Assembly (NCBI RefSeq): GCF_029846175.1 | Contig: NZ_JARWAC010000037.1 | Location: 1-64,000 of the forward strand | Direction of reading: 5' to 3' | Length of the DNA: 64,000 nucleotides | DNA from: Sphaerisporangium sp. TRM90804 | Lineage (GTDB): Bacteria > Actinomycetota > Actinomycetes > Streptosporangiales > Streptosporangiaceae | Shown: positions 1 through 64,000 of the stretch, piece after piece | How positions within the stretch are numbered: the stretch's first letter is position 1 | How the letters are laid out: every line of letters starts with the position of its first letter | Translations under genes and position numbers: made by a program | Notes under the pieces: model-generated | Seen by the model: the letters and a program-made list of their open reading frames with translations, nothing else | Databases searched by the model: none | What the model was told of the DNA's origin: nothing

Positions 1-881
<881 letters not shown>

Positions 882-921
882 TCAGTGTGGAAATCATTAC
901 GAAACATGTCAAGCAGATCCG

Positions 922-930
922 GAAACTTTC
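922..930. promoter_or_regulatory. GAAANTTTC box 1 (GAAACTTTC)
   Basis: Nine-base palindrome of the GAAANTTTC type reported upstream of actinomycete xylanase genes. It is the box nearest the GH10 start. Confidence 0.55.
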
Positions 931-985
931 ACCCCATCCACTGCCGTAACCCCCGCCCACCTGCTCCCATGTCGCTGAACACCCT

Positions 986-998
986 CCGAAAGTTTCGG
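986..998. promoter_or_regulatory. GAAANTTTC box 2 (CCGAAAGTTTCGG)
   Basis: A perfect 13-base dyad around a central G, and the strongest of the three boxes. Likely repressor operator for the GH10 xylanase. Confidence 0.65.
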
Positions 999-1028
999 CC
1001 TCTTCTCCTTTCCATGGAACATTTCATT

Positions 1029-1037
1029 GAAATTTTC
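1029..1037. promoter_or_regulatory. GAAANTTTC box 3 (GAAATTTTC)
   Basis: Third copy of the palindrome, inside an AT-rich stretch. Box centres are about 66 and 41 bases apart, so repressors could bind cooperatively. Confidence 0.5.
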
Positions 1038-1442
1038 ATTTCATCTCCATCACCGGCGGATGGCGGCACCCCATGAACCCAGGTGAGCCACTCGCCGCCG
1101 GCGGCCCCCCGCGCCGCCGGGCGTTCCGCTCTTGACGGCCCCTCGTCGCCTCATGTTTGCTCCGCTCTACCACCGCGACATTCGGCAGACTTCGGCAGAG
1201 GAGGAGAGCACCGACGAGGAGACTCAGGCCGGCCGTCATCAGAGCGAGCGGGCTCGTGATGACAGGCGCGGCAAAGGAATGAGGCGCGCCGATGAAGCAG
1301 TTCTCCCATTCCGGGATGAACCCGCCACCTCGCCGGCGACCCCTGGCCGTGAAGGCCGAACAGGCCGCCGTCGACACCGGCCCCCGCTACGCGGGGCCGG
1401 CACCTGCGCCTGTCGAGACGGCGGCCCCTCTCCGTCCGCGCC

Positions 1443-2086
1443 TCACCCGCGCTCGCCCCGGAGAACCCCGCTGACATGCCCGTCGACCGTGGAAAGCATC
1501 GCGCCGAAGGCGCCGCCGCCCAGCTCGACGACCCGCCCGGGGCCCTGGGCGCCGAAACCGACCTCGACGAGGTACCTCCCGTAGCGCGCGCGGAACGTCC
1601 ACCGGGAGCACCCTGTGCTGAGGTCGAGCGGTGACCGGAGGCAGGCGACGTTGAAGGCGTCCGCCCGCAGCGGCGGCCTTTCGTACGGTTCGGGCGTGAG
1701 CCTGCCCATGTCGGGGTCGTTGTACGTCCTGCCATGGGGGGCGAGGCCGTACTCTCGCCTCGCCGTCTCGGTGGAGGGGTAGTCGAGGACCATCTGCGCG
1801 AAGGCCGGCCCGCTCTCCGACGGCCCCCAGGTTCTGAGGGCGAAGCCCTCCGCCCCGAAGAGGCGGGGAAACGGCGGCACGGTGACGTCCTTCTGCACCG
1901 CCGTGTACCCGGTGCTCGTCACGGAGCTCGGCAGGCCGGCCCCGCCGACGAGCAGCGAGACCGGAGGCACGTCCCTCGGCCTGCCGCGCCGGCGCCCTCC
2001 GTCCACAGGCGAGTGACGCCGAACGCGCCCAGCGCGACGGCCAGGATGGCCCCGGCCGAGGCGGCCAGGGCGGTACGTGACGTCAC
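1443..2086 (-). pseudogene. Hypothetical membrane-anchored or exported protein with apparent frameshift
   Basis: No family recognised. A GTG at 2086 has a good ribosome site (GAGGAAG, 7 bases away) and opens a signal/anchor-like N-terminus (ALAASAGAILAVALGAFGV), but that frame runs out of sense near 1985-2000. The body of the protein (DVPPVSLLVGGAGLP onward, about 180 residues to 1443) continues in another frame. A one-base indel in the run of GGCGCCGG would join them. The body alone could start at GTG 2006, but that start has no ribosome site. Either a genuine lesion or a sequencing error. Confidence 0.55.
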
Positions 2087-2296
2087 TGCTTCCTCACCCC
2101 GTCGCGCGTTGAACAGAACGCGGATCGATCGACCTGCCGCGGCGCCTCCTTGTAGGCGTCCGCCTTCGCGAGACTGCCGGAGACCGCTCGACATGTGAAG
2201 ACGCGGAACCTCGCGCCGGTGGCCGCCGCCGCGGCGGGTACACGTCAGGCCGCTGCGTCGTAGGGTGAACGTCGTACGCGGTGGAAGGGGTACAGG

Positions 2297-2980
2297 GTGG
2301 CCGGGACGGCGCTGAGCGGGACGACGGTGGCCGAGGTGATGGCCGAGCTGGCCGGGCTCCAGGACCCCAAGGTGCGCGCGGTGAACGAGAGACACGGTGA
2401 CGATCACGGTGTGAACCTCGGCAACCTGCGCGCTCTCGCGAAGCGGCTCAAGACGCGGCAGGAGCTCGCGTGCGGGCTCTGGGAGACGGGTGACACGGCG
2501 GCGAGACTGCTGGCGATGCTCATCTGCCGCCCCAAGGCGTTCGAGCGTGACGAGTTGGACGTCATGGTGCGCGAGGCGCGCGCACCCAAGGTGCACGACT
2601 GGCTCGTGAACTACGTGGTGAAGAAGAGCCCGCACTCCGAAGAGCTGCGCCTGGCCTGGGCCGCCGATTCCGATCCGGTGGTCGCGAGCGCCGGATGGGC
2701 GCTGACCACCGAGCGCGTGACGAAGAAGCCCGAGGTCCTCGACCTCGCGGGGCTGCTCGACGTCATCGAGGCGGAGATGAAGGACGCCCCTGATCGCCTG
2801 CAGTGGGCGATGAACCACTGCCTGGCCCAGATCGGGATCGAGCACCCCGGGCACCGCGCCCGCGCGATCGACATCGGCGAGCGCCTGGGGGTGCTCAAGG
2901 ACTACCCGACCTCCCCCGGCTGCACGTCTCCGTTCGCGCCCGTCTGGATCACCGAGATGGTGCGCCGGCGGCACGACTAG
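2297..2980 (+). CDS. DNA alkylation repair protein (AlkD-like HEAT-repeat family)
   Basis: Protein of 227 residues resembling AlkC/AlkD-type DNA glycosylases, which remove bulky or cationic N3/N7 alkylpurines with a stack of HEAT-like helices. Visible family-like segments are LGNLRALAKRLKTRQELACGL near residue 38 and the helical repeats around WLVNYVVKKSPHSEELRLAW near 103. The GTG start is chosen because GGAAGGGG lies 6 bases upstream. It is alone between converging or unrelated genes. Cytoplasmic. Whether it has catalytic activity cannot be told from sequence, since this family has active and inactive members. Confidence 0.85.
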   Translation: MAGTALSGTTVAEVMAELAGLQDPKVRAVNERHGDDHGVNLGNLRALAKRLKTRQELACGLWETGDTAARLLAMLICRPKAFERDELDVMVREARAPKVHDWLVNYVVKKSPHSEELRLAWAADSDPVVASAGWALTTERVTKKPEVLDLAGLLDVIEAEMKDAPDRLQWAMNHCLAQIGIEHPGHRARAIDIGERLGVLKDYPTSPGCTSPFAPVWITEMVRRRHD

Positions 2981-3010
2981 CCGCCGTCGTGCGGTCCGCG
3001 CCCGGCGGGC

Positions 3011-3142
3011 AGGCGCGTGGAGCACGCGCGGCGGGCTCTGCTCAGCGGCCGGCCGAGGTGGCCACGAGCGTGGGATTCCATGACCAGGCGCACCTGACCC
3101 GGCGTCGGCACCGCACCCGCCCGCTACGCCTCCCGCGCCTGA
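3011..3142 (+). pseudogene. Remnant of an AraC-family regulator C-terminus
   Basis: Three short pieces in different frames read like the end of an AraC DNA-binding domain: RRVEHARRALLSGRP, then AEVATSVGFHDQAHLTRR (second helix-turn-helix), then VGTAPARYASRA followed by TGA at 3140. Two frameshifts separate them and no N-terminal domain is visible. It lies next to sugar-hydrolase genes, which AraC proteins often control, but this copy cannot make a normal protein. Confidence 0.65.
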
Positions 3143-3598
3143 CGGGAGGAACCTGGTATCTCGGCGCCCGGGAGCGGGCGGCGTCGGGGGAGCCACGCGG
3201 GCGGGGCGACGTGGGGGACACGCGCCGCGTGAAGCCGGTCGGCGGCGCTGAACGATTCATCCGCCGGCCGCCAGGCGCGCCCTTCCCGGACCTCGAATGT
3301 GAGCGCCAACATTCGCGGGCGGGAGCCGGCCCGGACGAAGGGCGAGGGGCGCGACGCGCTGTTCGCGACCCTGACGAAGTGGCGGGGGAGTGGTGCTCGC
3401 GATCAGTGTGAGCGATCACATCCGACAGGTCAATGCTCCCGGGGCTCGGCGGAGTCGCGGTCGGATTTCTGGTGTCCCCTGTTGACATCGCTGATGGCTA
3501 CGTAAACACTCGCTGGAAACATGGCGGAAACATCACCACGACGCTCGTCCTGGCTCGCGGAGGATTCCGTCCGGCTTGCCCCTGACCGACCGGCATAG

Positions 3599-3614
3599 TT
3601 GTTAGCGTTAACAA
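3599..3614. promoter_or_regulatory. Operator-like dyad TTGTTAGCGTTAACAA
   Basis: Near-perfect inverted repeat (TTGTTA/TAACAA arms around GCGT) of the LacI-family operator type known from arabinose and arabinoside genes. It sits about 150 bases before the first GH43 start. Probably the site of an arabinose-responsive repressor encoded elsewhere. Confidence 0.6.
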
Positions 3615-3764
3615 TAGCGTCAGATGTGGAGGGCCGGCCCCGGCTGAAGTCGTACGACCCCCGACCGTCACATCGCGCGCGCACCACGTGCCGCGCGTCG
3701 GCTCCGGCTCCCCGGGCCGGCGGGGCGCCACCTCCCACCTCACGTACCAGGAGGCCGACAGACG

Positions 3765-5195
3765 ATGAGAACCCTCTTGTGCCGGGTCGCCGCCGCCCTG
3801 CTGATCGCCGGCGCCCTCGTCGCCCAGCCCGCGGCGCCCGCCCAGGCCGCTCCGGGCACGATCACCAACGGGACGCAGTTCCGCGACACGGCCGGGAACG
3901 TGTTGCACGCGCACGGCGGCGGGGTCCTGAAGGTGGGCGCCTACTACTACTGGTTCGGCGAGAACCGCAACGCCGACAACACGTTCCGCGCCGTCTCCGT
4001 CTACCGGTCGACCGACCTGCTGAACTGGGAGTTCCGGCGGGACGTCCTCACGCGTACGTCCAGCGCCGAGCTGAACCTCTCCAACATCGAACGGCCGAAG
4101 GTCATCTACAACAGCTCCACCGGCCGCTACGTGATGTGGATGCACAAGGAGAACGGGCGGGACTACGGCGAGGCGCGTGCCGCCGTCGCCTCGTCGGCGA
4201 CCGTCGACGGCGACTACGCCTACCACGGCAGCTTCCGCCCGCTGGGCCACATGTCGCGTGACATCACACTCTTCAACGACGCGGGCACGGCGTACATGAT
4301 CTCGGCGGCGGACGAGAACTACGACCTGCACATCTACCGGCTCACCGCCGACTACCTGAACGTCGCCTCGCTGGTCGGCAACTTCTGGAACGACGCCCAC
4401 CGCGAGGCCCCCGCGATGTTCAAGCGGGGCTCGACGTACTTCCTGCTGACGTCCGGGGCCACCGGCTGGAACCCGAACCAGGCGAAGTACGCGACGGCCA
4501 CCGGCGTCTCCGGCCCGTGGAGCGGATGGACCAACGTCGGCGACGGCACGACCTTCGGCTCCCAACCGGCCTACGTCCTGCCGGTGCAGGGCACCTCGAC
4601 GACGAGCTACCTGTACATGGGCGACCGGTGGGCGGGCGCGTGGGGCGGCCCCGTGGGCGACTCCCAGTACGTGTGGCTGCCGATCACGTTCCCGTCCGCG
4701 ACGAGCATGAGCCTGAGCTGGCACCCGCAGGTCACGATCGACGCCGCCACCGGCGTGGTCACGGGCTCCGGCGCGGCGCCGTCGTACCGGGTCACGGCCC
4801 GGCACAGCGGCAAGGTGATGGACGTCGTCAGCGCGTCCATGGCCGACAACGCCGAGGTGAAGCAGTACCCGTGGAACGGCGGCGGCAACCAGAAGTGGCA
4901 GTTCCAGGACGCGGGCGGCGGCTACCTCCGGCTGGTGAGCCAGAACAGCGGCAAATGCCTGGACGTCGCCGGAGGCTCGACCGCCGACGGCGCGAACGTC
5001 ATCCAGTACACGTGCGGCGGGGGCGCCAACCAGCAGTGGCAGTGGGCCGCGACCGGCGACCACTTCCTCTTGAGAGCACGCCACAGCGGAAAGTGTCTCG
5101 ACGTCGTCAACGCCTCGAGCGCCGACGGAGCCGACATCCAGCAGTACACCTGCGGCGGCGGCGCCAACCAGCAGTGGACCCGCACCTCATCCTGA
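3765..5195 (+). CDS. Secreted GH43 (subfamily 24-like) galactanase with ricin/CBM13 lectin domain
   Basis: Protein of 476 residues: signal peptide 1-29 ending AQA, a GH43 five-bladed propeller about 30-335, then a ricin-type beta-trefoil about 343-475 with three QxW signatures (QKWQF, QQWQW, QQWTR). The opening (FRDTAGNVLHAHGGGVLK, YYYWFGENRN) resembles exo-beta-1,3-galactanases of subfamily 24, which trim the galactan backbone of arabinogalactan proteins. The lectin domain would hold the enzyme on galactose-containing glycans. The downstream CBM42 arabinosidase follows after 59 bases, so the two are probably co-transcribed and act together. Subfamily and substrate are inferred. Confidence 0.85.
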   Translation: MRTLLCRVAAALLIAGALVAQPAAPAQAAPGTITNGTQFRDTAGNVLHAHGGGVLKVGAYYYWFGENRNADNTFRAVSVYRSTDLLNWEFRRDVLTRTSSAELNLSNIERPKVIYNSSTGRYVMWMHKENGRDYGEARAAVASSATVDGDYAYHGSFRPLGHMSRDITLFNDAGTAYMISAADENYDLHIYRLTADYLNVASLVGNFWNDAHREAPAMFKRGSTYFLLTSGATGWNPNQAKYATATGVSGPWSGWTNVGDGTTFGSQPAYVLPVQGTSTTSYLYMGDRWAGAWGGPVGDSQYVWLPITFPSATSMSLSWHPQVTIDAATGVVTGSGAAPSYRVTARHSGKVMDVVSASMADNAEVKQYPWNGGGNQKWQFQDAGGGYLRLVSQNSGKCLDVAGGSTADGANVIQYTCGGGANQQWQWAATGDHFLLRARHSGKCLDVVNASSADGADIQQYTCGGGANQQWTRTSS

Positions 5196-5254
5196 CCATC
5201 CGCACACCGCTACGCGCAGCCGGCGGACGCCGGAACCCGCAAGGAGACCCTTTG

Positions 5255-6751
5255 ATGAGTCATCAGCCGCCGTCGCGAGGAGACCGCCTGCCCGCCGCCG
5301 TGCGCGGGCCCGCCCCCGGCGGCGTCGCACGCGTGCTCGGCGTGCTCGGCCTGCTCGTCGCCGCGCTGCTCGGCGTGCTCGCCGTCCCCGCCCAGGCGAG
5401 CCCCGCCGTGCAGTACACCAACCCGATCGCCGCCCAGCGCGCCGACCCGCACGTCTTCCGGCACACCGACGGCTACTACTACCTCACCGCCACGGTCCCG
5501 GCCTACGACCGGATCGTGCTGCGCCGGGCCACCACCCTGCAGGGGCTGGCGAGCGCGCCGGAGACCACCATCTGGCAGCGGCACACCAGCGGCGACATGG
5601 GCGCGCACATCTGGGCTCCGGAGATCCACTTCATCAACGGCCGGTGGTACGTGTACTTCGCCGCGGCGCCCGCGAACGACGTGTGGCGGATCCGCATGTG
5701 GGTGCTGGAGAGCACGGCGGCCAACCCGCTCACCGGCTCCTGGACCGAGCGCGGCCGGATCGTCACCCCGTGGGACACCTTCTCGCTGGACGCCACCACG
5801 TTCGTCGCCAACGGCGTGCGCTACCTGCTGTGGGCGCAGGCCGAGCCGGGCATCGCCACGAACACCAACCTGTACATCGCGCGCATGGGCGCCGATCCGT
5901 GGACCATCACCGGCGCGACCACCCGGCTGACCGTGCCGACGCTGGCCTGGGAGACGCGAGGGCACGCGGTGGCCGAGGGCCCGGCGGTGATCCAGCGGAA
6001 CGGGCGCATCTTCCTCACGTACTCGGCGAGCGCCACCGACGCCAACTACTGCCTGGGCATGCTCACCGCGTCGGCGTCGGCCAACCCGCTCAGCGCGTCG
6101 TCGTGGACCAAGAGCCAGACGCCGGTGTTCGCCAGCAACGCGGCGACCAGCCAGTACGGGCCCGGCCACAACTCGTTCACGGTGTCGGAGGACGGGCAGA
6201 GCGACATCCTCGTCTACCACGACCGCAGCTACCAGAACATCTCCGGCGACCCGCTCAACGACCCCAACCGGCGCACCCGCTTCCAGAAGCTGTACTGGAA
6301 GAGCGACGGCACCCCCGACTTCGGCATCCCGGTGCCCGACGGCGTGACGCCGGTCCGGCTGAAGTCGTACAACGTGCCGACCAGGTTCGTCCGGCACTAC
6401 GACTACAAGGCCCGGCTCGACGCGGACGTGGCCCCGCTCGCCGACTCGCAGTTCCGGATCGTGCCCGGCCTGGCCGGCGGCGGCACCGTCTCGCTGGAGT
6501 CGACCAACTACCCCGGCTACTACCTGCGGCACAGCTACTACCTCGCCCGGGTCGACCGCAACGACGGCAGCGCGCTGTTCGCCGCCGACGCCAGCTTCAC
6601 CCGGCGCGCCGGGCTGGCCTCCGCGAGCGGCGTCTCGTTCGAGTCCGCCAACCTGCCCGGTTACTACCTGCGGCACAGCGACTACCAGCTCCGGGTGGAT
6701 CCCACCGGAACCGGCACCTTCGCGGCCGACGCCACCTTCATCCTGGAATGA
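5255..6751 (+). CDS. Secreted GH43 exo-alpha-1,5-L-arabinofuranosidase-like enzyme with CBM42
   Basis: Protein of 498 residues. The ATG at 5255 follows AAGGAG (5241-5246). Tat/Sec-like signal peptide to about residue 47 (VPAQAS). The GH43 domain (about 50-345) shows the catalytic Asp in RADPHVF, the pKa-modulating Asp in FSLDATTF and the acid Glu in AVAEGPAV. The last 140 residues are a CBM42 (AbfB) beta-trefoil with repeats FVRHYDYKARLD, YYLRHSYYLARVD and YYLRHSDYQLRVD, which bind arabinofuranose side chains. Domain order matches subfamily 26 exo-arabinofuranosidases of Streptomyces. It would release arabinose from arabinan, arabinoxylan or arabinogalactan, cooperating with the preceding galactanase and the xylanase. 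Confidence 0.9.
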   Translation: MSHQPPSRGDRLPAAVRGPAPGGVARVLGVLGLLVAALLGVLAVPAQASPAVQYTNPIAAQRADPHVFRHTDGYYYLTATVPAYDRIVLRRATTLQGLASAPETTIWQRHTSGDMGAHIWAPEIHFINGRWYVYFAAAPANDVWRIRMWVLESTAANPLTGSWTERGRIVTPWDTFSLDATTFVANGVRYLLWAQAEPGIATNTNLYIARMGADPWTITGATTRLTVPTLAWETRGHAVAEGPAVIQRNGRIFLTYSASATDANYCLGMLTASASANPLSASSWTKSQTPVFASNAATSQYGPGHNSFTVSEDGQSDILVYHDRSYQNISGDPLNDPNRRTRFQKLYWKSDGTPDFGIPVPDGVTPVRLKSYNVPTRFVRHYDYKARLDADVAPLADSQFRIVPGLAGGGTVSLESTNYPGYYLRHSYYLARVDRNDGSALFAADASFTRRAGLASASGVSFESANLPGYYLRHSDYQLRVDPTGTGTFAADATFILE

Positions 6752-6753
6752 GG

Positions 6754-6818
6754 TGGGCGCCCGGCGGGCTCGGATCGAGGTCGGCTTCTCGTCTCCCTCA
6801 TCCCCGTTCGGGCGCCCA
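6754..6818 (+). terminator. Inverted repeat after the GH43 pair
   Basis: TGGGCGCCCG (6754-6763) and its complement CGGGCGCCCA (6809-6818) can pair across 45 bases, 3 bases after the stop codon. No T-run follows, so this is only a possible transcript end or 3' stabiliser. Confidence 0.35.
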
Positions 6819-7008
6819 CGACGGTGATCCCCGGCAAGGGTGGCCCCGTCCGGACGTCGCCTGGATACCGGGGAGTAACTTAGGTGGGGACAGAGTCCGT
6901 GCCCGCGCCGTGGTGGCCGGTCGTCCGATGGCCGACCGGCGGCCGCCGTCGTGCAGGCGGATGGCGCGGCCGGATCCCAAGCATGGGGAACAGTCGGGAG
7001 CCGTAGTC

Positions 7009-7239
7009 ATGGCCGAATCGCACAGCCCCGCCGACGACATCGTCTACGACCTGGTCAGCATCCAGTACCACGCGCTCAAGGGCGCTCAGGTGTACGGGCA
7101 GTACCGCAAGGACGCCGAGGGCCACGACGACGTCGTGGCGTTCATCGAGCAGGTGCACGAGGAGGACACCCGCCGAGCCGAGCGCGCCCACGAGCTGCTG
7201 GGCAAGCTCACCGCGCAACGCGGCGGCCGCATCGGCTGA
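7009..7239 (+). CDS. Small conserved hypothetical protein (76 aa)
   Basis: An acidic, helical, cytoplasmic protein of 76 residues with no signal or membrane segment and no recognised function. The core runs from DIVYDLVSIQYHALKG to EDTRRAERAHELLGK and looks like a small helical bundle. The ATG is preceded by GGGAG at 8 bases. It follows a 257-base gap and stands alone, so it gives no operon clue. Confidence 0.7.
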   Translation: MAESHSPADDIVYDLVSIQYHALKGAQVYGQYRKDAEGHDDVVAFIEQVHEEDTRRAERAHELLGKLTAQRGGRIG

Positions 7240-7355
7240 CCCGTTCGCCGAGCCGGCCCGCGGCCCACGCGGCCTCGCCTGGGCTCGGGCGCCTGGGCCG
7301 GCGCCTGGGCCGGCTCCTGGGTTGGGCGGGGGCCTGGTGGGTAGATGCGGCCGGC

Positions 7356-8312
7356 ATGACGGAGTATGGAATCCACGCCTCCCATGAGCAGATCCCGCCC
7401 GACGGGCTTCTCGCCGCGATGATCGCGGCCGAACGCGCCGGCTTCGAGACCGCCATGTGTTCCGACCACTTCTCCCCGTGGAGCGAGCGGCAGGGGCAGT
7501 CCGCCTTCGCCTGGTCCTGGCTCGGCGCTGCCCTGCAGGCGACCGGGCTCACCTTCGGGGTCGTGAACGCGCCGGGGCAGCGGTACCACCCGGCGATCAT
7601 CGCCCAGGCGATCGGGACTCTCGGTGCGATGTTCCCGGGGCGGTTCTGGGCCGCGCTGGGCAGCGGTGAGTACAGCAACGAGCACATCACCGGCGGGCCG
7701 TGGCCGCGCAAGGAGGTGCGCGACGCCCGGCTGCTGGAGTGCGTCGACGTCATCCGCAGGCTGCTCGACGGCGAGGAGGTCACCCGCGACGGCCTGGTGA
7801 CCGTGGACCGCGCCCGGCTGTGGACCCGCCCGGCGACGCCGCCGCCCCTGATCGGCGCGGCGGTGAGCACCACCACGGCGGCCCGGTGCGCGCAGTGGGC
7901 GGACGGCATGGTCACGGTCAACGCCCCCGAGGACCACCTGCGCCAGATGATCGCGGCCTACCGTGACGCGGGGGGACGCGGACCGGTCTGCCTGCAGGTC
8001 CACCTGAGCTGGGCGCCGACGGAGCGGGAGGCGGAGACCATCGCCCACGACCAGTGGCGCAGCAACGTCTTCCGCCCGCCGATCTGCTGGGACCTGGAGA
8101 TGGTGGAGCACTTCGACGTGGTCTCCGAGCACGTGACCGTGGAGCAGGTGCGCGGCGTCGTCAACGTCTCCGCCGACCTCGACCGGCACGTCGAATGGCT
8201 GCGCGGCTACGCGGCCCTGGGCTTCGACCGCATCTACCTGCACCACGTCGGCCAGGACCTGTCGCCGTTCATCGACACCTTCGGCGCCAAGGTGCTGCCC
8301 GCGCTGCGCTAG
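7356..8312 (+). CDS. LLM-class flavin-dependent oxidoreductase
   Basis: TIM-barrel oxidoreductase of the luciferase-like monooxygenase superfamily, 318 residues. The start EYGIHASHEQIPPDGLL and the segment CSDHFSPWSERQGQSAFAWSWLGAAL resemble a subfamily described as probable non-F420 flavin oxidoreductases. FPGRFWAALGSGE and the C-terminal GFDRIYLHHVGQD are also family-like. Cytoplasmic; substrate unknown. The cofactor could be FMN or F420. Start chosen at ATG 7356 because homologs begin with this EYG segment; the ribosome site is weak. Confidence 0.85.
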   Translation: MTEYGIHASHEQIPPDGLLAAMIAAERAGFETAMCSDHFSPWSERQGQSAFAWSWLGAALQATGLTFGVVNAPGQRYHPAIIAQAIGTLGAMFPGRFWAALGSGEYSNEHITGGPWPRKEVRDARLLECVDVIRRLLDGEEVTRDGLVTVDRARLWTRPATPPPLIGAAVSTTTAARCAQWADGMVTVNAPEDHLRQMIAAYRDAGGRGPVCLQVHLSWAPTEREAETIAHDQWRSNVFRPPICWDLEMVEHFDVVSEHVTVEQVRGVVNVSADLDRHVEWLRGYAALGFDRIYLHHVGQDLSPFIDTFGAKVLPALR

Positions 8313-8425
8313 GCGCGCTGATCCGGCCGCGCCGCGGGCATCATCGCGGCGCGGCCCGCCACGGGGAGGCGCGGCCGGCGCCGGGTGGCTTTGCGTCGCC
8401 GGGGGCGGCGGCCTACGGTGCGACT

Positions 8426-8992
8426 ATGGCCACTGAAGCGGAACACCGGCGGGTCGGGCCCGAGTGCGGGAGGTTGCTGCTGCGGACGTCGCGGGCCGGG
8501 GTGGCCGCTCAGGCCGGGCACGACCTCACGCTTGAGGTGACGCGGTGGTCGGGCGACGTCGTGCTCGCCGGCGACTCCGCGGCCGGCACGGTGACGGTCA
8601 CGGCCTTCACCGGCTCGCTGCGCGTGCTGGAGGGCACCGGCGGCGTCAAGCCGCTGTCCGAGCGCGACCGGCGCGACATCGTGCAGAACGCGCGGCGGCT
8701 GCTGGACGCCGACCGCCGGCCCGAGGCCGAGTTCACCGGCACCGGGATCGTCACCGACGACGACGGCGGCGGGGTCGTGGACGGCACCCTGACCCTGCTC
8801 GGCCGGCGGCACCCGCTGCGGCTGCGGGTGACCCGGCTGGAGGACGGCCGCTACCGGGCCACCGGCACCATCGTGCAGTCGCAGTACGGCGTGCGGCCGT
8901 ACACCGCCTTCTTCGGCGCGCTCAAGCTGGCCGACCCTGTGGCGGTGGAGGCCGAGGTCGACCTGCCCGAGCCCCTGGGGCCGGGCGCCTGA
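8426..8992 (+). CDS. YceI-family lipocalin-like protein
   Basis: Protein of 188 residues without signal peptide. Matches the YceI pattern: an N-terminal strand with GLLLRTSRAGVAAQAGHDLTLEV, a central SLRVLEGTGGVKPLSERDRRDIVQNA, and GTLTLLGRRHPLRLRV toward the end. YceI proteins form a beta-barrel that can hold isoprenoid-like lipids; the physiological role is unclear. Begins 113 bases after the oxidoreductase and could be read from the same promoter. Cytoplasmic location is inferred from the missing signal. Confidence 0.85.
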   Translation: MATEAEHRRVGPECGRLLLRTSRAGVAAQAGHDLTLEVTRWSGDVVLAGDSAAGTVTVTAFTGSLRVLEGTGGVKPLSERDRRDIVQNARRLLDADRRPEAEFTGTGIVTDDDGGGVVDGTLTLLGRRHPLRLRVTRLEDGRYRATGTIVQSQYGVRPYTAFFGALKLADPVAVEAEVDLPEPLGPGA

Positions 8993-9094
8993 CCCCGCCC
9001 GCCCGGGGTGCCGGGACGGCCGCGCGGGCGGTTGGGACCATGCCGTGACCACTTGGGCGGTGAAACGACTTCGCGGGACGCTACCGTTTGCGGA

Positions 9095-9550
9095 GTGGAG
9101 GAGATCGACCGCCGGATCGTCACGCTGCTGGCCGCTGACGGGCGCATGAGCTTCACCGACCTGGCCAAGGAGACCGGCCTGTCGGTGTCCGCGGTCCACC
9201 AGAGGGTGCGGCGCCTGGAGAAGCGCGGCGTCATCCGGGGATACGCCGCGCTGGTCGACCACGACGCCATCGGCCTCGCGCTCACCGCCTTCGTCTCCAT
9301 CAAGCCGATCGACCCCTCCGCGCCCGACGACGCCCCCGAGAAGCTCCAGCACCTGACCGCCATCGAGGCGTGCCACAGCGTCGCCGGCGACGAGAGCTAC
9401 ATCCTGAAGGTGCGCGTGCGCAACCCGAACGCGCTGGAGCACCTGCTCCAGCAGATCCGTGCCCTGGCGAACGTCTCCACCCGCACCACCATCGTGCTGA
9501 GCACCCCGTACGAGCACCGCACCCCCGACCTCACGACCGGCACCCCGTAG
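9095..9550 (+). CDS. Lrp/AsnC-family transcriptional regulator
   Basis: Protein of 151 residues. An N-terminal helix-turn-helix (EEIDRRIVTLLAADGRMSFTDLAKETGLSVSAVHQRVRRLE split over residues 2-42) is followed by a C-terminal RAM domain that binds amino acids or similar effectors and builds octamers. The GTG at 9095 matches the usual family start (VEEIDRRI). The frame is open upstream but lacks family sequence there. Target genes are not evident; it converges with the sugar-kinase gene. Confidence 0.92.
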   Translation: MEEIDRRIVTLLAADGRMSFTDLAKETGLSVSAVHQRVRRLEKRGVIRGYAALVDHDAIGLALTAFVSIKPIDPSAPDDAPEKLQHLTAIEACHSVAGDESYILKVRVRNPNALEHLLQQIRALANVSTRTTIVLSTPYEHRTPDLTTGTP

Positions 9551-9563
9551 CCCGGCGGGCCGG

Positions 9564-10544
9564 TCAGGCGGGGGAGACGGCCCCGGCGAAGGTCGCGCGC
9601 AGGCGGGCGGTGGCGGCGGGGCCGGCGCCCAGGTGGTCCAGCCCGAGCAGGGCGGCGCCGACGACGGGCGGCACGTCGGCGATCACCAGCTCGGCGTGCG
9701 GGGCCAGTTCCGCGTAGCGCTTCTCCACCAGGGAGGTGAGCAGCGGGTGGCGGGCGGTGAGCACGCCGCCGCCGAGCACGACCTCGCACGAACTCTCCAC
9801 CAGCCGCAGGCGGCGCAGCGCGACCACGCCCATGAGGGCCACCTCCTCGGCCTGGCGTTCCACCAGGGAGCGGGCGACGGCGTCCCCGTCGGCCGCCGTC
9901 GCGAGCAGGGCGGGGACCAGGGCGTGCAGCCGTTCGCCCGGCAGCTCGCCGAAGTGCAGGCCGAGGACGACCTCCTCGGCCAGGCGGGTGCCGAAGCACC
10001 GGCGCACGACGTCCAGCAGGGCGGTGGCCGGGCCCCGGCCGTCCTCGGCGCGCACCGCGTGCCAGAGCACCTCCTCGCCGAGCCCGCCGCCGCCGCCCCA
10101 GTCGCCGCTGAGTCTGCCCAGCGCGGGGAACCGGGCGACCTCGCCGGTGGGGGACACCCCGACCGCGTTGATCCCCGCCCCGCACACGACGGCGACGCCC
10201 CACGGCCGCGAGGCCCCGGCGCGCAGCAGCGCGAAGGTGTCGTTGCCCACCACGGCCTCCCGGCCGTACCGGCGGGCCATGATCTCCTCGCGGAGCCGGT
10301 CCTCCTCGATCGGCAGGTCGGCGCCGGCCACGTACGCCGCGACGCGGTCGGCGAACGGCGGCCCGGCCGCGGGGCCGAGCGCGCGCCGCGCGGTCTCGCC
10401 GATGACGTCGACGGCCGCGCCCACCCCCAGGCTCTGCGGCAGGAACGGCCCGCCCCGGCCGCGGGCCAGGACGGTGCCGTCCTCGGCGACCAGGGCGACG
10501 TCGGTCTTGCTGTTCCCCCCGTCGACGGCGAGGACCGTTCTCAC
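9564..10544 (-). CDS. BadF/BadG-type sugar kinase (N-acetylglucosamine kinase family)
   Basis: ASKHA-fold ATP-dependent kinase of 326 residues. The phosphate-1 loop VLAVDGGNSKTDVAL is at residues 3-17, VVCGAGINAVG near 117 and the adenosine-loop GGGVLTARHP near 270. Family members phosphorylate GlcNAc or related sugars. Its GTG overlaps the TGA of the GH4 gene by 4 bases, so it is translationally coupled and last in the operon. The likely job is to phosphorylate the imported glycoside at C6 so that the GH4 enzyme can act on it, or to phosphorylate the sugar released. The substrate is not known. Confidence 0.85.
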   Translation of the reverse strand: MRTVLAVDGGNSKTDVALVAEDGTVLARGRGGPFLPQSLGVGAAVDVIGETARRALGPAAGPPFADRVAAYVAGADLPIEEDRLREEIMARRYGREAVVGNDTFALLRAGASRPWGVAVVCGAGINAVGVSPTGEVARFPALGRLSGDWGGGGGLGEEVLWHAVRAEDGRGPATALLDVVRRCFGTRLAEEVVLGLHFGELPGERLHALVPALLATAADGDAVARSLVERQAEEVALMGVVALRRLRLVESSCEVVLGGGVLTARHPLLTSLVEKRYAELAPHAELVIADVPPVVGAALLGLDHLGAGPAATARLRATFAGAVSPA

Positions 10545-11815
10545 GCCTCCACCGCCCCGTCGCCGGCCCAGGGGAGGTACCGGCGGTTGGCGGCCACCAG
10601 CCGCTCGGCCAGCTCCCTGGAGACCGACGCCTGGCCGATCAGCGGGTGGGCCAGCAGCGCGTCGGCGACCCGGTCGGCGCCGCCGTGCAGCGCCGCCTGT
10701 AGGGCCAGGTCCTCGTAGGCGGAGACGTGCGCGATGAGCCCGGCGTACAGGGGGTGCACCGGGTCGACCGGCAGCGGCGCGGCGCCGGAGGCGCCGATCC
10801 GCGCCGGCACCTCGATCACCGCGTCGTCGGCCAGGAACGGCAGGGTGCCGTCGTTGCGCACGTTGACGACCTGGGTGTCGCCCCGGTCGCCCGCCAGGGA
10901 CGCGATCAGCGCGACCGCCGCCTCCGAGTAGTACGCGCCGCCCCGCCTTTCCAGCAGCTTCGGCTTGGTGTCGACCGACGGGTCGGCGTACAGGGTGAGC
11001 AGCGACTCCTCCATGGCGGCGACCTCGGCGGCCCGGGAGGGCTTGGTGCGCTGCTCGGCCACCACGGCGTCGTGCTCGTAGAAGTAGCGCAGGTAGTACG
11101 AGGGCACGACGCCCAGGCGGCGCACCAGGGCCGCCGGCAGGCCGATGTCGGCGGCGATCTTCTCGCCGTGCTCGGCCAGCAGCCGGGGCAGCACGTCTTC
11201 GCCGTCGAGGTACACGGCCCGCTCCCAGGTGAGGTGGTTGAGCCCGACGTGGCCGAGCGAGATCCGGCCCGGGTCCACGCCCAGGTGGCGGGCGAAGCGC
11301 CGCTGGAAGCCGATGGCCACGTTGCACAGGCCGATCGCGCGGTGCCCCGCCCGCAGCAGCGCCCGGGTGACGATGCCGACCGGGTTGGTGAAGTCGACGA
11401 TCCAGGCGTCCGGCGCGACCTTCGCCGCGCGCTCGGCGATGTCCAGGACGACCGGCACGGTGCGCAGCGCCTTTGCCAGCCCGCCCGCCCCGGTCGTCTC
11501 CTGGCCGACGCAGCCGCAGGCCAGCGGCAGGGTCTCGTCGACGTTGCGTGCGGCCTGCCCGCCCACCCGCAGCTGCAGCAGCACGGCCTGCGCGCCGGCC
11601 GCCCCCTCCTCGATGGTGGTGGCCGTGCTCACCGCCGCGGGATGCCCGGCGCGGGCGAACATGCGCGAGGCCATCGCCGACACCAGCGACAGGCGCCGCT
11701 CGTCGGGATCGATCAGCGTGAGCTCCGACAGCGGCAGCTCCTCGCGCAATCGGGCGAAACCGTCGACCAGCTCCGGCGTGTAGGTGGAGCCGCCCCCCAC
11801 AACGGCCAGCTTCAT
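10541..11815 (-). CDS. GH4 family 6-phospho-glycosidase (6-phospho-beta-glucosidase-like)
   Basis: NAD- and metal-dependent GH4 enzyme of 424 residues that cleaves phosphorylated disaccharides by oxidation, elimination and reduction. Rossmann loop VGGGSTYTPEL is at residues 5-15, the metal-binding Cys is in GLCNVAIG (near 170) and His in GLNHLTW (near 200). The CN-type motif fits the 6-phospho-beta-glucosidase branch. The ATG overlaps the permease stop by one base and the kinase GTG overlaps its own TGA, so the three are tightly coupled. GH4 phospho-glycosidases usually partner with PTS uptake; here the partners are an ABC importer and a kinase, which is unusual. Confidence 0.9.
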   Translation of the reverse strand: MKLAVVGGGSTYTPELVDGFARLREELPLSELTLIDPDERRLSLVSAMASRMFARAGHPAAVSTATTIEEGAAGAQAVLLQLRVGGQAARNVDETLPLACGCVGQETTGAGGLAKALRTVPVVLDIAERAAKVAPDAWIVDFTNPVGIVTRALLRAGHRAIGLCNVAIGFQRRFARHLGVDPGRISLGHVGLNHLTWERAVYLDGEDVLPRLLAEHGEKIAADIGLPAALVRRLGVVPSYYLRYFYEHDAVVAEQRTKPSRAAEVAAMEESLLTLYADPSVDTKPKLLERRGGAYYSEAAVALIASLAGDRGDTQVVNVRNDGTLPFLADDAVIEVPARIGASGAAPLPVDPVHPLYAGLIAHVSAYEDLALQAALHGGADRVADALLAHPLIGQASVSRELAERLVAANRRYLPWAGDGAVEA

Positions 11816-12690
11816 CACTTGACTCCCGTCAGCTTGACGCCCTCGATGAACGCCTTCTGGGCGAAGAAGAACACGACGATCACCGGTGCCATGGCCAGCA
11901 GGGTGGCGGCCATGGTGAGGTTCCACTGGACCCGGTGCACGGTTTTGAAGGATGCCAGGCCCAGCGACAGCGTCCAGTGGGAGGGGTCGGTTCCCGCGTA
12001 CAGCAGAGGCCCGTAGTAGTCGTTCCAGCAGTAGAAGAACTGGAACAGCGCGACGGCGGCGATGGCGGGCCTGGCCATCGGCAGGATCACCCGCAGCAGT
12101 GTGCGCAGCTCGCCGCAGCCGTCCACGCGCGCGGCGTCGGAGTACTCCCGGGGGATGGTGACCAGGAACTGCCGCAGCAGGAAGATCGAGAACGCGTCGC
12201 CGAGCAGCATGGGCAGGATCAGCGGCCACAGGGTGCCGGTCAGGTCGAACCGGGCCCAGACGAGGTAGACCGGCACGGCCACGACCTGCGGCGGCAGCAT
12301 CATGGTGGTGACCACGAGCAGGAACGCCGGCCCGCGGCCGCGAAAGCGCAGGCGCGCCAGCGCGTAGGCCACCGGCACGGACGACAGCAGCATGAACACC
12401 GTGGCCAGCCCGGCGTACATCAGCGAGTTGACGATCCAGGTGAGCAGCGGCGCCCGCTGGAAGATGTCGGCGAAGTTGCCCCACTCCCACCGCCGGGGCC
12501 ACAGCTCGGAGGTGAGCGCCTGCTGGTCGGTCATCACGGCGGTCAGCGCGATGAACGCCAGCGGCCCGAGGAACATGAGGGCGGCGGCGACGGCGAGGGC
12601 GTGGGTGGCGATCCACGTCAGCGCGGTGCGGCGGCGGCGTGCGCGGGCACTCGCCGTGCGTGCTCCGGGCCGGGTGAGGGTCAGGGTCAT
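11815..12690 (-). CDS. Sugar ABC transporter permease (MalG type)
   Basis: Inner-membrane permease of 291 residues in the carbohydrate CUT1 family. About six transmembrane helices. The EAA loop, which contacts the ATPase, is visible as REYSDAARVDGCGELRTLLR (about 187-206) followed by VILPMARPA. The ATG overlaps the preceding permease stop (ATGA). No ATPase gene lies in the operon, so it probably uses a shared MsiK-like ATPase, as is common in actinomycetes. Confidence 0.93.
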   Translation of the reverse strand: MTLTLTRPGARTASARARRRRTALTWIATHALAVAAALMFLGPLAFIALTAVMTDQQALTSELWPRRWEWGNFADIFQRAPLLTWIVNSLMYAGLATVFMLLSSVPVAYALARLRFRGRGPAFLLVVTTMMLPPQVVAVPVYLVWARFDLTGTLWPLILPMLLGDAFSIFLLRQFLVTIPREYSDAARVDGCGELRTLLRVILPMARPAIAAVALFQFFYCWNDYYGPLLYAGTDPSHWTLSLGLASFKTVHRVQWNLTMAATLLAMAPVIVVFFFAQKAFIEGVKLTGVK

Positions 12691-13652
12691 GCCTCCTCCT
12701 CGGTGAGGCCGCGGAACTGCCGCAGGAGTATCAGGGTGAACACCATCGACACCGCGAACAGGATGAGCGCCAGCACGCAGGCGTATCCCATGGCGAAGTC
12801 GCGGAACCCCTGGTGGAAGAGCCATTCGGGGAAGGTGAGCGTCGACCCGTCGGGGTAGCCCGGGACGAACACCGTGCCGGCGGAGTCGGTGGCTCCCGAG
12901 GCCACCCGAGAGGCGACCATCGCCTGGGTGAAGTACTGGAGTGTCTGGATGACGCCGGTCACCGCCGCGAACATGACCACCGGCCGGATGACCGGCAGCG
13001 TGACGAGGAAGAACTGCTGCCAGGGGCCGGCGCCGTCCAGGGCCGCGGCCTCGTACAGCTGTTTGGGCACGTCGAGCAGCGCGGCCAGGAAGATGACCAT
13101 CAGGTCGCCGACCGACCACAGCGCGAGCAGGGTGAGCCCGGGCTTGGCCCACGACGGGTCGCCGAACCAGTCGGGGGAGGGCAGGCCAAGGCCCGACAGG
13201 ATGGCCGGCACCGGCCCGGTCCCGGGGTTGAGCAGGAACACGAACCCCAGCGTCCCGGCGACCAGCGGCACCAGCGACGGCAGGTAGAAGATCGTGCGGA
13301 AGAACCCGGTGCCGGCCTTCAGGCGGGTGACGAGCTGGGCCACGCCCAGGCCGAACGCCACCCGCAGCGGCACCATGACCACGACCAGCCACAGCGTGTT
13401 CCTGATCGCCGTCCACGCGGCCTCGTCCCGCAGGAGGTAGCGGTAGTTCAGCAGGCCCACCCATTCCAGGGTGAACAGGTCGTAGCGGTGGAAGGAGAAG
13501 TAGACCGTCGCGAGCAGCGGGTAGGCGAAGAAGACCGAGAACCCGATCAGCCAGGGGGACAGGAAGAGCAGCGCCGTGAGGCCGCCGCGGTTCCGGCCCC
13601 GCAGGCGGGCCGGCGCCGCGCCGCCGCGGCGCCCGAGCGCCGTGGTCGCCAT
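12687..13652 (-). CDS. Sugar ABC transporter permease (MalF type)
   Basis: Inner-membrane permease of 321 residues with about six helices (first: ALLFLSPWLIGFSVFFAYPL). The EAA loop reads PKQLYEAAALDGAGPWQQFF followed by LVTLPVIRPV. It starts 4 bases after the stop of the binding-protein gene and overlaps the second permease by 4 bases. Forms the heterodimeric channel with it. Confidence 0.93.
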   Translation of the reverse strand: MATTALGRRGGAAPARLRGRNRGGLTALLFLSPWLIGFSVFFAYPLLATVYFSFHRYDLFTLEWVGLLNYRYLLRDEAAWTAIRNTLWLVVVMVPLRVAFGLGVAQLVTRLKAGTGFFRTIFYLPSLVPLVAGTLGFVFLLNPGTGPVPAILSGLGLPSPDWFGDPSWAKPGLTLLALWSVGDLMVIFLAALLDVPKQLYEAAALDGAGPWQQFFLVTLPVIRPVVMFAAVTGVIQTLQYFTQAMVASRVASGATDSAGTVFVPGYPDGSTLTFPEWLFHQGFRDFAMGYACVLALILFAVSMVFTLILLRQFRGLTEEEA

Positions 13653-13656
13653 GTGA

Positions 13657-14985
13657 TCAGCCGCCCGCGGTCAGCTTGAGCTTCTCGTTGATGGTCGTGT
13701 CGACCTCGGCGAGCAGCTCGTCCAGGTCGGCGGCGCGTCCGGACTCCCACTTGATCTGCGCGTCCGACAGCGTCTGCTGGTTGAACACCGAGTTCAGGTG
13801 CGCGGGCAGGGTGCTGCTGGCGGGGTTGGCGAAGATGTCGAGGAAGGTCTGGAAGTTGGGGTCCTTCTTCAGCTTCGGCGACTTCAGCGCCGGCAGCGTG
13901 CTGGGCACGTTGCGCAGGGCGTTGGAGAGCGTCACCAGGGCGTCGGTGTCGGTGGTGAGGTACTTCACGAGCTGCCAGGCCGCGTCGGGGTGCTCGGCGC
14001 CGCGCGGTATGCCGATGACCGTGCCGGCGATGAACCCGGCCCCGTAGAGCTGGGGCTTGTCGTCGGCGACCGGGAGCGGCGCGGTGCCGTAGTCGAGGCC
14101 GGGCGCGTCGTGGGCGATCATCGCGTTGCGCCATTCGCCGTCGACGGCCATGGCGACCTTGCCCTTCATGAAGGGGTTGTCGGCCGACCACTCGTCGCCC
14201 AGGCTCTTGCGGAACTTCTCCAGCTTCTCGTGGCCGAACCAGCCGACGAGGTCCTTCTGCCAGTTCATGAGCTGCTTCCACGCCGGGTCGGCGCCGATGG
14301 CGGAGGTCCCGTCGGGGTTGATCCACTTGGCGCCGACCATGACGCCGGTGTGGATGGGGGCGTTCTCGTACATCTGGGTCGACGGGACGAAGCCCGCGAC
14401 CTCGATGTTCCCGTCCTCGTCGCGCACGGTGAGCTTCTTGGCCAGCTCGGCGAGCTCGGAGAGCGTCTTGGGCGGCTGGGCGCCGTCCATCAGCTTCTTG
14501 TTGTAGTACAGCCCGTAGGCGTCGGCGAGCATGGGCATGACGCACCGCTTGCCCTCGTACTGCGTGTACTCCGCCACCACCTTGGGGAAGATCGCCTCGT
14601 CGACGCCGGAGGCCGCCAGGTAGGGCTTGAGGTCCTGGAAGAGCCCGGTCTTGCAGAAGGTCGCGACGTTGTCGGTGGTGAACGACAGCGCCACGTCCGG
14701 CGGGTTGCCGCCGCGGACCGACTGGATGATCTGGTCGTCCTGGATCGCCTTGGTGGTCTTGACGGTGATCCAGGGGTGCGCGGCCCGGAAGCCGGCCAGG
14801 GCGTCGTCGAACGCCTTGATCTCGCTGTCGGCGCTGAAACCGTGCCACATGGTGATGGTGACCGGTGTCCGGTCGGGTGTGCTTCCCGCCTGGGGGGCGG
14901 CGGGCCGGTTCTCGGTCCCTGCGGTGCAGGCGGCGGCGAGCAGGGCGAGGGCGGCGACGGCCACGGGCAGCAGACGTGATCTCAC
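13657..14985 (-). CDS. Sugar-binding lipoprotein of ABC transporter
   Basis: Extracellular solute-binding protein (family 1), 442 residues. Lipobox LLAAAC with the lipidated Cys near residue 20 anchors it to the membrane. VTITMWHGFSAD (about 42) and the later PDVALSF, AMAVDGEW and GIPRGAEHPDAAWQLVKYL are typical of CUT1 binding proteins. The GTG start has GGAGG 7 bases upstream. First gene of the transport block and 110 bases downstream of the ROK gene, so it may have its own promoter. The sugar is unknown; the operon suggests a beta-linked disaccharide. Confidence 0.92.
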   Translation of the reverse strand: MRSRLLPVAVAALALLAAACTAGTENRPAAPQAGSTPDRTPVTITMWHGFSADSEIKAFDDALAGFRAAHPWITVKTTKAIQDDQIIQSVRGGNPPDVALSFTTDNVATFCKTGLFQDLKPYLAASGVDEAIFPKVVAEYTQYEGKRCVMPMLADAYGLYYNKKLMDGAQPPKTLSELAELAKKLTVRDEDGNIEVAGFVPSTQMYENAPIHTGVMVGAKWINPDGTSAIGADPAWKQLMNWQKDLVGWFGHEKLEKFRKSLGDEWSADNPFMKGKVAMAVDGEWRNAMIAHDAPGLDYGTAPLPVADDKPQLYGAGFIAGTVIGIPRGAEHPDAAWQLVKYLTTDTDALVTLSNALRNVPSTLPALKSPKLKKDPNFQTFLDIFANPASSTLPAHLNSVFNQQTLSDAQIKWESGRAADLDELLAEVDTTINEKLKLTAGG

Positions 14986-15094
14986 GGGGTTCCTCCTTCG
15001 GGCGGGCGGGGAAGGCGAGGAGCAGTAAAGGGATAAATGGGGATAAAAGGGGCACGGAATGGCGCGGTGAGCCGCCGCGGGGCGCTCACCGTGG

Positions 15095-16351
15095 TCAGGA
15101 GGGCGGAGGCGCGGCGGAGGCCGGGCGGTGCGCGGGCGTCGCCGGCGAGACGGTGGAGCTGAAGACCTCGTCGCGGGCGGTGGCGAGGGCCAGGCCCAGG
15201 GCGCCGGTCAGCACCGGGTTGCCGCCGACGGTGGAGACGCGCACGGGCGGCCGGGGGATGGTCAGGGCGTGCAGCTCCTTCTCCACCAGCCGGGCCAGCA
15301 GGTCGCCGCCGGCCAGCAGCGTGCCGCCGGTCAGCACCACGATCTCGGGGTCCACGACGGCGGTGATCGGGGCGACGCCCATGGCCACCCGGGCGGCGAC
15401 CTCGCGCAGCGCCTCGGACGCGCGCTCGGCCCTGACCCCGCCGAGCCCGGCCTCGCGCACGGCCTCCCGCACGGCTTCGGCGGGGCCGCCGCCGCGCAGG
15501 CCGTGGGCGCGCAGCACCTTCAGCACGGCGGGGCCGCCGGCCAGGGCCTGGAAGCCGTGGTCGCCCCGCTTGCCGGTCTCCCTGGTGGTGGGGGCGCCGA
15601 CGGTGGGCATGTACCCGACCTCGCCGGCGCCGCCGGTCGCTCCCCGGTGCAGGCGCCCGCCGAGCACGAGCGCGGCCCCGATGCCGTCCTCGGCCCACAG
15701 CAGCACGAAGTCGGCGTGTCCCCGGGCGATGCCGTGGGCCTGCTCGGCCAGGGCGACCAGGTTCACGTCGTTCTCCACGTCCACCGGCACGCCCCCCAGG
15801 CCGTCCCGCAGCGTCGCGACCAGGTCGGGGACGTGCCAGCCGGGGATGTGCGCGGCGTAGCCCAGGCGGGCGGTGGCCGGGTTGACCGCGCCCTGGATGC
15901 CGATGACCACCCGGTGCAGCGCCGCGGGGTCGACGCCCGCCTGCAGGCACGCGCCGCCGACCGCGGCGCGGACCCGCTCCACCACGTCGCCGGCCGCGCG
16001 GCCGGGGGTGGGGAGCCGGAACTCGCCGAGCGTGGCGCCGGTGATGTCGGCGGCCGTGGCCGCGATGCGCGCCGGGGTGACGTCCAGCGCCACGATGTGG
16101 GCGGCCGAGGGGTTGATCCGGTACAGCTCCGCGGTGCGGCCGGGCAGCCCCTCGCGGATGCCGTCCAGCACCACCAGCCCGGCCTGCTGCAGCCGCATGA
16201 GCAGCTGGGAGGCCGTCGGCTTGGACAGGCCGGTGAGCGCGCCCAGCTCAGGACGCGTCAGGGGGCCGCGCTCCAGCAGGACCCGCAGGGCGGCCTTGTC
16301 GTTGATCGCCCGTAGCAGGCTCGGCGTCCCGGGCTGGGTGTTGGCTGTCAT
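15095..16351 (-). CDS. ROK-family transcriptional repressor
   Basis: Protein of 418 residues counted from the ATG at 16351. An N-terminal winged helix (RPELGALTGLSKPTASQLLM, near residue 35) is followed by a ROK sugar-binding domain with VIGIQGAVNP, VENDVNLVALAEQ and HRGATGGAGEVGYMP. The ROK domain often carries a CxCGxxGC zinc motif; this copy lacks it at that place, which suggests a non-kinase sensor. It almost certainly controls the downstream ABC/GH4/kinase genes, and itself through the palindrome at 16429-16447. The start is fixed by the family pattern TPSLLRAINDKAAL just after the Met. Confidence 0.9.
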   Translation of the reverse strand: MTANTQPGTPSLLRAINDKAALRVLLERGPLTRPELGALTGLSKPTASQLLMRLQQAGLVVLDGIREGLPGRTAELYRINPSAAHIVALDVTPARIAATAADITGATLGEFRLPTPGRAAGDVVERVRAAVGGACLQAGVDPAALHRVVIGIQGAVNPATARLGYAAHIPGWHVPDLVATLRDGLGGVPVDVENDVNLVALAEQAHGIARGHADFVLLWAEDGIGAALVLGGRLHRGATGGAGEVGYMPTVGAPTTRETGKRGDHGFQALAGGPAVLKVLRAHGLRGGGPAEAVREAVREAGLGGVRAERASEALREVAARVAMGVAPITAVVDPEIVVLTGGTLLAGGDLLARLVEKELHALTIPRPPVRVSTVGGNPVLTGALGLALATARDEVFSSTVSPATPAHRPASAAPPPS

Positions 16352-16428
16352 GGCTCCCGCCGTCCACGGCGCTGGCACGGCCCGCGGCCGGGACGGGGCG
16401 TGTGCCGCACCGTGCCGTTCCCGCGAGA

Positions 16429-16447
16429 GTTAGGAAAGCTTCCTAAC
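16429..16447. promoter_or_regulatory. ROK operator palindrome GTTAGGAAAGCTTCCTAAC
   Basis: Perfect inverted repeat, 8-base arms GTTAGGAA/TTCCTAAC around AGC, placed 78 bases before the ROK start. Composition (TTAGGAAA...TTCCTAA) is typical of ROK and NagC-type sites. Likely autoregulatory operator. Confidence 0.75.
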
Positions 16448-16645
16448 TTAAGGGCAAGGTACAAGGGCCGTCCGGGGTCGGGTCAAGAGGCGCGACCAAG
16501 CTGTGACCAGGCCGAGCCTGGCCGGTGCCGGGCTCTGGGACGCGATCGGCGCCCGGTCCTTCCCGAGGTGCTCCTCGGAGGAGAACGGTTGGGCGACGCG
16601 GGAGGGGAAGAAGACCCGTGAACTAATGTGCCCGGAAAGCCGGAA

Positions 16646-16665
16646 CGCCGCCTCGTGAGGCGGCG
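16646..16665. terminator. GC-rich stem-loop CGCCGCCTCGTGAGGCGGCG
   Basis: Perfect 8-base stem with a CGTG loop and no T-run on either side. No gene ends here, so it may be an attenuator or operator rather than a terminator. Confidence 0.35.
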
Positions 16666-16752
16666 TACAGCGCGGGCGACGCGCTAGTTGTCTGCTATTC
16701 TGGGACCTTGTCGTCACATTTCTCATAAAGGTAAAAGGTCCCGGAGTTTCAC

Positions 16753-19056
16753 ATTACTACCAATAATAATGAAGCAGGGCCTACCCGTCAAATCGAGCTC
16801 GCCAGGGAGCAGGAATACGTCACCCGGCTCTACGAAAGGCTCGACTTTCTGCGGGGCCGCACGCGGGCGCAGCTCGACGACGTGCTCGCCCAGGGCGGCG
16901 GAGGCACCCACCAGAACCGCTCCGAACGCGACACCTTCGCCGTCATGTACGCCGAACGGCTCGCGCAGCTCTGGGCCGTCGAGAGCGGCCTGTGCTTCGG
17001 GCGGCTCGACCTGGCCGAGGAGAAGCCGCTCTACATCGGCCGCCTGGGGCTGTCCGACGACGACCAGGCGCGGATGCTCATCGACTGGCGCGCGCCGGTC
17101 GCGCAGCCGTTCTACCGCGCCACGCCCCGCACCCCCATGGGCGTCACCCGCAGGCGCCACCTGCAGACCCGGGGGCGCCGCGTCATCGGCGTCGACGACG
17201 ACCTGCTCGACTTCGACCGCCTGACCGACGCCGACCGCGCCACGCTCAACGGCGAGGCCGCCCTGCTGGCCTCCCTCGGCGAGAAGCGCACCGGGCGCAT
17301 GCGCGACATCGTCGCCACCATCCAGGCCGAGCAGGACCGCATCATCCGCGCCGACCTCGGCGGCGTCCTGGTCGTCCAGGGCGGCCCGGGCACCGGCAAG
17401 ACCGTCGTCGCCCTGCACCGCGCGGCCTACCTGCTCTACACCCACCGCGAACGCCTCGCGCGCAGGGGCGTGCTGATCATCGGCCCCAACCTCACCTTCC
17501 TGCGCTACATCGAGCAGGTGCTGCCCTCCCTCGGCGAGACCGACGTCCTGCTGTCCACCATCGCCGAGATGTACCCCGGCGTCAGGGCCCGGGCCCGCGA
17601 GTCCGCCGAGGCGGCCGCGATCAAGGGGGCCGTCCGCATGGGCGACGTGCTCGCGCGCGCCCTGCAGGAGTGGCAGCGCATGCCCCGTCAGGCCATCGAC
17701 ATCAACCTCGGCCGCTACACCCTCAGGCTCGACCAGGGCACCACCGAGGCCGCGAGAAGCCGGGCCCTGCGCAGCAGGCGCCCGCACAACCAGGCCCGCG
17801 CCGTGTTCGTCCGCCACATCCTGAACGTCCTGTCCAAGCAGGCCGCCAAGCAGCTCGGCCGCGGCATGCTCGACGAGGACGACATGGCCGACCTGCGCGA
17901 GGACCTTCGCACCGAGCCCGCCGTCAAGAGCGCGCTCAACCGGCTGTGGCCCTACCTCACCCCGCAGCGGCTGCTCACCGGCCTGTTCGCCTCCCACGAG
18001 CGCATGGGCCGCGCCGGGCTGTCCGCGGCCGAGAGCCGGGCCCTGTACCGCGAGGCGCCCCGCTCCGGCGCGCCCGCCTGGACCGAGGCCGACGTCCCGC
18101 TGCTGGACGAGGCCGCCGAACTGCTCGGCGACATCGACCCGGCCGTGGTGCGCGCCGCCGCGCTGCAGGCCGAGGAGGACCTCGCCGCCGCCCGCCGCGC
18201 CGAGGAGGACGAGCGCAGCTCCGAGCTCGCCTACGCCCGCGAGGTGCTGGAGCTCACCGGCATGTCGGAGATCGTGGACGCCGAGCGGTTCGCCGCCCGC
18301 CACCGCGACGACGGCCTCGACCTGACCACCGCCGAGCGCGCCGCCGCCGACCGCACCTGGGCCTACGGCCACATCATCGTCGACGAGGCCCAGGAGCTCT
18401 CGGCGATGGCCTGGCGGATGCTGATGCGGCGCAGCCCCAACCGTTCGATGACCGTCGTCGGCGACATCGCCCAGACCGGGTCGGCCGCCGGAGCCGCCTC
18501 CTGGGCCGAGGTGCTCGACCCCTACGCGCGGGGCCGGTGGCGCGAGGAGTCGCTGACCGTCAACTACCGGACCCCCGTGGAGCTGATGACGGTCGCCGCC
18601 GACGTCCTGGCCCTGGTCGGCCCCTCGCTCAAGGCGCCGGAGTCGGTGCGCGAGACCGGCGTGCGGCCGTGGGCGCGCCAGATCTCCGGGCCGCGCGAGA
18701 TCGGCGGCGTCGTCACCGGGGAGATCGTGCCCGACGGGCGGCTCGTCGTGATCGTGCCCGCCTCCCGCGCCGAGGAGCTCGGCGCGGCGGTCACCTCCAC
18801 GGTGCCCGGCGCGGTGGCCGGGCCCGGCGCCGGCGCGCTGGAGGCCCCGGTGGCCGTGCTCACCGTCGCCGAGGCCAAGGGCCTGGAGTTCGACGCGGTG
18901 ATCGTGGCCGAACCGGGAGAGATCCTCGCCGAGTCGCCACGCGGAGCCGGAGACCTTTACGTGGCGCTGACCCGCGCGACCCGCAGGCTTGGTATCGTCC
19001 ACACCGGCGAACTGCCCGCCGTCCTGTCGCGTTGCGAGCGGGTGCCGGCGGGCTGA
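16753..19056 (+). CDS. HelD-like superfamily 1 helicase (RNA polymerase-associated)
   Basis: Protein of 767 residues if it begins at ATT 16753. N-terminal coiled coil (QIELAREQEYVTRLYERL) matches HelD proteins, which enter RNA polymerase and recycle stalled complexes, in some species conferring rifampicin resistance. Walker A GGPGTGKT is at 210-217; Walker B HIIVDEAQELSAMAW, the motif-III-like MTVVGDIAQTGS, ESLTVNYRTPVELM and C-terminal LYVALTRATRRL are present. No ATG, GTG, TTG or CTG precedes the coiled coil in frame after the TAA at about 16726. CCGGAG lies 7 bases before the ATT. GTG 16882 would delete the coiled coil. Start therefore unusual. Confidence 0.85.
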   Translation: MTTNNNEAGPTRQIELAREQEYVTRLYERLDFLRGRTRAQLDDVLAQGGGGTHQNRSERDTFAVMYAERLAQLWAVESGLCFGRLDLAEEKPLYIGRLGLSDDDQARMLIDWRAPVAQPFYRATPRTPMGVTRRRHLQTRGRRVIGVDDDLLDFDRLTDADRATLNGEAALLASLGEKRTGRMRDIVATIQAEQDRIIRADLGGVLVVQGGPGTGKTVVALHRAAYLLYTHRERLARRGVLIIGPNLTFLRYIEQVLPSLGETDVLLSTIAEMYPGVRARARESAEAAAIKGAVRMGDVLARALQEWQRMPRQAIDINLGRYTLRLDQGTTEAARSRALRSRRPHNQARAVFVRHILNVLSKQAAKQLGRGMLDEDDMADLREDLRTEPAVKSALNRLWPYLTPQRLLTGLFASHERMGRAGLSAAESRALYREAPRSGAPAWTEADVPLLDEAAELLGDIDPAVVRAAALQAEEDLAAARRAEEDERSSELAYAREVLELTGMSEIVDAERFAARHRDDGLDLTTAERAAADRTWAYGHIIVDEAQELSAMAWRMLMRRSPNRSMTVVGDIAQTGSAAGAASWAEVLDPYARGRWREESLTVNYRTPVELMTVAADVLALVGPSLKAPESVRETGVRPWARQISGPREIGGVVTGEIVPDGRLVVIVPASRAEELGAAVTSTVPGAVAGPGAGALEAPVAVLTVAEAKGLEFDAVIVAEPGEILAESPRGAGDLYVALTRATRRLGIVHTGELPAVLSRCERVPAG

Positions 19057-19171
19057 ACGGCCGCCCAGGCCGTCGCCGAGTGCCGCTTCGGGGCTGCTTG
19101 ACCGCATTGCGGGCACTCACGTCACCTGTCCTAGCTGCGAAAACTTGGTGTTTCCGCTGATCGGGACACGG

Positions 19172-19214
19172 TTGACATCTGCCCGGAGGTCGGTAATTTG
19201 CTGGACAGTCCAGC
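19172..19214 (+). promoter_or_regulatory. Promoter-like element with operator palindrome
   Basis: TTGACA (19172-19177), 16-base spacer, TAATTT (19194-19199), immediately followed by the perfect dyad GCTGGACAGTCCAGC (19200-19214) at the expected transcription start. Would read toward the repeats and lnt, or give a short RNA. Confidence 0.4.
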
Positions 19215-19415
19215 ACGGGACTGCCGGTTGGCCGTCTTCAGACATCGCCCAGTTCTGCGTCACGACGGAGCGCGACTCCGTCAGCCAAGCCAGTCGCAGG
19301 CCGGCGACCCGTCGAGACGGGGCACCCCAGCCGGATGGGGGGTTGGACCCGGGAGGGGCCCGGACACCCAGTAGACAACGGAATTCCGCGCCCGCCGCCG
19401 ACGGGACGGATCCGG

Positions 19416-19800
19416 TCCGAAGGGTGCCCCGGGCCCTCTTCCCGCCCGCCCCCCGGCGGGCGGGCGCCGTCCCCCGTCGAGAAGACCAACGTCCCCCCGC
19501 GCCGAGAAGACCACCGTGGGGCCGCCGGGAGGGCCCCCGCCCGTGCCTCCGAAGGGTGCCCCGAGTCCTCTTCCCGCCCGCCCCCCGGCGGGCGGGCGCC
19601 GTCCCCGCCGAGAAGACCACCGTCCCCCCGCCGGGAGGACCACCGTGGCGCTGCCGGGAGGACCACCGTCCTCCGCCGCGCCGGGAGGGCCACCGTCCCC
19701 CCGCGCCGAGAAGACAACCGCGGCGCCACCGGGAGGACCACCGCCCCGCCGCGCCGGGAGGGCCACCGTCCTCGCGCCGAGAAGACCACCGTGGGGGCCG
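19416..19800. repeat. GC-rich interspersed direct repeats (GAGAAGACCACCGT / GGGAGGACCACCGT units)
   Basis: A roughly 75-base block (CCGAAGGGTGCCCCG, CCTCTTCCCGCCCGCC, CCCGGCGGGCGGGCGCCGT, then GAGAAGACC) occurs twice, near 19416 and 19545. Around and after it the short units GAGAAGACCACCGT and GGGAGG(A/G)CCACCGT recur about ten times with variable spacing. The blocks contain self-complementary CGCCCGCC/GGCGGGCG arms able to form strong hairpins. Confidence 0.7.
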
Positions 19801-20009
19801 CCGACGGCTCGCCCGGGGCGCCGGAGGGGGCGACCCCGAGCCGCGTAACGTTCATCGGAGGCCGCCGCGCCGGTTCGCCCGCGGGGCGCACGCCAGGCCC
19901 GCCTGGCCAGGGCGCTCGCCGCCCGCGGCGTCGCGGGCGGGCATGCCGGGCGGCGGCGCGCTCGCGCGGCGGTTGGAGCCTGCTCCGGCGGGCGGTAGCG
20001 TTCTGGGGT

Positions 20010-20027
20010 CACCGAAGCGCTTCGGTG
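20010..20027. promoter_or_regulatory. Palindrome CACCGAAGCGCTTCGGTG
   Basis: Perfect 18-base dyad with a central CG, as in LacI-family operators, 41 bases before the lnt start. Could equally be a stem-loop in the leader. Confidence 0.4.
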
Positions 20028-20068
20028 GCCGCCTCACGCACGCATCCCGTCGAGAAGAGACCCGCCCT

Positions 20069-21823
20069 GTGGCCCAGCGAACGGTGCAGGACACCCACCG
20101 GCCGGCACCGGCCGGCACCGGTGCCCGTTCCCGTCACGCCCTGCCACGCGCGGCCGCCTGCGTCGCCGGCGCGATCCTGCTCTACTTCGCCTTCCCGCCG
20201 GCCGGCCTGTGGTTCCTGGCCCCGCCCGGCGTCGCGCTGCTCACCCTGGCGGTGTACCGCCTGCCGGCGCGCCGGGCCGCCTGGCTCGGCTACCTCGGCG
20301 GCGCCGCGTTCCTGCTGCCCGCCCTGGCCTGGGTGCGCCCGATCGGCGTGGACGCCTGGCTCGTCCTGGTCGCCGTCGAGAGCCTGTTCTACGCCGCCAT
20401 GGCCGCCGGGGCCGCCCTGGTCACCCGGCTGCGCGGCTGGCCGGTGTGGGTGGCCGCCCTGTGGGTGCTCCAGGAGTCGGCGCGCGGCGCGTTCCCGCTG
20501 GGCGGGTTCCCCTGGGTGCGGGTCGCGTTCAGCCAGGGCGACTCGGCGTTCACGCCCTACGCCGCGCTGGGCGGCGCCCCGCTGGTGACCTTCGCGGCCG
20601 CCCTCAGCGGCACGCTTCTGGCCCTGGCCGCCGTCCGCCTGGCGCCCCGCCGCCCGCCGGACGCGCCGTCCCCCCGAGGAGACGCGCCGGTCCCCCCAGG
20701 ACAGGCCGGCCCCCGGTGGGTCGCGGCGGGCCGGGAAGCCCTGTGGTGGCCGCCGCGCGTCCCGGCCGGGGGCGCCCCGGCCTCCCCGTCGCGCCGGCGG
20801 GCGGCGGGGCTCGCCTGCCTGCTGGCCGGCGCCGTCGTGGTGCCGCTGCTCGGCCTCGCCGTGCCCCGCCCGGCCCCGGCCGTCGCCGGCGACCGCATGG
20901 TGCGCATCGGGGTCGTCCAGGGCGACGTGCCCGGCGAGGGCCTGGGTTTCCTGGGCGACCAGCCCGCCGTCGTGCTGCGCAACCACGCCGGCAAGACCCA
21001 CGAGCTCGCCGCCGCCGTGCGCGCCGGCAGGGCCGCCCGGCCCGACCTTGTCGTCTGGCCCGAGAACTCCACCGACATCGACCCCTACCGCAGCGAGTAC
21101 GCGCGCGGCGTCATCGACGCCGCGGTGCGCGACATCGGGGTGCCCGTGCTGGTCGGCGCCGTGGTGCGCACCCCCGACGGCGAGCACCGCCACACGCGCG
21201 CCATCGTGTGGGACCCCGAGGGCGGCCCGGGCGCCTACTACGACAAGCGCAAGCTCGTGCCGTTCGGCGAGTTCGTCCCGTTCAAGGAACTGCTGGAGAA
21301 GTTCTTCTCCCGCGTCGACCTGGTGGGCCTGCAGTCGCTGCCCGGCACGCGCGACGGCGCCCTGACGATGGGCCCGGTGACGGTGGGCGCGATCTCCTGC
21401 TACGAGGTGGCCTTCGACGGCATTGTGCGCAGCAACGTGGTGGCGGGCGGCACCCCGCTGGTGGTGCAGACCAACAACGCCACCTACGCCCACACCGGCC
21501 TGCCGCCACAGCAGCTCGCCATGACCCGCCTGCGGGCGGTCGAGCACGGCCGCGCGGTGGTCGCCGCCGCGACCACCGGCATCTCGGCCTACGTCGACCC
21601 CGCCGGCGAGCTGCGCTGGAGCACCGCCGAGGGGGTCGCCGACATGGCGGTCGTGGAGGTTCCCGTCCGCACCGGCCAGACCCTCGCGACCCGGCTGGGG
21701 GCGCTGCCGGAGTGGGCGCTGATGCTCATCGGTGCCGGCGCCCTGGCCGTCGCCCTCCTGCGCGGGCGCCGGGCGGCGCCGGCGGCCGTACGTCATGACA
21801 CCACCGGAGAAGAGGACGGGTGA
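20069..21823 (+). CDS. lnt: Apolipoprotein N-acyltransferase
   Basis: Membrane enzyme of 584 residues that adds the third acyl chain to the N-terminal Cys of lipoproteins. About six to seven helices in the first 190 residues, a proline/arginine-rich insert about 190-250, then a nitrilase domain. The catalytic triad is visible: Glu in VVWPENSTD, Lys in [11 protein letters not shown] and Cys in AISCYEVAF. One more helix near the C-terminus ([15 protein letters not shown]). GTG at 20069 gives the only sensible N-terminus. Its TGA overlaps the ppm1 ATG, a coupling conserved in actinobacteria. Confidence 0.93.
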
Positions 21824-22578
21824 TGGAGCGGTTGCTCGGGCGGGTTCTCGTCATCGTGCCGACGTACAACGAGCGCGAGAACCTGCCGATGATCGCCGGC
21901 CGGCTGCGGGCGGCGGTGCCCGAGGCCCACCTGCTGGTGGCCGACGACAACAGCCCCGACGGCACCGGCGCCGTCGCCGACGAGCTGGCCGCGGCCGACG
22001 ACCACATCCACGTCCTGCACCGCCCGGGCAAGCAGGGCCTGGGCACCGCCTACATCGCCGGCTTCCGCTGGGGCCTGGCCGAGGGCTTCGACGTGCTGGT
22101 CGAGATGGACGCCGACGGCTCCCACCGGCCCGAGGAGCTGCCCGCCCTGCTGGAGGCGCTGGGCGCCGGCGCCGACCTGGTCATCGGGTCGCGCTGGGTG
22201 CCGGGCGGCAAGCTGGTCAACTGGCCGGTCCAGCGGGAGTTCCTGTCGCGCGGCGCCAACACCTACGCCCGCATCATCCTCGGCGTTCCGGTGCGCGACA
22301 CCACGGCCGGCTTCCGGGCCTACCGGGCCTCGACCCTGGAGAAGATCGGCCTGGACGACGTCCAGTCGGAGGGGTACTGCTTCCAGGTCGACCTCACCCT
22401 GCGCACCGCCCGTCAGGGCCTGCGCGTGGCCGAGGTCCCCATCACCTTCGTCGAGCGCACGGCCGGGGCCAGCAAGATGAACCGCGCCATCGTCGCCGAG
22501 GCCCTGTGGCGGGTGACCGTATGGGGCGTGACCGGCCTCCCGCGCCGCCTGCGCACCCGCCTCCGCACCCGCCGCTGA
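21823..22578 (+). CDS. ppm1: Polyprenol monophosphomannose synthase
   Basis: Family 2 glycosyltransferase, 251 residues, that makes polyprenyl-phosphomannose, the donor for protein O-mannosylation and mannolipids. [13 protein letters not shown] is at 11-23, DDNSPDGTG near 46 and the metal-binding [12 protein letters not shown] near 91. No membrane segment, as in the catalytic domain of mycobacterial Ppm1, whose partner Lnt domain is encoded just upstream here (stop and start overlap as TGATG). Confidence 0.93.
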
Positions 22579-23021
22579 CCCGCCCACCGCCAGGCTGGTC
22601 GCCCACCGCCAGGCTGGTCGCCCACCGCCAGGCTGGTCGTCCATCGGGCCGCTCCACCATCGGGCCGGCCGCCCCCCAGGCCCCCCGGCCCCCCGGCCCC
22701 CCGGGCCGCCCCCCGTCCCCCGGGTCGGCCGTCGCCCGGGCCCCCGGGCCCCCGGGCCGGCCGTCCATCCGGCCTTGTCCGTCCATCCGGCCTTGCCCGT
22801 CTACTCGGTGTTGCCCGGGCACCCGGCCGGCCCACCTGATCCAGTGCCGTCCCGCGGGCGCCGGCCCGATCCGGAGGCGCTGGAACCCCGCCGCCCGTCC
22901 GGAAGCCGTCCGCCGCCCCCGGCCGTCCCCCGGTGCGCGCCTTCGGTGACCGGTAGGGCGGGGAGGGCGGGAACCCCCGGCGCGGTCCGGGCGTTGTACG
23001 TCGCGAGGTGATGGTGAAGCC
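22579..23021. other. Intergenic region between ppm1 and fxsA
   Basis: Contains three tandem 19-base repeats, then proline-codon-like runs of C and G (CCCCCCGGCC) and the doublet GTCCATCCGGCCTT. No supported gene. fxsA may be read through from ppm1 or from a promoter near 22980. Confidence 0.5.
22582..22638 (+). repeat. Three perfect tandem repeats of GCCCACCGCCAGGCTGGTC
   Basis: Units at 22582-22600, 22601-22619 and 22620-22638 are identical. Each contains the imperfect dyad GCCAGGCTGG. Begins 4 bases after the ppm1 stop, so it may act in the transcript 3' end or simply reflect slippage. Confidence 0.85.
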
Positions 23022-23573
23022 ATGCTGCGTGTGCTGCTCTTTCTGGCGTTCCTGGTCGTGCCCGTCCTGGAGATCTGGCTGCTGATCCAGATCGGTCAGG
23101 TGATCGGTGGCTGGCAGACCGTGGGCCTGCTCATACTCGACAGCCTGCTCGGCGCCTGGCTGGTGCGGGCGGAGGGCCGCAGGGCCTGGCGCGCGCTGCG
23201 TGAGGCGCTCCAGTCGGGCCGCATGCCCGAGCGCGAGCTGGCCGACGCCGCGATGATCGTCGCGGGCGGCACCCTGCTGCTCACCCCCGGCTTCCTCACC
23301 GACGTGCTGGGGTTCTTCCTGATCCTCCCGTTCACCCGGCCGCTCGCCCGGCGCGCCCTCGGCTGGTTCCTCGGCCGCCGCGTCCGCGTCCTGGCCGGCG
23401 GAACGCCCTTCGGCGTGATGTTCCCGCCGGGACAGGGCGGCCCCGGCTCTCCCACGGCCAGGTCGCCGTTCGTCCCCGGCCAGGTCATCCACGACGACGG
23501 CCCCGCCGCCCGCCGTCCCCGGAACGACGACCCCGCGGCCCCGCCGCCCATCCGTCCCCCCGGCGACGCCTAG
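23022..23573 (+). CDS. FxsA-family membrane protein
   Basis: Protein of 183 residues. Helix 1 at about 4-24 (VLLFLAFLVVPVLEIWLLIQI), helix 2 about 32-48, helix pair about 77-105 with GGTLLLTPGFLTDVLGFFLILP, the FxsA signature. The C-terminal 60 residues are proline-rich and cytoplasmic. FxsA of E. coli suppresses phage T7 exclusion by F plasmid; its role in actinomycetes is unknown. In Streptomyces the same gene lies next to ppm1 and rbpA; here rbpA is 9 kb away. Confidence 0.9.
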   Translation: MLRVLLFLAFLVVPVLEIWLLIQIGQVIGGWQTVGLLILDSLLGAWLVRAEGRRAWRALREALQSGRMPERELADAAMIVAGGTLLLTPGFLTDVLGFFLILPFTRPLARRALGWFLGRRVRVLAGGTPFGVMFPPGQGGPGSPTARSPFVPGQVIHDDGPAARRPRNDDPAAPPPIRPPGDA

Positions 23574-23794
23574 GATCCCCGCTTCGGGCGTCGACGGCCG
23601 TGGGCGGGAAAGAACCCCGCCGGAACTGCGACCGGGCGCCCAGGAGGGCGCTGGGGCCCGAGGCGGCCCCGGTGATCGTGAGCCGTCCCGCGATGGGGTG
23701 CTCATGAGAACCGCTGAGGCTTGAGGCGGTCCCCGCTGCTCGTGATCGATCCCGCGGCGGGGCGCGGCGCCGCTCACCGCGCCCCGCGGGCGCG

Positions 23795-24319
23795 TCAGTG
23801 GTGGTAGGCGTGGACGACCGCGTGCCCCCGGCCCCTGCCGATGATCCACTTGTTGACCGGGGTGGTCACCAGGAAGGCCACCAGCAGCGCGAAGGCCAGG
23901 GCCCCCCAGAACAGTCCGCTGGTCAGGCCGGCGTTCATGGCGCCGGGCACGGCGAGCATCACGCCGTTGTCGACGATCTCCATCACCAGGATGGACACGG
24001 TGTCGGCGGCCAGCGCCAGCCGCACCGCGCGGCTCCAGCTCACCCCCGCCCTGCGCAGCGGCAGCAGGGTGAGCAGGTAGCCGAAGAAGAAGGCGAGCAC
24101 GACGGCAAGGGCGATGGACGGCGCGGTCGCCCAGCCGAGGATCGTCGCGATCACCAGGCCGAGGACCTCGCCGATGGCGCATCCGGTGAGGCAGTGCAGG
24201 GTGGCCGACGCCGCGATGCCCCAGGTGGCGCCCCCGGCCCGCGCGCCGGCGGCCAGGTGCTCGGCATGGCCCGCGCCGGCGGCGTCCGGTGAGGCGTGGC
24301 CGTGGTGCTGCTCGGTCAT
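23795..24319 (-). CDS. DUF4396 membrane protein
   Basis: Protein of 174 residues. A His-rich N-terminus (TEQHHGHAS) is followed by about four helices, beginning with ATLHCLTGCAIGEVLGLVIATILGW split at residues 38-62, which has the paired cysteines typical of DUF4396. The C-terminus is also His-rich (HAVVHAYHH). Found 105 bases downstream of copA on the same strand. The histidines and cysteines and its place in the copper module suggest metal handling, but this is inference. Confidence 0.8.
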   Translation of the reverse strand: MTEQHHGHASPDAAGAGHAEHLAAGARAGGATWGIAASATLHCLTGCAIGEVLGLVIATILGWATAPSIALAVVLAFFFGYLLTLLPLRRAGVSWSRAVRLALAADTVSILVMEIVDNGVMLAVPGAMNAGLTSGLFWGALAFALLVAFLVTTPVNKWIIGRGRGHAVVHAYHH

Positions 24320-24424
24320 GATCGACTCTCCATGGTCGTCGGCCGCGAGGCCGGTGGCGACGAGGGGGCCGGCGGGTGAGCGCCCGGGCCGCCCCTTCTG
24401 AGGTGAACGCGCTGGACCAGCCGG

Positions 24425-26677
24425 TCAGCTGAAGCGGCGCAGCCGGAGGCTGTTGCCGACGACGAAGACCGAGGAGAACGCCATGGCGGCCCCGGCGATC
24501 ATGGGGTTGAGCAGGCCGGCCGCGGCCAGGGGCAGGGCGGCCACGTTGTAGGCGAAGGCCCAGAACAGGTTGCCCTTGATGGTGCGCAGGGTGCGGCGCG
24601 CCAGGCGGATGGCGTCGGCCGCCACGCGCAGGTCGCCGCGCACCAGGGTGAGGTCGGAGGCCTCGATGGCGGCGTCGGTGCCGGTGCCCATGGCCAGGCC
24701 CAGGTCGGCCTGGGCGAGCGCGGCGGCGTCGTTGACCCCGTCGCCGACCATGGCGACGACCCGGCCCTGCGCCTGCAGGCCCTTGACCACCTCGACCTTG
24801 CCTGCGGGAAGCACCCCCGCCACGACCTCCTCGATGCCGACCTCCGCGGCCACCGTGCGCGCCACCGCCTCGTTGTCACCGGTCAGCAGCACCGGGCGCA
24901 GCCCCAGCGCGCGCAGCGCGCGCACGGCCTCGGCGGAGGTGGGCTTGACGGTGTCGGCGACCACCAGCACGGCGCGGGCGGCGCCGTCCCAGCCGACCGC
25001 CACCGCCGTCCGCCCGCCGGCCTGGGCCGCCGCGAAGGCGCGCTCCAGCTCCGGGGGGAGGTGCTGGGACCACTCGGCCAGCAGCTCGGGCCGCCCGACG
25101 AGCACCGCGTGCCCGTCCACGACCCCCTGCACCCCCAGGCCCTCGACGTTGGCGAAGTCCTCCGGGACGGGCAGGGCGCCCACCCGCTCGGCCGCGCCCC
25201 GGGCGACCGCCTGGGCGACGGGGTGCTCGGAGGCGTGCTCCAGCCCTCCGGCCAGGCGCAGCACCCGCGCCTCGTCCTCGCCGTCGGCGGCGTGCACCCC
25301 CAGCAGGGTCATCCGGCCCTCGGTGACGGTGCCGGTCTTGTCCAGCACCACGGTGTCGATCTCGCGGGTGGCCTCCAGCACCTCCGGGCCTTTGATCAGG
25401 ATGCCGAGCTGGGCGCCGCGGCCGGTGCCCACCAGCAGTGCGGTGGGCGTGGCCAGGCCGAGGGCGCACGGGCAGGCGATGATGAGCACCGCGACCGCCG
25501 CGGTGAACGCGGCCCCCGCGCCGTCGCCGGTGCCCAGCCAGAAGCCGAGCGTGCCCACCGCCAGGGCGATCACGATCGGGACGAACACGCCGGAGACGCG
25601 GTCGGCCAGCCGCTGCACCTCGGCCTTGCCGTTCTGGGCGTCCTCGACCAGCTTGGCCATCTGGGCCAGGCGGGTGCCGGCGCCGACCCGGGTGGCGCGC
25701 ACCACCAGGCGGCCTCCCGCGTTGACCGTGGCGCCGGTCACCGGGTCGCCGGGCCGCACCTCGACGGGCACCGACTCGCCGGTCAGCATGGAGGCGTCCA
25801 CCGCCGAGCTGCCGTCCTCGACCACCCCGTCGGTGGCGATCTTCTCGCCCGGCCGCACGACGAACCGGTCGCCGACGGCGAGCCGGTCGGCCGGGACGCG
25901 GGTCTCCACGCCGTCGCGCAGCACGGCGACGTCCTTGGCGCCCAGCTCCAGCAGGGCACGCAGCGCGGCGCCGGCGCGCCGCTTGGAGCGGGCCTCGAAG
26001 TAGCGCCCGGCCAGGATGAACGCCGTCACGCCGGCGGCGGCCTCCAGGTAGATGTTGCCCGAGCCGTCGGTGCGCTCGATGGTGAGCGCGAACGGGTGGG
26101 TCATCCCGGGGGTGCCGGCGGTGCCGAAGAAGAGCGCCCACAGCGACCAGCCCAGGGCCGCCAGGGTGCCCAGCGACACCAGGGTGTCCATGGTCGCCGC
26201 GCCGTGGCGCAGGTTGGTCCAGGCGGCCCGGTGGAACGGCCACCCGGCGTAGACGACTACCGGGGCGGCCAGGGTGAGCGACAGCCACTGCCAGTTGGTG
26301 AACTGCAGCGCCGGGACCATCGCCATCGCGACCACCGGCACCGACAGCACCACCGCCGTGACCAGCCGGTCACGCAGTGCCCGGACCTCGTCGGGGCCGC
26401 GCGGCGCCGCGCCCTCGCCGTCCTCGGGCGGGGCGGGGAGCGCCGCGGTGTAGCCGGCCTTCTCCACCTCGGCCACCAGGGCCTGCGGATCGGTGCCCCG
26501 GGGGAAGGTGACCCGGGCCTTCTCGGTGGCGTAGTTGACCGTGGCGGTCACGCCGTCGAGCTTGTTGAGCTTGCGCTCGATGCGGTTGGCACAGGACGCG
26601 CAGGTCATGCCGCCGATCGAGAGCTCGACCGAGCCTTCGGCGGCGGCCGGGGTCCTGTCATCGGTGACGGGGGACAT
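24425..26677 (-). CDS. copA: Copper-exporting P1B-type ATPase
   Basis: Membrane ATPase of 750 residues that pumps Cu(I) out of the cytoplasm. One N-terminal metal-binding domain with GMTCASC (Cys26, Cys29), eight predicted helices, TGES actuator loop, CPC (402-404) in the membrane metal path, phosphorylated Asp446 in DKTGT and [10 protein letters not shown] hinge. ATG 26677 is preferred over the one 15 bases earlier because AGGAGAG precedes it. Third gene of a copZ-exported protein-copA operon behind a CsoR-like operator. Confidence 0.95.
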
Positions 26678-26707
26678 CGTCTCTCCTCTCACGGGTCATG
26701 CCTGGCG

Positions 26708-27646
26708 TCAGTGGCCGTGGCCGCCGGGCGCGCCGGTGGCGACGGGGCTCGGCCGCGGGCCGGCCGCCGCGCCAGCGGTGGCGGTGAACTCGGCGGTCCG
26801 GACGACGCCGTCGTGCTGGAAGTCCAGGAACAGCCGGTGGTCGCCGGGGGCGGGCACCTCGGCCTGGAAGGTGATCTCCGGGCCGGAGGCGGTCGTGCCG
26901 TCGCCGGGTTCGCCTTCGGGATGCACGTGCAGGTAGGCCAGGTCGCCGGCCCGCAGGACCACCAGGTGGCCGTAGGCGCCGAGGTAGGGCTGCAGGTCGG
27001 TCACGGGCCTGCCGCCCCTGGTCACCTTCAGGGTAAGCCCGCTGGAGCGGCCGGGGAGCAGCTCGCCCTCCAGGGTGACGGTGTAGCCGTCCACGGTGGC
27101 GGTGCGGCTCGCGGCGGGCGGGGGCTGCGGGGCGTAGTCGCCGGCCGCGTGCAGGTCGGCGCCCAGCGTAACGCCGGCGCCGCCCTCGGGGGTGAAGTCG
27201 GCGAACATGCGGTACGCGCCCGCCCGCGGCACGGTGAGCCGGACCTCCCAGACGCCGCCGGGGGACAGCTCCGGGTGCAGGTGCTGGTAGCCGGACAGGT
27301 CGCGGGCGACCACGATGAGGTGCAGCTTCTTGTCGTGCTCCACCCTGTAGCGCGTCACCGGCGCGCCGTCGGGCCCGGTGACGGTGAAGCGGAGGCCGGT
27401 GGCCTTTCCCGGGGTCAGGCCCGTGGTGAGCGGGTTCAGCGTGTAGCCGTCCTGCGAGATCTGCAGCCCACCGGGCACCTGCTGGCCGGCGGCCGGCTCG
27501 CCGGGGGCGGCGTGGGGTGCCGGCTCGCCGGAGGAGGGGTGCTCGCCGGAGGCGGGGCCACCCACCGCGGAGCCCGCGGCGAGGGTCGCGCCGAAGAGCG
27601 CCGCCAGCGCCAGGACGTAGGCGCCGAGCCTCGCGGGAGTGTTCAC
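26708..27646 (-). CDS. Exported or membrane-anchored protein of the copper operon
   Basis: Protein of 312 residues with an N-terminal hydrophobic segment (YVLALAALFGATLAAGSAV, about 9-27) and a Pro/His-rich linker. The body has two related beta-sandwich-like halves, each with a histidine cluster: HLIVVARDLSGYQHLHPE and HLVVLRAGDLAYLHVHPEG. The C-terminus is PGGHGH. The histidines suggest extracytoplasmic Cu binding. GTG overlaps the copZ stop by 4 bases and copA follows, so it is translated with the chaperone and pump. No characterised homolog recognised. Confidence 0.8.
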   Translation of the reverse strand: MNTPARLGAYVLALAALFGATLAAGSAVGGPASGEHPSSGEPAPHAAPGEPAAGQQVPGGLQISQDGYTLNPLTTGLTPGKATGLRFTVTGPDGAPVTRYRVEHDKKLHLIVVARDLSGYQHLHPELSPGGVWEVRLTVPRAGAYRMFADFTPEGGAGVTLGADLHAAGDYAPQPPPAASRTATVDGYTVTLEGELLPGRSSGLTLKVTRGGRPVTDLQPYLGAYGHLVVLRAGDLAYLHVHPEGEPGDGTTASGPEITFQAEVPAPGDHRLFLDFQHDGVVRTAEFTATAGAAAGPRPSPVATGAPGGHGH

Positions 27647-27849
27647 GGATGCCCCACGACTTCGTACCCGGCCTCGCGGACGGCCGCCGCGACCGCGTCG
27701 CCGTCGGCGGGCCCGGCGACGGTCACCCGCCCGGTCGCCAGGTCGACCTCGACCCCGGTGACCCCGTCGACGGCGCCGACCTCCTCGGTGACGGAGCTGA
27801 CGCAGTGACCGCAGGTCATGCCCTTGACGGTGTAGGTGGTGGTGATCAC
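27643..27849 (-). CDS. copZ: Copper chaperone, heavy-metal-associated domain
   Basis: Protein of 68 residues forming a single HMA ferredoxin-like fold that carries Cu(I) to CopA. The metal loop is GMTCGHCV (residues 10-17). GTG 27849 is chosen because AGGAGT lies 7 bases upstream; the frame is open for 25 more residues, but those are not HMA-like. First gene of the copper operon. Confidence 0.92.
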   Translation of the reverse strand: MITTTYTVKGMTCGHCVSSVTEEVGAVDGVTGVEVDLATGRVTVAGPADGDAVAAAVREAGYEVVGHP

Positions 27850-28003
27850 GTGACCACTCCTGTCTGGTGCGGTGTCTAAGGAAGGCACGGTGACGGGCGG
27901 GGCGATGACCTCGAAGAACTCCATGGTCGCGCCTCCCCGGCGGCGTGCCCCGGCCGGGGTCGTCCGCCCGTCCTCGCCTTCCGGGCCCTTGCCGTTGTCA
28001 TAC

Positions 28004-28023
28004 TACCCTACCCCCCTAGGGTA
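28004..28023. promoter_or_regulatory. CsoR-like operator TACCCTA-N6-TAGGGTA
   Basis: Perfect 7-base arms around CCCCCC. Matches the GC-tract dyads bound by the copper-sensing repressor CsoR in actinobacteria. Lies 155 bases upstream of copZ. A csoR gene is not in the window. Confidence 0.7.
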
Positions 28024-28285
28024 CCTCCAGGCGCGGCGGGGGCGGGGCGCAGGGGGATCGCCGGCGTGACGCCGGGTCTGTTCGTGGAAACCGGAGCCGG
28101 GGGAGTGCCGCGTGATCGCGCGAGCCGCCCGGCCGGCGGCGCTCCCGCCCGCGCCGCCGCCACCAGAGCCGGGGCGGGTGTCCCCGCTCGCCCGCCACCG
28201 GCCGCCCGTCGTCCCGTGTGTCTCCGAGACCACGCGTTACCGGGAATCCGGACGAGATCCGGTAGCTCGATACTCCCACAAGAGG

Positions 28286-28373
28286 GGCATATACCTAGAA
28301 AAGGGTGCTGTCCTTATCCGGCCAGCTTTCCGCTTTTCCCTGGCAGACCGGCATATACCGACATGGGGTGCTG
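28286..28373 (+). repeat. Two copies of GGCATATACC...GGGTGCTG
   Basis: Copy 1 at 28286-28310, copy 2 at 28350-28373, 64 bases apart. Internal spacing is 17 and 16 bases. Both lie in the AT-richer stretch before the exported hypothetical gene. Could be paired activator sites or duplicated promoters. Confidence 0.6.
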
Positions 28374-28561
28374 AAGCAGGTGGCGGGGGATCCCCTTCCG
28401 GCTTCTTTCCGTCCAGCGGGGGACGGGGTGGTCTACCGCTGGCGGAAAATCCGTAGGGTCTGAAATAGCGCTCAGGTGATTATGATCCCGGCGAAGGGAA
28501 CATAAGGCGCGGTTGGCTGCGGCACCGGACTAGGCCGGGCCACCGGACCGGGGGAGTGGAC

Positions 28562-29161
28562 GTGGAGAGGTTGGCGAGGCGCCTGGCGTGGGGCGCCGCG
28601 GGCGCGCTGGGGCTCGGGCTGGCGGGCTGGGTCGCGTGGCAGTCGTCGGGCACCGACCTCACGGGCCTGGCCCCGCAGCGGGTCGTGTCGGTCGACCCGG
28701 CGACGCGCGACTCCCTGCTGAACGCGGTCGACCAGTACCTGGAGACCGACCCCGAGCGGTCCCGGGGCATGCTCGACGCGCGGCCCTCCATGGAGTCCCA
28801 GATGTTCTGCCACGAGGAGCTCGTCGAGGTGCGGCAGAGCGGCCCCGACCGGCTGGTGGGCGTGGTGGCGCACTGCCAGGAGCTGGCGCCCTCCGGCGGC
28901 GACCTGGTCGCCGGCACCGGTTACGTCGCCCCGATGCTGCTGACCCTGGAGCCGCGCGGCGGCCGGTTCGCCGTCCGCGAGTTCCGCCAGGCGGGGGACG
29001 GCGCCGCGTACACCGACTCGGTGCGGGAGATGTTCTCGGCCGAGGGCGCGCCCCGGGCGTTCGACGTCCTGGCCACCGGGTCGCGCATGGAGGAGCGGAT
29101 CCGCAGCGCGGCCCGCACCGCCTTCGGGCTGTCCCCGGAGGCCGAGGTCGTCCGCGAGTGA
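28562..29161 (+). CDS. Hypothetical membrane-anchored protein
   Basis: Protein of 199 residues with one N-terminal hydrophobic segment (WGAAGALGLGLAGWVAWQ, about 9-26), probably an uncleaved anchor, and an extracytoplasmic domain with two cysteines (FCHEE, AHCQE) that may pair. No family recognised. GTG 28562 has GGGGAG 6 bases upstream; GTG 28556 is in frame but touches that site. The strong upstream architecture (repeated module, TATGAT) suggests regulated expression. Confidence 0.7.
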   Translation: MERLARRLAWGAAGALGLGLAGWVAWQSSGTDLTGLAPQRVVSVDPATRDSLLNAVDQYLETDPERSRGMLDARPSMESQMFCHEELVEVRQSGPDRLVGVVAHCQELAPSGGDLVAGTGYVAPMLLTLEPRGGRFAVREFRQAGDGAAYTDSVREMFSAEGAPRAFDVLATGSRMEERIRSAARTAFGLSPEAEVVRE

Positions 29162-29170
29162 CGCCCACTT

Positions 29171-29189
29171 CCTGATCTACTTTGTAAAG
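29171..29189. promoter_or_regulatory. CCTGATCTACTTTGTAAAG motif (BlaI-like half dyad)
   Basis: Between two converging genes. Nearly identical to 55213-55231 (17 of 19 bases). GATCTAC/GTA halves resemble operators of BlaI/CopY-type repressors. Confidence 0.35.
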
Positions 29190-29255
29190 GCGCCGGCTCG
29201 GTGCCCTGCCGGCGGACCTCCGGCCGGAGCCGGCCGCGTCGACGCGACCGTGACG

Positions 29256-29912
29256 TCAGCCGTCGTCCGTGCCCGGGGCGGTGGCGGGCGGCGGGACGTG
29301 CGGGACGGCCCCGGGCAGCGCGGCCGCCATGACGCCGTGGACGGCCTGGCCGACGCGTTCGGCGGCCTGGCCGGGGTCGGGCTGCCCGGCGTCCAGCCAG
29401 GCGATGACGGCCTCGATGGTGAGCGCGGGGACCAGGCGCGAGGCCCAGTCGAGCCACGGCCCCGGCGGGATGGTCCTGGCGAGGCTGCGATGGGCGATGT
29501 CCCGGGAGGCGGCGGTGAGCTCGTCGACCAGGTCGCGGAAGTCGGGCTCGCGGACGGCGTGGCGGAACAGCAGGCGGAAGCCGTCGGGGTCGGCCGCGGC
29601 GGCGCGCACCAGGGCCGGGATGGCCCCGTCGTCGAAGTCGTCGGCGCCGGTGGCCTCCGTCAGCCGCACGCAGGCGCGGTCGAGCACGGCGCGGTACATG
29701 TCGGCCTTGGAGTCGAAGTGGCGGTAGAGCATGGCGCGGGTCAGGCCGGCCTCGGCGGCCACGTCGTCCAGGCCGGTGGCGGGGTAGCCGGTGCGCGCGA
29801 AGGCGCGGGTGGCGGCGTCCAGGAGCTGCTCGCGCCGCTCGGTGCGGCGCAGCCGGCGCACCCGGACCACGCTTTCCGTCGCCGGGGGCTCGGCCTGGCC
29901 CAGACCGGTCAT
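29256..29912 (-). CDS. TetR-family repressor, divergent from P450
   Basis: Protein of 218 residues. The helix-turn-helix is at about 24-68 (REQLLDAATRAFARTGY, TGLDDVAAEAGLTRAMLYRHF), followed by a helical ligand domain. ATG at 29912 is preceded by a GGAAGG-type site. Shares an AT-rich control region with the P450 gene and very probably represses it, releasing on binding a hydrophobic compound. Confidence 0.9.
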   Translation of the reverse strand: MTGLGQAEPPATESVVRVRRLRRTERREQLLDAATRAFARTGYPATGLDDVAAEAGLTRAMLYRHFDSKADMYRAVLDRACVRLTEATGADDFDDGAIPALVRAAAADPDGFRLLFRHAVREPDFRDLVDELTAASRDIAHRSLARTIPPGPWLDWASRLVPALTIEAVIAWLDAGQPDPGQAAERVGQAVHGVMAAALPGAVPHVPPPATAPGTDDG

Positions 29913-29944
29913 GTGCTCATCCTTCCTCTGGTATCCGCCGAAGT

Positions 29945-29975
29945 CTATAATCCCGTTTATATACATCGAAGTGTA
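29945..29975. promoter_or_regulatory. Divergent promoter/operator of tetR and P450
   Basis: Perfect -10 TATAAT (29945-29950, plus strand) and the dyad TACATCGAAGTGTA (29962-29975; arms TACA/TGTA, extending to TATACA/TGTACA with one mismatch). Good position for a TetR operator acting on both genes. Confidence 0.55.
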
Positions 29976-30003
29976 CAAATCGGCGAGTACCGAGGAGGAT
30001 GCC

Positions 30004-31200
30004 ATGACCGCCCCAGTCGAGCTGCCGTTCGAGCAGGCCAATCCGATGGAGCCCGCGCCCGGGCTGCGCCGGCTCCAGGCGCAAGGGCCGATCCACCCCG
30101 TCCGCACCGCCGTCGGCGACCCCGCCTGGCTGGTGACCGGCTACGAGCAGGTACGCCGGCTGCTGGACGACAACCGGCTCGGCCGCGCCCACGCCGAGCC
30201 CGAGACCGCCTCGCGCACCGGGCTGTCGGCGCTCTTCGGCGGCCCGATGGGCGACTTCGCCACCGAGGAGGTCGACCATCGCCGGATGCGCTCGCTGATG
30301 CAGCCGTACTTCACGCCGAAACGCATGCGCGCGCTGAGCGGCCGGGTCGCGGAGATCACCGGCGGCCTGCTGGACGAGCTGGCCGACAAGGGGCCGCCCG
30401 CCGACCTGCACCAGGCACTCGCGCTGCCGCTGCCGATCACGGTGATCTGCGAGCTGCTGGGCGTGCCGTACGCCGACCGCGCCCAGTTCCGCGACTGGAC
30501 GCAGGCCGCCGCCGACGTCACCGACCAGGCCCGCTCCGAGCAGGGGCTGGCCGCCCTGTTCGAGTACGGGCGCGGCCTGGTGGCCGGCAAGCGGAGCAAG
30601 GACCCCGCCGACGACGGGGACGACGTGATCACCGGCTACGCGCGGATGGCGGACGTCGACGACGACGAGGCCGCCTTGCTCAGCATGGGGCTGCTGTTCG
30701 CCGGGCACGAGACCACGGTGGTCGCGATCGGCCTGGGGACGCTGTGGCTGCTGCACAACCGCGACCAGTGGGAGGCGCTGGTCGCCGACCCCGCCCGGGT
30801 CGACACGGCGGTGGAGGAGATCCTGCGCTCGCCGGGCCTGGGTGGCGGCGGCACCGGGGGGATCACCCGGTACGCCCGCGTCGACCTGGAGATCGAGGGG
30901 GTGAAGGTGCGCGCCGGAGACCTGGTCGTGCTGGACCTCAACGCGGCCAACCACGACTCCGCCGTCTTCGCCGACCCCGACCGCTTCGACGTCGCCCGCC
31001 AGGGCGCCGGGCACCTGAGCTTCGGATACGGCGCGCGCTACTGCATCGGCGCCCCGCTGGCGCGGGTCGAGCTGCAGGTGGTGCTCAAGCAGCTCGTCGG
31101 CCGCTTCCCGACGATGCGGCTGGCCGTCCCCGCCGAGAGCCTGAGCATCAACCGGCACGTGCTGGCCGGCGGCCTGACCTCGCTCCCGGTCACCTGGTGA
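30004..31200 (+). CDS. Cytochrome P450 monooxygenase
   Basis: Soluble bacterial P450 of 398 residues. The I-helix oxygen motif AGHETT is at 233-238, the K-helix ExxR in VEEILRSP and the heme loop FGYGARYCIG with the axial Cys347. Arg replaces the more usual His before YC, an accepted variant. ATG 30004 follows GAGGAGGAT. No ferredoxin or ferredoxin reductase gene lies beside it, so redox partners are elsewhere. Divergence from a TetR gene suggests induction by its substrate, perhaps in detoxification. Confidence 0.95.
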   Translation: MTAPVELPFEQANPMEPAPGLRRLQAQGPIHPVRTAVGDPAWLVTGYEQVRRLLDDNRLGRAHAEPETASRTGLSALFGGPMGDFATEEVDHRRMRSLMQPYFTPKRMRALSGRVAEITGGLLDELADKGPPADLHQALALPLPITVICELLGVPYADRAQFRDWTQAAADVTDQARSEQGLAALFEYGRGLVAGKRSKDPADDGDDVITGYARMADVDDDEAALLSMGLLFAGHETTVVAIGLGTLWLLHNRDQWEALVADPARVDTAVEEILRSPGLGGGGTGGITRYARVDLEIEGVKVRAGDLVVLDLNAANHDSAVFADPDRFDVARQGAGHLSFGYGARYCIGAPLARVELQVVLKQLVGRFPTMRLAVPAESLSINRHVLAGGLTSLPVTW

Positions 31201-31256
31201 TCGCCACCCCCGCCGCGCGAACCGGCGCGGCCGGGCCGTCCCGGAAGTGGCCGCAC

Positions 31257-31276
31257 GGTGTGACCTGAATCACACC
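31257..31276. promoter_or_regulatory. Perfect Crp-type site GGTGTGACCTGAATCACACC
   Basis: 7-base arms GGTGTGA/TCACACC with 6-base spacer: the full actinobacterial Crp consensus. Located between converging genes (P450 stop at 31200, TSUP stop at 31490), so its target is unclear. Confidence 0.6.
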
Positions 31277-31436
31277 CGCGTGGTCATCGCTGCGTCAGCC
31301 CGACGTCAGCTCGCGCTCAGACCGGCGTCAGCGGCGGGACGACTCCGGGGCCGTGCCCGTCCGACCCGCCGGGCCGCGCCGCCCGGCCGCCGCGCACGGC
31401 CTCTGGCCCCCCGGCGGCATGGTCGGGGAACGCGAC

Positions 31437-31467
31437 GGGCCGCCGCTCCCGGTGGGAGCGGCGGCCC
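31437..31467 (-). terminator. Stem-loop terminator after the TSUP gene
   Basis: GGGCCGCCGCTCCC pairs perfectly (14 bases) with GGGAGCGGCGGCCC around a GGT loop, 23 bases beyond the TSUP stop. No T-run, as is common in actinomycetes. Confidence 0.7.
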
Positions 31468-31489
31468 GGCCGGCCTGGAAGGGAGGAGG

Positions 31490-32428
31490 TCAGCGAACGG
31501 GCGCGGCCTCCTCTTCGGCGGCCTGGCGCTCAAGGGCCTCGATGGCCTCCACCGACTCGTTGGCCTTGTCCTTGCGGTACTCGCGGACCGAGTACGCGAT
31601 GGCGGCGGCCCACACGAGGGCGATGAGGATGTAGGCGGCGGTCTGCACACCGCTGGAGGCGTCGATCCAGTCGCTGCGCAGCAGGGTCCTGATGTTGGTC
31701 AGGACGATGAGCCCGCCCACGGCCGAGCCGAGGATGCGCGGCGGGATGTGCCTGACCAGCCACGCGGCGATCGGCGCCGCGATCACGCCGCCGACCAGCA
31801 GCACGGCGACCCACGCGAAGTTGATGTTCTCCGAGCCGATGCCGACGAAGAATCCGACGCTGGCGGCGATGGCGACGATGAACTCGCTGGCGTCGATCGA
31901 GCCGATCACCTTGCGGGGCGCCAGGCGGCCGCTGGCCAGGATCGCGGGGGTGCCGACCGGGCCCCAGCCGCCGCCGCCGGTGGCGTCGACGAAGCCGCCG
32001 ACCAGGCCGAGCGGGGCGAGGAACCGCTTGCGCAACGGCTTGCCCAGGTTGCCCTTCGGCAGGCCGTAGGCGGTGAAGCGCACCAGGATGTACAGGCCGA
32101 GCGTCAGCAGGATGATCGACATGATCGGGGCCGCGGTCTCGGTGGAGAGACTCGACAGGAAGGTGGCGCCGGCGAAGGCGCCGACACCGCCGGGTATGCC
32201 GATCTTGGCGACGACTTTCCAGTCGATGTTCCCGAAGCGCCAGTGAGAGACGCCCGAGGCCAGCGTGGTGCCGATCTCGGCGAGGTGGACGGTGGCGGAG
32301 GCGGCGGCGGGGTTGGTGCCGACGGCCAGGAGGAGCGTCGTCGACGTCACTCCATAGGCCATCCCCAGGCTGCCGTCGACGAGCTGGGCGGCGAAGCCGA
32401 CCAGTCCCAGCAAGATGAGCGCACGCAC
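31490..32428 (-). CDS. TSUP (TauE/SafE) family permease
   Basis: Membrane protein of 312 residues with about eight helices in two halves. VDGSLGMAYGVTSTTLLLAVG (N-half) and the mirrored VDATGGGGWGPVGTPAILASG (C-half) are the inverted-repeat signatures of TSUP carriers, which move sulfite, thiosulfate, sulfoacetate or similar anions. GTG 32428 has AGGAAAGG about 10 bases upstream. Substrate not determinable; no cys genes are adjacent. Confidence 0.88.
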   Translation of the reverse strand: MRALILLGLVGFAAQLVDGSLGMAYGVTSTTLLLAVGTNPAAASATVHLAEIGTTLASGVSHWRFGNIDWKVVAKIGIPGGVGAFAGATFLSSLSTETAAPIMSIILLTLGLYILVRFTAYGLPKGNLGKPLRKRFLAPLGLVGGFVDATGGGGWGPVGTPAILASGRLAPRKVIGSIDASEFIVAIAASVGFFVGIGSENINFAWVAVLLVGGVIAAPIAAWLVRHIPPRILGSAVGGLIVLTNIRTLLRSDWIDASSGVQTAAYILIALVWAAAIAYSVREYRKDKANESVEAIEALERQAAEEEAAPVR

Positions 32429-32542
32429 GGCATCAGCCTTTCCTGTTTTCCCTACTATGTCGAGTGGGAATATGGTTGAACAGGGGCTGGGATCCGTCAA
32501 GTCACGTTTCAGCTACCGAGAGCGCCCGAATCGTCCGGGCAT

Positions 32543-32587
32543 GAAAAAAGGCGCTCGCGGGCCACTGTGAGGTGGCCCGCAGGCGCC
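32543..32587 (-). terminator. Rho-independent terminator of rbpA
   Basis: GGCGCC/GGCGC plus GCGGGCCAC/GTGGCCCGC form a long stem, followed on the minus strand by TTTTTT. Ends the rbpA transcript before the TSUP gene. Confidence 0.85.
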
Positions 32588-32602
32588 GTCGGTCGGGTCG
32601 GC

Positions 32603-32947
32603 TCAGGCGCTCTTGCGCCGTTGGGCCCGAAGGATCGCCAGCCGCTCGTTGAGCACCTCTTCGAGATCCTCGATCGTGCGGCGTTCGAGCAACATGTCCC
32701 AGTGGGTGCGCGGCGGCTTGGCCTTCTTCTGCTGAGGCTGCTCGGCATCCACCCTCAGCGCTGTCGCGCCGCAGCTGCGGCACTCCCAGGTCGCCGGGAT
32801 CTCCGCCTCGGCGGCGAGGGGCACGTCGAAGCGATGGCCCTTCGGGCAGGTGTAAGGCACCTCCTGGCGCGGGGCCAGATCGGTGTTGCGGTCGTTCTCG
32901 TAGCTGGTGGCTCCGAGCCGGGTACCGCGAAGTGCACGCTCGCCCAT
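32603..32947 (-). CDS. rbpA: RNA polymerase-binding protein RbpA
   Basis: Protein of 114 residues specific to actinobacteria. It binds sigma factor and core RNA polymerase and stabilises open complexes. RGTRLGATSYENDRN (N-tail), PYTCPKGHRFDVPLAAEAEIPATWECRSCG split around residues 31-61 (zinc-ribbon-like core) and the sigma-binding HWDMLLERRTIEDLEEVLNE. ATG has GGAGG 9 bases upstream. A SigR-type promoter lies about 75 bases upstream, fitting its known thiol-stress induction in Streptomyces. Confidence 0.97.
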   Translation of the reverse strand: MGERALRGTRLGATSYENDRNTDLAPRQEVPYTCPKGHRFDVPLAAEAEIPATWECRSCGATALRVDAEQPQQKKAKPPRTHWDMLLERRTIEDLEEVLNERLAILRAQRRKSA

Positions 32948-33000
32948 GTTCTAATGCCTCCTGAGGGCCCCGTTGAGAGGGGTGGGTCTCCACGGCTTAC

Positions 33001-33026
33001 AACGCTTGATACCGTGGATGGATTCC
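33001..33026 (-). promoter_or_regulatory. SigR-type promoter of rbpA (GGAAT-N18-GTT)
   Basis: On the minus strand GGAAT (33026-33022), 18 bases, GTT (33003-33001). This fits the SigR (thiol-oxidative stress) consensus. rbpA is a known SigR target in S. coelicolor. Confidence 0.7.
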
Positions 33027-33072
33027 CACCCTTGGGGTGATCCAATCGCGCTTTTCGCGTCGGTCCCTTCCC

Positions 33073-33095
33073 GTCACAAAGATGATCTTCGTGAC
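33073..33095 (-). terminator. Stem-loop between the MFS gene and rbpA
   Basis: GTCACAAAGAT pairs with ATCTTCGTGAC (one mismatch) around G, 26 bases beyond the MFS stop. No T-run. Either the MFS terminator or a regulatory dyad in the rbpA upstream region. Confidence 0.45.
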
Positions 33096-33121
33096 GTTCC
33101 GGGCGAAAGGCGCCGCGGCGG

Positions 33122-34468
33122 CTAGATGTGGCGGGGCACCTCGTTGCCCGCCTCGCGCACGGCGCGGGGCATGTCGATCGTCAGCAGGATCACGAAGCCG
33201 ATCACGAAGAAGATCACCAGGGACAGGATCGCCGTCCGGTAGCTGTCGGTGACCTGCAGGGCGAGCGTCAGCGTCAGCGAGCCGAGGAACGCCGACCCCT
33301 TGTCGCTCACCTCGAACAGGCTGAAGTACTCGGCCTCCTTGCCGGGCGGGATCACCAGCGAGAACAGCGACCGCGACAGCGCCTGCGTGCCGCCGAGCAC
33401 GATCGCGATCGCGAACGCGATGGCGTAGAACTGAACCTCCGCGCCCTCCTGCAGGAAGTACGCCACGCTCACCACGGCCGTCCAGATCACCAGGCTGACC
33501 AGCACGGTGCGCTTTGTGCCGAACCGGAACGCCAGCCGACCGAGAAGCAGGGCGCCGCCGAAGGCCACGAACTGCACCATCAGGATCGCCGTGATCTGCA
33601 CGCTCTTGCCCAGCCCGAGCTCCTGGTCGGCGTAGACGGCCGAGAAGGAGATCACCGTCTGCACGCCGTCGTTGTACACGAGGTAGCCCAGCAGGAACAG
33701 CAGGCTGCGCGGGTAGCGGCGCAGCTCGGCGATGGTGCGGCCGAGCTGGCGGAAGCTGCCGCTCACCGCCCGCCCGGCGGAGGCGTCGTGCGCGGCCCCC
33801 GGGCGGTTGCGCAGCCGCAGCATGGGGATCACGGTGAACACGCCCCACCACAGACCGGCCGAGGCCAGGCTGATGCGCACCGCCAGGCCCTCCTCGATGC
33901 CGCTGGCCTGGTACAGGAACAGGTTGATCGCCAGCAGGACGAAGCCGCCCAGGTAGCCGAATCCCCAGCCGTGCGAGGAGACCTTGTCGCGCTCTTCGGC
34001 GCCGGCGATCTGCGGCAGGAACGAGTGGTAGACGACCATCGCCGCGCCGAAGGCCACGTTGGCGACGATGAACAGCACCCCGCCCAGCACGTACGCCTGG
34101 CCGGAGACGAAGTAGAAGCCCAGCGTCGCGATCGCGCCGAGGTAGGCGAAGAAGCCCAGGATCTCCTTCTTGCGGCCGGTGTGGTCGGCCAGGGCGCCGA
34201 CGATCGGCATGACGATGATCTGCAGGACCACCGAGATCGTCACGATCGCCGAGAAGTAGGCCTTGGCCCGGAAGTCGAACCCGAGGAAGCCGACGAAGCC
34301 GTTCTCCCCGCCGGCCGCGTTCTCGGCCAGCGTGGTCAGGTACGGGCCGAGGAAGACCGTGATGACCGTCGTGTAGAAGCCGGAGTTGGCGAAGTCGTAC
34401 CAGTACCAGCCGCGCTGCTCGCGCCTGCGCGCCTGGGGAGGGTCCTCGGCGACGGTCGGGGTGATCAT
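33122..34468 (-). CDS. MFS transporter, UMF1/Atg22-like family
   Basis: Membrane protein of 448 residues with about 12 helices. The opening RGWYWYDFANSGFYTTVITV and the later GALADHTGRKK and FYHSFLP-like YHSFLPQIAG fit the UMF1 family, related to vacuolar amino-acid effluxer Atg22. Substrate unknown. Same strand and order (GDPD, MFS, rbpA) as in Streptomyces, so this is a conserved chromosomal block. Confidence 0.9.
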   Translation of the reverse strand: MITPTVAEDPPQARRREQRGWYWYDFANSGFYTTVITVFLGPYLTTLAENAAGGENGFVGFLGFDFRAKAYFSAIVTISVVLQIIVMPIVGALADHTGRKKEILGFFAYLGAIATLGFYFVSGQAYVLGGVLFIVANVAFGAAMVVYHSFLPQIAGAEERDKVSSHGWGFGYLGGFVLLAINLFLYQASGIEEGLAVRISLASAGLWWGVFTVIPMLRLRNRPGAAHDASAGRAVSGSFRQLGRTIAELRRYPRSLLFLLGYLVYNDGVQTVISFSAVYADQELGLGKSVQITAILMVQFVAFGGALLLGRLAFRFGTKRTVLVSLVIWTAVVSVAYFLQEGAEVQFYAIAFAIAIVLGGTQALSRSLFSLVIPPGKEAEYFSLFEVSDKGSAFLGSLTLTLALQVTDSYRTAILSLVIFFVIGFVILLTIDMPRAVREAGNEVPRHI

Positions 34469-34639
34469 GGTTCTCCTGGCGATGAGGGGTGCCGCCGCCG
34501 GAGGCGGCAGGGGGAGCGGGGGGAGGCCGCCGGGGGTGCCCGGCGCGTGCGGAGGGGGTCCGGTGCGATGGGCTGGGAGTGCTCCTGCGTCATGTCTGAT
34601 GGTTCGGGGGGCTGGGCCGGCGCGTGCGGTGCCTGTGGG

Positions 34640-35443
34640 TCAGGCGTGCGCGACGGGACGGCGGGGGTGCCACTGGCCCCGGGCGTCCAGGACGTCGCGC
34701 AGCCCGGAGATGTTGTCGGTCATGATGCCGTCCACCCCGAGGTCGAGCAGCGCCTCCATCGTGCGCTGGTCGTCGACCGTCCACACGTGCACCTGCATGC
34801 CCAGGGCGTGGGCGGTGCGGACCAGGGCCCGCGTGGTGACCCGCACGCCGCGGAACCCGAGCGGCACCTGGGCGCACGGCACGCCCTCGCGCGCCAGCCC
34901 GCCGAGCAGCCGCCCGTACCCCGACCCCATGGCCGCGGCCCGCAGCCGCGCCACGCCGCGCGGCCCGAGGGCCGAGCAGACGGGCCGGCCCATCGCCATG
35001 CGCGCCCTGGCCAGCCGCGTGTCGGAGAAGGAGGTCAGGCAGACCCTGTCGTAGGCGTCGGTGCGCCGGATCGCCTCGGCGAGCGGCGCGATCGCCGGCG
35101 CCTCCTTGACGTCGATGTTCACCCGCACGTCGGGCCAGGTGCCCAGCAGGTCCTCCAGCAGCGGGATCTCGTCCACGCCCCCGATGCGCGCCTGCCGCAC
35201 CTGCCGGTAGGGCAGCGCGGCCACCCGCCCGTGCCGGTCGGTCACCCGATCGAGCGTGTGGTCGTGGAACGCGAGCAGCACGCCGTCGGCCGTGGCGTGG
35301 GCGTCGGTCTCCAGGTAGGTGTACCCGAGATCGACCGCCCGCGAGAACGCGGCCATGGTGTTCTCGCGACCCTCGGCCGCCCCCCCACGGTGCGCGAAGG
35401 CCAACGGACCAGGATGATCGAGAAACGCGAAGCGGTGCTGCAC
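34640..35443 (-). CDS. Glycerophosphodiester phosphodiesterase
   Basis: TIM-barrel GDPD enzyme of 267 residues that hydrolyses glycerophosphodiesters to glycerol-3-phosphate and an alcohol. Catalytic motifs are HRGG (18-21) with ENTMAAF, LETDAHATADG (metal Glu/Asp) and FHDHTLDR. C-terminal VDGIMTDNI closes the barrel. No signal peptide, so cytoplasmic. It is upstream of the MFS gene, with 171 bases between them. Confidence 0.93.
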   Translation of the reverse strand: MQHRFAFLDHPGPLAFAHRGGAAEGRENTMAAFSRAVDLGYTYLETDAHATADGVLLAFHDHTLDRVTDRHGRVAALPYRQVRQARIGGVDEIPLLEDLLGTWPDVRVNIDVKEAPAIAPLAEAIRRTDAYDRVCLTSFSDTRLARARMAMGRPVCSALGPRGVARLRAAAMGSGYGRLLGGLAREGVPCAQVPLGFRGVRVTTRALVRTAHALGMQVHVWTVDDQRTMEALLDLGVDGIMTDNISGLRDVLDARGQWHPRRPVAHA

Positions 35444-36057
35444 GACCAGGAGTATCCCCTGTCCACCCCCACCCCGTCAGCTCACCCCGACGAACATTTT
35501 CCCCCCGAACCCACCCACCCGGCACCCCGCCGACCACCATGCCCGCCGCCCGGCGCGGGTGGGCGCCGCCTTGGCACGGAACCGCCACCGTTCGCCGTAC
35601 TCGGCCCTGCGCGCCTACAGCGCCGGCGACATCGTTTCCCACCAGGAACACGACTGGCAGGCGCTCCAGAGCACACCGTTCGTCGTTCCCGGCTCCGACG
35701 CCACGCGGTGGCGGGAGCGACATGGCGAGCGTGACCGACGCTGCGGGGACGGTGAAAGCCAAGTACTCGCCTGGAAGCGCGGCGGCAAGGGCGGTTCCAC
35801 CAAGTCGCCGACGCGGAAGAAGAACGACACGTTGCAGGAGCTGATCGATCAGAGCAGGGGCGTGGATCCCTTGCACTCGGTCGGCGGTTCCACCCCTGAC
35901 GGCTTCACCCGGGACGCCACCCCCGACTTGTGCGGCAGCCTGGCGGCGCGCGCCCGCGACGTGGTGGAGGACCTGGCCGAGGACGTGCAGGCAACTGAGC
36001 CGAACCGAACGGCATCTTGCGAAACGCGAATCGACGATCACAATTTGTGCGCAAGCG
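35444..36057. other. Decayed intergenic region at the island border
   Basis: No intact gene. A CBM-like remnant lies near its start. After 35750 the DNA becomes less GC-rich and holds a Lys/Ser/Thr-rich frame fragment (GGKGGSTKSPTRKKND) without a proper start. This is probably the left border of the accessory island that continues to about 41.1 kb. Confidence 0.5.
35596..35720 (+). pseudogene. Remnant resembling a CBM5/12 chitin-binding module
   Basis: The plus-frame fragment AYSAGDIVSHQEHDWQAL continues to STPFVVPGSDATRW. This is the aromatic pattern (Y.AGD.V...W.A...PG...W) of CBM5/12 modules of chitinases and some phage tail proteins. No catalytic domain, start or stop fits around it. Confidence 0.45.
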
Positions 36058-38262
36058 ATGCCCAACGGTCAACAAACGGCGACGATACCCAGTGTGAACC
36101 GAAGCCGGATCCGCTGGATCGTCCCGGTCGCCGCGGTCATCCTCGCGCTGGCCGCGTTGGTGGCCGTGGTCGTGCGCGCGCTCGACCTGAGCGCCGAGAT
36201 CAACGTCGCTGAGGCAGCCTCAGTCACACTCGCTGCACTGACCGCCGGTACCGCAGCGGTAATCTGGTTCCGCCGCAGAGCGACTGCGGCCACCCCACGC
36301 CGCGCCGAGGTGGACGCCGCTGCTGAGGTGCTGGCCGGTCTGGTCGCCAAGCAATGGCGCGACGAGCCCCGTGACCGGTTGCTGGACAACCCCGAGCCGA
36401 TCCCGGTGCGCTGGCAGCTCACCGTCGATAAGTCCGTGATGAGCCCGCCCCGTCTGATCACCAACCAGGCCGAGTTGGTCTTCACCGGTCGCAGCGACGA
36501 AATCGCCTCCCTGGCGGCCGATTTTCGTGCTCTGGCCCGGCGGCGGCTGGTCATCACCGGCGGGCCCGGGATGGGCAAGACCACCCTGGCGGTGCAATTG
36601 CTGCTGCGTCTGCTGTCCACCCGCCAGGCTGACAGGGCCGGTGCCGTCCCGGGTGAGGTAGTGCCGGTGCCGGTGATGCTGCCGGTCTCCAGCTGGGATA
36701 CCGGCGCCCACCCTCGGCTGCAGGACTGGCTCACCGTCCGGCTGACCGCCGACTACCCGGGGCTGTCCGCGCCCGAGCTCGGCGCGGGTGCCGCCGCGGC
36801 GCTGGTCGACGGCGGCCATATCCTTCCCGTCCTGGATGGCCTGGACGAAATCGGCGCACCGGCCCGCGCCGCGGTGATTCAGGCGGTCAACGCCTCGCTC
36901 ACCGACCGGGACCAGCTCATCCTCACCAGCCGCACCACCGAGTTCACCTCGGCCATGAGCGATATCGGCCGGCCGGTGACCGCCGCCGCCGTCATCACCC
37001 CCAAACTGCTGTCCCCGCAGGCGGCCGCCGACTACCTGACCGCCTGCCTGGCCGCCACCCCCTCACTCGCATGGCAAACGGTCCTGGCCGCAGTAGGAAC
37101 CCGCACCGCCCCCGGCTTGACCACCCTGGCAACCACCCCGCTGGGCCTGTGGCTGATCCGCACCGTCTATCTCACCGCCGACCCCACCCCGCTTATCGGA
37201 CCACTCGGATCCGACACCGATACGTTGCGCGCCCACCTGCTCGACCGGCTCATCCCCGCCCTGATCACTGCCCGCCCACCCAGCACCGACCCTGCCGACC
37301 ACTTCCGGCCCCGCCACCAGCTCAATCCGGACGCCACCCGGCGCTACCTGACCTACCTCGCCCGCACCTTTCCCCCCACCACCACCCGCGACATCGCCTG
37401 GTGGCACATCGCCCGCACGACACCTCACATCTGGTCGACGATCGGGCTCATGGGCGGCCTTGCTATGGCACTTGGTATTGGGTTTCTGGGACTGGTGCTT
37501 GGGGCGGGGCTCCTGTTCGGGCTCCTGCTCGGGCTCGCGGGCGGGATCATGGCCGGGCTCATGTTCCGGCTCGAGGTGCGCGAATCCTGGGCTGACGAAA
37601 CACCTGGCTATGCCGACCTCCGGTTACGCGGACGAACGCTTCTGCTCCTCCGCAACAACAAGGTCGGGTTTGTGCTCACGGTTGGAACACCGCTCCTGGT
37701 CGTGCTTGTGACCGGCTTCGCGGGCGGGTACACAGGCAGGCTCGCGGGCGTCCTCGCCGAAGGGCTCGCGACGGCGCTCGCGCTTACAATGGCATTCGCG
37801 CTGATCGACTGGGCGCAACAACCTACCCTTACATCGATCAGCACGCCCCGCTCCAGTTGGAAGGCCGACAGAGCCCTCACCTTCGTCCGAATGATCACGT
37901 TCGGGCTCTTGTGGGGGCTCACATCCGGCCTCTGGCTCGCGTTCATGGCCGGGCCCGACTTCCAGCTCACTGAGCTCACGCTCAGACTCATAGTCGGGCT
38001 CGGAAGCGGGCTCCTCGCAGGGCCCGCGTTCGCCCTCGTGGGAGACCATCGTGCATGGCCGATCTACACCATTGCGGTGGCCGTGCTAACCCTCCAGCGC
38101 CGGCTTCCCTGGCGGCTCATGGACTTCCTCGACGACGCCCACCGCCTAGGGCTGCTGCGCACCGTGGGGCCGTTCTACCAGTTCCGGCACGCCGCCCTGC
38201 ACGACTACCTCGCCGCCACCCACACACCCTCCTGGCCAGGCCGGAAAGAGGATGAGCGGTGA
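36058..38262 (+). CDS. Membrane-anchored NACHT-domain NTPase
   Basis: Protein of 734 residues. Two N-terminal helices (about 20-42 and 51-71), a linker, then a NACHT module: Walker A GGPGMGKTT at 168-176, Walker B LPVLDGLDE at 256-264 with the extra acidic residue of NACHT proteins, and sensor LILTSRTTEF near 287. A second membrane region of about six helices spans about 460-670; the tail (FYQFRHAALHDYLA) resembles the end of a winged-helix region. Such NTPases are STAND switches; bacterial relatives act in phage defence or signalling. No nuclease or other effector domain is visible, so the membrane part may be the effector. Start codon lacks a clear ribosome site; GTG 36094 is an alternative. 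Confidence 0.85.
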   Translation: MPNGQQTATIPSVNRSRIRWIVPVAAVILALAALVAVVVRALDLSAEINVAEAASVTLAALTAGTAAVIWFRRRATAATPRRAEVDAAAEVLAGLVAKQWRDEPRDRLLDNPEPIPVRWQLTVDKSVMSPPRLITNQAELVFTGRSDEIASLAADFRALARRRLVITGGPGMGKTTLAVQLLLRLLSTRQADRAGAVPGEVVPVPVMLPVSSWDTGAHPRLQDWLTVRLTADYPGLSAPELGAGAAAALVDGGHILPVLDGLDEIGAPARAAVIQAVNASLTDRDQLILTSRTTEFTSAMSDIGRPVTAAAVITPKLLSPQAAADYLTACLAATPSLAWQTVLAAVGTRTAPGLTTLATTPLGLWLIRTVYLTADPTPLIGPLGSDTDTLRAHLLDRLIPALITARPPSTDPADHFRPRHQLNPDATRRYLTYLARTFPPTTTRDIAWWHIARTTPHIWSTIGLMGGLAMALGIGFLGLVLGAGLLFGLLLGLAGGIMAGLMFRLEVRESWADETPGYADLRLRGRTLLLLRNNKVGFVLTVGTPLLVVLVTGFAGGYTGRLAGVLAEGLATALALTMAFALIDWAQQPTLTSISTPRSSWKADRALTFVRMITFGLLWGLTSGLWLAFMAGPDFQLTELTLRLIVGLGSGLLAGPAFALVGDHRAWPIYTIAVAVLTLQRRLPWRLMDFLDDAHRLGLLRTVGPFYQFRHAALHDYLAATHTPSWPGRKEDER

Positions 38263-38267
38263 AGTCG

Positions 38268-38572
38268 TCATGAGGTGACCTCGATCAGTGCGTTTTGCCC
38301 GGAGGGCTGCGTAAAGTGCCGTGGAGAAGTCTTGCGACGTCGCGGCGAAAGGGCTGTGGCGCGTTCGCAGGGGCACTTGCACACCCACCGGCAGGGCCTC
38401 TGCCGTGGGAGATGCACGATCAGGGCGACCACGTAGCCGCTCTTGTCGGACCGCTCCGGCGTTGTTGTCGATTCGCGGCGGGTGTTGCCGGTGGACGCAC
38501 AGGTCACAGCGGTGCGCCAGGCAGTTCCAGCAGGTGCCTCGCTGGCAGTCGCACCACCGGTGGAACCCGTAG
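38268..38572 (-). pseudogene. Cysteine-rich protein truncated by the IS and frameshifted
   Basis: Minus-strand sequence directly after the IS end reads YGFHRWCDCQRGTCWNCLAH then RCDLCVHRQHPPRIDNNAG. Near 38455 the good coding pattern shifts frame to SGYVVALIVHLPRQRPCRWV then CKCPCERATALSP, ending at TGA 38268. Codon third positions are GC-rich in each piece only in those frames. The cysteine pattern resembles a small uncharacterised actinomycete family (possibly DUF6248). Its 5' part has been removed by the IS insertion. Confidence 0.5.
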
Positions 38573-39983
38573 GAGGCCGGGAGAAGCCGTGGGAAGTCAG
38601 GCCGCGAGCTCGACTTGTTGATCGTGGCTGTTGAGCCTTGGGTACCAGCGGGCAAAGTCGTTGGCGAGGTCGTTGTTGAGGACGCGGGTGCGGATCTGGA
38701 GGAGTAGGTGGGCGCCGCGTGGTGACCAGCGCATCTGTTGCTTCTTGACCATGCGGCGGCTGATGACGTGGTTGACGGTGGCTTCGGCAGTGGCACTAGA
38801 GATGGGCTCGCCGCAGCGGTGGCGTTCGCCGTAGTTGGGGATCTCGTCGCGGTTGCCTGCGATGTAGCCGCGGAACTCGCTGATCCGGGAGAAGAACGCG
38901 CGCTGCTTGTCGTCGGGCTGGTCGGCGCAGAGGAGTTCGAGGTCGTCGACAAGATCGTTCAGCAGGTCGAGGGCGCGGAAGGTGTTGCCGTGCCACAGGA
39001 AGTGCTTGATCCGCTCCAGGGTCTGGTCGGTTCGGTCAGGGCTGGCGGTGAAGGTCTCGAGGTCCTGGTCGTCGCCTGGGGTGGGCAGGGAGCGGATCAT
39101 CTGGCGGAGCACGGTGAGGCGCATGGTGATGTGGAACCAGTCGAGGTAGTGCTCGGCTTGGGGGTTGAGGTAGCGGGGCAGGTCGCGGATGTCCTCTCCG
39201 CCGTCGGTGAGGAAGACGATCTGCTGGTTGTCGGGCAGGCCCTAAGACCGCAGGAACTCATACAGACGTCGTTTGGGTTTGTGATCGTAGGTCTGGACGA
39301 AGGCGAAGCATTTGGCGGGGCCGCCGCCGGTGGGGGTGCTCTTTCCGGTGACGGCCTCGAACCAGCCGTCACGGCGGGTGGTCTGGTTGCTGGAGTGGAC
39401 GTAGCCGCCGTCCAGGGCGACGACCAGGGGCAGGTCCGGGCGGGGCATGGTCTCCAGGTCACGGGGGCAGGTGTCGATGAAGCTGAACCGCTCCTCACCG
39501 AGCTCATCTTCCAGCCGGGTCGCGGTGCGCTCGACGCGCTGGCGGACCGCGGTTGGCTGGAGCCGGCGTCCGAGGGGGAAGGTGTCGCTGAGCAGGGTGG
39601 CGGCCGCTCCGTAGGAGGTGAGCGCGGCGTACTTGGCCTCCCACAGCAGCAGCTCGGGAGGGGTCCGCTCAGGCAGCAGCGCGGCCACCGGGCTGAACGT
39701 CGCGGCATTGCCGTCCTGGTCGGCGGCGCACGGGCAGGATCTGAAGCGGGGGCTGTCCAAGCTCCGAGCGCCGCCGGTGCAGACGGGGTAGGGACGGTTC
39801 GGCACCCGGGCGGTGATCTTCTCCACCCGGATGTCGAGGCGCCAGCCGGCGAAGAAGTCGTAGTGGTAGGTGAACCGTTCACCGGCCCGCAGTTCGAACC
39901 GCGACAACCGCACTACGAAAGCACCGCAACACCGCAGATTAAGCCAGGCCTAACCGCCCATTCCCACGGTTTCTCCCGGTCTC
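38573..39983 (-). mobile_element. ISKra4-like insertion sequence with terminal inverted repeats
   Basis: About 1.41 kb. The left end GAGGCCGGGAGAAGCCGTGG (38573 on) matches the complement of the right end (39983 backward, GAGACCGGGAGAAACCGTGG): about 20 of 23 bases. A single transposase frame fills the element. No clear target duplication found. Inserted downstream of the NACHT gene and inside a cysteine-rich gene. Confidence 0.8.
38597..39913 (-). pseudogene. ISKra4-family transposase interrupted by an amber codon
   Basis: A 439-codon frame with in-frame TAG at codon 224 (39244-39242), where relatives have Gln (FLRS-stop-GLPDNQQ). N-terminal 50 residues (LRAGERFTYHYDF, YPVCTGGAR) look like a pRiA4b ORF-3 domain. 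Then the transposase: ELLLWEAKYAALTSYG, PLVVALDGGYVHS (first catalytic Asp), AKCFAFVQTYD, IVFLTDGGEDIRDLP (second Asp), LDWFHITMRL and MRWSPRGAHLLLQIRTRVLN (Glu region). Without readthrough the protein is cut in two, so the copy is probably inactive on its own. Confidence 0.85.
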
Positions 39984-40076
39984 GAAGTTTCACTACCATG
40001 AGGAAACTTGGTCAACAGATCCGTCTGGCCAATATTATGTAGATAATCGTGTCGTTCGAGTGCCTCTTCCAAAGAA

Positions 40077-40466
40077 ATGAAGATAAGCGTAACAGAGACG
40101 TGGCTGCAAGGCGCGCTGACGTTAGTTCGGTTCCGGTGTAGCTACGGGCAGGGGTACGGGTTCTGGAGGGCCGAAGTCCACCCGGGCTCAACCACATATC
40201 ATGTGGAACTGGATGTGGAGGAAGAACTAAGTTGGGGTGGTAGTCTCATTCCGGCGGGCCGCCCTGATCCCTCTGTCGAGGAGTGCGAAAGTGGCGTTCT
40301 CATCACCGGGGCCATTGTGGCTTTATATGAGGACAGAGTGGCCGGGTTTCGTGTCGGTGATTCAAGGTTCTTGGTCGAAGTGGATGCAAGCGTTTTGCCC
40401 GCATATATAGGGTTGCCGGTCACGCTGACCACCTCGCGACTATTCGTTTCCCCTTACTTCTTATAA
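40077..40466 (+). CDS. Hypothetical AT-rich orphan gene (129 aa)
   Basis: No family recognised. Protein of 129 residues, acidic, predicted mainly beta-strand (VTETWLQGALTLVRFRCSYG, SGVLITGAIVALYEDRVAGF), without signal or helix segments. Its codons are far less GC-biased than the surrounding genes, so it was probably acquired recently. Weak ribosome site (AAAGAA just before the ATG). It lies between the IS and a HEAT-like pseudogene; size and composition would fit an immunity protein or a small defence component, but nothing proves it. Confidence 0.55.
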   Translation: MKISVTETWLQGALTLVRFRCSYGQGYGFWRAEVHPGSTTYHVELDVEEELSWGGSLIPAGRPDPSVEECESGVLITGAIVALYEDRVAGFRVGDSRFLVEVDASVLPAYIGLPVTLTTSRLFVSPYFL

Positions 40467-40586
40467 CGCGCCAATTCGAGTTCGCTTGCGATAGCGGGCA
40501 CTGCTCCGGTCGGCGAAGATCACCGAACGGTGGGGAACCTGTCCGGCCACTCCTGACAGCGGGCCTCTCTCGGGGATTCCCCCGGC

Positions 40587-41030
40587 ATGGACGACGCCTG
40601 TCCCGAGCGTCCGGATATCGACTGGACACCTGAAAGTCGGAGAGTGTGGGCTGCTTACGGGGAGCTTGAGAACCACGTCGTGGTGCAAGGCAGCTCTTTG
40701 AGGCATCGAAGTACGTGGTTCCCGTTCTCGTCTTCGCATTAGAGGAGGATCTTTCGCCTCCCTGCCTGGAAAGCCGTGCTCGAGTTGCTCTTTCAGTGCG
40801 TGTTCGGCGAGTCTGATCATGAGGAGATCGCAAATGGGGGCCCGATCTGGGGCCTGAGTGCAGAAAGTCGGCTCGCGAAGGGGTATGGACTCTCTACCCA
40901 GAGTTGTGCTCGGGTATCTATGAGCCGACTCGTGACATTTTTGAGGTAGTAGAGGATGACAAGGAGCGGTACGCGGCATTTCTTCAGGCGGTTCCACGTG
41001 TCGCCAGGAAGAGGCAGCGTGGAAGGCTCG
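40587..41030 (+). pseudogene. HEAT-like hypothetical gene broken by several frameshifts
   Basis: Pieces in successive frames read like one protein: MDDACPERPDIDWTPESRRV (start 40587), LFEASKYVVPVLVFALEEDL, PAWKAVLELLFQCVFGESDH, then LYPELCSGIYEPTRDIFEVV with DDKERYAAFLQAVPRVARKR. At least three indels separate them. The order (V-P-LV-LLE, A-LELL, L-YLxLL) resembles actinomycete HEAT-repeat-like proteins often found beside toxins, but no intact gene remains. Confidence 0.55.
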
Positions 41031-41094
41031 GTTGGTGTTCCCCGGGCGGCACGATCTTGGGGGATACGCCGTCTCACCCGGAGGGCCGCTGGGT

Positions 41095-41490
41095 TCACGT
41101 TTCCGGGGTGGGGGTGTCCATGATCGGGCGTACCTCCACCGCGGCGAAGCGGGCGTCGGGGATGCGGGACGCGATCTCGTTCGCTCGTTCCGGGGTTTCG
41201 CAGTCGACCACGAGGTAGCCCGCCAGGTGCTCCTTGGTCTCGCCGTAGGGGCCGTCTGTTACGGCTGGGACGCCTTCGCGGACCTGGACGCTTCTGGTGG
41301 TCGACGGGGCGGCGAGTCCCTCACCCGTGATCAGCTCGCCTGACTCGGTGATCTCCCGGTGCAGGGCCTTGGACAGGGTGATCAGTTCGGCGCGGTCATC
41401 CGCCGGCATCGCCAGGAACTCCGGGTCGCGCAGGAACAGCGGGTGCTCCCAGTTCTCCGCGTTGCTGTAGATCAAGAGCAGGTATCTCAT
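41095..41490 (-). CDS. YCII-domain protein
   Basis: Protein of 131 residues with the ferredoxin-like YCII fold. MRYLLLIYSNAENWEHP opening, GEGLAAPSTTRSVQVREGVPAVTDGPYGETKEHLAGYLVVD split over residues 56-97 and the conserved His/Asp positions. Proteins of this type are often encoded with ECF sigma factors, but none is here. ATG at 41490 fits the family N-terminus; an upstream ATG at 41511 is in frame. Cytoplasmic, function unproven. Confidence 0.88.
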   Translation of the reverse strand: MRYLLLIYSNAENWEHPLFLRDPEFLAMPADDRAELITLSKALHREITESGELITGEGLAAPSTTRSVQVREGVPAVTDGPYGETKEHLAGYLVVDCETPERANEIASRIPDARFAAVEVRPIMDTPTPET

Positions 41491-41571
41491 ATCGACTCTC
41501 TCTTCGCGCACGATGTCCGGGACGGGTGAGACCCCGGCCCCCGCGCGTCCTGGCGATGCGCGGCGCCCCGA

Positions 41572-41958
41572 TCAGGCCGACGGGCCGGCGACGCCGACGA
41601 CGTTGCCCTCGGGGTCGGTGAAGCGGCCGACCGTGAAGTCCCCCGACTGTGGCTCGGGGCCCATCAGGCGCTTGCCGCCGAGGTCCTCGGCCTGGCGGAG
41701 CGCCGATGCGACGTCGGGAACGGCAACGTAGAACAGGACCCGCGGCTCGTGGTCCCGTCCGCCGCCGACGCCGCCGTTGATGCCGTCCCCCTCCCCGGTC
41801 GTGCTTCCGTCCACGAAGCCGTACGAACCCGGCTGCGAGACCTTGTCGGAGATCGCGTCGCCCACCTGGAACCGCCAGCCGAACAGCTCACCGTAGTAGC
41901 CGCGGAGCTTGGCGGGATCGCTTCCGATGATCTCAAAGTGCACCACGGGCAAACCCAT
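41572..41958 (-). CDS. VOC-family (glyoxalase-like) protein
   Basis: Protein of 128 residues with two beta-alpha-beta-beta-beta modules: VVHFEIIGSDPAKLRGYYGELFGW, then RVLFYVAVPDVASALRQAEDLGG and FTVGRFTDPEGNVVGVAG. Members bind a metal and act as glyoxalases, dioxygenases or antibiotic-binding proteins; substrate unknown. Same strand as the YCII gene, 81 bases apart, so possibly co-transcribed. Confidence 0.88.
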   Translation of the reverse strand: MGLPVVHFEIIGSDPAKLRGYYGELFGWRFQVGDAISDKVSQPGSYGFVDGSTTGEGDGINGGVGGGRDHEPRVLFYVAVPDVASALRQAEDLGGKRLMGPEPQSGDFTVGRFTDPEGNVVGVAGPSA

Positions 41959-42131
41959 GATCAGTCCTCTCCTCGCCGGCGTCCCGGCGCCTCGTCGGGC
42001 ACCGCGGACGGGTGCCTCACAGGCTGGTCGGAGGAGAGGGCCCGATCTCTACATGCCGCCCCGGGGCTTCGCGGGACGAACCGACCCCGTCCGAGCCGCG
42101 CCGGACGTTCACCCGGCTCCGGGAGCCCGCG

Positions 42132-43043
42132 TCAGGCGTGGGCGCGCAGGGCGGCGATCGTCCAGGTGAAGGCCGGGATGACGGTGGGGGACGGGGGGCG
42201 GTCGTCGAGGGTGGACAGCAGGTGCCAGTAGCGCTCGGCCCGGGGGTCGGCGAGCAGTTCCAGGCGGTCGCGGAGGTGGTCGCGGGCCTGGGCGGAGGTT
42301 CGGGGGTCGACGACGCGGTCCAGGACGGGTCTGGCCTCGGGGGAGGCGGGGGCGATCTGGTCGGTCAGGGCCTGGCCGGCGTGGCGCAGGACTCGGGAGC
42401 GCAGGTCGAAGCCGGCGTCCGGGAGCGGGTCCGTCGTGCCGGTCAGGACGATGCGGCGCAGGCGGTCGCGGAAGTCTTCGTCGGCGACCAGCTCGGCCAG
42501 CTCCACCCAGGCGTCGACCTGGGCGGGGGACGGGTCGTCGGGGAGTTCGGCGGGCAGCTCGCGCATCCACCCGGCGACGGTCAGTGCGTCGTCGTCGGGG
42601 GTGACGCCCGCGAAGACGTCGTCGACGAAGCGGTTGATGATCTGCTGCCGCTCGGTGGCGGACAGGCGGGCGAGTCTGTGCATGATCAGGGTCTCCTCGG
42701 GTGTGCCGCCGCGTTCGGCGATCGTGCGCAGCACGGCGCGGCGCAGCTTCAGGGTGCGGATCTCCGCGTCCAAGGCCTGGGCGTGCGCGTCGGCCACCTC
42801 GGCGACCGTGACGTGCCGCGCCAGGACGTCCTGCACGGTGTCCAGGGGGATGCCGAGCTCGCGCAGGCTCTGGACCAGCTCCAACCGGGCGACGGCCGCC
42901 GCGTCGTACAGCCGGTATCCGCCCGCCGAGCGGCCGGCGGGCGGCACCAGGCCGCTGTCGGACCAGAAGCGGATCGTGTGCACCGACAGGCCGGTGCGGC
43001 GGGCGAGCCGTCCGATCGTGTAGAGCTCCGCGCTTTCACTCAC
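42132..43043 (-). CDS. MerR-family transcriptional regulator
   Basis: Protein of 303 residues. The N-terminal winged helix LYTIGRLARRTGLSVHTIRF (about 7-26) and YRLYDAAAVARL are followed by a dimer helix and a long C-terminal ligand-like domain without known similarity. GTG 43043 lacks a ribosome site, but the promoter predicts transcription starting near it, so the mRNA may be leaderless. ATG 43070 is an upstream alternative. Probably regulates itself. Confidence 0.88.
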   Translation of the reverse strand: MSESAELYTIGRLARRTGLSVHTIRFWSDSGLVPPAGRSAGGYRLYDAAAVARLELVQSLRELGIPLDTVQDVLARHVTVAEVADAHAQALDAEIRTLKLRRAVLRTIAERGGTPEETLIMHRLARLSATERQQIINRFVDDVFAGVTPDDDALTVAGWMRELPAELPDDPSPAQVDAWVELAELVADEDFRDRLRRIVLTGTTDPLPDAGFDLRSRVLRHAGQALTDQIAPASPEARPVLDRVVDPRTSAQARDHLRDRLELLADPRAERYWHLLSTLDDRPPSPTVIPAFTWTIAALRAHA

Positions 43044-43050
43044 GGGGACG

Positions 43051-43081
43051 AATCTGCACCCTCGAGCCACTCGAAAGTCAA
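43051..43081 (-). promoter_or_regulatory. MerR-type promoter with 19-base spacer
   Basis: On the minus strand TTGACT (43081-43076), 19 bases, CAGATT (43056-43051). The spacer carries the dyad TTCGAG-TGG-CTCGAG. Over-long spacer plus central dyad is the signature of MerR-controlled promoters. Confidence 0.65.
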
Positions 43082-43159
43082 GCCGCGATCGGGCCCGGTG
43101 CGTCCGTCAGGCGGAGGATGGGGCGGCGGTGGTGCCGGCCGTCGGGCCCGGTGCGTCCG

Positions 43160-44107
43160 TCAGGGGGAGGAGGGCGCGGAGGGGGTCGTCGTGCGGGTGG
43201 CCCGGAGCGGCTCCGGATTCGCGGTCCCGCCGGTCTTCCTGCCGGGCAGCGCGCCCCGGGCCACGAGTACGGCGATGACGGCGAGCATGACCAGCCAGCC
43301 GGGCCAGCCGCTGAGGCCGATGGTCCACGGGTTGGACCGCGCGATGAGGTCGCCGGAGCCGAACACGGCGTTGACGAAGCCGGTGATCAGCGTGTTGTTG
43401 ACCGCGTGGGCGATCACACCTGGCCAGATGAGCCCGGAGGCCAGGCGCAGCCAGCCGAGCAGAACGCCGAAGAACACGGCGGTGATCATGAAGGGGATCG
43501 TCCGGGGAGCGGCCTGCGACCCGATGAAGCCGGGCAGGTGCCACAGGCCCCAGATCAGACCGCTGAGCAGGAGCGCGGGCCACAGGCCGAACGGGCGGAG
43601 CACGGGTAGCAGGTAGCCGCGCCAGGCCCACTCCTCGCAGAAGGCCAGGGGCAGCAGGATGAGTAACAGGCCGACGTTGATTGCCAGCGCGGACAGGATC
43701 AGGCCGATCGGCATGCCCTGCTCGTCGACCGTTCCGGGGGCGAACGTGCTGCGAAGGGCGCCGAAGCCGGTCAGGTCGAGTGGGTAGACGCCCGCCAGGG
43801 CGCCGATGCCGATCGAGGCGAAGCCGAACGCGAGCGGCAGCAGCAGCCCGATCAGGCAGTAACGCAGCAGCGGGCGGGCCGGCCTTAAGGGCGCCATGGC
43901 GGTCTCGCGCCGGATGTCACGGGAACGGCGCACCCAGCGGACGGCGACGAAGGTGGCCAGGCCAGCCGCGAGCATGCCGCCGGGGGCGATGGCGTCGACG
44001 CCGGTCAGCCGGCGCAGCACCCACAGCAGCCAGGGGATCCCGAAGGCGAGGATCACGAAGACCGCGATCTCGCGGCGGCGAGGTACGACGGCTGTCTCGG
44101 GGAGCAT
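43160..44107 (-). CDS. CPBP-family intramembrane metalloprotease
   Basis: Membrane protein of 315 residues with about eight helices. Glutamic motif CEEWAWRGYLLP (EExxxR), then GLWHLPGF and HAVNNTLITG supply the conserved His and Asn residues of CPBP (Abi) proteases. Bacterial members process peptides or confer bacteriocin self-immunity. Divergent from a GntR gene across a 56-base AT-rich gap and probably regulated with it. Confidence 0.9.
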   Translation of the reverse strand: MLPETAVVPRRREIAVFVILAFGIPWLLWVLRRLTGVDAIAPGGMLAAGLATFVAVRWVRRSRDIRRETAMAPLRPARPLLRYCLIGLLLPLAFGFASIGIGALAGVYPLDLTGFGALRSTFAPGTVDEQGMPIGLILSALAINVGLLLILLPLAFCEEWAWRGYLLPVLRPFGLWPALLLSGLIWGLWHLPGFIGSQAAPRTIPFMITAVFFGVLLGWLRLASGLIWPGVIAHAVNNTLITGFVNAVFGSGDLIARSNPWTIGLSGWPGWLVMLAVIAVLVARGALPGRKTGGTANPEPLRATRTTTPSAPSSP

Positions 44108-44125
44108 GATGAAGTCCTCTCTGTC

Positions 44126-44155
44126 ATCTGTTCTATTACTTATATATCAGATAGA
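44126..44155. promoter_or_regulatory. Divergent operator between CPBP and GntR genes
   Basis: Overlapping dyads TCTAT-N14-ATAGA (44132-44155) and ATCTG-N17-CAGAT in an AT-rich core (ACTTATATATC). Likely site of the adjacent GntR repressor, controlling both directions. Confidence 0.5.
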
Positions 44156-44163
44156 GTAGGTCT

Positions 44164-44565
44164 GTGCTTCTGACGATCGACCTAGACAGCGACGTGCCGA
44201 TCTACCAGCAAATCCGTGACCGGGTGGTCGAGGCCATCGCCGACGGCGAGCTGCGGGAGGGGTCGGCGCTGCCGTCCACCCGGCAGCTCGCCGCCGACCT
44301 GGCGATCAACTTCCACACCGTGAACAAGGCTTACGACCTGCTGCGACGACAGAACGTCATTCGCATCAACCGCAAGAGCGGAGCCGTGGTCCGCCGTGAC
44401 GCCGCCTCGGGCCCTCCCGGGCCCGGCTTCGCCGACGACTGGGAGCCCCGGCTGCGCACGCTGTTCGCCGAGGCGGCCGTGCACGGCATGGATCCGCAGG
44501 AGGTGCTGCGACGCAGCGCCGGAGTGCTCGACTCGTTCGCCCCACGAAGGGAGACCCCCGTATGA
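44164..44565 (+). CDS. GntR-family regulator (YtrA subfamily)
   Basis: Protein of 133 residues. Winged helix with VPIYQQIRDRVVEAIADGEL and LPSTRQLAADLAINFHTVNK, then a short helical tail typical of YtrA regulators, which usually control membrane-protein or ABC operons. The next gene (membrane protein) starts inside its stop (ATGA). Start GTG at 44164 is only 8 bases after the operator dyad, so the mRNA leader is very short. Confidence 0.92.
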   Translation: MLLTIDLDSDVPIYQQIRDRVVEAIADGELREGSALPSTRQLAADLAINFHTVNKAYDLLRRQNVIRINRKSGAVVRRDAASGPPGPGFADDWEPRLRTLFAEAAVHGMDPQEVLRRSAGVLDSFAPRRETPV

Positions 44566-45626
44566 TCACCGACCTGCCGCTGGTCGCGCTGGTCACCGTC
44601 GCGGCATGGGCGCTGCCGGTGCTGAGCCGCCCGACGCTGCCGTTCGGCGTGCGCGTGCCCGGCGACCGGGTGACCGCACCGGAGATCACCGCGCAGCGCC
44701 GCCGCCACGCCCGAGGGGTGCTCGTGCTCGGCGCGATCGCCGCCCTCGCGGTGGTGCTCGGCGCCCCCTCCGGCGCCCTCCTGATCTTGGGCGCGGCCGA
44801 CATGGCGCTCTACTACACCGCCCACCGCGCGGTCGCGGCGGCCAAGCGGCGCGGCGACTGGTACGCCGGCACCAAGCAGGCCACCAGCACCGACACCGCG
44901 TTCCGCACCGATCCGGTACGGGTGCCGTGGCCGTTGCTGCTTCCCTCGCTGCTGCTGGTGGCCGTCACCGCCACGATCGGGGTCTGGCGGTACAGCGACC
45001 TGCCCGCCAACCTGGCGACCCTGCGCGGCCTCGGCGTCGACGCCGCTACCCGGGTGCCCACCACGCCCGCCTCCGCCTTCGCGACCGTCGCCGCCCAGGT
45101 GGCCGTCACGCTGGTGGCGCCGGTCGTGATCGCGGCGCTGCTGCGGTCCCGGCCCGACCTCGACGCGGAGTACCCGGAGGCCTCCGCCTACCGCTACCGC
45201 GTCTACCTGCGGGGCATGTCGCGCCTGCTGCTGCTGGTCGCGGCCTGCCTCAACCTCACCCTGCTCCTGCTCGCCCTGCGGCAGTGGCAGGTCCTCGCGC
45301 CGTCGGCGGGAGTGACCGTCGCCACGTGGCTGCCGCCGATCGCCGCCGGGATCGCCATGCTCGTCTTCGGTGTCCGGGTCGGCGAGGCGGGTCACCGGCT
45401 GCCCGTCGCCGGCCCGGAAGCGGGCTCCGGCTACGTCCAGCGCGACGACGACCGCTACTGGCGCCTGGCCGGGATGGTCTACGCCAACCGGGACGACCCC
45501 GCGATCATGGTCCACCAGCGGGTCGGCGGCCGGTGGACGCTCAACCTCGGCAACCCGGTCGTCTGGATGGGCATCGCCGTCGTCGCCTTCGTCGCCGGGC
45601 TGGCCATGACACCGTGGCCGCACTGA
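44562..45626 (+). CDS. DUF1648/DUF5808-type membrane protein
   Basis: Protein of 354 residues with about eight helices. The C-terminal soluble-looking part DDDRYWRLAGMVYANRDDPA followed by IMVHQRVGGRWTLNLGNP is the DUF5808 signature, found in membrane proteins related to SdpI-type immunity proteins. Translationally coupled to the GntR gene (4-base overlap). With the divergent CPBP protease this makes a unit resembling membrane-protein immunity or signalling clusters; exact role unknown. Confidence 0.85.
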   Translation: MITDLPLVALVTVAAWALPVLSRPTLPFGVRVPGDRVTAPEITAQRRRHARGVLVLGAIAALAVVLGAPSGALLILGAADMALYYTAHRAVAAAKRRGDWYAGTKQATSTDTAFRTDPVRVPWPLLLPSLLLVAVTATIGVWRYSDLPANLATLRGLGVDAATRVPTTPASAFATVAAQVAVTLVAPVVIAALLRSRPDLDAEYPEASAYRYRVYLRGMSRLLLLVAACLNLTLLLLALRQWQVLAPSAGVTVATWLPPIAAGIAMLVFGVRVGEAGHRLPVAGPEAGSGYVQRDDDRYWRLAGMVYANRDDPAIMVHQRVGGRWTLNLGNPVVWMGIAVVAFVAGLAMTPWPH

Positions 45627-45748
45627 CCCCCGGGCGCACGATCGCCGGGAGACGGCCTCGGGACAGCCGCGAGGCCGAGTGACCGCCGAGGTGCGGCGCC
45701 GGGGGTCGCCGCGAGGTCAGGTGACCGATCGTCGCGTGCGGGGCCGGG

Positions 45749-46318
45749 TCAGGGCTGGGGGTCGCCGGTGGGGGTGGGCTTGGCCGACCATTCCTGGCGG
45801 CGGGCCTCGGCCAGGACGATGGCGGCGGCCACGCCGACGTTGAAGGAGCCGACGCGGCCGACCTGGGGGATGTAGAGGACCTCGTCGGCGGCTTCCAGCA
45901 GGGCGGGGGAGCAGCCGTGGTCCTCGCTGCCGACGACCAGGCACACGTCGCGGTCGAGGCGGGACTCGTGCAGGGGGACGGCGTCGCCGGTCAGCTCGAT
46001 GGCGATCACGGTGTAGCCGTCGTCCTTGGCGGCCTGGACGGCCTCCAGGGCGGGGACGGCCGGGTGCCAGGTGACCAGGCGGTCGGTGCCCAGGGCGGTC
46101 TTCTGCACCTTGGGGTTGGTGGGCGGGGTCGCGTTGCCGGCCAGCCAGAGCTGGTCGGCGCCGAACGCGGCGGCGGTGCGGAAGATGGACCCGACGTTGA
46201 AGGGGCCGGTCACCGACTCCAGGATCAGCGACAGCCGGTTCTCTGTGCCCCGGCGCCAGGTGCGGTTCAGCCGCTTGACGTCGGTGGGGCGGAGCTGCCT
46301 GCGAGTGCCTGTGCTCAT
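45749..46318 (-). CDS. TrmH/SpoU-family RNA 2'-O-methyltransferase
   Basis: SPOUT-fold methyltransferase of 189 residues. Motif 1 NVGSIFRTAAAFGA (with catalytic Asn and Arg), motif 2 LVVGSEDHGCSP, motif 3 YIPQVGRVGSFNVGVAAAI form the knotted SAM site. Probably methylates a tRNA ribose (position 18-like) or rRNA; the length fits tRNA enzymes. Starts 88 bases after the next methyltransferase gene on the same strand. Confidence 0.93.
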   Translation of the reverse strand: MSTGTRRQLRPTDVKRLNRTWRRGTENRLSLILESVTGPFNVGSIFRTAAAFGADQLWLAGNATPPTNPKVQKTALGTDRLVTWHPAVPALEAVQAAKDDGYTVIAIELTGDAVPLHESRLDRDVCLVVGSEDHGCSPALLEAADEVLYIPQVGRVGSFNVGVAAAIVLAEARRQEWSAKPTPTGDPQP

Positions 46319-46406
46319 CGGGTCCTCAGCGGATGTCGTCGGTGCGGGTGGAAGTCGGTGCGGGAAGGCGGGCCGTCCCCGGAGCCGCCGGGGTGTCCGT
46401 GACGGG

Positions 46407-47120
46407 TCACTGCGTGCGGCCGGAGGCGTCGGTGCCCCGCGGGCCCCGGGCGGGCGGCGCCTCCGGCGTGCCGCCGGCGGGGTGCGGGGTGGGGCGGGCG
46501 GCGACGCGCAGGACGCGGTAGGCCGAGCGCGCGGCCTCGCGGGTGGTGGGCCAGCCCTGGTCGTTCAGCCAGCGCTGCAGGGAGTCGGAGCCCAGGTGCT
46601 TCTGGACGACCAGGTAGGCGGCGCCGTCGGGGGTGAGGCGGTCGAGCCAGCGGGTGAGCATGGCGTGCAGGGCCGGCTTGCCGATGCGGATCGCGGGATT
46701 GGACCAGATGGCCGAGAACCGCACGTCGCTCGGCACCTCGTCGGCGTGCGCGGTTCTTACTTTGTAAAGGCCGGCGGTTCGCGCATTCTCGGCGCACAGC
46801 TCCAGCGAGCGCCGGTTCACGTCCACCGCCCACACCGTGGCGTCGGGCGCCCGGGAAGCCATGGTCAGCGCGATCGGCCCGTACCCGCAGCCGAGGTCGA
46901 GAAGCTCGCCTCGCGGCGGGGGCGCCGGGACGGCCTCCAGCAGCACGCGGGTGCCGGCGTCCAGGCGGCCGGGGGAGAAGACGCCGCTGTCGGTGGCCAG
47001 GCGCAGGTGCAGGTCGGGCAGGATCACGTCGACCGTGCCCGGCCGGGCGGCCGCGCCGGGCCGCTCCTCGAAGTAGTGCCCCCCCTTGGACGTCACGACG
47101 GAAGACGTTACCAACCGCAC
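46407..47120 (-). CDS. RsmC-like class I SAM methyltransferase
   Basis: Protein of 237 residues. DSGVFSPGRLDAGTRVLLE, SAM loop LLDLGCGYGPIAL (about 72-84), VDVNRRSLELCAENA and catalytic-site SNPAIRIGK near 139. RsmC/RlmG enzymes usually have NPPF/I here; the second Pro is Ala in this copy. Probably guanine-N2 methylation of rRNA. GTG 47120 or GTG 47096 could start it; the latter is nearer to the family start. The proline-rich tail of about 25 residues is species-specific. Confidence 0.85.
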   Translation of the reverse strand: MRLVTSSVVTSKGGHYFEERPGAAARPGTVDVILPDLHLRLATDSGVFSPGRLDAGTRVLLEAVPAPPPRGELLDLGCGYGPIALTMASRAPDATVWAVDVNRRSLELCAENARTAGLYKVRTAHADEVPSDVRFSAIWSNPAIRIGKPALHAMLTRWLDRLTPDGAAYLVVQKHLGSDSLQRWLNDQGWPTTREAARSAYRVLRVAARPTPHPAGGTPEAPPARGPRGTDASGRTQ

Positions 47121-47427
47121 GGCGGTGCTCGTGATCCGGCGCGTCCCGCACCCCTCACTCGCGGGGGGCGTGGGACGCCGGGAAGGTCAGATCGTCCGGC
47201 GGGCCGGGGACCGGACGTCGGAGGGCCGGGCTCCCGGCGCCTCCATCTCGTGAGGCCCCGGGAACCCGGTGTGCCGGGCCCGGACGTGAGCGGGCGGGCC
47301 GATCGGGACCCTGTGGCGGGCCCGGGGGCCGGACGTCAGAGACCGGAACCGGCACCTTTCCTCGGGGCGGCGGCACGCGTGAGAAGTCCGGGCCGTTCAG
47401 GCGCTCCGAGGCCCGCCCGGCGGGTGG
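47121..47427. other. Intergenic region between methyltransferase and VWA genes
   Basis: 307 bases of GC-rich sequence with the recurring string CCGGACGT(C/G) and no supported gene, terminator with T-run or clear promoter. Confidence 0.5.
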
Positions 47428-48375
47428 TCAGGGGATGCGGGTGCCCAGCAGCATGGCGGCGCCGGCGACCAGCAGGCCTATCAGGACGCCGGCGACGGTG
47501 AACCACTGGCCGATCTCCTGGTGGACGACGCGGTAGCCCAGGGAGCTGCCGATCTGGCTGTAGACCTCGCGGAGCTGGTCGCCGGACTCGGCGCTGTAGG
47601 CCCGGCCGCCGGTGCCGTCGGCCAGCGACTGCAGGGTGGCCTTGTTGACCGGCACCTGCACGTCGCGCCCGTCGATGCTGACCGTGCCCTCGGGCGTGCC
47701 GTAGGCGATGGTGGAGACGGGCACGCGTGAGCCCACGGCCGCCTGGACGGCCTCGTTCACCGACCGGCCCGAGGTGTTGTCGCCGTCGGACAGCAGCACG
47801 ATCGCCGACGGCGGCGGGTCGGTGACGGCGCGCTGGTCGAACGAGCGCAGCGAGTCCAGCGAGCTGAACACCGCCTCGCCGATCGCGGTGCCCGGGCGGG
47901 TGGCCAGGCTGCCGATCGCGGTCGCGGCGGCCAGGTGGTCGGTGGTGGGCGACACCACCACGGCGGCCGACCGGGCGAAGGCGACCAGCCCGACGTTGAA
48001 GCGCTCGGGCAGGTCGCGGACGAACTGCTGGGCGGCCTGCTGGGCGGCGACCAGCCGGGTGGGGGAGACGTCGCCGGCCTCCATGGACAGCGAGACGTCG
48101 ACCGCCACGATGATCGTCGCCCGGTCGCGCGGCACGCGGGTGGCGTCGGCGGGCCGGGACGCGCCCACCACGAGCAGGCTCATCATCACCAGGAACAGCG
48201 CCGCCGGGATGTGCCGCCGCCAGCCGGGCCGTTCGGGGGCCACGTAGCTCAGCAGCGCCAGGTTGGTGAAGCGCATGGCGTAGCGGCGCCGGGTGAACTG
48301 CACGGCGACGTACGCCGCGACGACCAGCGCGAGCGCGGCGAACAGCCAGAGCCACCCGGGAGAAAGGAAGATCAC
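47428..48375 (-). CDS. VWA-domain membrane protein (BatA-like)
   Basis: Protein of 315 residues. Two N-terminal helices (about 7-25 and 56-72), a von Willebrand A domain with the MIDAS loop DVSLSM (about 93-98) and SDGDN, and a C-terminal helix ([17 protein letters not shown]). Works with MoxR ATPase and DUF58 proteins, which precede it here, in assembly or activation of metalloproteins or cell-envelope functions. 277 bases separate it from the DUF58 gene. Confidence 0.9.
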
Positions 48376-48652
48376 GTGCCCGCCCTCCAGCGCCGTGACG
48401 AGGACGGACGGACGGCCGGCCGGGCCAGACGGCCGGCGCGCCCCGGGGGCCGGGGGTGACCCGGGCGCGGCGCGCGGGACGGCCGGCGGGCGTGTGGCGG
48501 GCGCGGCGGGTGGACGGCGTGCCGCCGGCGAGCCTGACGGTGGGCGTGCCGGCGGCGAGACGGAGCGGTGCCCGAGCGCGTTCGCCGGGGTGGCCGATGG
48601 GCCCGGTGCGGTGGGTGGCCGGCCTCCGGCGCCGGTGGAGACGACAGGTGGT

Positions 48653-49636
48653 TCACGCGCCCGCCCTTCTGGTGGGATGCCGGCCGGCGAGGTGGGCCGT
48701 GCGGCGGTGCCGGAGAGTGAACTGGGCGATGTCGTACACCCAGTCGCGGTCGGTGCGCAGCACCAGGTGGGCGGCGCCGGAGCGGCGCAGCGCCACGCGG
48801 GTGGCCTCGCGCTGGCGCGCCGCCGCCTCGGCGTAGTCGCGGCGGATCTTGGCGGACAGGTGGATGAGCCGGGTGCGCCCGGTCTCGGGGTCGGTCAGGG
48901 CGACCGTCCCGACGTCGGGCAGCTCCAGCTCGCGCGGGTCGATGACCTCCACGGCCAGCACCTGGTGGCGGGCCGCCAGGCGGCGCAGCGGACGCTCCCA
49001 CTCGCGCCGGCTCTCGGGGTCGCCGCCGGCGCCAAGGTCGAGGAAGTCGGAGACCACCACGCGCAGCCCGCGCTTGCGCCGGGCGGACGCCAGCAGGGCG
49101 ATCGCCTCGCCCAGCCGGGTGGGCCCGGTGGCGGGCGTGCCGCGGGGGGCGTCCAGCAGGGTGTGCAGCAGCGCGTACATGGCGGGCCGGCCGGTGCGGG
49201 CGGCCAGGCGGTGCACCTGGTCGCCGTGGATGACGTAGGCGCCGAAGCGGTCGCCGACGCGGCTGCTGAGGAACCCGACGGCGCCGACGGCGGCGATCAC
49301 CAGGTCGCGTTTCTCCATGTCGGCGGTGCCGAAGTCCATGCTGGGCGACAGGTCGGCCAGCACCCAGGTCTCCAGCTCGCGGTCGGCGATCAGGTCGCGC
49401 ACGTGCGGCACCTGGGTGCGTGCGGTGACCGCCCAGTCCATGCGCCGCACGTCGTCCTCGCCCGGGACGTACACCCGGCTGTCGCCGATCTCGCTGCCGG
49501 CGCCGGGCAGCAGGCCCTGGTGCCGGCCGTGCAGCAGGCCGTCCAGGCGGTGCAGGACGGTGAGCTCCAGGCGGCGCAGGGCGTGCTCGGGGCCGCGCTC
49601 GGGTGCGGGTTCGTCCACGGCGGGGGCGGCGTTCAC
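48653..49636 (-). CDS. DUF58-domain protein
   Basis: Protein of 327 residues. Core [20 protein letters not shown] (the DUF58 R.Y..GDD...IDW pattern) followed by a VWA-like fold with [10 protein letters not shown]. No membrane helix, so peripheral or cytoplasmic. GTG overlaps the MoxR stop by 4 bases. Partner of the MoxR ATPase. Confidence 0.92.
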
Positions 49637-50661
49637 CGCTGGGCCTGGTTCCAGACGACCAGCGGCGGCGGCACCGAGGCCAGGATGCGCCGCACCACGT
49701 CCTCGGGGTCCACCCCGTCGGCCAGGGCGTCGAAGGTGAGCATGAGGCGGTGGCCCATGACGTCCACGGCGACGTCGCGCACGTCGTCGGGCAGCAGGTA
49801 GTCGCGGCCGCGCAGCAGCGCCAGGGCCCGCCCGGCGGCGACCAGGCCGAGGGTGGCGCGCGGGCTGACGCCGATCTCGACGGCCTCCTCCAGGTCGCGC
49901 AGCCCGTACTCGGCGGGGGAGCGGGTGGCCATGACCAGCCGCACCACGTAGTCGGCGACGAGCTGGTGCACCGAGACCTGGTCGGCGAGCTTCTGCAGGG
50001 CCATCAGCCGCTCGGGGTCAAGGACGCGGCCGGGCAGCGGCGGGGAGACGCTCATGCGGTGCAGGATCTCCAGCTCCTCCCCGGCGGTGGGGTGGATGAC
50101 GCGCACCTTGAACAGGAACCGGTCGCGCTGCACCTCCGGCAGCGGGTACACCCCCTCGGACTCGATGGGGTTCTGGGTGGCCAGCACGATGAAGGGCCGG
50201 GGCAGCGGGTGGGTGCGCCCGGCCAGGGTGACCTGCCGTTCGGCCATGACCTCCAGCAGCGCCGACTGCACCTTGGCCGGGGCGCGGTTGATCTCGTCGG
50301 CGAGCAGGAAGTTGACGAACACCGGCCCCAGCTCGATGTCGAAGCTCTCGCTGGAGGGGTGGTAGACCCGCGTGCCGACGATGTCGCTCGGCACCAGGTC
50401 GGGGGTGAACTGGATGCGCGCGAAGGTGCCGCCGACCACGGTGGCCAGCGTGGAGGCCGCCAGGGTCTTGGCGACGCCCGGCACTCCCTCCAGCAGGCAG
50501 TGGCCGCGGGCCAGCAGGGCCACCAGCAGTCGCTCGATCATGTGGTCCTGCCCGACGATCACGCGCCGGACCTCCGACAAGGCCTGCTGGAGCAGGCCGA
50601 GGTCGGCGTCGACGCCCTCGCCCGGTCCGGGGCCGTCACTGCGTTCTTCGGCAACGGTCAT
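49633..50661 (-). CDS. MoxR-family AAA+ ATPase
   Basis: Protein of 342 residues. Walker A GVPGVAKT near residue 59, Walker B NFLLADEINRAP (about 116), VLATQNPIESEGVYPLPEVQ split across sensor 1 and the arginine-finger loop. Chaperone-like ATPase that acts with the DUF58 and VWA proteins encoded behind it. First gene of the operon; ATG has no strong ribosome site. Divergent from a membrane protein gene 83 bases away. Confidence 0.95.
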   Translation of the reverse strand: MTVAEERSDGPGPGEGVDADLGLLQQALSEVRRVIVGQDHMIERLLVALLARGHCLLEGVPGVAKTLAASTLATVVGGTFARIQFTPDLVPSDIVGTRVYHPSSESFDIELGPVFVNFLLADEINRAPAKVQSALLEVMAERQVTLAGRTHPLPRPFIVLATQNPIESEGVYPLPEVQRDRFLFKVRVIHPTAGEELEILHRMSVSPPLPGRVLDPERLMALQKLADQVSVHQLVADYVVRLVMATRSPAEYGLRDLEEAVEIGVSPRATLGLVAAGRALALLRGRDYLLPDDVRDVAVDVMGHRLMLTFDALADGVDPEDVVRRILASVPPPLVVWNQAQR

Positions 50662-50743
50662 GCGGCCATTTCATCAAACAGCACGCAATGGTGCACGGCA
50701 CCGTCGCGGTGAGCCGAAGGTCAAGGTGTGCTTTCATGTCACG

Positions 50744-51493
50744 GTGGCAACTCCGCTGCAGTACGGCGACCCACCCCGGCTGGGGCCCTACGCCGTGCAG
50801 GCGCGGTTGCGGGCACTGCCCACGGGGTTCGTCTACCTGGCGCAGGACGCCGGCGGACGCCCGGTGTCGGTCGCGCTGCTGACCCGCGGCGCGGCCCTGG
50901 ACGCCGCGGCGCGCGAGCGGTTCCTGGACGCCGCCAGGCAGGCGGCGCCCGCGCGCGGCGGCGTGCGCGGCTGGGTGGCGCGGGCGCGTGGACGCGCCCC
51001 GGCCGGGGCGCCGCAGGTCATCGCGCTGGACGACGGTCCGGCGCCGTGGGTGGCGGTGCCGTACGCGCCGGGCGGGCCGGGCGCCGAGTGGTTCCTGACC
51101 TCGGTGCTGATCACCGGCACGCTGATCGGCGAGATCCACGGGCCCGACTTCGTGCCGTACTGGCTGGGCGACCGCGTCCCGGCGATCCCGCTGCCGCCGC
51201 CGCCCGCGCCGCCGCCGACCGAGACCCGGCGCGCCGTGCTGGTGGCCATGTCGGCGCTGGTGGTGCTGGTCGTGCTGACCGGCGTCATCGCGTGGCTGCT
51301 GCTGGGCCGGGGCGAGGAGCTGCCGCCGCCCACGCGCCCGCTGCCGCCGACGATGTTCGTGCCGACCCCGCCGCCGCAGCCCTCGCCCAACGACACGCTG
51401 AAGCCCTCGCCGTCCCCCTCGCCGGGCGACAGCGGCACGGCGCCGCCGCGGCCGACCCTGCCCGGCGACGAGGACTCCGGCGATCCCATCTGA
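50744..51493 (+). CDS. Membrane protein with vestigial kinase-like N-terminus
   Basis: Protein of 249 residues. DPPRLGPYAVQARLRALPTGFVYLAQ (residues split about 9-34) mimics the start of a Ser/Thr kinase N-lobe (LGxYxVxxxLxxGxxGxVYLA) but lacks the glycine loop, and there is no catalytic loop. Then one helix (VAMSALVVLVVLTGVIAWLLL, about 170-190) and an extracytoplasmic Pro/Ser/Thr tail. Start GTG 50744 or GTG 50726. Divergent from the MoxR operon, so possibly a sensor for it. Confidence 0.7.
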   Translation: MATPLQYGDPPRLGPYAVQARLRALPTGFVYLAQDAGGRPVSVALLTRGAALDAAARERFLDAARQAAPARGGVRGWVARARGRAPAGAPQVIALDDGPAPWVAVPYAPGGPGAEWFLTSVLITGTLIGEIHGPDFVPYWLGDRVPAIPLPPPPAPPPTETRRAVLVAMSALVVLVVLTGVIAWLLLGRGEELPPPTRPLPPTMFVPTPPPQPSPNDTLKPSPSPSPGDSGTAPPRPTLPGDEDSGDPI

Positions 51494-51502
51494 GCACTCG
51501 CG

Positions 51503-52744
51503 TCACCGCGGCGCGGGGGCGGGCAGCGGCGCGGGGGAGGGGACGCGCAGCGCCGTGGCCGTGAGGGCGACGAACAGCGCGAGCACGGCCGGGATGGCCA
51601 GGGCGCGGGGCAGGCCGATCAGCTCCGAGACCGCGCCGATCAGCACGGGGCCGAGCAGCATGCCCAGGTACCCGGTGCTGGCGACCCGGGCCAGCGCGCG
51701 CCCGGCCCGGGCAGGGTCGCGGTTGCCGGCGGCGGAGAACACCTGGGGCACCGTGCACGACAGCCCGGCGCCGAAGCAGGCGAAGCCGATCACCCCGGCC
51801 ACGGGGTGGTGGACGAGCAGCGCGGCGCCCAGGCCCGCGCCGGCCAGGACGCCGCACCAGCGGACCAGCCGGACGGGCCCCAACCGGGCCGCCAGGCGGT
51901 CGCCGACCAGGCGCCCGGCGGTCATGGTGATCGAGAAGGCGGCGTAGGCGGCCGCGGCGAACCCGTCGGAGCTGCCCAGGTCGCCGCGCAGGTACACCGA
52001 GCTCCAGTCGGCGGCGGCGCCCTCGCCGACGAAGCAGCAGAAGGCGAGCGCGCCCAGCAGCAGCACGCCGCGGTTGCGGTCCCACTCGCCGCGCAGGGAG
52101 CGGCGGCGCCCGCCGTCCCGGGGTCCGGGCGCGGCCGGGACGCCGTCGCGCGGCGCGGGCCCGGGGGTGGCGGCGGCCGGGAGCGGCGGCCTCGCCCACA
52201 GGCCGGCCCACGCCGACAGGACGATCAGGGCGGCGCCGGCGGCGGCGAACGTGGGCAGCGGGCCGGCCCCGGCCCAGGCGAACAGGCCGCCGGTGGCCGC
52301 GCCCAGGAAGCCGCCGATGCTGAACACCGCGTGGAAGGAGGACATCAGCGGGCGCCGGTAGGCGCGCTCGACCTCCACCGCGTTGGCGTTCATGGACACG
52401 TCCATCACGCCGTGCACGATCCCGAACAGGGTGAGCGAGACGACCAGGGAGGCCAGGGTGGGCATGGCGGCGGGCAGCACCAGGACCGCGCCCTGGGCGA
52501 GCCCGGCGGGGATCATGACGCGGACGGTGCCGTACCGGTCGACCAGGCGGCCGACGAACTGCATGCCGGTGAACGCGCCCGCGGCGATGGCCAGCAGGGC
52601 GATGCTCAGCTCTCCCTCGCCGAGCTGCAGCCGGTGCTGGATCGCGGGGATCCGGGCGGTCCACACGCCGATGGAGACCCCGGCGACCAGGAAGAGTAAG
52701 GAGACGGCGACACGGGCGCGGCGCGGGCCGCCTTCGCGGCTCAT
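51503..52744 (-). CDS. MFS transporter
   Basis: Membrane protein of 413 residues with about 12 helices. Segments WTARIPAIQHRLQLGEGELS, GRLVDRYGTVRVM and DVSMNANAVEVERAYRRPLM are characteristic of an MFS group near FucP/YbjJ. ATG overlaps the DeoR stop (ATGA), so it is coupled to its regulator. A sugar or sugar-like compound is a plausible substrate given the DeoR partner; not proven. Confidence 0.9.
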   Translation of the reverse strand: MSREGGPRRARVAVSLLFLVAGVSIGVWTARIPAIQHRLQLGEGELSIALLAIAAGAFTGMQFVGRLVDRYGTVRVMIPAGLAQGAVLVLPAAMPTLASLVVSLTLFGIVHGVMDVSMNANAVEVERAYRRPLMSSFHAVFSIGGFLGAATGGLFAWAGAGPLPTFAAAGAALIVLSAWAGLWARPPLPAAATPGPAPRDGVPAAPGPRDGGRRRSLRGEWDRNRGVLLLGALAFCCFVGEGAAADWSSVYLRGDLGSSDGFAAAAYAAFSITMTAGRLVGDRLAARLGPVRLVRWCGVLAGAGLGAALLVHHPVAGVIGFACFGAGLSCTVPQVFSAAGNRDPARAGRALARVASTGYLGMLLGPVLIGAVSELIGLPRALAIPAVLALFVALTATALRVPSPAPLPAPAPR

Positions 52745-53493
52745 CCGGCGACTCGGACGGCGACGCCGGCGGCGGTGAACGCCTCGTGCTGGTCGCGCGG
52801 GATGCCGGAGTCGGTGACCAGCACGTCGATGCGGCCGGGCGGGCACACGGTGGCGAAGGCGGTCTGGCGGAACTTGGCGGAGTCGGCGGCCACGACGACC
52901 CGGCGGGCCGAGGCGATGGCCGCCTGCTTGACGGCCACGTCGTCCAGGCCGTGGGCGGTCATGCCGTGCTCGGCCGACAGGCCGCAGCAGCCGATGACCG
53001 CGGTGTCGAAGCGCAGCGTCCCGATGGTGCTGACGGCCAGGGGGCCGGCGATGTTCTGCTCGCCGTGGCGCACCTCGCCGCCGGGCAGCACGACGCGGAC
53101 GCGGGGCGCGTCGGCGAGGGCGTTGAGGGTCTGCAGCGACAGCGGCAGGACGGTGAGCCTGCGGTCGCGGACGGCGCGGGCGACCTCCAGCGCCGTGGTG
53201 CCGCCGTCGAGCACGACCGCCTCGCCGTCGGCGAGCAGCGCGGCCACCTCGGCGGCGATGAGGCGCTTCTGCTCGGCGGCCTCGTGCTCGCGCACCCCGA
53301 ACGGCGGCTCCTCGCCGCGCAGCAGCAGGCTCTGCGCGCCGCCGCGGATGCGCCGGGCGACGCCCTGCTGGGCCAGCTCGTCCAGGTCGCGGCGGATGGT
53401 CATCTCCGAGACGCCGTGCTGGGCGGCGAGCTCGGCGACCGACACGCTGTCGGCGGCCATCAGCGCGTCGATGATTGATTTCAATCGATCCAT
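52741..53493 (-). CDS. DeoR-family transcriptional repressor
   Basis: Protein of 250 residues. Helix-turn-helix VSVAELAAQHGVSEMTIRRD (17-36) with LDELAQQG, then a DeoR sensor domain with VVLDGGTTALEVAR (phosphosugar loop) and ADSAKFRQTAFA. Typically binds a phosphorylated sugar. Controls itself and the coupled MFS gene, probably through the palindrome 3 bases upstream of its ATG. Confidence 0.93.
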   Translation of the reverse strand: MDRLKSIIDALMAADSVSVAELAAQHGVSEMTIRRDLDELAQQGVARRIRGGAQSLLLRGEEPPFGVREHEAAEQKRLIAAEVAALLADGEAVVLDGGTTALEVARAVRDRRLTVLPLSLQTLNALADAPRVRVVLPGGEVRHGEQNIAGPLAVSTIGTLRFDTAVIGCCGLSAEHGMTAHGLDDVAVKQAAIASARRVVVAADSAKFRQTAFATVCPPGRIDVLVTDSGIPRDQHEAFTAAGVAVRVAG

Positions 53494-53495
53494 GC

Positions 53496-53507
53496 GTTCA
53501 TATGAAC
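53496..53507. promoter_or_regulatory. Palindrome GTTCATATGAAC
   Basis: Perfect 12-base dyad 3-14 bases before the deoR start, in the short gap to the divergent WYL gene. Likely DeoR operator; a further TGTTCG half-site follows at about 53516. Confidence 0.55.
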
Positions 53508-53548
53508 ATTTGTGGTGTTCGTTTGGCAAGTCGGACACACTAGGGGGC

Positions 53549-54538
53549 ATGCGTGCGAGCCGTCTGCTGTCCCTGCTGCTGATGTTGCAGGCGCGTGGCC
53601 ACATGACGGCCACCGAGCTGGCGCGGGAGCTGGAGGTCTCGGTGCGCACGGTGTACCGCGACGTGGAGGCGCTGTCGTCCTCCGGCGTGCCGGTCTACGC
53701 CGACCGGGGCCCGGCCGGCGGGTACCGGCTGCTGGACGGCTATCGCACCCGCCTGACCGGCCTGACCGCCGAGGAGGCGTCCTCGCTGTTCCTGGCCGGA
53801 CTGCCCGGCCCGGCGGCGGAGCTGGGCCTGGGCGAGGTGGCCGCCGCCGCGGAGCTGAAGCTGCTGGCGGCCCTGCCGCCCGAGCCGCGCTCGCAGGCCT
53901 CGCGCATGCGCGAGCGGTTCCTGCTGGACGTGCCCGGCTGGTACCGGGAGGCCGACGACGTGCCGCACCTGGGGCAGGTGGCCGACGCGGTGTGGGAGGC
54001 GCGGCGCATCCGCATGGTCTACCGCCGCTGGGGGCCGGCCGAGGTGGAGCGGCGGGTGTGCCCGTACGGGCTGGTGCTCAAGGGCGGCTCCTGGTACATG
54101 GTGGCCGCGCCCGACGGGGAGCGGCCGCGCACCTACCGGGTCGCGCGCATCGTCTCGCTGGAGGTGCTGCCCGGCCGCTTCGCCCGGCCGGACGGGTTCG
54201 ACCTGCACGCTTTCTGGCGCGAGTACGCCGCCGGCTTCCGTGAGCGCATGTACACCGCCCACGCGACGGTGCGGCTGGCGCCGGGGGGCGAGGAGCGGCT
54301 GCGGCTGGCGATGGGCGTCCGCCCGGCCGACGAGGCCCTGGCGGCGGGGGGTCCGCCGGAGCCGGACGGGTGGCGGACGCTGCGCGTGCCGGTGGAGTCG
54401 GTCAGGCACGCCTGCTGGCTGCTGCTGCGCATGGGCCCCTGCGTCGAGGTGCTGGAGCCGCCCGAGCTGCGCGAGATGATGGTCGCCGCCGTGGCGGGGC
54501 TGTCGGCCATCTACGGCACCGGCGCGCCCTCCGCCTGA
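53549..54538 (+). CDS. WYL-domain transcriptional regulator (YafY/PafC type)
   Basis: Protein of 329 residues. N-terminal HTH ATELARELEVSVRTVYRDVE (21-40) with GVPVYADRGPAGGYRLLDGY, then a WYL domain with RVCPYGLVLKGGSWYMVA and TYRVARIVSLEVL, and a C-terminal WCX region. WYL domains sense nucleic acids or other ligands, often in DNA damage or defence control. Divergent from the deoR gene. Target unknown. Confidence 0.92.
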   Translation: MRASRLLSLLLMLQARGHMTATELARELEVSVRTVYRDVEALSSSGVPVYADRGPAGGYRLLDGYRTRLTGLTAEEASSLFLAGLPGPAAELGLGEVAAAAELKLLAALPPEPRSQASRMRERFLLDVPGWYREADDVPHLGQVADAVWEARRIRMVYRRWGPAEVERRVCPYGLVLKGGSWYMVAAPDGERPRTYRVARIVSLEVLPGRFARPDGFDLHAFWREYAAGFRERMYTAHATVRLAPGGEERLRLAMGVRPADEALAAGGPPEPDGWRTLRVPVESVRHACWLLLRMGPCVEVLEPPELREMMVAAVAGLSAIYGTGAPSA

Positions 54539-54550
54539 CAGGCCGGCGCG

Positions 54551-55045
54551 TCACCGGGTGGGCGCCCCGGTGAGGGTGACGTCGTAGGAGGGGAACGCGG
54601 CGGCGGCGGGCACCTCGTGGGGGGAGATGACCACGACGGGGCAGCGCGCCCCGGTGATGCAGGCGGCCAGCACCGGGTTGGCGGCCGGGGCGCCGGTGTC
54701 GCTCCTGCGGACCCCCAGGACGAGCATCTCGGCCTCCTCGCAGTGCGCCAGCAGCACCTGGGCCGGGGGGCCGTGGGCCACGACGGGCGCCAGCGTGCGG
54801 GAGACCTGGGCGACCAGGCGCCGCGTCCGCTCCCTGATCGCCTCGTACTCCTCCTCGTGGGAGCGCCAGCTGCCCATGGGGGCGTACGAGGCCCGGTGCT
54901 GGCCCGACCACTGCCAGGCGTGCACGGGCTGGACCACCGCCTCGCGCAGCCGGGCCTCGGCGATGGCCCAGCGCAGCGCGGCGACGGAGACGGGGGAGTG
55001 GTTGACGCCGACGACGATGCGCGGCCGGATGCTTTTGCGGGTCAC
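54551..55045 (-). CDS. Universal stress protein family protein
   Basis: Protein of 164 residues with UspA fold. RIVVGVNHSPVSVAALRWAI and EEAEMLVLGVRRSD. The usual ATP loop (GxRGxGG-9x-GS) is only partly kept: VLGVRRSDTGAPAANPVLAA. GTG 55045 follows GGAGGAGG. Converges with the WYL gene. Ligand binding uncertain. Confidence 0.88.
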   Translation of the reverse strand: MTRKSIRPRIVVGVNHSPVSVAALRWAIAEARLREAVVQPVHAWQWSGQHRASYAPMGSWRSHEEEYEAIRERTRRLVAQVSRTLAPVVAHGPPAQVLLAHCEEAEMLVLGVRRSDTGAPAANPVLAACITGARCPVVVISPHEVPAAAAFPSYDVTLTGAPTR

Positions 55046-55301
55046 GGAAACCTCCTCCACCGAGCATCGCTCCCGGGTGGTGAGGCGGCGTCAAAGCCCC
55101 TGGAAAAAAATCACACTAAATGTCGTATAGCGCGTACGGGTGGTAACCCGTCCCGGTGAACGGCCGGTGGACGCGGCACCGGGCGGGGGTCACGCCGTGC
55201 CGCACCGGTACTCCTGATCTACAATGTAAAGCCGGTGGCTGTGGACACCATTCCCGTCCGCACACCTGTCACAACCCACACCGACCGGGGAGGCCTCCGG
55301 G
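55046..55301. other. Regulatory region before the Usp gene
   Basis: 256 bases with an AT-rich segment (55102-55132, run of seven A), the stem ACGGGT-GGTA-ACCCGT (55136-55151) and the CCTGATCTACAATGTAAAG motif (55213-55231). Likely Usp promoter region. Confidence 0.5.
55213..55231. promoter_or_regulatory. CCTGATCTACAATGTAAAG motif (BlaI-like dyad)
   Basis: GATCTACA-A-TGTAAAG is a near dyad of the BlaI/CopY operator type. Second copy of the motif at 29171-29189. Confidence 0.4.
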
Positions 55302-56117
55302 TCAGTGGACGGAGAAGCCGCCGTCGACGTACATGACCTGGCCGGTGATGTAGGCGGCGGCGTCGCTCGCCAGCAGGACGGCGGCGCCGGCGAAGTCGCC
55401 GGGCAGGCCGTTGCGGCCGGTCATGGAGCGGGCCGCCATCGCCTCGACGCGGCCGGGGATGGCCTGCGCGGGGGCGGTGAGCGGGGTGAGCACGAAGCCG
55501 GGCAGGATCGTGTTGCAGCTCACGCCGCGGGCCGACCAGGCCTCGGCCTGTGAGCGGGTGAGGCCGGCGAGGGCGGCCTTGCTGACGCCGTAGGCGCCGC
55601 TGTCGCCGAAGGCGCTGATCGACTGCTGGGAGCCGACGTTGATGACGCGGCCCCAGCCGCGCGCGGCCATGCGCGGCCCGAAGTGCTGACCCAGGCGGTA
55701 GGGGGCGGTGATGTTGACCCGCATGGTGGTCTCGTAGTCGTCGTCGGTGAGCTCGGCCATCGGGCGGCGGATGTTGTTGGCGGCGACGTTGGCCAGGATG
55801 TCGATCTCGCCGAGCGGGCCGGCGGCCCGCGCGCAGACGTCGCCGACGGCGGCGGGGTCGCCCAGGTCGGCGCTGATCGTCGCCACGCGCACGCCGTGCC
55901 CGCGCAGCCGCTCGGCGGCGGCGTCGAGTTCCGGGCGCCTGCGGGCGACCAGGACGACGGCCGCTCCGGCGCGTCCGAGGGCCTCGGCGACGGCGTAGCC
56001 GATGCCGGAGCTGCCGCCGGTGACCAGGGCGGTGCGCCCGGCGAGGGAGAACAGCTCGCGCAGGTAGGCGTCGGGGGAGGCGGGCGCCGGGCCGCCGTGT
56101 TCGTCCGGGGCGTGCAT
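55302..56117 (-). CDS. Short-chain dehydrogenase/reductase
   Basis: NAD(P)-dependent SDR of 271 residues. Cofactor loop TGGSSGIG near 33, catalytic Ser in VGSQQSIS, and YGVSK (Tyr-x-x-x-Lys) near 172. The usual NNAG is NVAANN here. FVLTPLT and YVDGGFS end the fold. Related to gluconate 5-dehydrogenase/3-oxoacyl reductases; substrate unknown. ATG 56117 is preferred; GTG 56135 is in frame. Ribosome site weak for both. Confidence 0.9.
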   Translation of the reverse strand: MHAPDEHGGPAPASPDAYLRELFSLAGRTALVTGGSSGIGYAVAEALGRAGAAVVLVARRRPELDAAAERLRGHGVRVATISADLGDPAAVGDVCARAAGPLGEIDILANVAANNIRRPMAELTDDDYETTMRVNITAPYRLGQHFGPRMAARGWGRVINVGSQQSISAFGDSGAYGVSKAALAGLTRSQAEAWSARGVSCNTILPGFVLTPLTAPAQAIPGRVEAMAARSMTGRNGLPGDFAGAAVLLASDAAAYITGQVMYVDGGFSVH

Positions 56118-56193
56118 GGGGGTGGAGGTTATCACCGCGCCCCGGTGCCGCGATCAGCGGCGGGCGCCGGGCGGGCGGCGCGGGGCGGCGGGG

Positions 56194-56643
56194 TCAGCAG
56201 GCGTCGTAGAGCTCGTCGGCGGCGACCAGCAGCGCGCGCATGACGTGGTCGGCCTGGCGCAGGGTGTCCAGGTCGAGGCGGCCGAGCAGCTCGCGGAACC
56301 TGCTCAGGCCGGCGTCGGCGAACTCCTCGGTCATGTGCCGGCCGGCGTCGGTGAGCTCGACCCTGCGGATGCGGCGGTCGTCGGGGTCCTCGCGGCGGGC
56401 GACCAGGCCCTGGGCGACGAGGCGGTCGACGATGCCGGTGACGGTGCCGAGCCCGGTGCCCAGGGCGTGCGCGAGCTCCTGGCCGGAGACCGAGCCGCGG
56501 TGGGCGAGGATGAGGGCGACCTTCAGCTGCTGCATGGTGAGGCTCAGGGCGAGCAGCGGCATGGAACGGTCGTGGGCGAAAAAACGCCCCAGGGCGTGCT
56601 GTGCCTGGGTGATGTTTCCGACCAGCGCGTCTCTCTCGTCCAC
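56194..56643 (-). CDS. MarR-family regulator, divergent from RND exporter
   Basis: Protein of 149 residues. Winged helix with SGQELAHALGTGLGTVTGIVDRLVAQGLVARREDPDDRR split about 54-93, the wing motif DPDDRR being diagnostic. It faces the large RND gene across a 146-base gap with a dyad over the likely exporter promoter, so it probably represses the pump until it binds a substrate. Confidence 0.93.
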   Translation of the reverse strand: MDERDALVGNITQAQHALGRFFAHDRSMPLLALSLTMQQLKVALILAHRGSVSGQELAHALGTGLGTVTGIVDRLVAQGLVARREDPDDRRIRRVELTDAGRHMTEEFADAGLSRFRELLGRLDLDTLRQADHVMRALLVAADELYDAC

Positions 56644-56680
56644 ATCCGCCTTTCGACTGCCCTGATCAGGTTACCAGGAG

Positions 56681-56721
56681 TTCATACGCTCACTAAATAT
56701 TCGTATCATGCGAAGTGTTAG
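56681..56721 (+). promoter_or_regulatory. RND promoter overlapped by MarR-type dyad
   Basis: TTCATA (56681-56686), 17 bases, TATCAT (56704-56709). Dyad CTAANNNTTCG-TATCATG-CGAANNNTTAG (56693-56721) covers the -10. Confidence 0.55.
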
Positions 56722-56789
56722 CATTGCCGGAAAGTCTCCGCGTCGCGCACATCCCCCGACGCAACGATCCCCCTTGGAAGGTCACGTCT

Positions 56790-59700
56790 ATGACCGCATT
56801 GGCCAGGCTGAGCCTCGCCAACCGGAGCCTCGTCATCATGATCGCGCTGGTGATCAGCGCGTTCGGCGCCTATGCGATTCCCTCGCTCAAGCAGCAGCTG
56901 CTGCCGTCGCTGTCGTTCCCGGGGGCCTTCGTGATCGCCCCCTACGCGGGGGCCTCGCCGGACATCGTCGAGGAGCAGGTCGCCGAGCCGATCGAGAGCA
57001 GCTTCCAGGGCATCGCCGGCGTGACGGAGATCACCTCCACCTCCCGCGAGGGCGGCGCCCAGATCCAGGTGTCGTTCGAGTACGGCACCGACGTCGAGGG
57101 AGCGGTCGCCAAGCTGCAGCAGGCGGTCGGCCGGCTGCAACTGCCCGGCGGGGTGGAACCGACGGTGGTGGCGGGCAACACCGACGACATCCCGGTGATG
57201 GTGCTGGCGGTGGGCGACGGCGGCGACGCGCGCGCGATGTACGAGAAGCTGCGGCGCATCGCGGTGCCGGAGCTGCAGGGCATCACCGGGGTGCGCGAGG
57301 CGGCCGTGACCGGCGCCCGCGAGGAGACGCTGGTCATCACCCCCGACCTGGGCAAGATGCTGAGGCTGGGCGTGTCGCCGGCGGCCATCCCCGACCTGTT
57401 GCGCGCCAACGGAACGCCGGTGCCCGCGGGCACGCTCGTCGAGGACGGCAGGTCGCTGACCGTGCAGGTCGGCCGGCGCGTCGACTCGGTGGAGGACCTG
57501 AAGAACCTGTACCTCACCCCGCAGGCCCCGGCGCAACCGGCGCAGCCGGCGCGCCCGCAGGGCCAGCAGGGCCAGCAGCCCGGCCAGGGCGGGGCGGCCG
57601 CGCCGCAGAGCCCGGCGGGCCCGGCCCAGCAGGCGGCTCCGCGGCCGGTGAAGCTCGGTGACGTCGTCACCGTCGAGCAGCGGCAGGCCGAGGCCACCAC
57701 GGTCACCCGCACCAACGGCCAGGCGAGCCTGGGCGTGTCGGTGACGATGACCCCCGACGGCAACGCCGTGCAGATCTCCCACGACGTGCGCGACAAGCTG
57801 GCGGGCCTGACCCGCGCGCTGGGCGACGCCTCGGAGATCACCGTGGTGTTCGACCAGGCCCCCTACGTCGAGCGCTCCATCGAGGACCTGACGACCGAGG
57901 GCCTGCTGGGCCTGGCGTTCGCGGTGATCGTCATCCTGGTGTTCCTGCTGTCGATCCGCTCGACGATCGTCACGGCGGTGTCCATCCCGCTGTCGGTCGT
58001 CATCGCGCTGATCGCGCTGTGGATCGGGGACTACTCGCTCAACCTGCTCACGCTGGGCGCGATGACGATCGCGATCGGCCGGGTTGTGGACGACTCGATC
58101 GTCGTGCTGGAGAACATCAAACGCCACCTGGGGTATGGCGAGGCCAAACGCGACGCGGTGCTGACCGGCGTGCGCGAGGTGAGCGGCGCGGTGACCGCCT
58201 CGACGCTGACCACGGTGGCGGTGTTCCTGCCGATCGCGTTCGTGGGCGGCCTGGTGGGCCAGCTGTTCGCGCCGTTCGCGATCACGGTGACGGTGGCGCT
58301 GCTGGCGTCGCTGCTGGTGTCGCTGACGGTGATCCCGGTGCTGGCGTACTGGTTCCTCAAGGCTCCCAGGCTGTCGCCCGAGCAGACGCGGGCGGTGCGC
58401 GAGGAGGCCGAGGCCAAGGAGCTGCGCAGCCCGCTGCAGCGGGCGTACCTGCCGGTGCTGCGGTTCGCGACCCGGCGGCGCCTGGTGACGCTGCTGGCCG
58501 GGGTCCTGGTGTTCGTCGGCACGCTGGCGCTGGCGCCGGGCCTGAAGACCAACTTCATCGACTCCTCGGGCAACGACTCGATCTCGGTGACCCAGAAGAT
58601 GCCCCCGGGCACCGACCTGGCGACCACCGACGAGGCGGCCAAGAAGGTCGAGCAGGTGCTCGCCTCCACCACCGAGGTCGCGTCCTACCAGGTAAACGTG
58701 GGCTCCGGCGGCACCTTCGCCGGCGGGGTCGGCGGGTCGGCCGACCGGGCGTCGTTCTCGGTGACGGTCGCCGAGGGCGTCGACACCCCGGTGCTGGAGC
58801 AGTCCCTGCGCGACCGGCTGGGCGCGCTGCAGGGCGCCGGACAGGTGACCGTCGGCGGTCAGGGCGGCGGCGGGTTCGCCTCCGACCGCGCCGAGGTGAT
58901 CCTGCAGGGCGCCGACCAGGACGCGCTGGAGTCGGGCGCCGACACCGTGCTGGCCGCGCTCAAGCAGATCGACGGCCTTCGGGACGTCACCTCCAACCTG
59001 CAGGCCAGCGCGCCGCGCATCGACGTGCGGGTCGACCGCCGCAAGGCGGCGGCCAAGGGCCTGACCGAGGCGGGCATCGGGCAGCTGGTGGCGCAGTCGT
59101 TCCGCGGCGCGCCGATCGGGCAGATCACCCTGGACGGGCAGGCCAGCGACATCATCCTGCGGACCGGCGGGGGCGCCCCGGCCGACCTGGGCGAGGTACG
59201 CGACCTGACGCTGCCCACGGCGGCCGGCGCGGTCAAGCTGTCCAGCGTGGCCGAGGTGCGCCAGGTGGACGGCCCGTCGCAGATCACCCGCAAGGACGGC
59301 GACCGCACGGCGTCGGTGTCGGCCGCGGCCACCGCCAGCGACCTGGGCACCGTCACCGCCAAGATGACCGAGAAGATGGAGTCGCTGACCCTGCCCGCCG
59401 GGGTGAGCTACAGCATCGGCGGCGTCAGCGCCGACCAGGACGAGGCGTTCGGACAGCTGGGCCTGGCCATGCTGGCGGCCATCGCCATCGTCTTCATGAT
59501 CATGGTGGCGACGTTCCGCAGCTTCGTGCAGCCGCTGATCCTGCTGGTGTCCATCCCGTTCGCCGCCACCGGCGCGATCGGCCTGCTGCGCCTCACCGAC
59601 ACCCCGCTGGGCGTGCCGGCGATGATCGGCATGCTGATGCTCATCGGCATCGTGGTGACCAACGCGATCGTGCTGATCGACCTGATCAACCAGTATCGCG

Positions 59701-60023
59701 AGCAGGGGCTCGGCGTGGTGGAGGCCGTGCTGGAGGGCGGCAGGCGGCGCCTGCGGCCCATCCTGATGACCGCCATCGCCACGATCTGCGCCCTGACGCC
59801 GATGGCGGTCGGGCTCACCGGGTCGGGCGGGTTCATCTCCCAGCCGCTGGCCATCGTGGTGATCGGCGGCCTGGTGTCCTCGACGCTGCTGACGCTGGTG
59901 CTGGTGCCCACCCTGTACACGCTCGTCGAGCGCGCCAAGGAGCGGTTGCGCCCCCGCCCGAAGCCGCCGGCCGAGCCGGAGGACGTCACCGTGTACGACA
60001 CCGAGGCGATGGCCGCGCGCTGA
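56790..60023 (+). CDS. RND-superfamily efflux transporter (HAE1-like)
   Basis: Membrane transporter of 1077 residues. Helix 1 (SLVIMIALVISAFGAYAI), two large extracytoplasmic loops, helices 2-6 with the proton-relay GRVVDDSIVVLENIKRH (Asp-Asp in helix 4), and mirrored second half (GIVVTNAIVLIDLINQYREQ). A Gln/Pro/Ala-rich insert of about 45 residues sits in the first loop. No membrane-fusion or outer-membrane partner is nearby, as expected for an organism without an outer membrane. ATG 56790 follows GGAAGG. Under control of the divergent MarR protein; substrates probably drugs or lipids. Confidence 0.93.
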   Translation: MTALARLSLANRSLVIMIALVISAFGAYAIPSLKQQLLPSLSFPGAFVIAPYAGASPDIVEEQVAEPIESSFQGIAGVTEITSTSREGGAQIQVSFEYGTDVEGAVAKLQQAVGRLQLPGGVEPTVVAGNTDDIPVMVLAVGDGGDARAMYEKLRRIAVPELQGITGVREAAVTGAREETLVITPDLGKMLRLGVSPAAIPDLLRANGTPVPAGTLVEDGRSLTVQVGRRVDSVEDLKNLYLTPQAPAQPAQPARPQGQQGQQPGQGGAAAPQSPAGPAQQAAPRPVKLGDVVTVEQRQAEATTVTRTNGQASLGVSVTMTPDGNAVQISHDVRDKLAGLTRALGDASEITVVFDQAPYVERSIEDLTTEGLLGLAFAVIVILVFLLSIRSTIVTAVSIPLSVVIALIALWIGDYSLNLLTLGAMTIAIGRVVDDSIVVLENIKRHLGYGEAKRDAVLTGVREVSGAVTASTLTTVAVFLPIAFVGGLVGQLFAPFAITVTVALLASLLVSLTVIPVLAYWFLKAPRLSPEQTRAVREEAEAKELRSPLQRAYLPVLRFATRRRLVTLLAGVLVFVGTLALAPGLKTNFIDSSGNDSISVTQKMPPGTDLATTDEAAKKVEQVLASTTEVASYQVNVGSGGTFAGGVGGSADRASFSVTVAEGVDTPVLEQSLRDRLGALQGAGQVTVGGQGGGGFASDRAEVILQGADQDALESGADTVLAALKQIDGLRDVTSNLQASAPRIDVRVDRRKAAAKGLTEAGIGQLVAQSFRGAPIGQITLDGQASDIILRTGGGAPADLGEVRDLTLPTAAGAVKLSSVAEVRQVDGPSQITRKDGDRTASVSAAATASDLGTVTAKMTEKMESLTLPAGVSYSIGGVSADQDEAFGQLGLAMLAAIAIVFMIMVATFRSFVQPLILLVSIPFAATGAIGLLRLTDTPLGVPAMIGMLMLIGIVVTNAIVLIDLINQYREQGLGVVEAVLEGGRRRLRPILMTAIATICALTPMAVGLTGSGGFISQPLAIVVIGGLVSSTLLTLVLVPTLYTLVERAKERLRPRPKPPAEPEDVTVYDTEAMAAR

Positions 60024-60156
60024 CGGCGCGCCGCCCCGCGGACCGGGCCGCCTCGACGGCGGCCCGGTCAGCGGCGCGCCGGGCGCGTGGGCGGGTTCGC
60101 GGGGTGCGAGGCCGGGGTGTGCGCGCGGCGGGGCGGCCCTTCTACACTGGGGCAAC

Positions 60157-61587
60157 GTGACCGCCAAGCCTCGCATCCCCAACGTCCTCGCCGCCCGTTA
60201 CGCCTCTCCGGAGCTGGCCCGCGTGTGGTCGCCCGAGCACAAGGTGGTGGCCGAACGGCGGCTGTGGCTGGCCGTGCTGCGCGCCCAGGCCGAGCTGGGC
60301 GTGCCCGTGCCGCCCGGCGTGGCCGACGACTACGAGCGGGTCGTCGACAAGGTCGACCTGTCCTCCATCGCCGCGCGCGAGCGGCTGACCCGCCACGACG
60401 TCAAGGCCCGCATCGAGGAGTTCAACGACCTGGCCGGGCACGAGCACGTCCACAAGGGCATGACCTCGCGCGACCTGACCGAGAACGTCGAGCAGCTTCA
60501 GATCCGCGACAGCCTGCTGCTGGTGCGCGACCGCACCGTGGCGCTGCTGGCCCACCTGGCCGACCTCGCCGAGCGCCACTCGGGCACGGTGATGGCCGGG
60601 CGGTCGCACAACGTCGCCGCGCAGGCCACCACGCTGGGCAAGCGGTTCGCCACCGCGGCCGACGAGCTGCTGGTGGCGTTCACGCGCCTGGAGGAGCTGA
60701 TCGGCCGCTACCCGCTGCGCGGCGTCAAGGGGCCGGTGGGCACCGCGCAGGACATGCTCGACCTGCTGGGCGGCGACCGCGCGGCGCTGGCCGACCTGGA
60801 GGGGCGGGTGGCGCGGCACCTGGGCTTCTCTGCGGGGCTGACCAGCGTGGGGCAGGTGTACCCGAGGTCGCTGGACTACGACGTGCTGACGACCCTGGTG
60901 CAGCTGGCCGCCGCGCCGTCCAGCCTGGCCAAGACGATCCGGCTGATGGCCGGGCACGAGCTGGTCACCGAGGGCTTCAAGGAGGGCCAGGTCGGCTCCA
61001 GCGCCATGCCGCACAAGATGAACACCCGCTCCTGCGAGCGGGTCAACGGCCTGACGGTCGTGCTGCGGGGCTACGCCTCGATGGCCGGGGAGCTGGCCGG
61101 CGACCAGTGGAACGAGGGCGACGTGTCGTGCTCGGTGGTGCGCCGGGTGGCGCTGCCCGACGCGTTCTTCGCCTTCGACGGGCTGGTGGAGACCATGCTC
61201 ACCGTGCTGGCGGAGTTCGGCGCCTTCCCCGCGGTCATCGCCGCCGAGCTCGACCGCTACCTGCCGTTCCTGGCCACCACCAAGATGCTGATGGCGGCGG
61301 TGCGGGCCGGGGTGGGCCGGGAGACCGCCCACGAGCTGATCAAGGAGCACGCGGTCGCCTCGGCGCTGGCGATGCGCGAGAGCGGCGCGCCCAACCGGCT
61401 GCTGGAGCGCCTGGCCGCCGACGAGCGGTTCCCGCTGGACGCCGCCGCGCTGGAGGGCCTGCTGGCCGACCCCGCGCCGTTCACCGGCGCCGCGGCCGCC
61501 CAGGTGGACGAGGTGGTGGCGCGGGTCGGCGCCGTGGTGGCGCGCCACCCGAGGGCGGCGGCCTACCGCCCGGGCGCCATCCTGTGA
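60157..61587 (+). CDS. purB: Adenylosuccinate lyase
   Basis: Cytoplasmic enzyme of 476 residues in purine synthesis; splits SAICAR and adenylosuccinate, releasing fumarate. Superfamily signature SSAMPHKMN (about 287-295, catalytic Ser loop), KGMTSRDLTEN (about 107) and GRSHNVAAQ (catalytic His). GTG start lies close behind a TACACT -10-like box, so the leader is short. Stop overlaps the following GNAT gene by 4 bases. Confidence 0.95.
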   Translation: MTAKPRIPNVLAARYASPELARVWSPEHKVVAERRLWLAVLRAQAELGVPVPPGVADDYERVVDKVDLSSIAARERLTRHDVKARIEEFNDLAGHEHVHKGMTSRDLTENVEQLQIRDSLLLVRDRTVALLAHLADLAERHSGTVMAGRSHNVAAQATTLGKRFATAADELLVAFTRLEELIGRYPLRGVKGPVGTAQDMLDLLGGDRAALADLEGRVARHLGFSAGLTSVGQVYPRSLDYDVLTTLVQLAAAPSSLAKTIRLMAGHELVTEGFKEGQVGSSAMPHKMNTRSCERVNGLTVVLRGYASMAGELAGDQWNEGDVSCSVVRRVALPDAFFAFDGLVETMLTVLAEFGAFPAVIAAELDRYLPFLATTKMLMAAVRAGVGRETAHELIKEHAVASALAMRESGAPNRLLERLAADERFPLDAAALEGLLADPAPFTGAAAAQVDEVVARVGAVVARHPRAAAYRPGAIL

Positions 61588-62315
61588 TCCGCGAGCTGAG
61601 CACCCTGGGCGACGTCCTCACGGCGGCCGGGGACGATCTGACGATCGTGTGGGCGGCGCAGGACATGCGGCCGGGCACCCGCGCGTTCGCCCTGGGCGAG
61701 GCGGTCGCGGTCGCCGCTCCGGCCCTGGCCCGCCGCGACCGGCTGGTGGTGGCCGGCCCGCTGGACGACGTGGCCCCGCTGGTGCGGCACGCGCTGGCCG
61801 AGGTCGGGCCGGCGTACCGGCCGATGGGGGACGAAGGGCTGGTCCGCGCCCTGGCCGAACGCGTCGAGCGGGTGCGTTTCGAGGCGGCGTTCCTGTGGAT
61901 GCAGACCGCCGCGCCCGCGCCGGGCGAGGTGGGCAAGACCGTCTGGCTGGAGGACGCCGACACCGCGCGCGTGAGCGAGCTGCTGGCCGTCGCGGCCCCC
62001 GGCTCCTACGCCGTGCCGGGGGTGCCCGGGGTGCGGCGGTGGGCGGGGATGCGCGCCGACAGCGGAGAGCTGGTCTCGGTGGCCGCCGACGCCTGGAGCT
62101 GCTCGTCCGTCGGGTTCATCGCCGGGGTGGCCACCGCCGGGGCGCGGCGCAGGCGGGGCCACTCCGAGGCGGTGTGCCGGTTCGTGCTCAACGACCTGAT
62201 GGCCGCGCACGGGCGGGTGGCGCTGATGGCCGACTCCTGGAACGGCTCGGCCGTCGGCGTGTACGAGCGGCTGGGCATGAGCCTGCGGAACGTCGCCGCC
62301 GCGCACGCCGACTGA
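61584..62315 (+). CDS. GNAT-family N-acetyltransferase
   Basis: Protein of 243 residues. The C-terminal half has the GNAT fold with VSVAADAWSCSSVGFIAGVAT and the acetyl-CoA loop RRRRGHSEAVCRFV (R/Q-x-x-G-x-S/A type), ending GVYERLGM. The N-terminal 100 residues are unrecognised. Coupled to purB through GTGA. Substrate unknown. Confidence 0.88.
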   Translation: MIRELSTLGDVLTAAGDDLTIVWAAQDMRPGTRAFALGEAVAVAAPALARRDRLVVAGPLDDVAPLVRHALAEVGPAYRPMGDEGLVRALAERVERVRFEAAFLWMQTAAPAPGEVGKTVWLEDADTARVSELLAVAAPGSYAVPGVPGVRRWAGMRADSGELVSVAADAWSCSSVGFIAGVATAGARRRRGHSEAVCRFVLNDLMAAHGRVALMADSWNGSAVGVYERLGMSLRNVAAAHAD

Positions 62316-62426
62316 TGGCCCGCCGCGCCGGCTGACCGCGCGCCCACGGTGATTGACCGCACCCCCGCGGCGTGCTTGAGGGTAAGCCCGTGCTCCCCCT
62401 CCGGTCACGTGATGTGATCGCGGAGG

Positions 62427-62440
62427 TGTGATCTGTCACA
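62427..62440. promoter_or_regulatory. CRP/FNR-like palindrome TGTGATCTGTCACA
   Basis: Perfect arms TGTGA/TCACA with a 4-base spacer (CRP sites have 6, FNR-type sites 4). About 90 bases before the BP74-like gene. An overlapping TCACGTGA dyad lies at 62405-62412. Confidence 0.45.
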
Positions 62441-62530
62441 AGGCGGGTGTGACGGCGGGGCGGCGGGGGATACGGGGCGGTGACCCGGGGCCCGGCCGGC
62501 GGGCCCCGCCCGTTCGAAGGAGCAGCGCAG

Positions 62531-62986
62531 ATGAGCCGAACCCCCGCCGTCGCACGCCGGACCGGCCTGGCGGCCGTCCTCGGCCTGGCCGCCGTCCTGG
62601 GAGCCGCCTCTCCCGGCGCCGCGGCCGGCACGCGGGACCAGGTGGGCGAGGTGGCCTACTTCGAGTTCGAGGACGTCACCCGCGAGCGGTTCGTCGTCAA
62701 GCTCACCGACGCCGAGAGGATCAAGGAGGCCAGGGACATCGTCGGCGCCGGCAAGCCCGACCACGTCATGGGCCGGATCGTCAAACGGGCCGTGCCGTAC
62801 AACGCGCGCTGGAGCTACCACCTGGACCCGGCGACGGTCCGGTTCTTCCACGTCGCCATCGAGGTGTGCGACGCGACGATCCCCTACGTCGAGCGGCACC
62901 TGGACGAGGCCGGGGGCGCGTTCCTGCCCGGCTCGGTGTGGTGCCCCTGGACCTCCACCCTGAAGCGGGAGGTCGCCGCCCCCTGA
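62531..62986 (+). CDS. Exported BP74-like protein
   Basis: Protein of 151 residues. Signal peptide about 1-32 (AAVLGLAAVLGAASPGAAA). The mature part (VAYFEFEDVTRERFVVKLTD, then VMGRIVKRAVPYNARWSYHL, FLPGSVWCPW) resembles BP74 N-terminal domains first described in a Dictyostelium calmodulin-binding adhesion protein and widespread in actinomycetes. One cysteine pair (EVCDA, VWCPW) may form a disulfide. ATG 62531 follows GAAGGAG. Function in bacteria unknown. Confidence 0.8.
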   Translation: MSRTPAVARRTGLAAVLGLAAVLGAASPGAAAGTRDQVGEVAYFEFEDVTRERFVVKLTDAERIKEARDIVGAGKPDHVMGRIVKRAVPYNARWSYHLDPATVRFFHVAIEVCDATIPYVERHLDEAGGAFLPGSVWCPWTSTLKREVAAP

Positions 62987-63088
62987 ACACCCTCGCGGCG
63001 GCCGTTCCCGGCGTGCGGACCGGCCGCCGCGGGGCGCGGGGGAAAACCAGGTGAAGCGCGACGCCACGCCAGGCACAGTGATGAAGTG

Positions 63089-64000
63089 ATGTCCGATTTC
63101 GCTTCCGGGTTCGTCCCCGGCCGTGAGCTGTCGCGCGCGTTCTACGCCGAGGTGGTCCGCCCGCTGCTCGGGCGGCTTCCGCATGGGGCGGCGCTCATCG
63201 GCCCGGGCTCTGAGGTACTGGCCTTCGACACCGAACGTTCCACCGACCACGACTGGGGCCCGCGCGTGCTGGTGTTCGTCGACCCTCCCGAGGTGGCGGG
63301 GCTGGCGGCACGGCTGGAGGGCGCCCTGCCGGACCGGTTCCATGGATATCCCACCGCCTTCGGGTCCGACCGCGCCCCGGCCCGGCACGGGGTGGTGGTC
63401 GCCGGGTTCGGGGCGTGGGCGCGCGACCGGCTCGGCTTCGACCCGCGCGGGCCGATCGGCACGGCCGACTGGCTGGGGGCGTCCTGGCAGCGGCTGGCGG
63501 AGGTGACCAGCGGCGAGGTGTACCACGACGATCTGGGCGAGCTGGGGCGGGCCCGCGCCAACCTGCGCTGGTACCCCGAGCCGGTGTGGCGGTACGTGCT
63601 GGCGTGCCAGTGGCGGCGGGTGGCCCAGCTGGAGAGCTTCCCCGGCCGGTGCGGGGAGGTCGGCGACGAGCTGGGGTCGGTGCTGGTCACCGCCCGCCTG
63701 GTGGAGGACCTGATGCGGCTGTGCCTGCTGATGCGCCGCCGCTACCCCCCGTACGCCAAGTGGCTGGGCAGCGCGTTCGCGCGCCTGTCGGGGTCGGCCG
63801 AGCTGGCGGAGCGGTTCACCGAGGCGCTGGCGGCCCGGCGCTGGCGCGAGCGTGAGCGTCACCTGTCGGCCGCCTACGAGGGCGTCGCCGCGCTGCACAA
63901 CCGGCTGCGGCTCACCGCGCCGCTGGACGCGGCGGTGCGGCCGTTCTTCGACCGCCCGTTCCAGGTGATCGGCGCCGGCCGTTTCGCCGACGCGCTGCTG
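63089..64000 (+). CDS. DUF4037-domain protein, nucleotidyltransferase-like (3' end outside window)
   Basis: The first 304 residues are visible, open to the window edge. N-terminal part ALIGPGSEVLAFDTERSTDH followed by DWGPRVLVFV has the Gly-Ser and Asp-x-Asp pattern of a nucleotidyltransferase fold; the helical second half (WRYVLACQWRRVAQLESFPG, PPYAKWLGSAFARL) is typical of DUF4037. Related to aminoglycoside or minimal nucleotidyltransferases, but target unknown. Confidence 0.88.
   Translation, partial: MSDFASGFVPGRELSRAFYAEVVRPLLGRLPHGAALIGPGSEVLAFDTERSTDHDWGPRVLVFVDPPEVAGLAARLEGALPDRFHGYPTAFGSDRAPARHGVVVAGFGAWARDRLGFDPRGPIGTADWLGASWQRLAEVTSGEVYHDDLGELGRARANLRWYPEPVWRYVLACQWRRVAQLESFPGRCGEVGDELGSVLVTARLVEDLMRLCLLMRRRYPPYAKWLGSAFARLSGSAELAERFTEALAARRWRERERHLSAAYEGVAALHNRLRLTAPLDAAVRPFFDRPFQVIGAGRFADALL

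Follow-up and report, generated by a model that had tools for sequence, protein, structure and literature searches.

The soil actinomycete Sphaerisporangium sp. TRM90804 carries a six-gene cluster that probably supports a PTS-independent pathway, in which a plant-type beta-disaccharide brought in by an ABC importer is 6-phosphorylated by a BadF-type kinase and then cleaved by a GH4 enzyme. The cluster lies within the window, that is, the whole 64,000-nucleotide stretch of DNA analysed (assembly GCF_029846175.1, contig NZ_JARWAC010000037.1). Some organisms and operons have GH4 phospho-glycosidases but no PTS to match, and the pathway, if real, would suggest how bacteria lacking a suitable PTS supply such phospho-specific enzymes. 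A PTS transporter normally performs import and phosphorylation in one step; here the two would be divided between the ABC importer and the kinase. The pathway would also extend to disaccharides a kinase family whose known substrates are monosaccharides and cell-wall sugars, and the labels 'N-acetylglucosamine kinase' and 'BadF ATPase' could be replaced by one that describes the clade better. Because the kinase travels with GH4, the source of the GH4 substrate can be tested using two small soluble proteins. In the literature covered, open-access PMC papers, we found no description of a BadF kinase together with a GH4 and an ABC importer, nor any paper on TM1280 or TM1281.

In the proposed pathway, the importer would take up a beta-linked di- or oligosaccharide in unphosphorylated form, with a cello-type or glucomannan-type fragment as the likeliest candidate. 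The kinase would transfer the gamma-phosphate of ATP to O6 of the non-reducing sugar. The GH4 enzyme, with NAD+ and a metal ion, would then convert the phosphorylated product to glucose-6-phosphate and a free sugar, which the host ROK glucokinase could phosphorylate. The gene order with its overlaps, the protein families, the phospho-GH4 markers, the kinase fold, the altered motif and the co-occurrence are observed; from them we infer in which order the steps run, that the kinase takes a disaccharide, that the phosphate goes to O6 and which sugar is used. Counted in favour of phosphorylation before cleavage are the phospho-type GH4, its tie to the kinase, the split loci, the altered kinase motif, the two EIIC types and the glucokinase of the host, the GH9 genes, and the Haliovirga and Deinococcus clusters.

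Cluster organization and the tie between kinase and GH4

All six genes are encoded on the minus strand. The first is a ROK-family transcriptional repressor (15095–16351; Pfam ROK, 1.5e-26, with a MarR-type HTH), which is the probable sugar-responsive regulator of the operon. It is followed by an extracellular solute-binding protein of an ABC sugar importer (13657–14985, GTG start; Pfam SBP_bac_8, 7e-32, and SBP_bac_1), whose best match among solved structures is 4r9f 'MBP1' (1.8e-32), with the maltodextrin-binding protein 1elj second (6.4e-20). After a 4-base gap come ABC permease 1 (12687–13652; BPD_transp_1, 2.2e-9) and ABC permease 2 (11815–12690; BPD_transp_1, 7.6e-18). The last two genes encode the GH4, a predicted 6-phospho-beta-glycosidase (10541–11815; Glyco_hydro_4, PF02056, and Glyco_hydro_4C, PF11975), and the BadF/NAGK-type sugar kinase, the proposed ATP-dependent disaccharide 6-kinase (9564–10544, GTG start; BcrAD_BadFG, PF01869, 1.5e-23). 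The two permease genes overlap by 4 bases, as do the GH4 and kinase genes, and permease 2 overlaps GH4 by 1 base. Coordinates and Pfam families thus agree with the original prediction that the permeases, GH4 and kinase are coupled by overlapping stops and starts. None of the six genes encodes an ATPase; actinomycete ABC sugar importers usually use a shared MsiK-type ATPase. Similarly, the gene list and Pfam matches revealed no EII/PTS gene among the six, as a PTS-dependent phospho-disaccharide operon would need.

The kinase was found in 28 of 396 Actinomycetota genomes, and every one of these 28 has a GH4 match; the genomes are related, so the Fisher value of this co-occurrence overstates their independence. 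With the genome of origin left out, the kinase lies within 2.6 kb of a GH4 in 24 of 27 kinase genomes, equally often in a same-strand (12) and a divergent (12) layout. Eight further genomes contain a GH4 (36–48% identity) without the kinase. Together, co-occurrence and proximity support a tight evolutionary tie between GH4 and kinase, and the kinase-GH4 pathway genes were found in seven sampled Actinomycetota families. Of 54 kinase matches in 120 relatives, 49 are preceded on their own strand by a GH4 at 10 kb or less, in a tally that omits lower-listed GH4 matches except the 65–66% fragments. The other five (G042, G053, G059, G067 and G071) have no same-strand GH4 within 10 kb; in G071 a GH4 lies about 7 kb away on the opposite strand, and G042, G053 and G067 possess a second kinase with a GH4. 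Because of the 49 upstream GH4s and the 28 genomes in which both are present, the cluster is not a chance association.

The ABC genes accompany the kinase less consistently than GH4 does. In the best 80 of 478 loci, GH4 was present in 77, the solute-binding protein and both permeases in 57, and all six genes in 51, where ABC presence means query-like ABC genes only. In 67 of these 80, a ROK homologue with 45% identity or more precedes the kinase on its strand. The full query-type ABC set is missing from 23 of the 80, which counts against the preferred explanation. In Planobispora longispora (L125/L079), Planomonospora venezuelensis (L137/L069) and Herbidospora sakaeratensis (L138/L116), an ABC-kinase locus without GH4 is found together with a GH4-kinase locus without the query-type ABC genes. 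It is also conceivable, but highly improbable, that the kinase acts on some other sugar (a signal, cell-wall or amino sugar) and is paired with GH4 because the two share a regulon, with no metabolite in common. A GDWGGG kinase in locus L057 accompanies a ROK gene with no GH4 or ABC match nearby, and no GH4 was found within 9 kb of the GDWGGG kinase of Streptomyces clavuligerus (L141), as such a reading would have it, but co-occurrence in all 28 genomes and proximity kept in two layouts argue against it. These two kinases lacking a nearby GH4 also weigh against the preferred explanation.

Predicted specificity of the GH4 enzyme and of the kinase

The best solved relatives of the cluster GH4 are 6-phospho-beta-glucosidases. 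In the alignment, its R90, Q105-E106, C164-N165, H194, Y241 and R261 correspond to R87, Q102-E103, C162-N163, H192, Y241 and R261 of Thermotoga maritima BglT, and these residues are identical in 89 of 89 homologues. We take C162 and H192 of BglT to be metal ligands, Y241 the catalytic tyrosine, and R87 and R261 phosphate-site residues. The markers R87, Q102-E103 and R261 are common to the query, BglT, the PTS-linked Rahnella ChbF, a Klebsiella 6-phospho-alpha-glucosidase and the GH4s of other BadF clusters, and are absent from the three MelA-type GH4s compared. The assignment of the enzyme to the phospho type was thus sustained, although the second GH4 of the host likewise has R87 and R261, which weakens the marker argument. 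The beta signature of GH4 is CN[VI]P; at this position the Asn is kept in 89 of 89 homologues, and the Pro is replaced by Ala in 88 and by Gly in one. The cluster GH4 is predicted to need a 6-phosphorylated substrate, NAD+ and a metal. BglT and GlvA are both reported to require a 6-phospho substrate (PMC10628242).

The kinase model (AF2, pLDDT 93.0) has MurK (8zo3) as its top fold match (Z 33.8, rmsd 2.1 over 304 residues), and it matches human NAGK (2ch5) with Z 28.7. PF01869 was the only family matched, not the ROK family to which BglK belongs, and the score against the NCBIfam NagK model was 46.7 bits, the cut-off being 370. Residue D102 occupies the position of D107 of human NAGK, presumably the catalytic Asp, and is invariant in 36 aligned rows. 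Residues 147–152 (10089–10106, minus strand) read GDWGGG in place of the GDEGS[GA] sugar-site motif of the NAGK and MurK monosaccharide kinases, with W149 aligned to human NAGK E153 (numbering from the solved chain).

The motif GD[WF]GGG was present in 24 of 24 kinases read across Actinomycetota, a count in which twice-fetched genes (L224/L231, L229/L232 and L225/L239) enter once and from which the kinases of G093, G346 and G409 and the extra BadF copies of L232, L234 and L238 (GDAGST, GDSA and GDFGDE) are left out. GDWG was also found in 98 of 98 homologue copies, some genomes entering twice, with loci drawn from two collections and the short kinase of L060 having dropped out. By comparison, W or F occurs at this position in none of 23 other BadF proteins of relatives, of which 21 retain the Ser; these come from 29 loci, minus L189, L194 and L197, which had no match of 450 bases. 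The relatives' BadF loci span only 1.5 kb on each side, so that a GH4 not seen there means little; L191 and L193 do have one, as their longer loci L045 and L046 show. Three observations on the motif count against the preferred explanation: the aromatic residue is absent from the Haliovirga and Deinococcus kinases; G230 has another, dissimilar BadF copy in which this residue is Phe (GDFGDE); and GDEGS is likewise missing from a BadF kinase of a haloarchaeon that is not accompanied by GH4. By its sequence, the kinase clade differs from the solved monosaccharide kinases in the sugar-site motif.

Outside Actinomycetota, GH4-BadF pairs were seen in Fusobacteriota, Deinococcota and Chloroflexota. 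In Haliovirga, a GH4 is found with a ChbG-family protein, a BadF kinase and ABC genes, where the Rahnella counterpart has PTS genes, ChbF and ChbG. The Deinococcus cluster contains GH4, BadF and a GlcN-6-P deaminase annotated as 6-phosphogluconolactonase. In Priestia (L161), a canonical BadF kinase accompanies GH4, PTS lactose/cellobiose subunits and MurNAc genes, and in L198 roughly 1.1 kb separates a MelA-type GH4 from a BadF kinase with GDEGSA. SIS-like and aldolase-like frames were also noted in L198, by eye only. Other divisions of labour between BadF kinases and GH4s therefore exist, and a GH4 neighbour alone was rejected as proof of disaccharide phosphorylation, L161 and L198 both having canonical BadF kinases.

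One such division would place hydrolysis first, the GH4 cleaving an unphosphorylated disaccharide and the kinase acting on the released glucose, GlcN or GlcNAc. BadF kinases usually act on monosaccharides, the nearest solved kinase relatives with a named substrate are indeed monosaccharide kinases, and L198 has this very layout. However, the L198 GH4 lacks the phospho markers (T, a gap followed by D, and V at 87, 102–103 and 261) and its kinase is GDEGSA, so that the query differs on both counts; the host also has a glucokinase already. Hydrolysis first is therefore rather unlikely. Phosphorylation of the intact disaccharide remains the preferred reading, and a broader proposal can be attached to it, for which we see even chances: the GD[WF]GGG BadF kinases may be a family in its own right, made up of ATP-dependent disaccharide 6-kinases in which the aromatic residue at the NAGK Glu153 position, beside the conserved Asp, would serve as a platform for the second sugar. 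With ABC import, these kinases would constitute a PTS-free phospho-disaccharide pathway in the seven families, with analogous GH4-BadF clusters in the three other phyla.

Other sugar genes of the host

The host has two PTS permeases of the PF02378 type (EIIC), one of the mannitol and one of the GlcNAc/glucose type, and two HPr genes. The possibility that it has no PTS was therefore rejected. The claim of a PTS-independent route stood in part: no beta-glucoside-type EIIC was found in the search, which covered PF02378, but the host does have PTS genes and an apparent ordinary operon of ABC and GH1 genes. In view of both, the cluster would be a parallel route; there is no missing PTS for it to replace. 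Six GH1 genes of the host can already serve unphosphorylated beta-glucosides, which counts against the preferred explanation. The host ROK glucokinase scores above the NCBIfam cut-off, and a second glucose kinase would thus be redundant. GH9 genes adjoin the kinase in some relatives; the host GH9 is located elsewhere in the genome (66–68% identity).

The PTS genes raise the question of whether a PTS delivers the phosphorylated substrate while the kinase salvages the free reducing-end sugar. Priestia combines a canonical BadF kinase with GH4 and PTS subunits, and the two HPr genes would fit, but the importer encoded in the cluster is of the ABC type, none of the six genes belongs to a PTS, and the two EIICs found in the PF02378 search are of the mannitol and GlcNAc/glucose types, making delivery by a PTS very unlikely.

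Comparison with known systems

In the PTS-linked chb/cel operons, the GH4 acts on an intracellular 6-phospho-disaccharide. These operons (ChbBCA, ChbF and ChbG; Rahnella L144) have the same GH4 marker residues as the query, but their phosphate is taken from PEP during transport, whereas ATP would supply it here, through a soluble kinase, after ABC import. BglT, a characterized GH4 6-phospho-beta-glucosidase, is among the best solved relatives of the cluster GH4. To our knowledge, T. maritima has no PTS, and both PF01869 and PF02056 match in it; the matches carry no positions and do not imply adjacency to BglT.

Klebsiella BglK is an ATP-dependent beta-glucoside kinase (EC 2.7.1.85) and a ROK protein. 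Its reaction is the one proposed for the query kinase, which is of the BadF/NAGK type; the BglK NCBIfam model matches the ROK repressor of the cluster and not the kinase. With ATP, BglK is reported to yield 6-phospho-glucosides in vitro (PMC10628242). Human NAGK and C. acetobutylicum MurK share the fold and the aligned Asp102 with the query kinase, but have monosaccharide substrates and GDEGS[GA] in place of the GD[WF]GGG of the clade. Finally, cellobiose ABC operons with LacI regulators have been described in actinomycetes, two of them in Streptosporangium roseum, in the available part of PMC3377646. These CebEFG/BglC-type operons likewise import a beta-glucoside by an ABC transporter, but hydrolyse the free sugar with GH1 or GH3 enzymes, and that part of the paper names neither a GH4 nor a sugar kinase for them.

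Gene cluster and GH4 enzyme

The original prediction held that the BadF kinase phosphorylates an ABC-imported disaccharide, which the GH4 enzyme then cleaves, and this reading is, with reasonable confidence, the best supported. All six genes on which it was built (ROK repressor, SBP, permeases 1 and 2, GH4 and BadF kinase) were located at their predicted coordinates, 9564-16351, on the minus strand when the DNA was read, and a Pfam search returned the families as named. The genes from permease 1 to the kinase (9564-10544) overlap by 4, 1 and 4 bases. Divergent from the ROK gene is a HelR/HelD-type RNA polymerase motor gene (16882-19056, plus strand), which scored 693 bits against NCBIfam motor_HelR_2, below the cut-off of 1100. 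Its homologue occurs in 62 of the 80 named kinase loci (the best 80 of 478 relatives), and the HelR near the Streptomyces clavuligerus kinase is 36% identical. The window also encodes a GH43 enzyme with a ricin-type lectin domain (3765-5195, plus strand), adjoined by a long frame with a weak, sub-cut-off match to an arabinan-degrading enzyme.

The top solved relatives of the GH4 enzyme are 6-phospho-beta-glucosidases (1s6y, 5c3m and 1up4/6/7), followed by the maltose-6'-phosphate glucosidase 1u8x and others, with a galacturonidase and alpha-glucosidases last. The enzyme was aligned with BglT of Thermotoga maritima, PTS-linked GH4s (Rahnella ChbF beside chbBCA and a Klebsiella 6-phospho-alpha-glucosidase beside a PTS EIIC), GH4s of other BadF clusters and two MelA-type GH4s. 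BglT residues R87, Q102-E103 and R261, of which R87 and R261 are presumably phosphate-site residues, are present in the window's GH4 and the aligned phospho-type GH4s; the two MelA-type enzymes have T or Y, gap-D, and L or T at these positions. These markers, together with C162, N163, H192 and Y241, are kept in all 89 GH4s of relatives (identity at least 50%, match above 1000 bases) and in all eight GH4s from Actinomycetota further afield. The residue after C-N-V in the relatives' GH4s is Ala in 88 of 89 and Gly in one, instead of the usual Pro, and in the Deinococcus GH4, Glu replaces Asn163 (BglT numbering). By sequence, the window's enzyme was filed as a putative 6-phospho-beta-glycosidase. 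BglT and GlvA are reported to require a 6-phospho substrate (PMC10628242).

By alignment, the host's other GH4 also retains the R87, Q102-E103 and R261 markers; following the metal Cys it carries an Asp, a feature of the alpha type. A PfkB-like sugar kinase frame is found close by (locus L043, host contig C1; 8114-9463 and 10330-11547). In a relative's locus L045, a GH4 with a similar start and a comparable frame lie directly upstream of the kinase-clade GH4.

The divergent BadF kinase

The kinase is a PF01869 protein and scored 46.7 with the NCBIfam NagK model, far below the cut-off of 370. Its confident AlphaFold2 model (pLDDT 93.0, pTM 0.88) matched MurK most closely (8zo3; Z 33.8, rmsd 2.1, 304 residues), followed by Sulfolobus hexokinase (Z 29.9, rmsd 2.9, 298 residues) and then human NAGK (Z 28.7, rmsd 3.4, 314 residues). 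Likeness of fold does not establish a kinase's substrate.

The sugar site reads GDE[GA]S[GA] in NAGK, MurK, Chromobacterium 1zc6 and the host's other BadF kinase, SDDGSA in Sulfolobus hexokinase and GDLGSG in Rhizobium NagK. The window's kinase has GDWGGG, with Trp aligned to NAGK Glu153. GDWG was found in all 98 homologue copies read; a GH4 lies no more than 10 kb from 94 of them, and the other four have none within that distance. Among 26 BadF proteins read in relatives, three belong to this clade; Trp or Phe occurs at the site in none of the other 23, and 21 keep the Ser. Phylum-wide, all 24 kinases read have GD[WF]GGG, with Trp in 20 and Phe in four, and in 22 cases the GH4 shares the contig. 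Elsewhere the motif is GEFGGG in a Chloroflexota kinase and GNSGGG in Haliovirga, and is gone from four Deinococcus kinases; a second BadF copy in genome G230 has Phe without GGG. The kinase was filed as a divergent BadF sugar kinase with a putative substrate. The host's second BadF kinase, with canonical GDEGSG (L041, G000:C7:4000-23000), lies near a mannitol PTS permease and, judged by eye, an RpiR-like regulator frame.

Association with GH4 and transport genes

Within 120 relatives, 49 of 54 kinase matches have a GH4 no more than 10 kb upstream on their own strand. Conversely, a kinase lies within 10 kb of 49 of 53 GH4 matches with identity of at least 55% (fragments counted) and of none of nine entered at 35-41%. 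In 396 phylum genomes (kinase E up to 1e-30, GH4 E up to 1e-80), the kinase was found in 28 and GH4 in 36, and all 28 carry both, including G487, whose GH4 and kinase have only 39% and 30% identity. The GH4s of the eight GH4-only genomes have 36-48% identity. Excluding the host, the pair lies on one contig within 2.6 kb in 24 of 27 genomes (12 pairs share a strand and 12 are divergent), and on separate contigs in three. Since the phylum genomes are related, weight was put on this proximity pattern and not on the Fisher value; that closeness has been kept in both layouts points to a common pathway. Counting against the reading, no GH4 was found within 9 kb of the S. clavuligerus GDWGGG kinase gene, and locus L057 has ROK and kinase genes alone, with no GH4 or query-like ABC match.

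The kinase is tied less tightly to the ABC genes, as the SBP and both permeases occur in 57 of the 80 named loci (the best 80 of 478 relatives) versus GH4 in 77. Three named strains have two loci each, the first with ABC genes and kinase but no GH4, the second with ROK, GH4 and kinase but no query-like ABC genes (L125/L079, L137/L069 and L138/L116, in that order). Where the cluster has split in this way, both halves keep a kinase, as one would expect if its step fell between import and cleavage. Bailinhaonella thermotolerans (L101/L059) has two tandem clusters, the first with ROK, unlike permeases (28%), GH4 and kinase, and the second with ROK, SBP, permeases and kinase, without GH4.

The likeliest substrate would be a fragment of a beta-1,4-linked glucan or glucomannan, because the SBP's top solved relative is 4r9f 'MBP1', presumably a mannan-oligosaccharide-binding protein. 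In L136, L138, L046 and L053 the kinase has a neighbouring GH9 gene that includes a CelD_N domain, and L045 has a similar gene; in sequence these proteins resemble solved GH9 enzymes only distantly. On contig 19 the host has a GH9 that shares 66-68% identity with the L138 and L136 proteins.

The host genome searched (8.3 Mb, 86 contigs, 98.9% completeness) contains two HPr and two EIIC genes, one EIIC of mannitol type (over cut-off) and one whose best matches, over a partial stretch and under cut-off, are GlcNAc/glucose types. It also contains one glucokinase over cut-off and six GH1 genes, and its reading frames point to an SBP-permease-LacI-GH1 operon.

Rival arrangements and known systems

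A BadF kinase beside GH4 may also act on a monosaccharide. Priestia locus L161 combines lactose/cellobiose PTS subunits, GH4, DUF871, murQ and a BadF kinase with canonical GDEGSG, probably a MurNAc or GlcNAc kinase. In L198 (G079), a MelA-type GH4 (markers T, gap-D and V) lies near a GDEGSA kinase, and the route is likely import, then hydrolysis, then a monosaccharide kinase. SIS-like and aldolase-like frames were also seen there by eye. Rival arrangements therefore exist; both the GH4 residues and the kinase motif set them apart from the window's cluster, for which phosphorylation before hydrolysis is preferred.

Similar gene sets occur elsewhere. Four Deinococcus plasmids carry GH4, a BadF kinase and a third gene, whose annotation is GlcN-6-P deaminase on three plasmids and 6-phosphogluconolactonase on the fourth; transport genes adjoin in three of the four. 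In a Chloroflexota plasmid GH4 adjoins BadF, with two ABC genes next door on the opposite strand. L231, from a distant Actinomycetota family, encodes an SBP, DegT aminotransferase, GH4, SIS protein, polysaccharide deacetylase, BadF kinase and MalK-type ATPase. The GH4-kinase clusters L238 and L239 have frames resembling the SIS protein and ATPase, family-tested in L231 only. These gene sets, with the L231 deacetylase and aminotransferase, suggest an amino-sugar substrate. A Paenibacillus guangzhouensis plasmid (L149) has a 6-phospho-beta-glucosidase GH4 divergent from genes for a MurR/RpiR regulator, murQ, ABC components and an anhydro-MurNAc kinase; this may be a route for a peptidoglycan disaccharide.

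BglK was considered as an identity for the window's kinase and ruled out because the two belong to different families, although the kinase would work in a like manner. The Haliovirga abyssi cluster comprises GH4, a YdjC-family (ChbG-like) deacetylase, a BadF kinase, ABC genes and UgpC, with nagE nearby, and the Rahnella cluster comprises the chbBCA PTS, ChbF and ChbG. The pathway is the same in both, with the Rahnella PTS standing where Haliovirga has ABC genes and a kinase.
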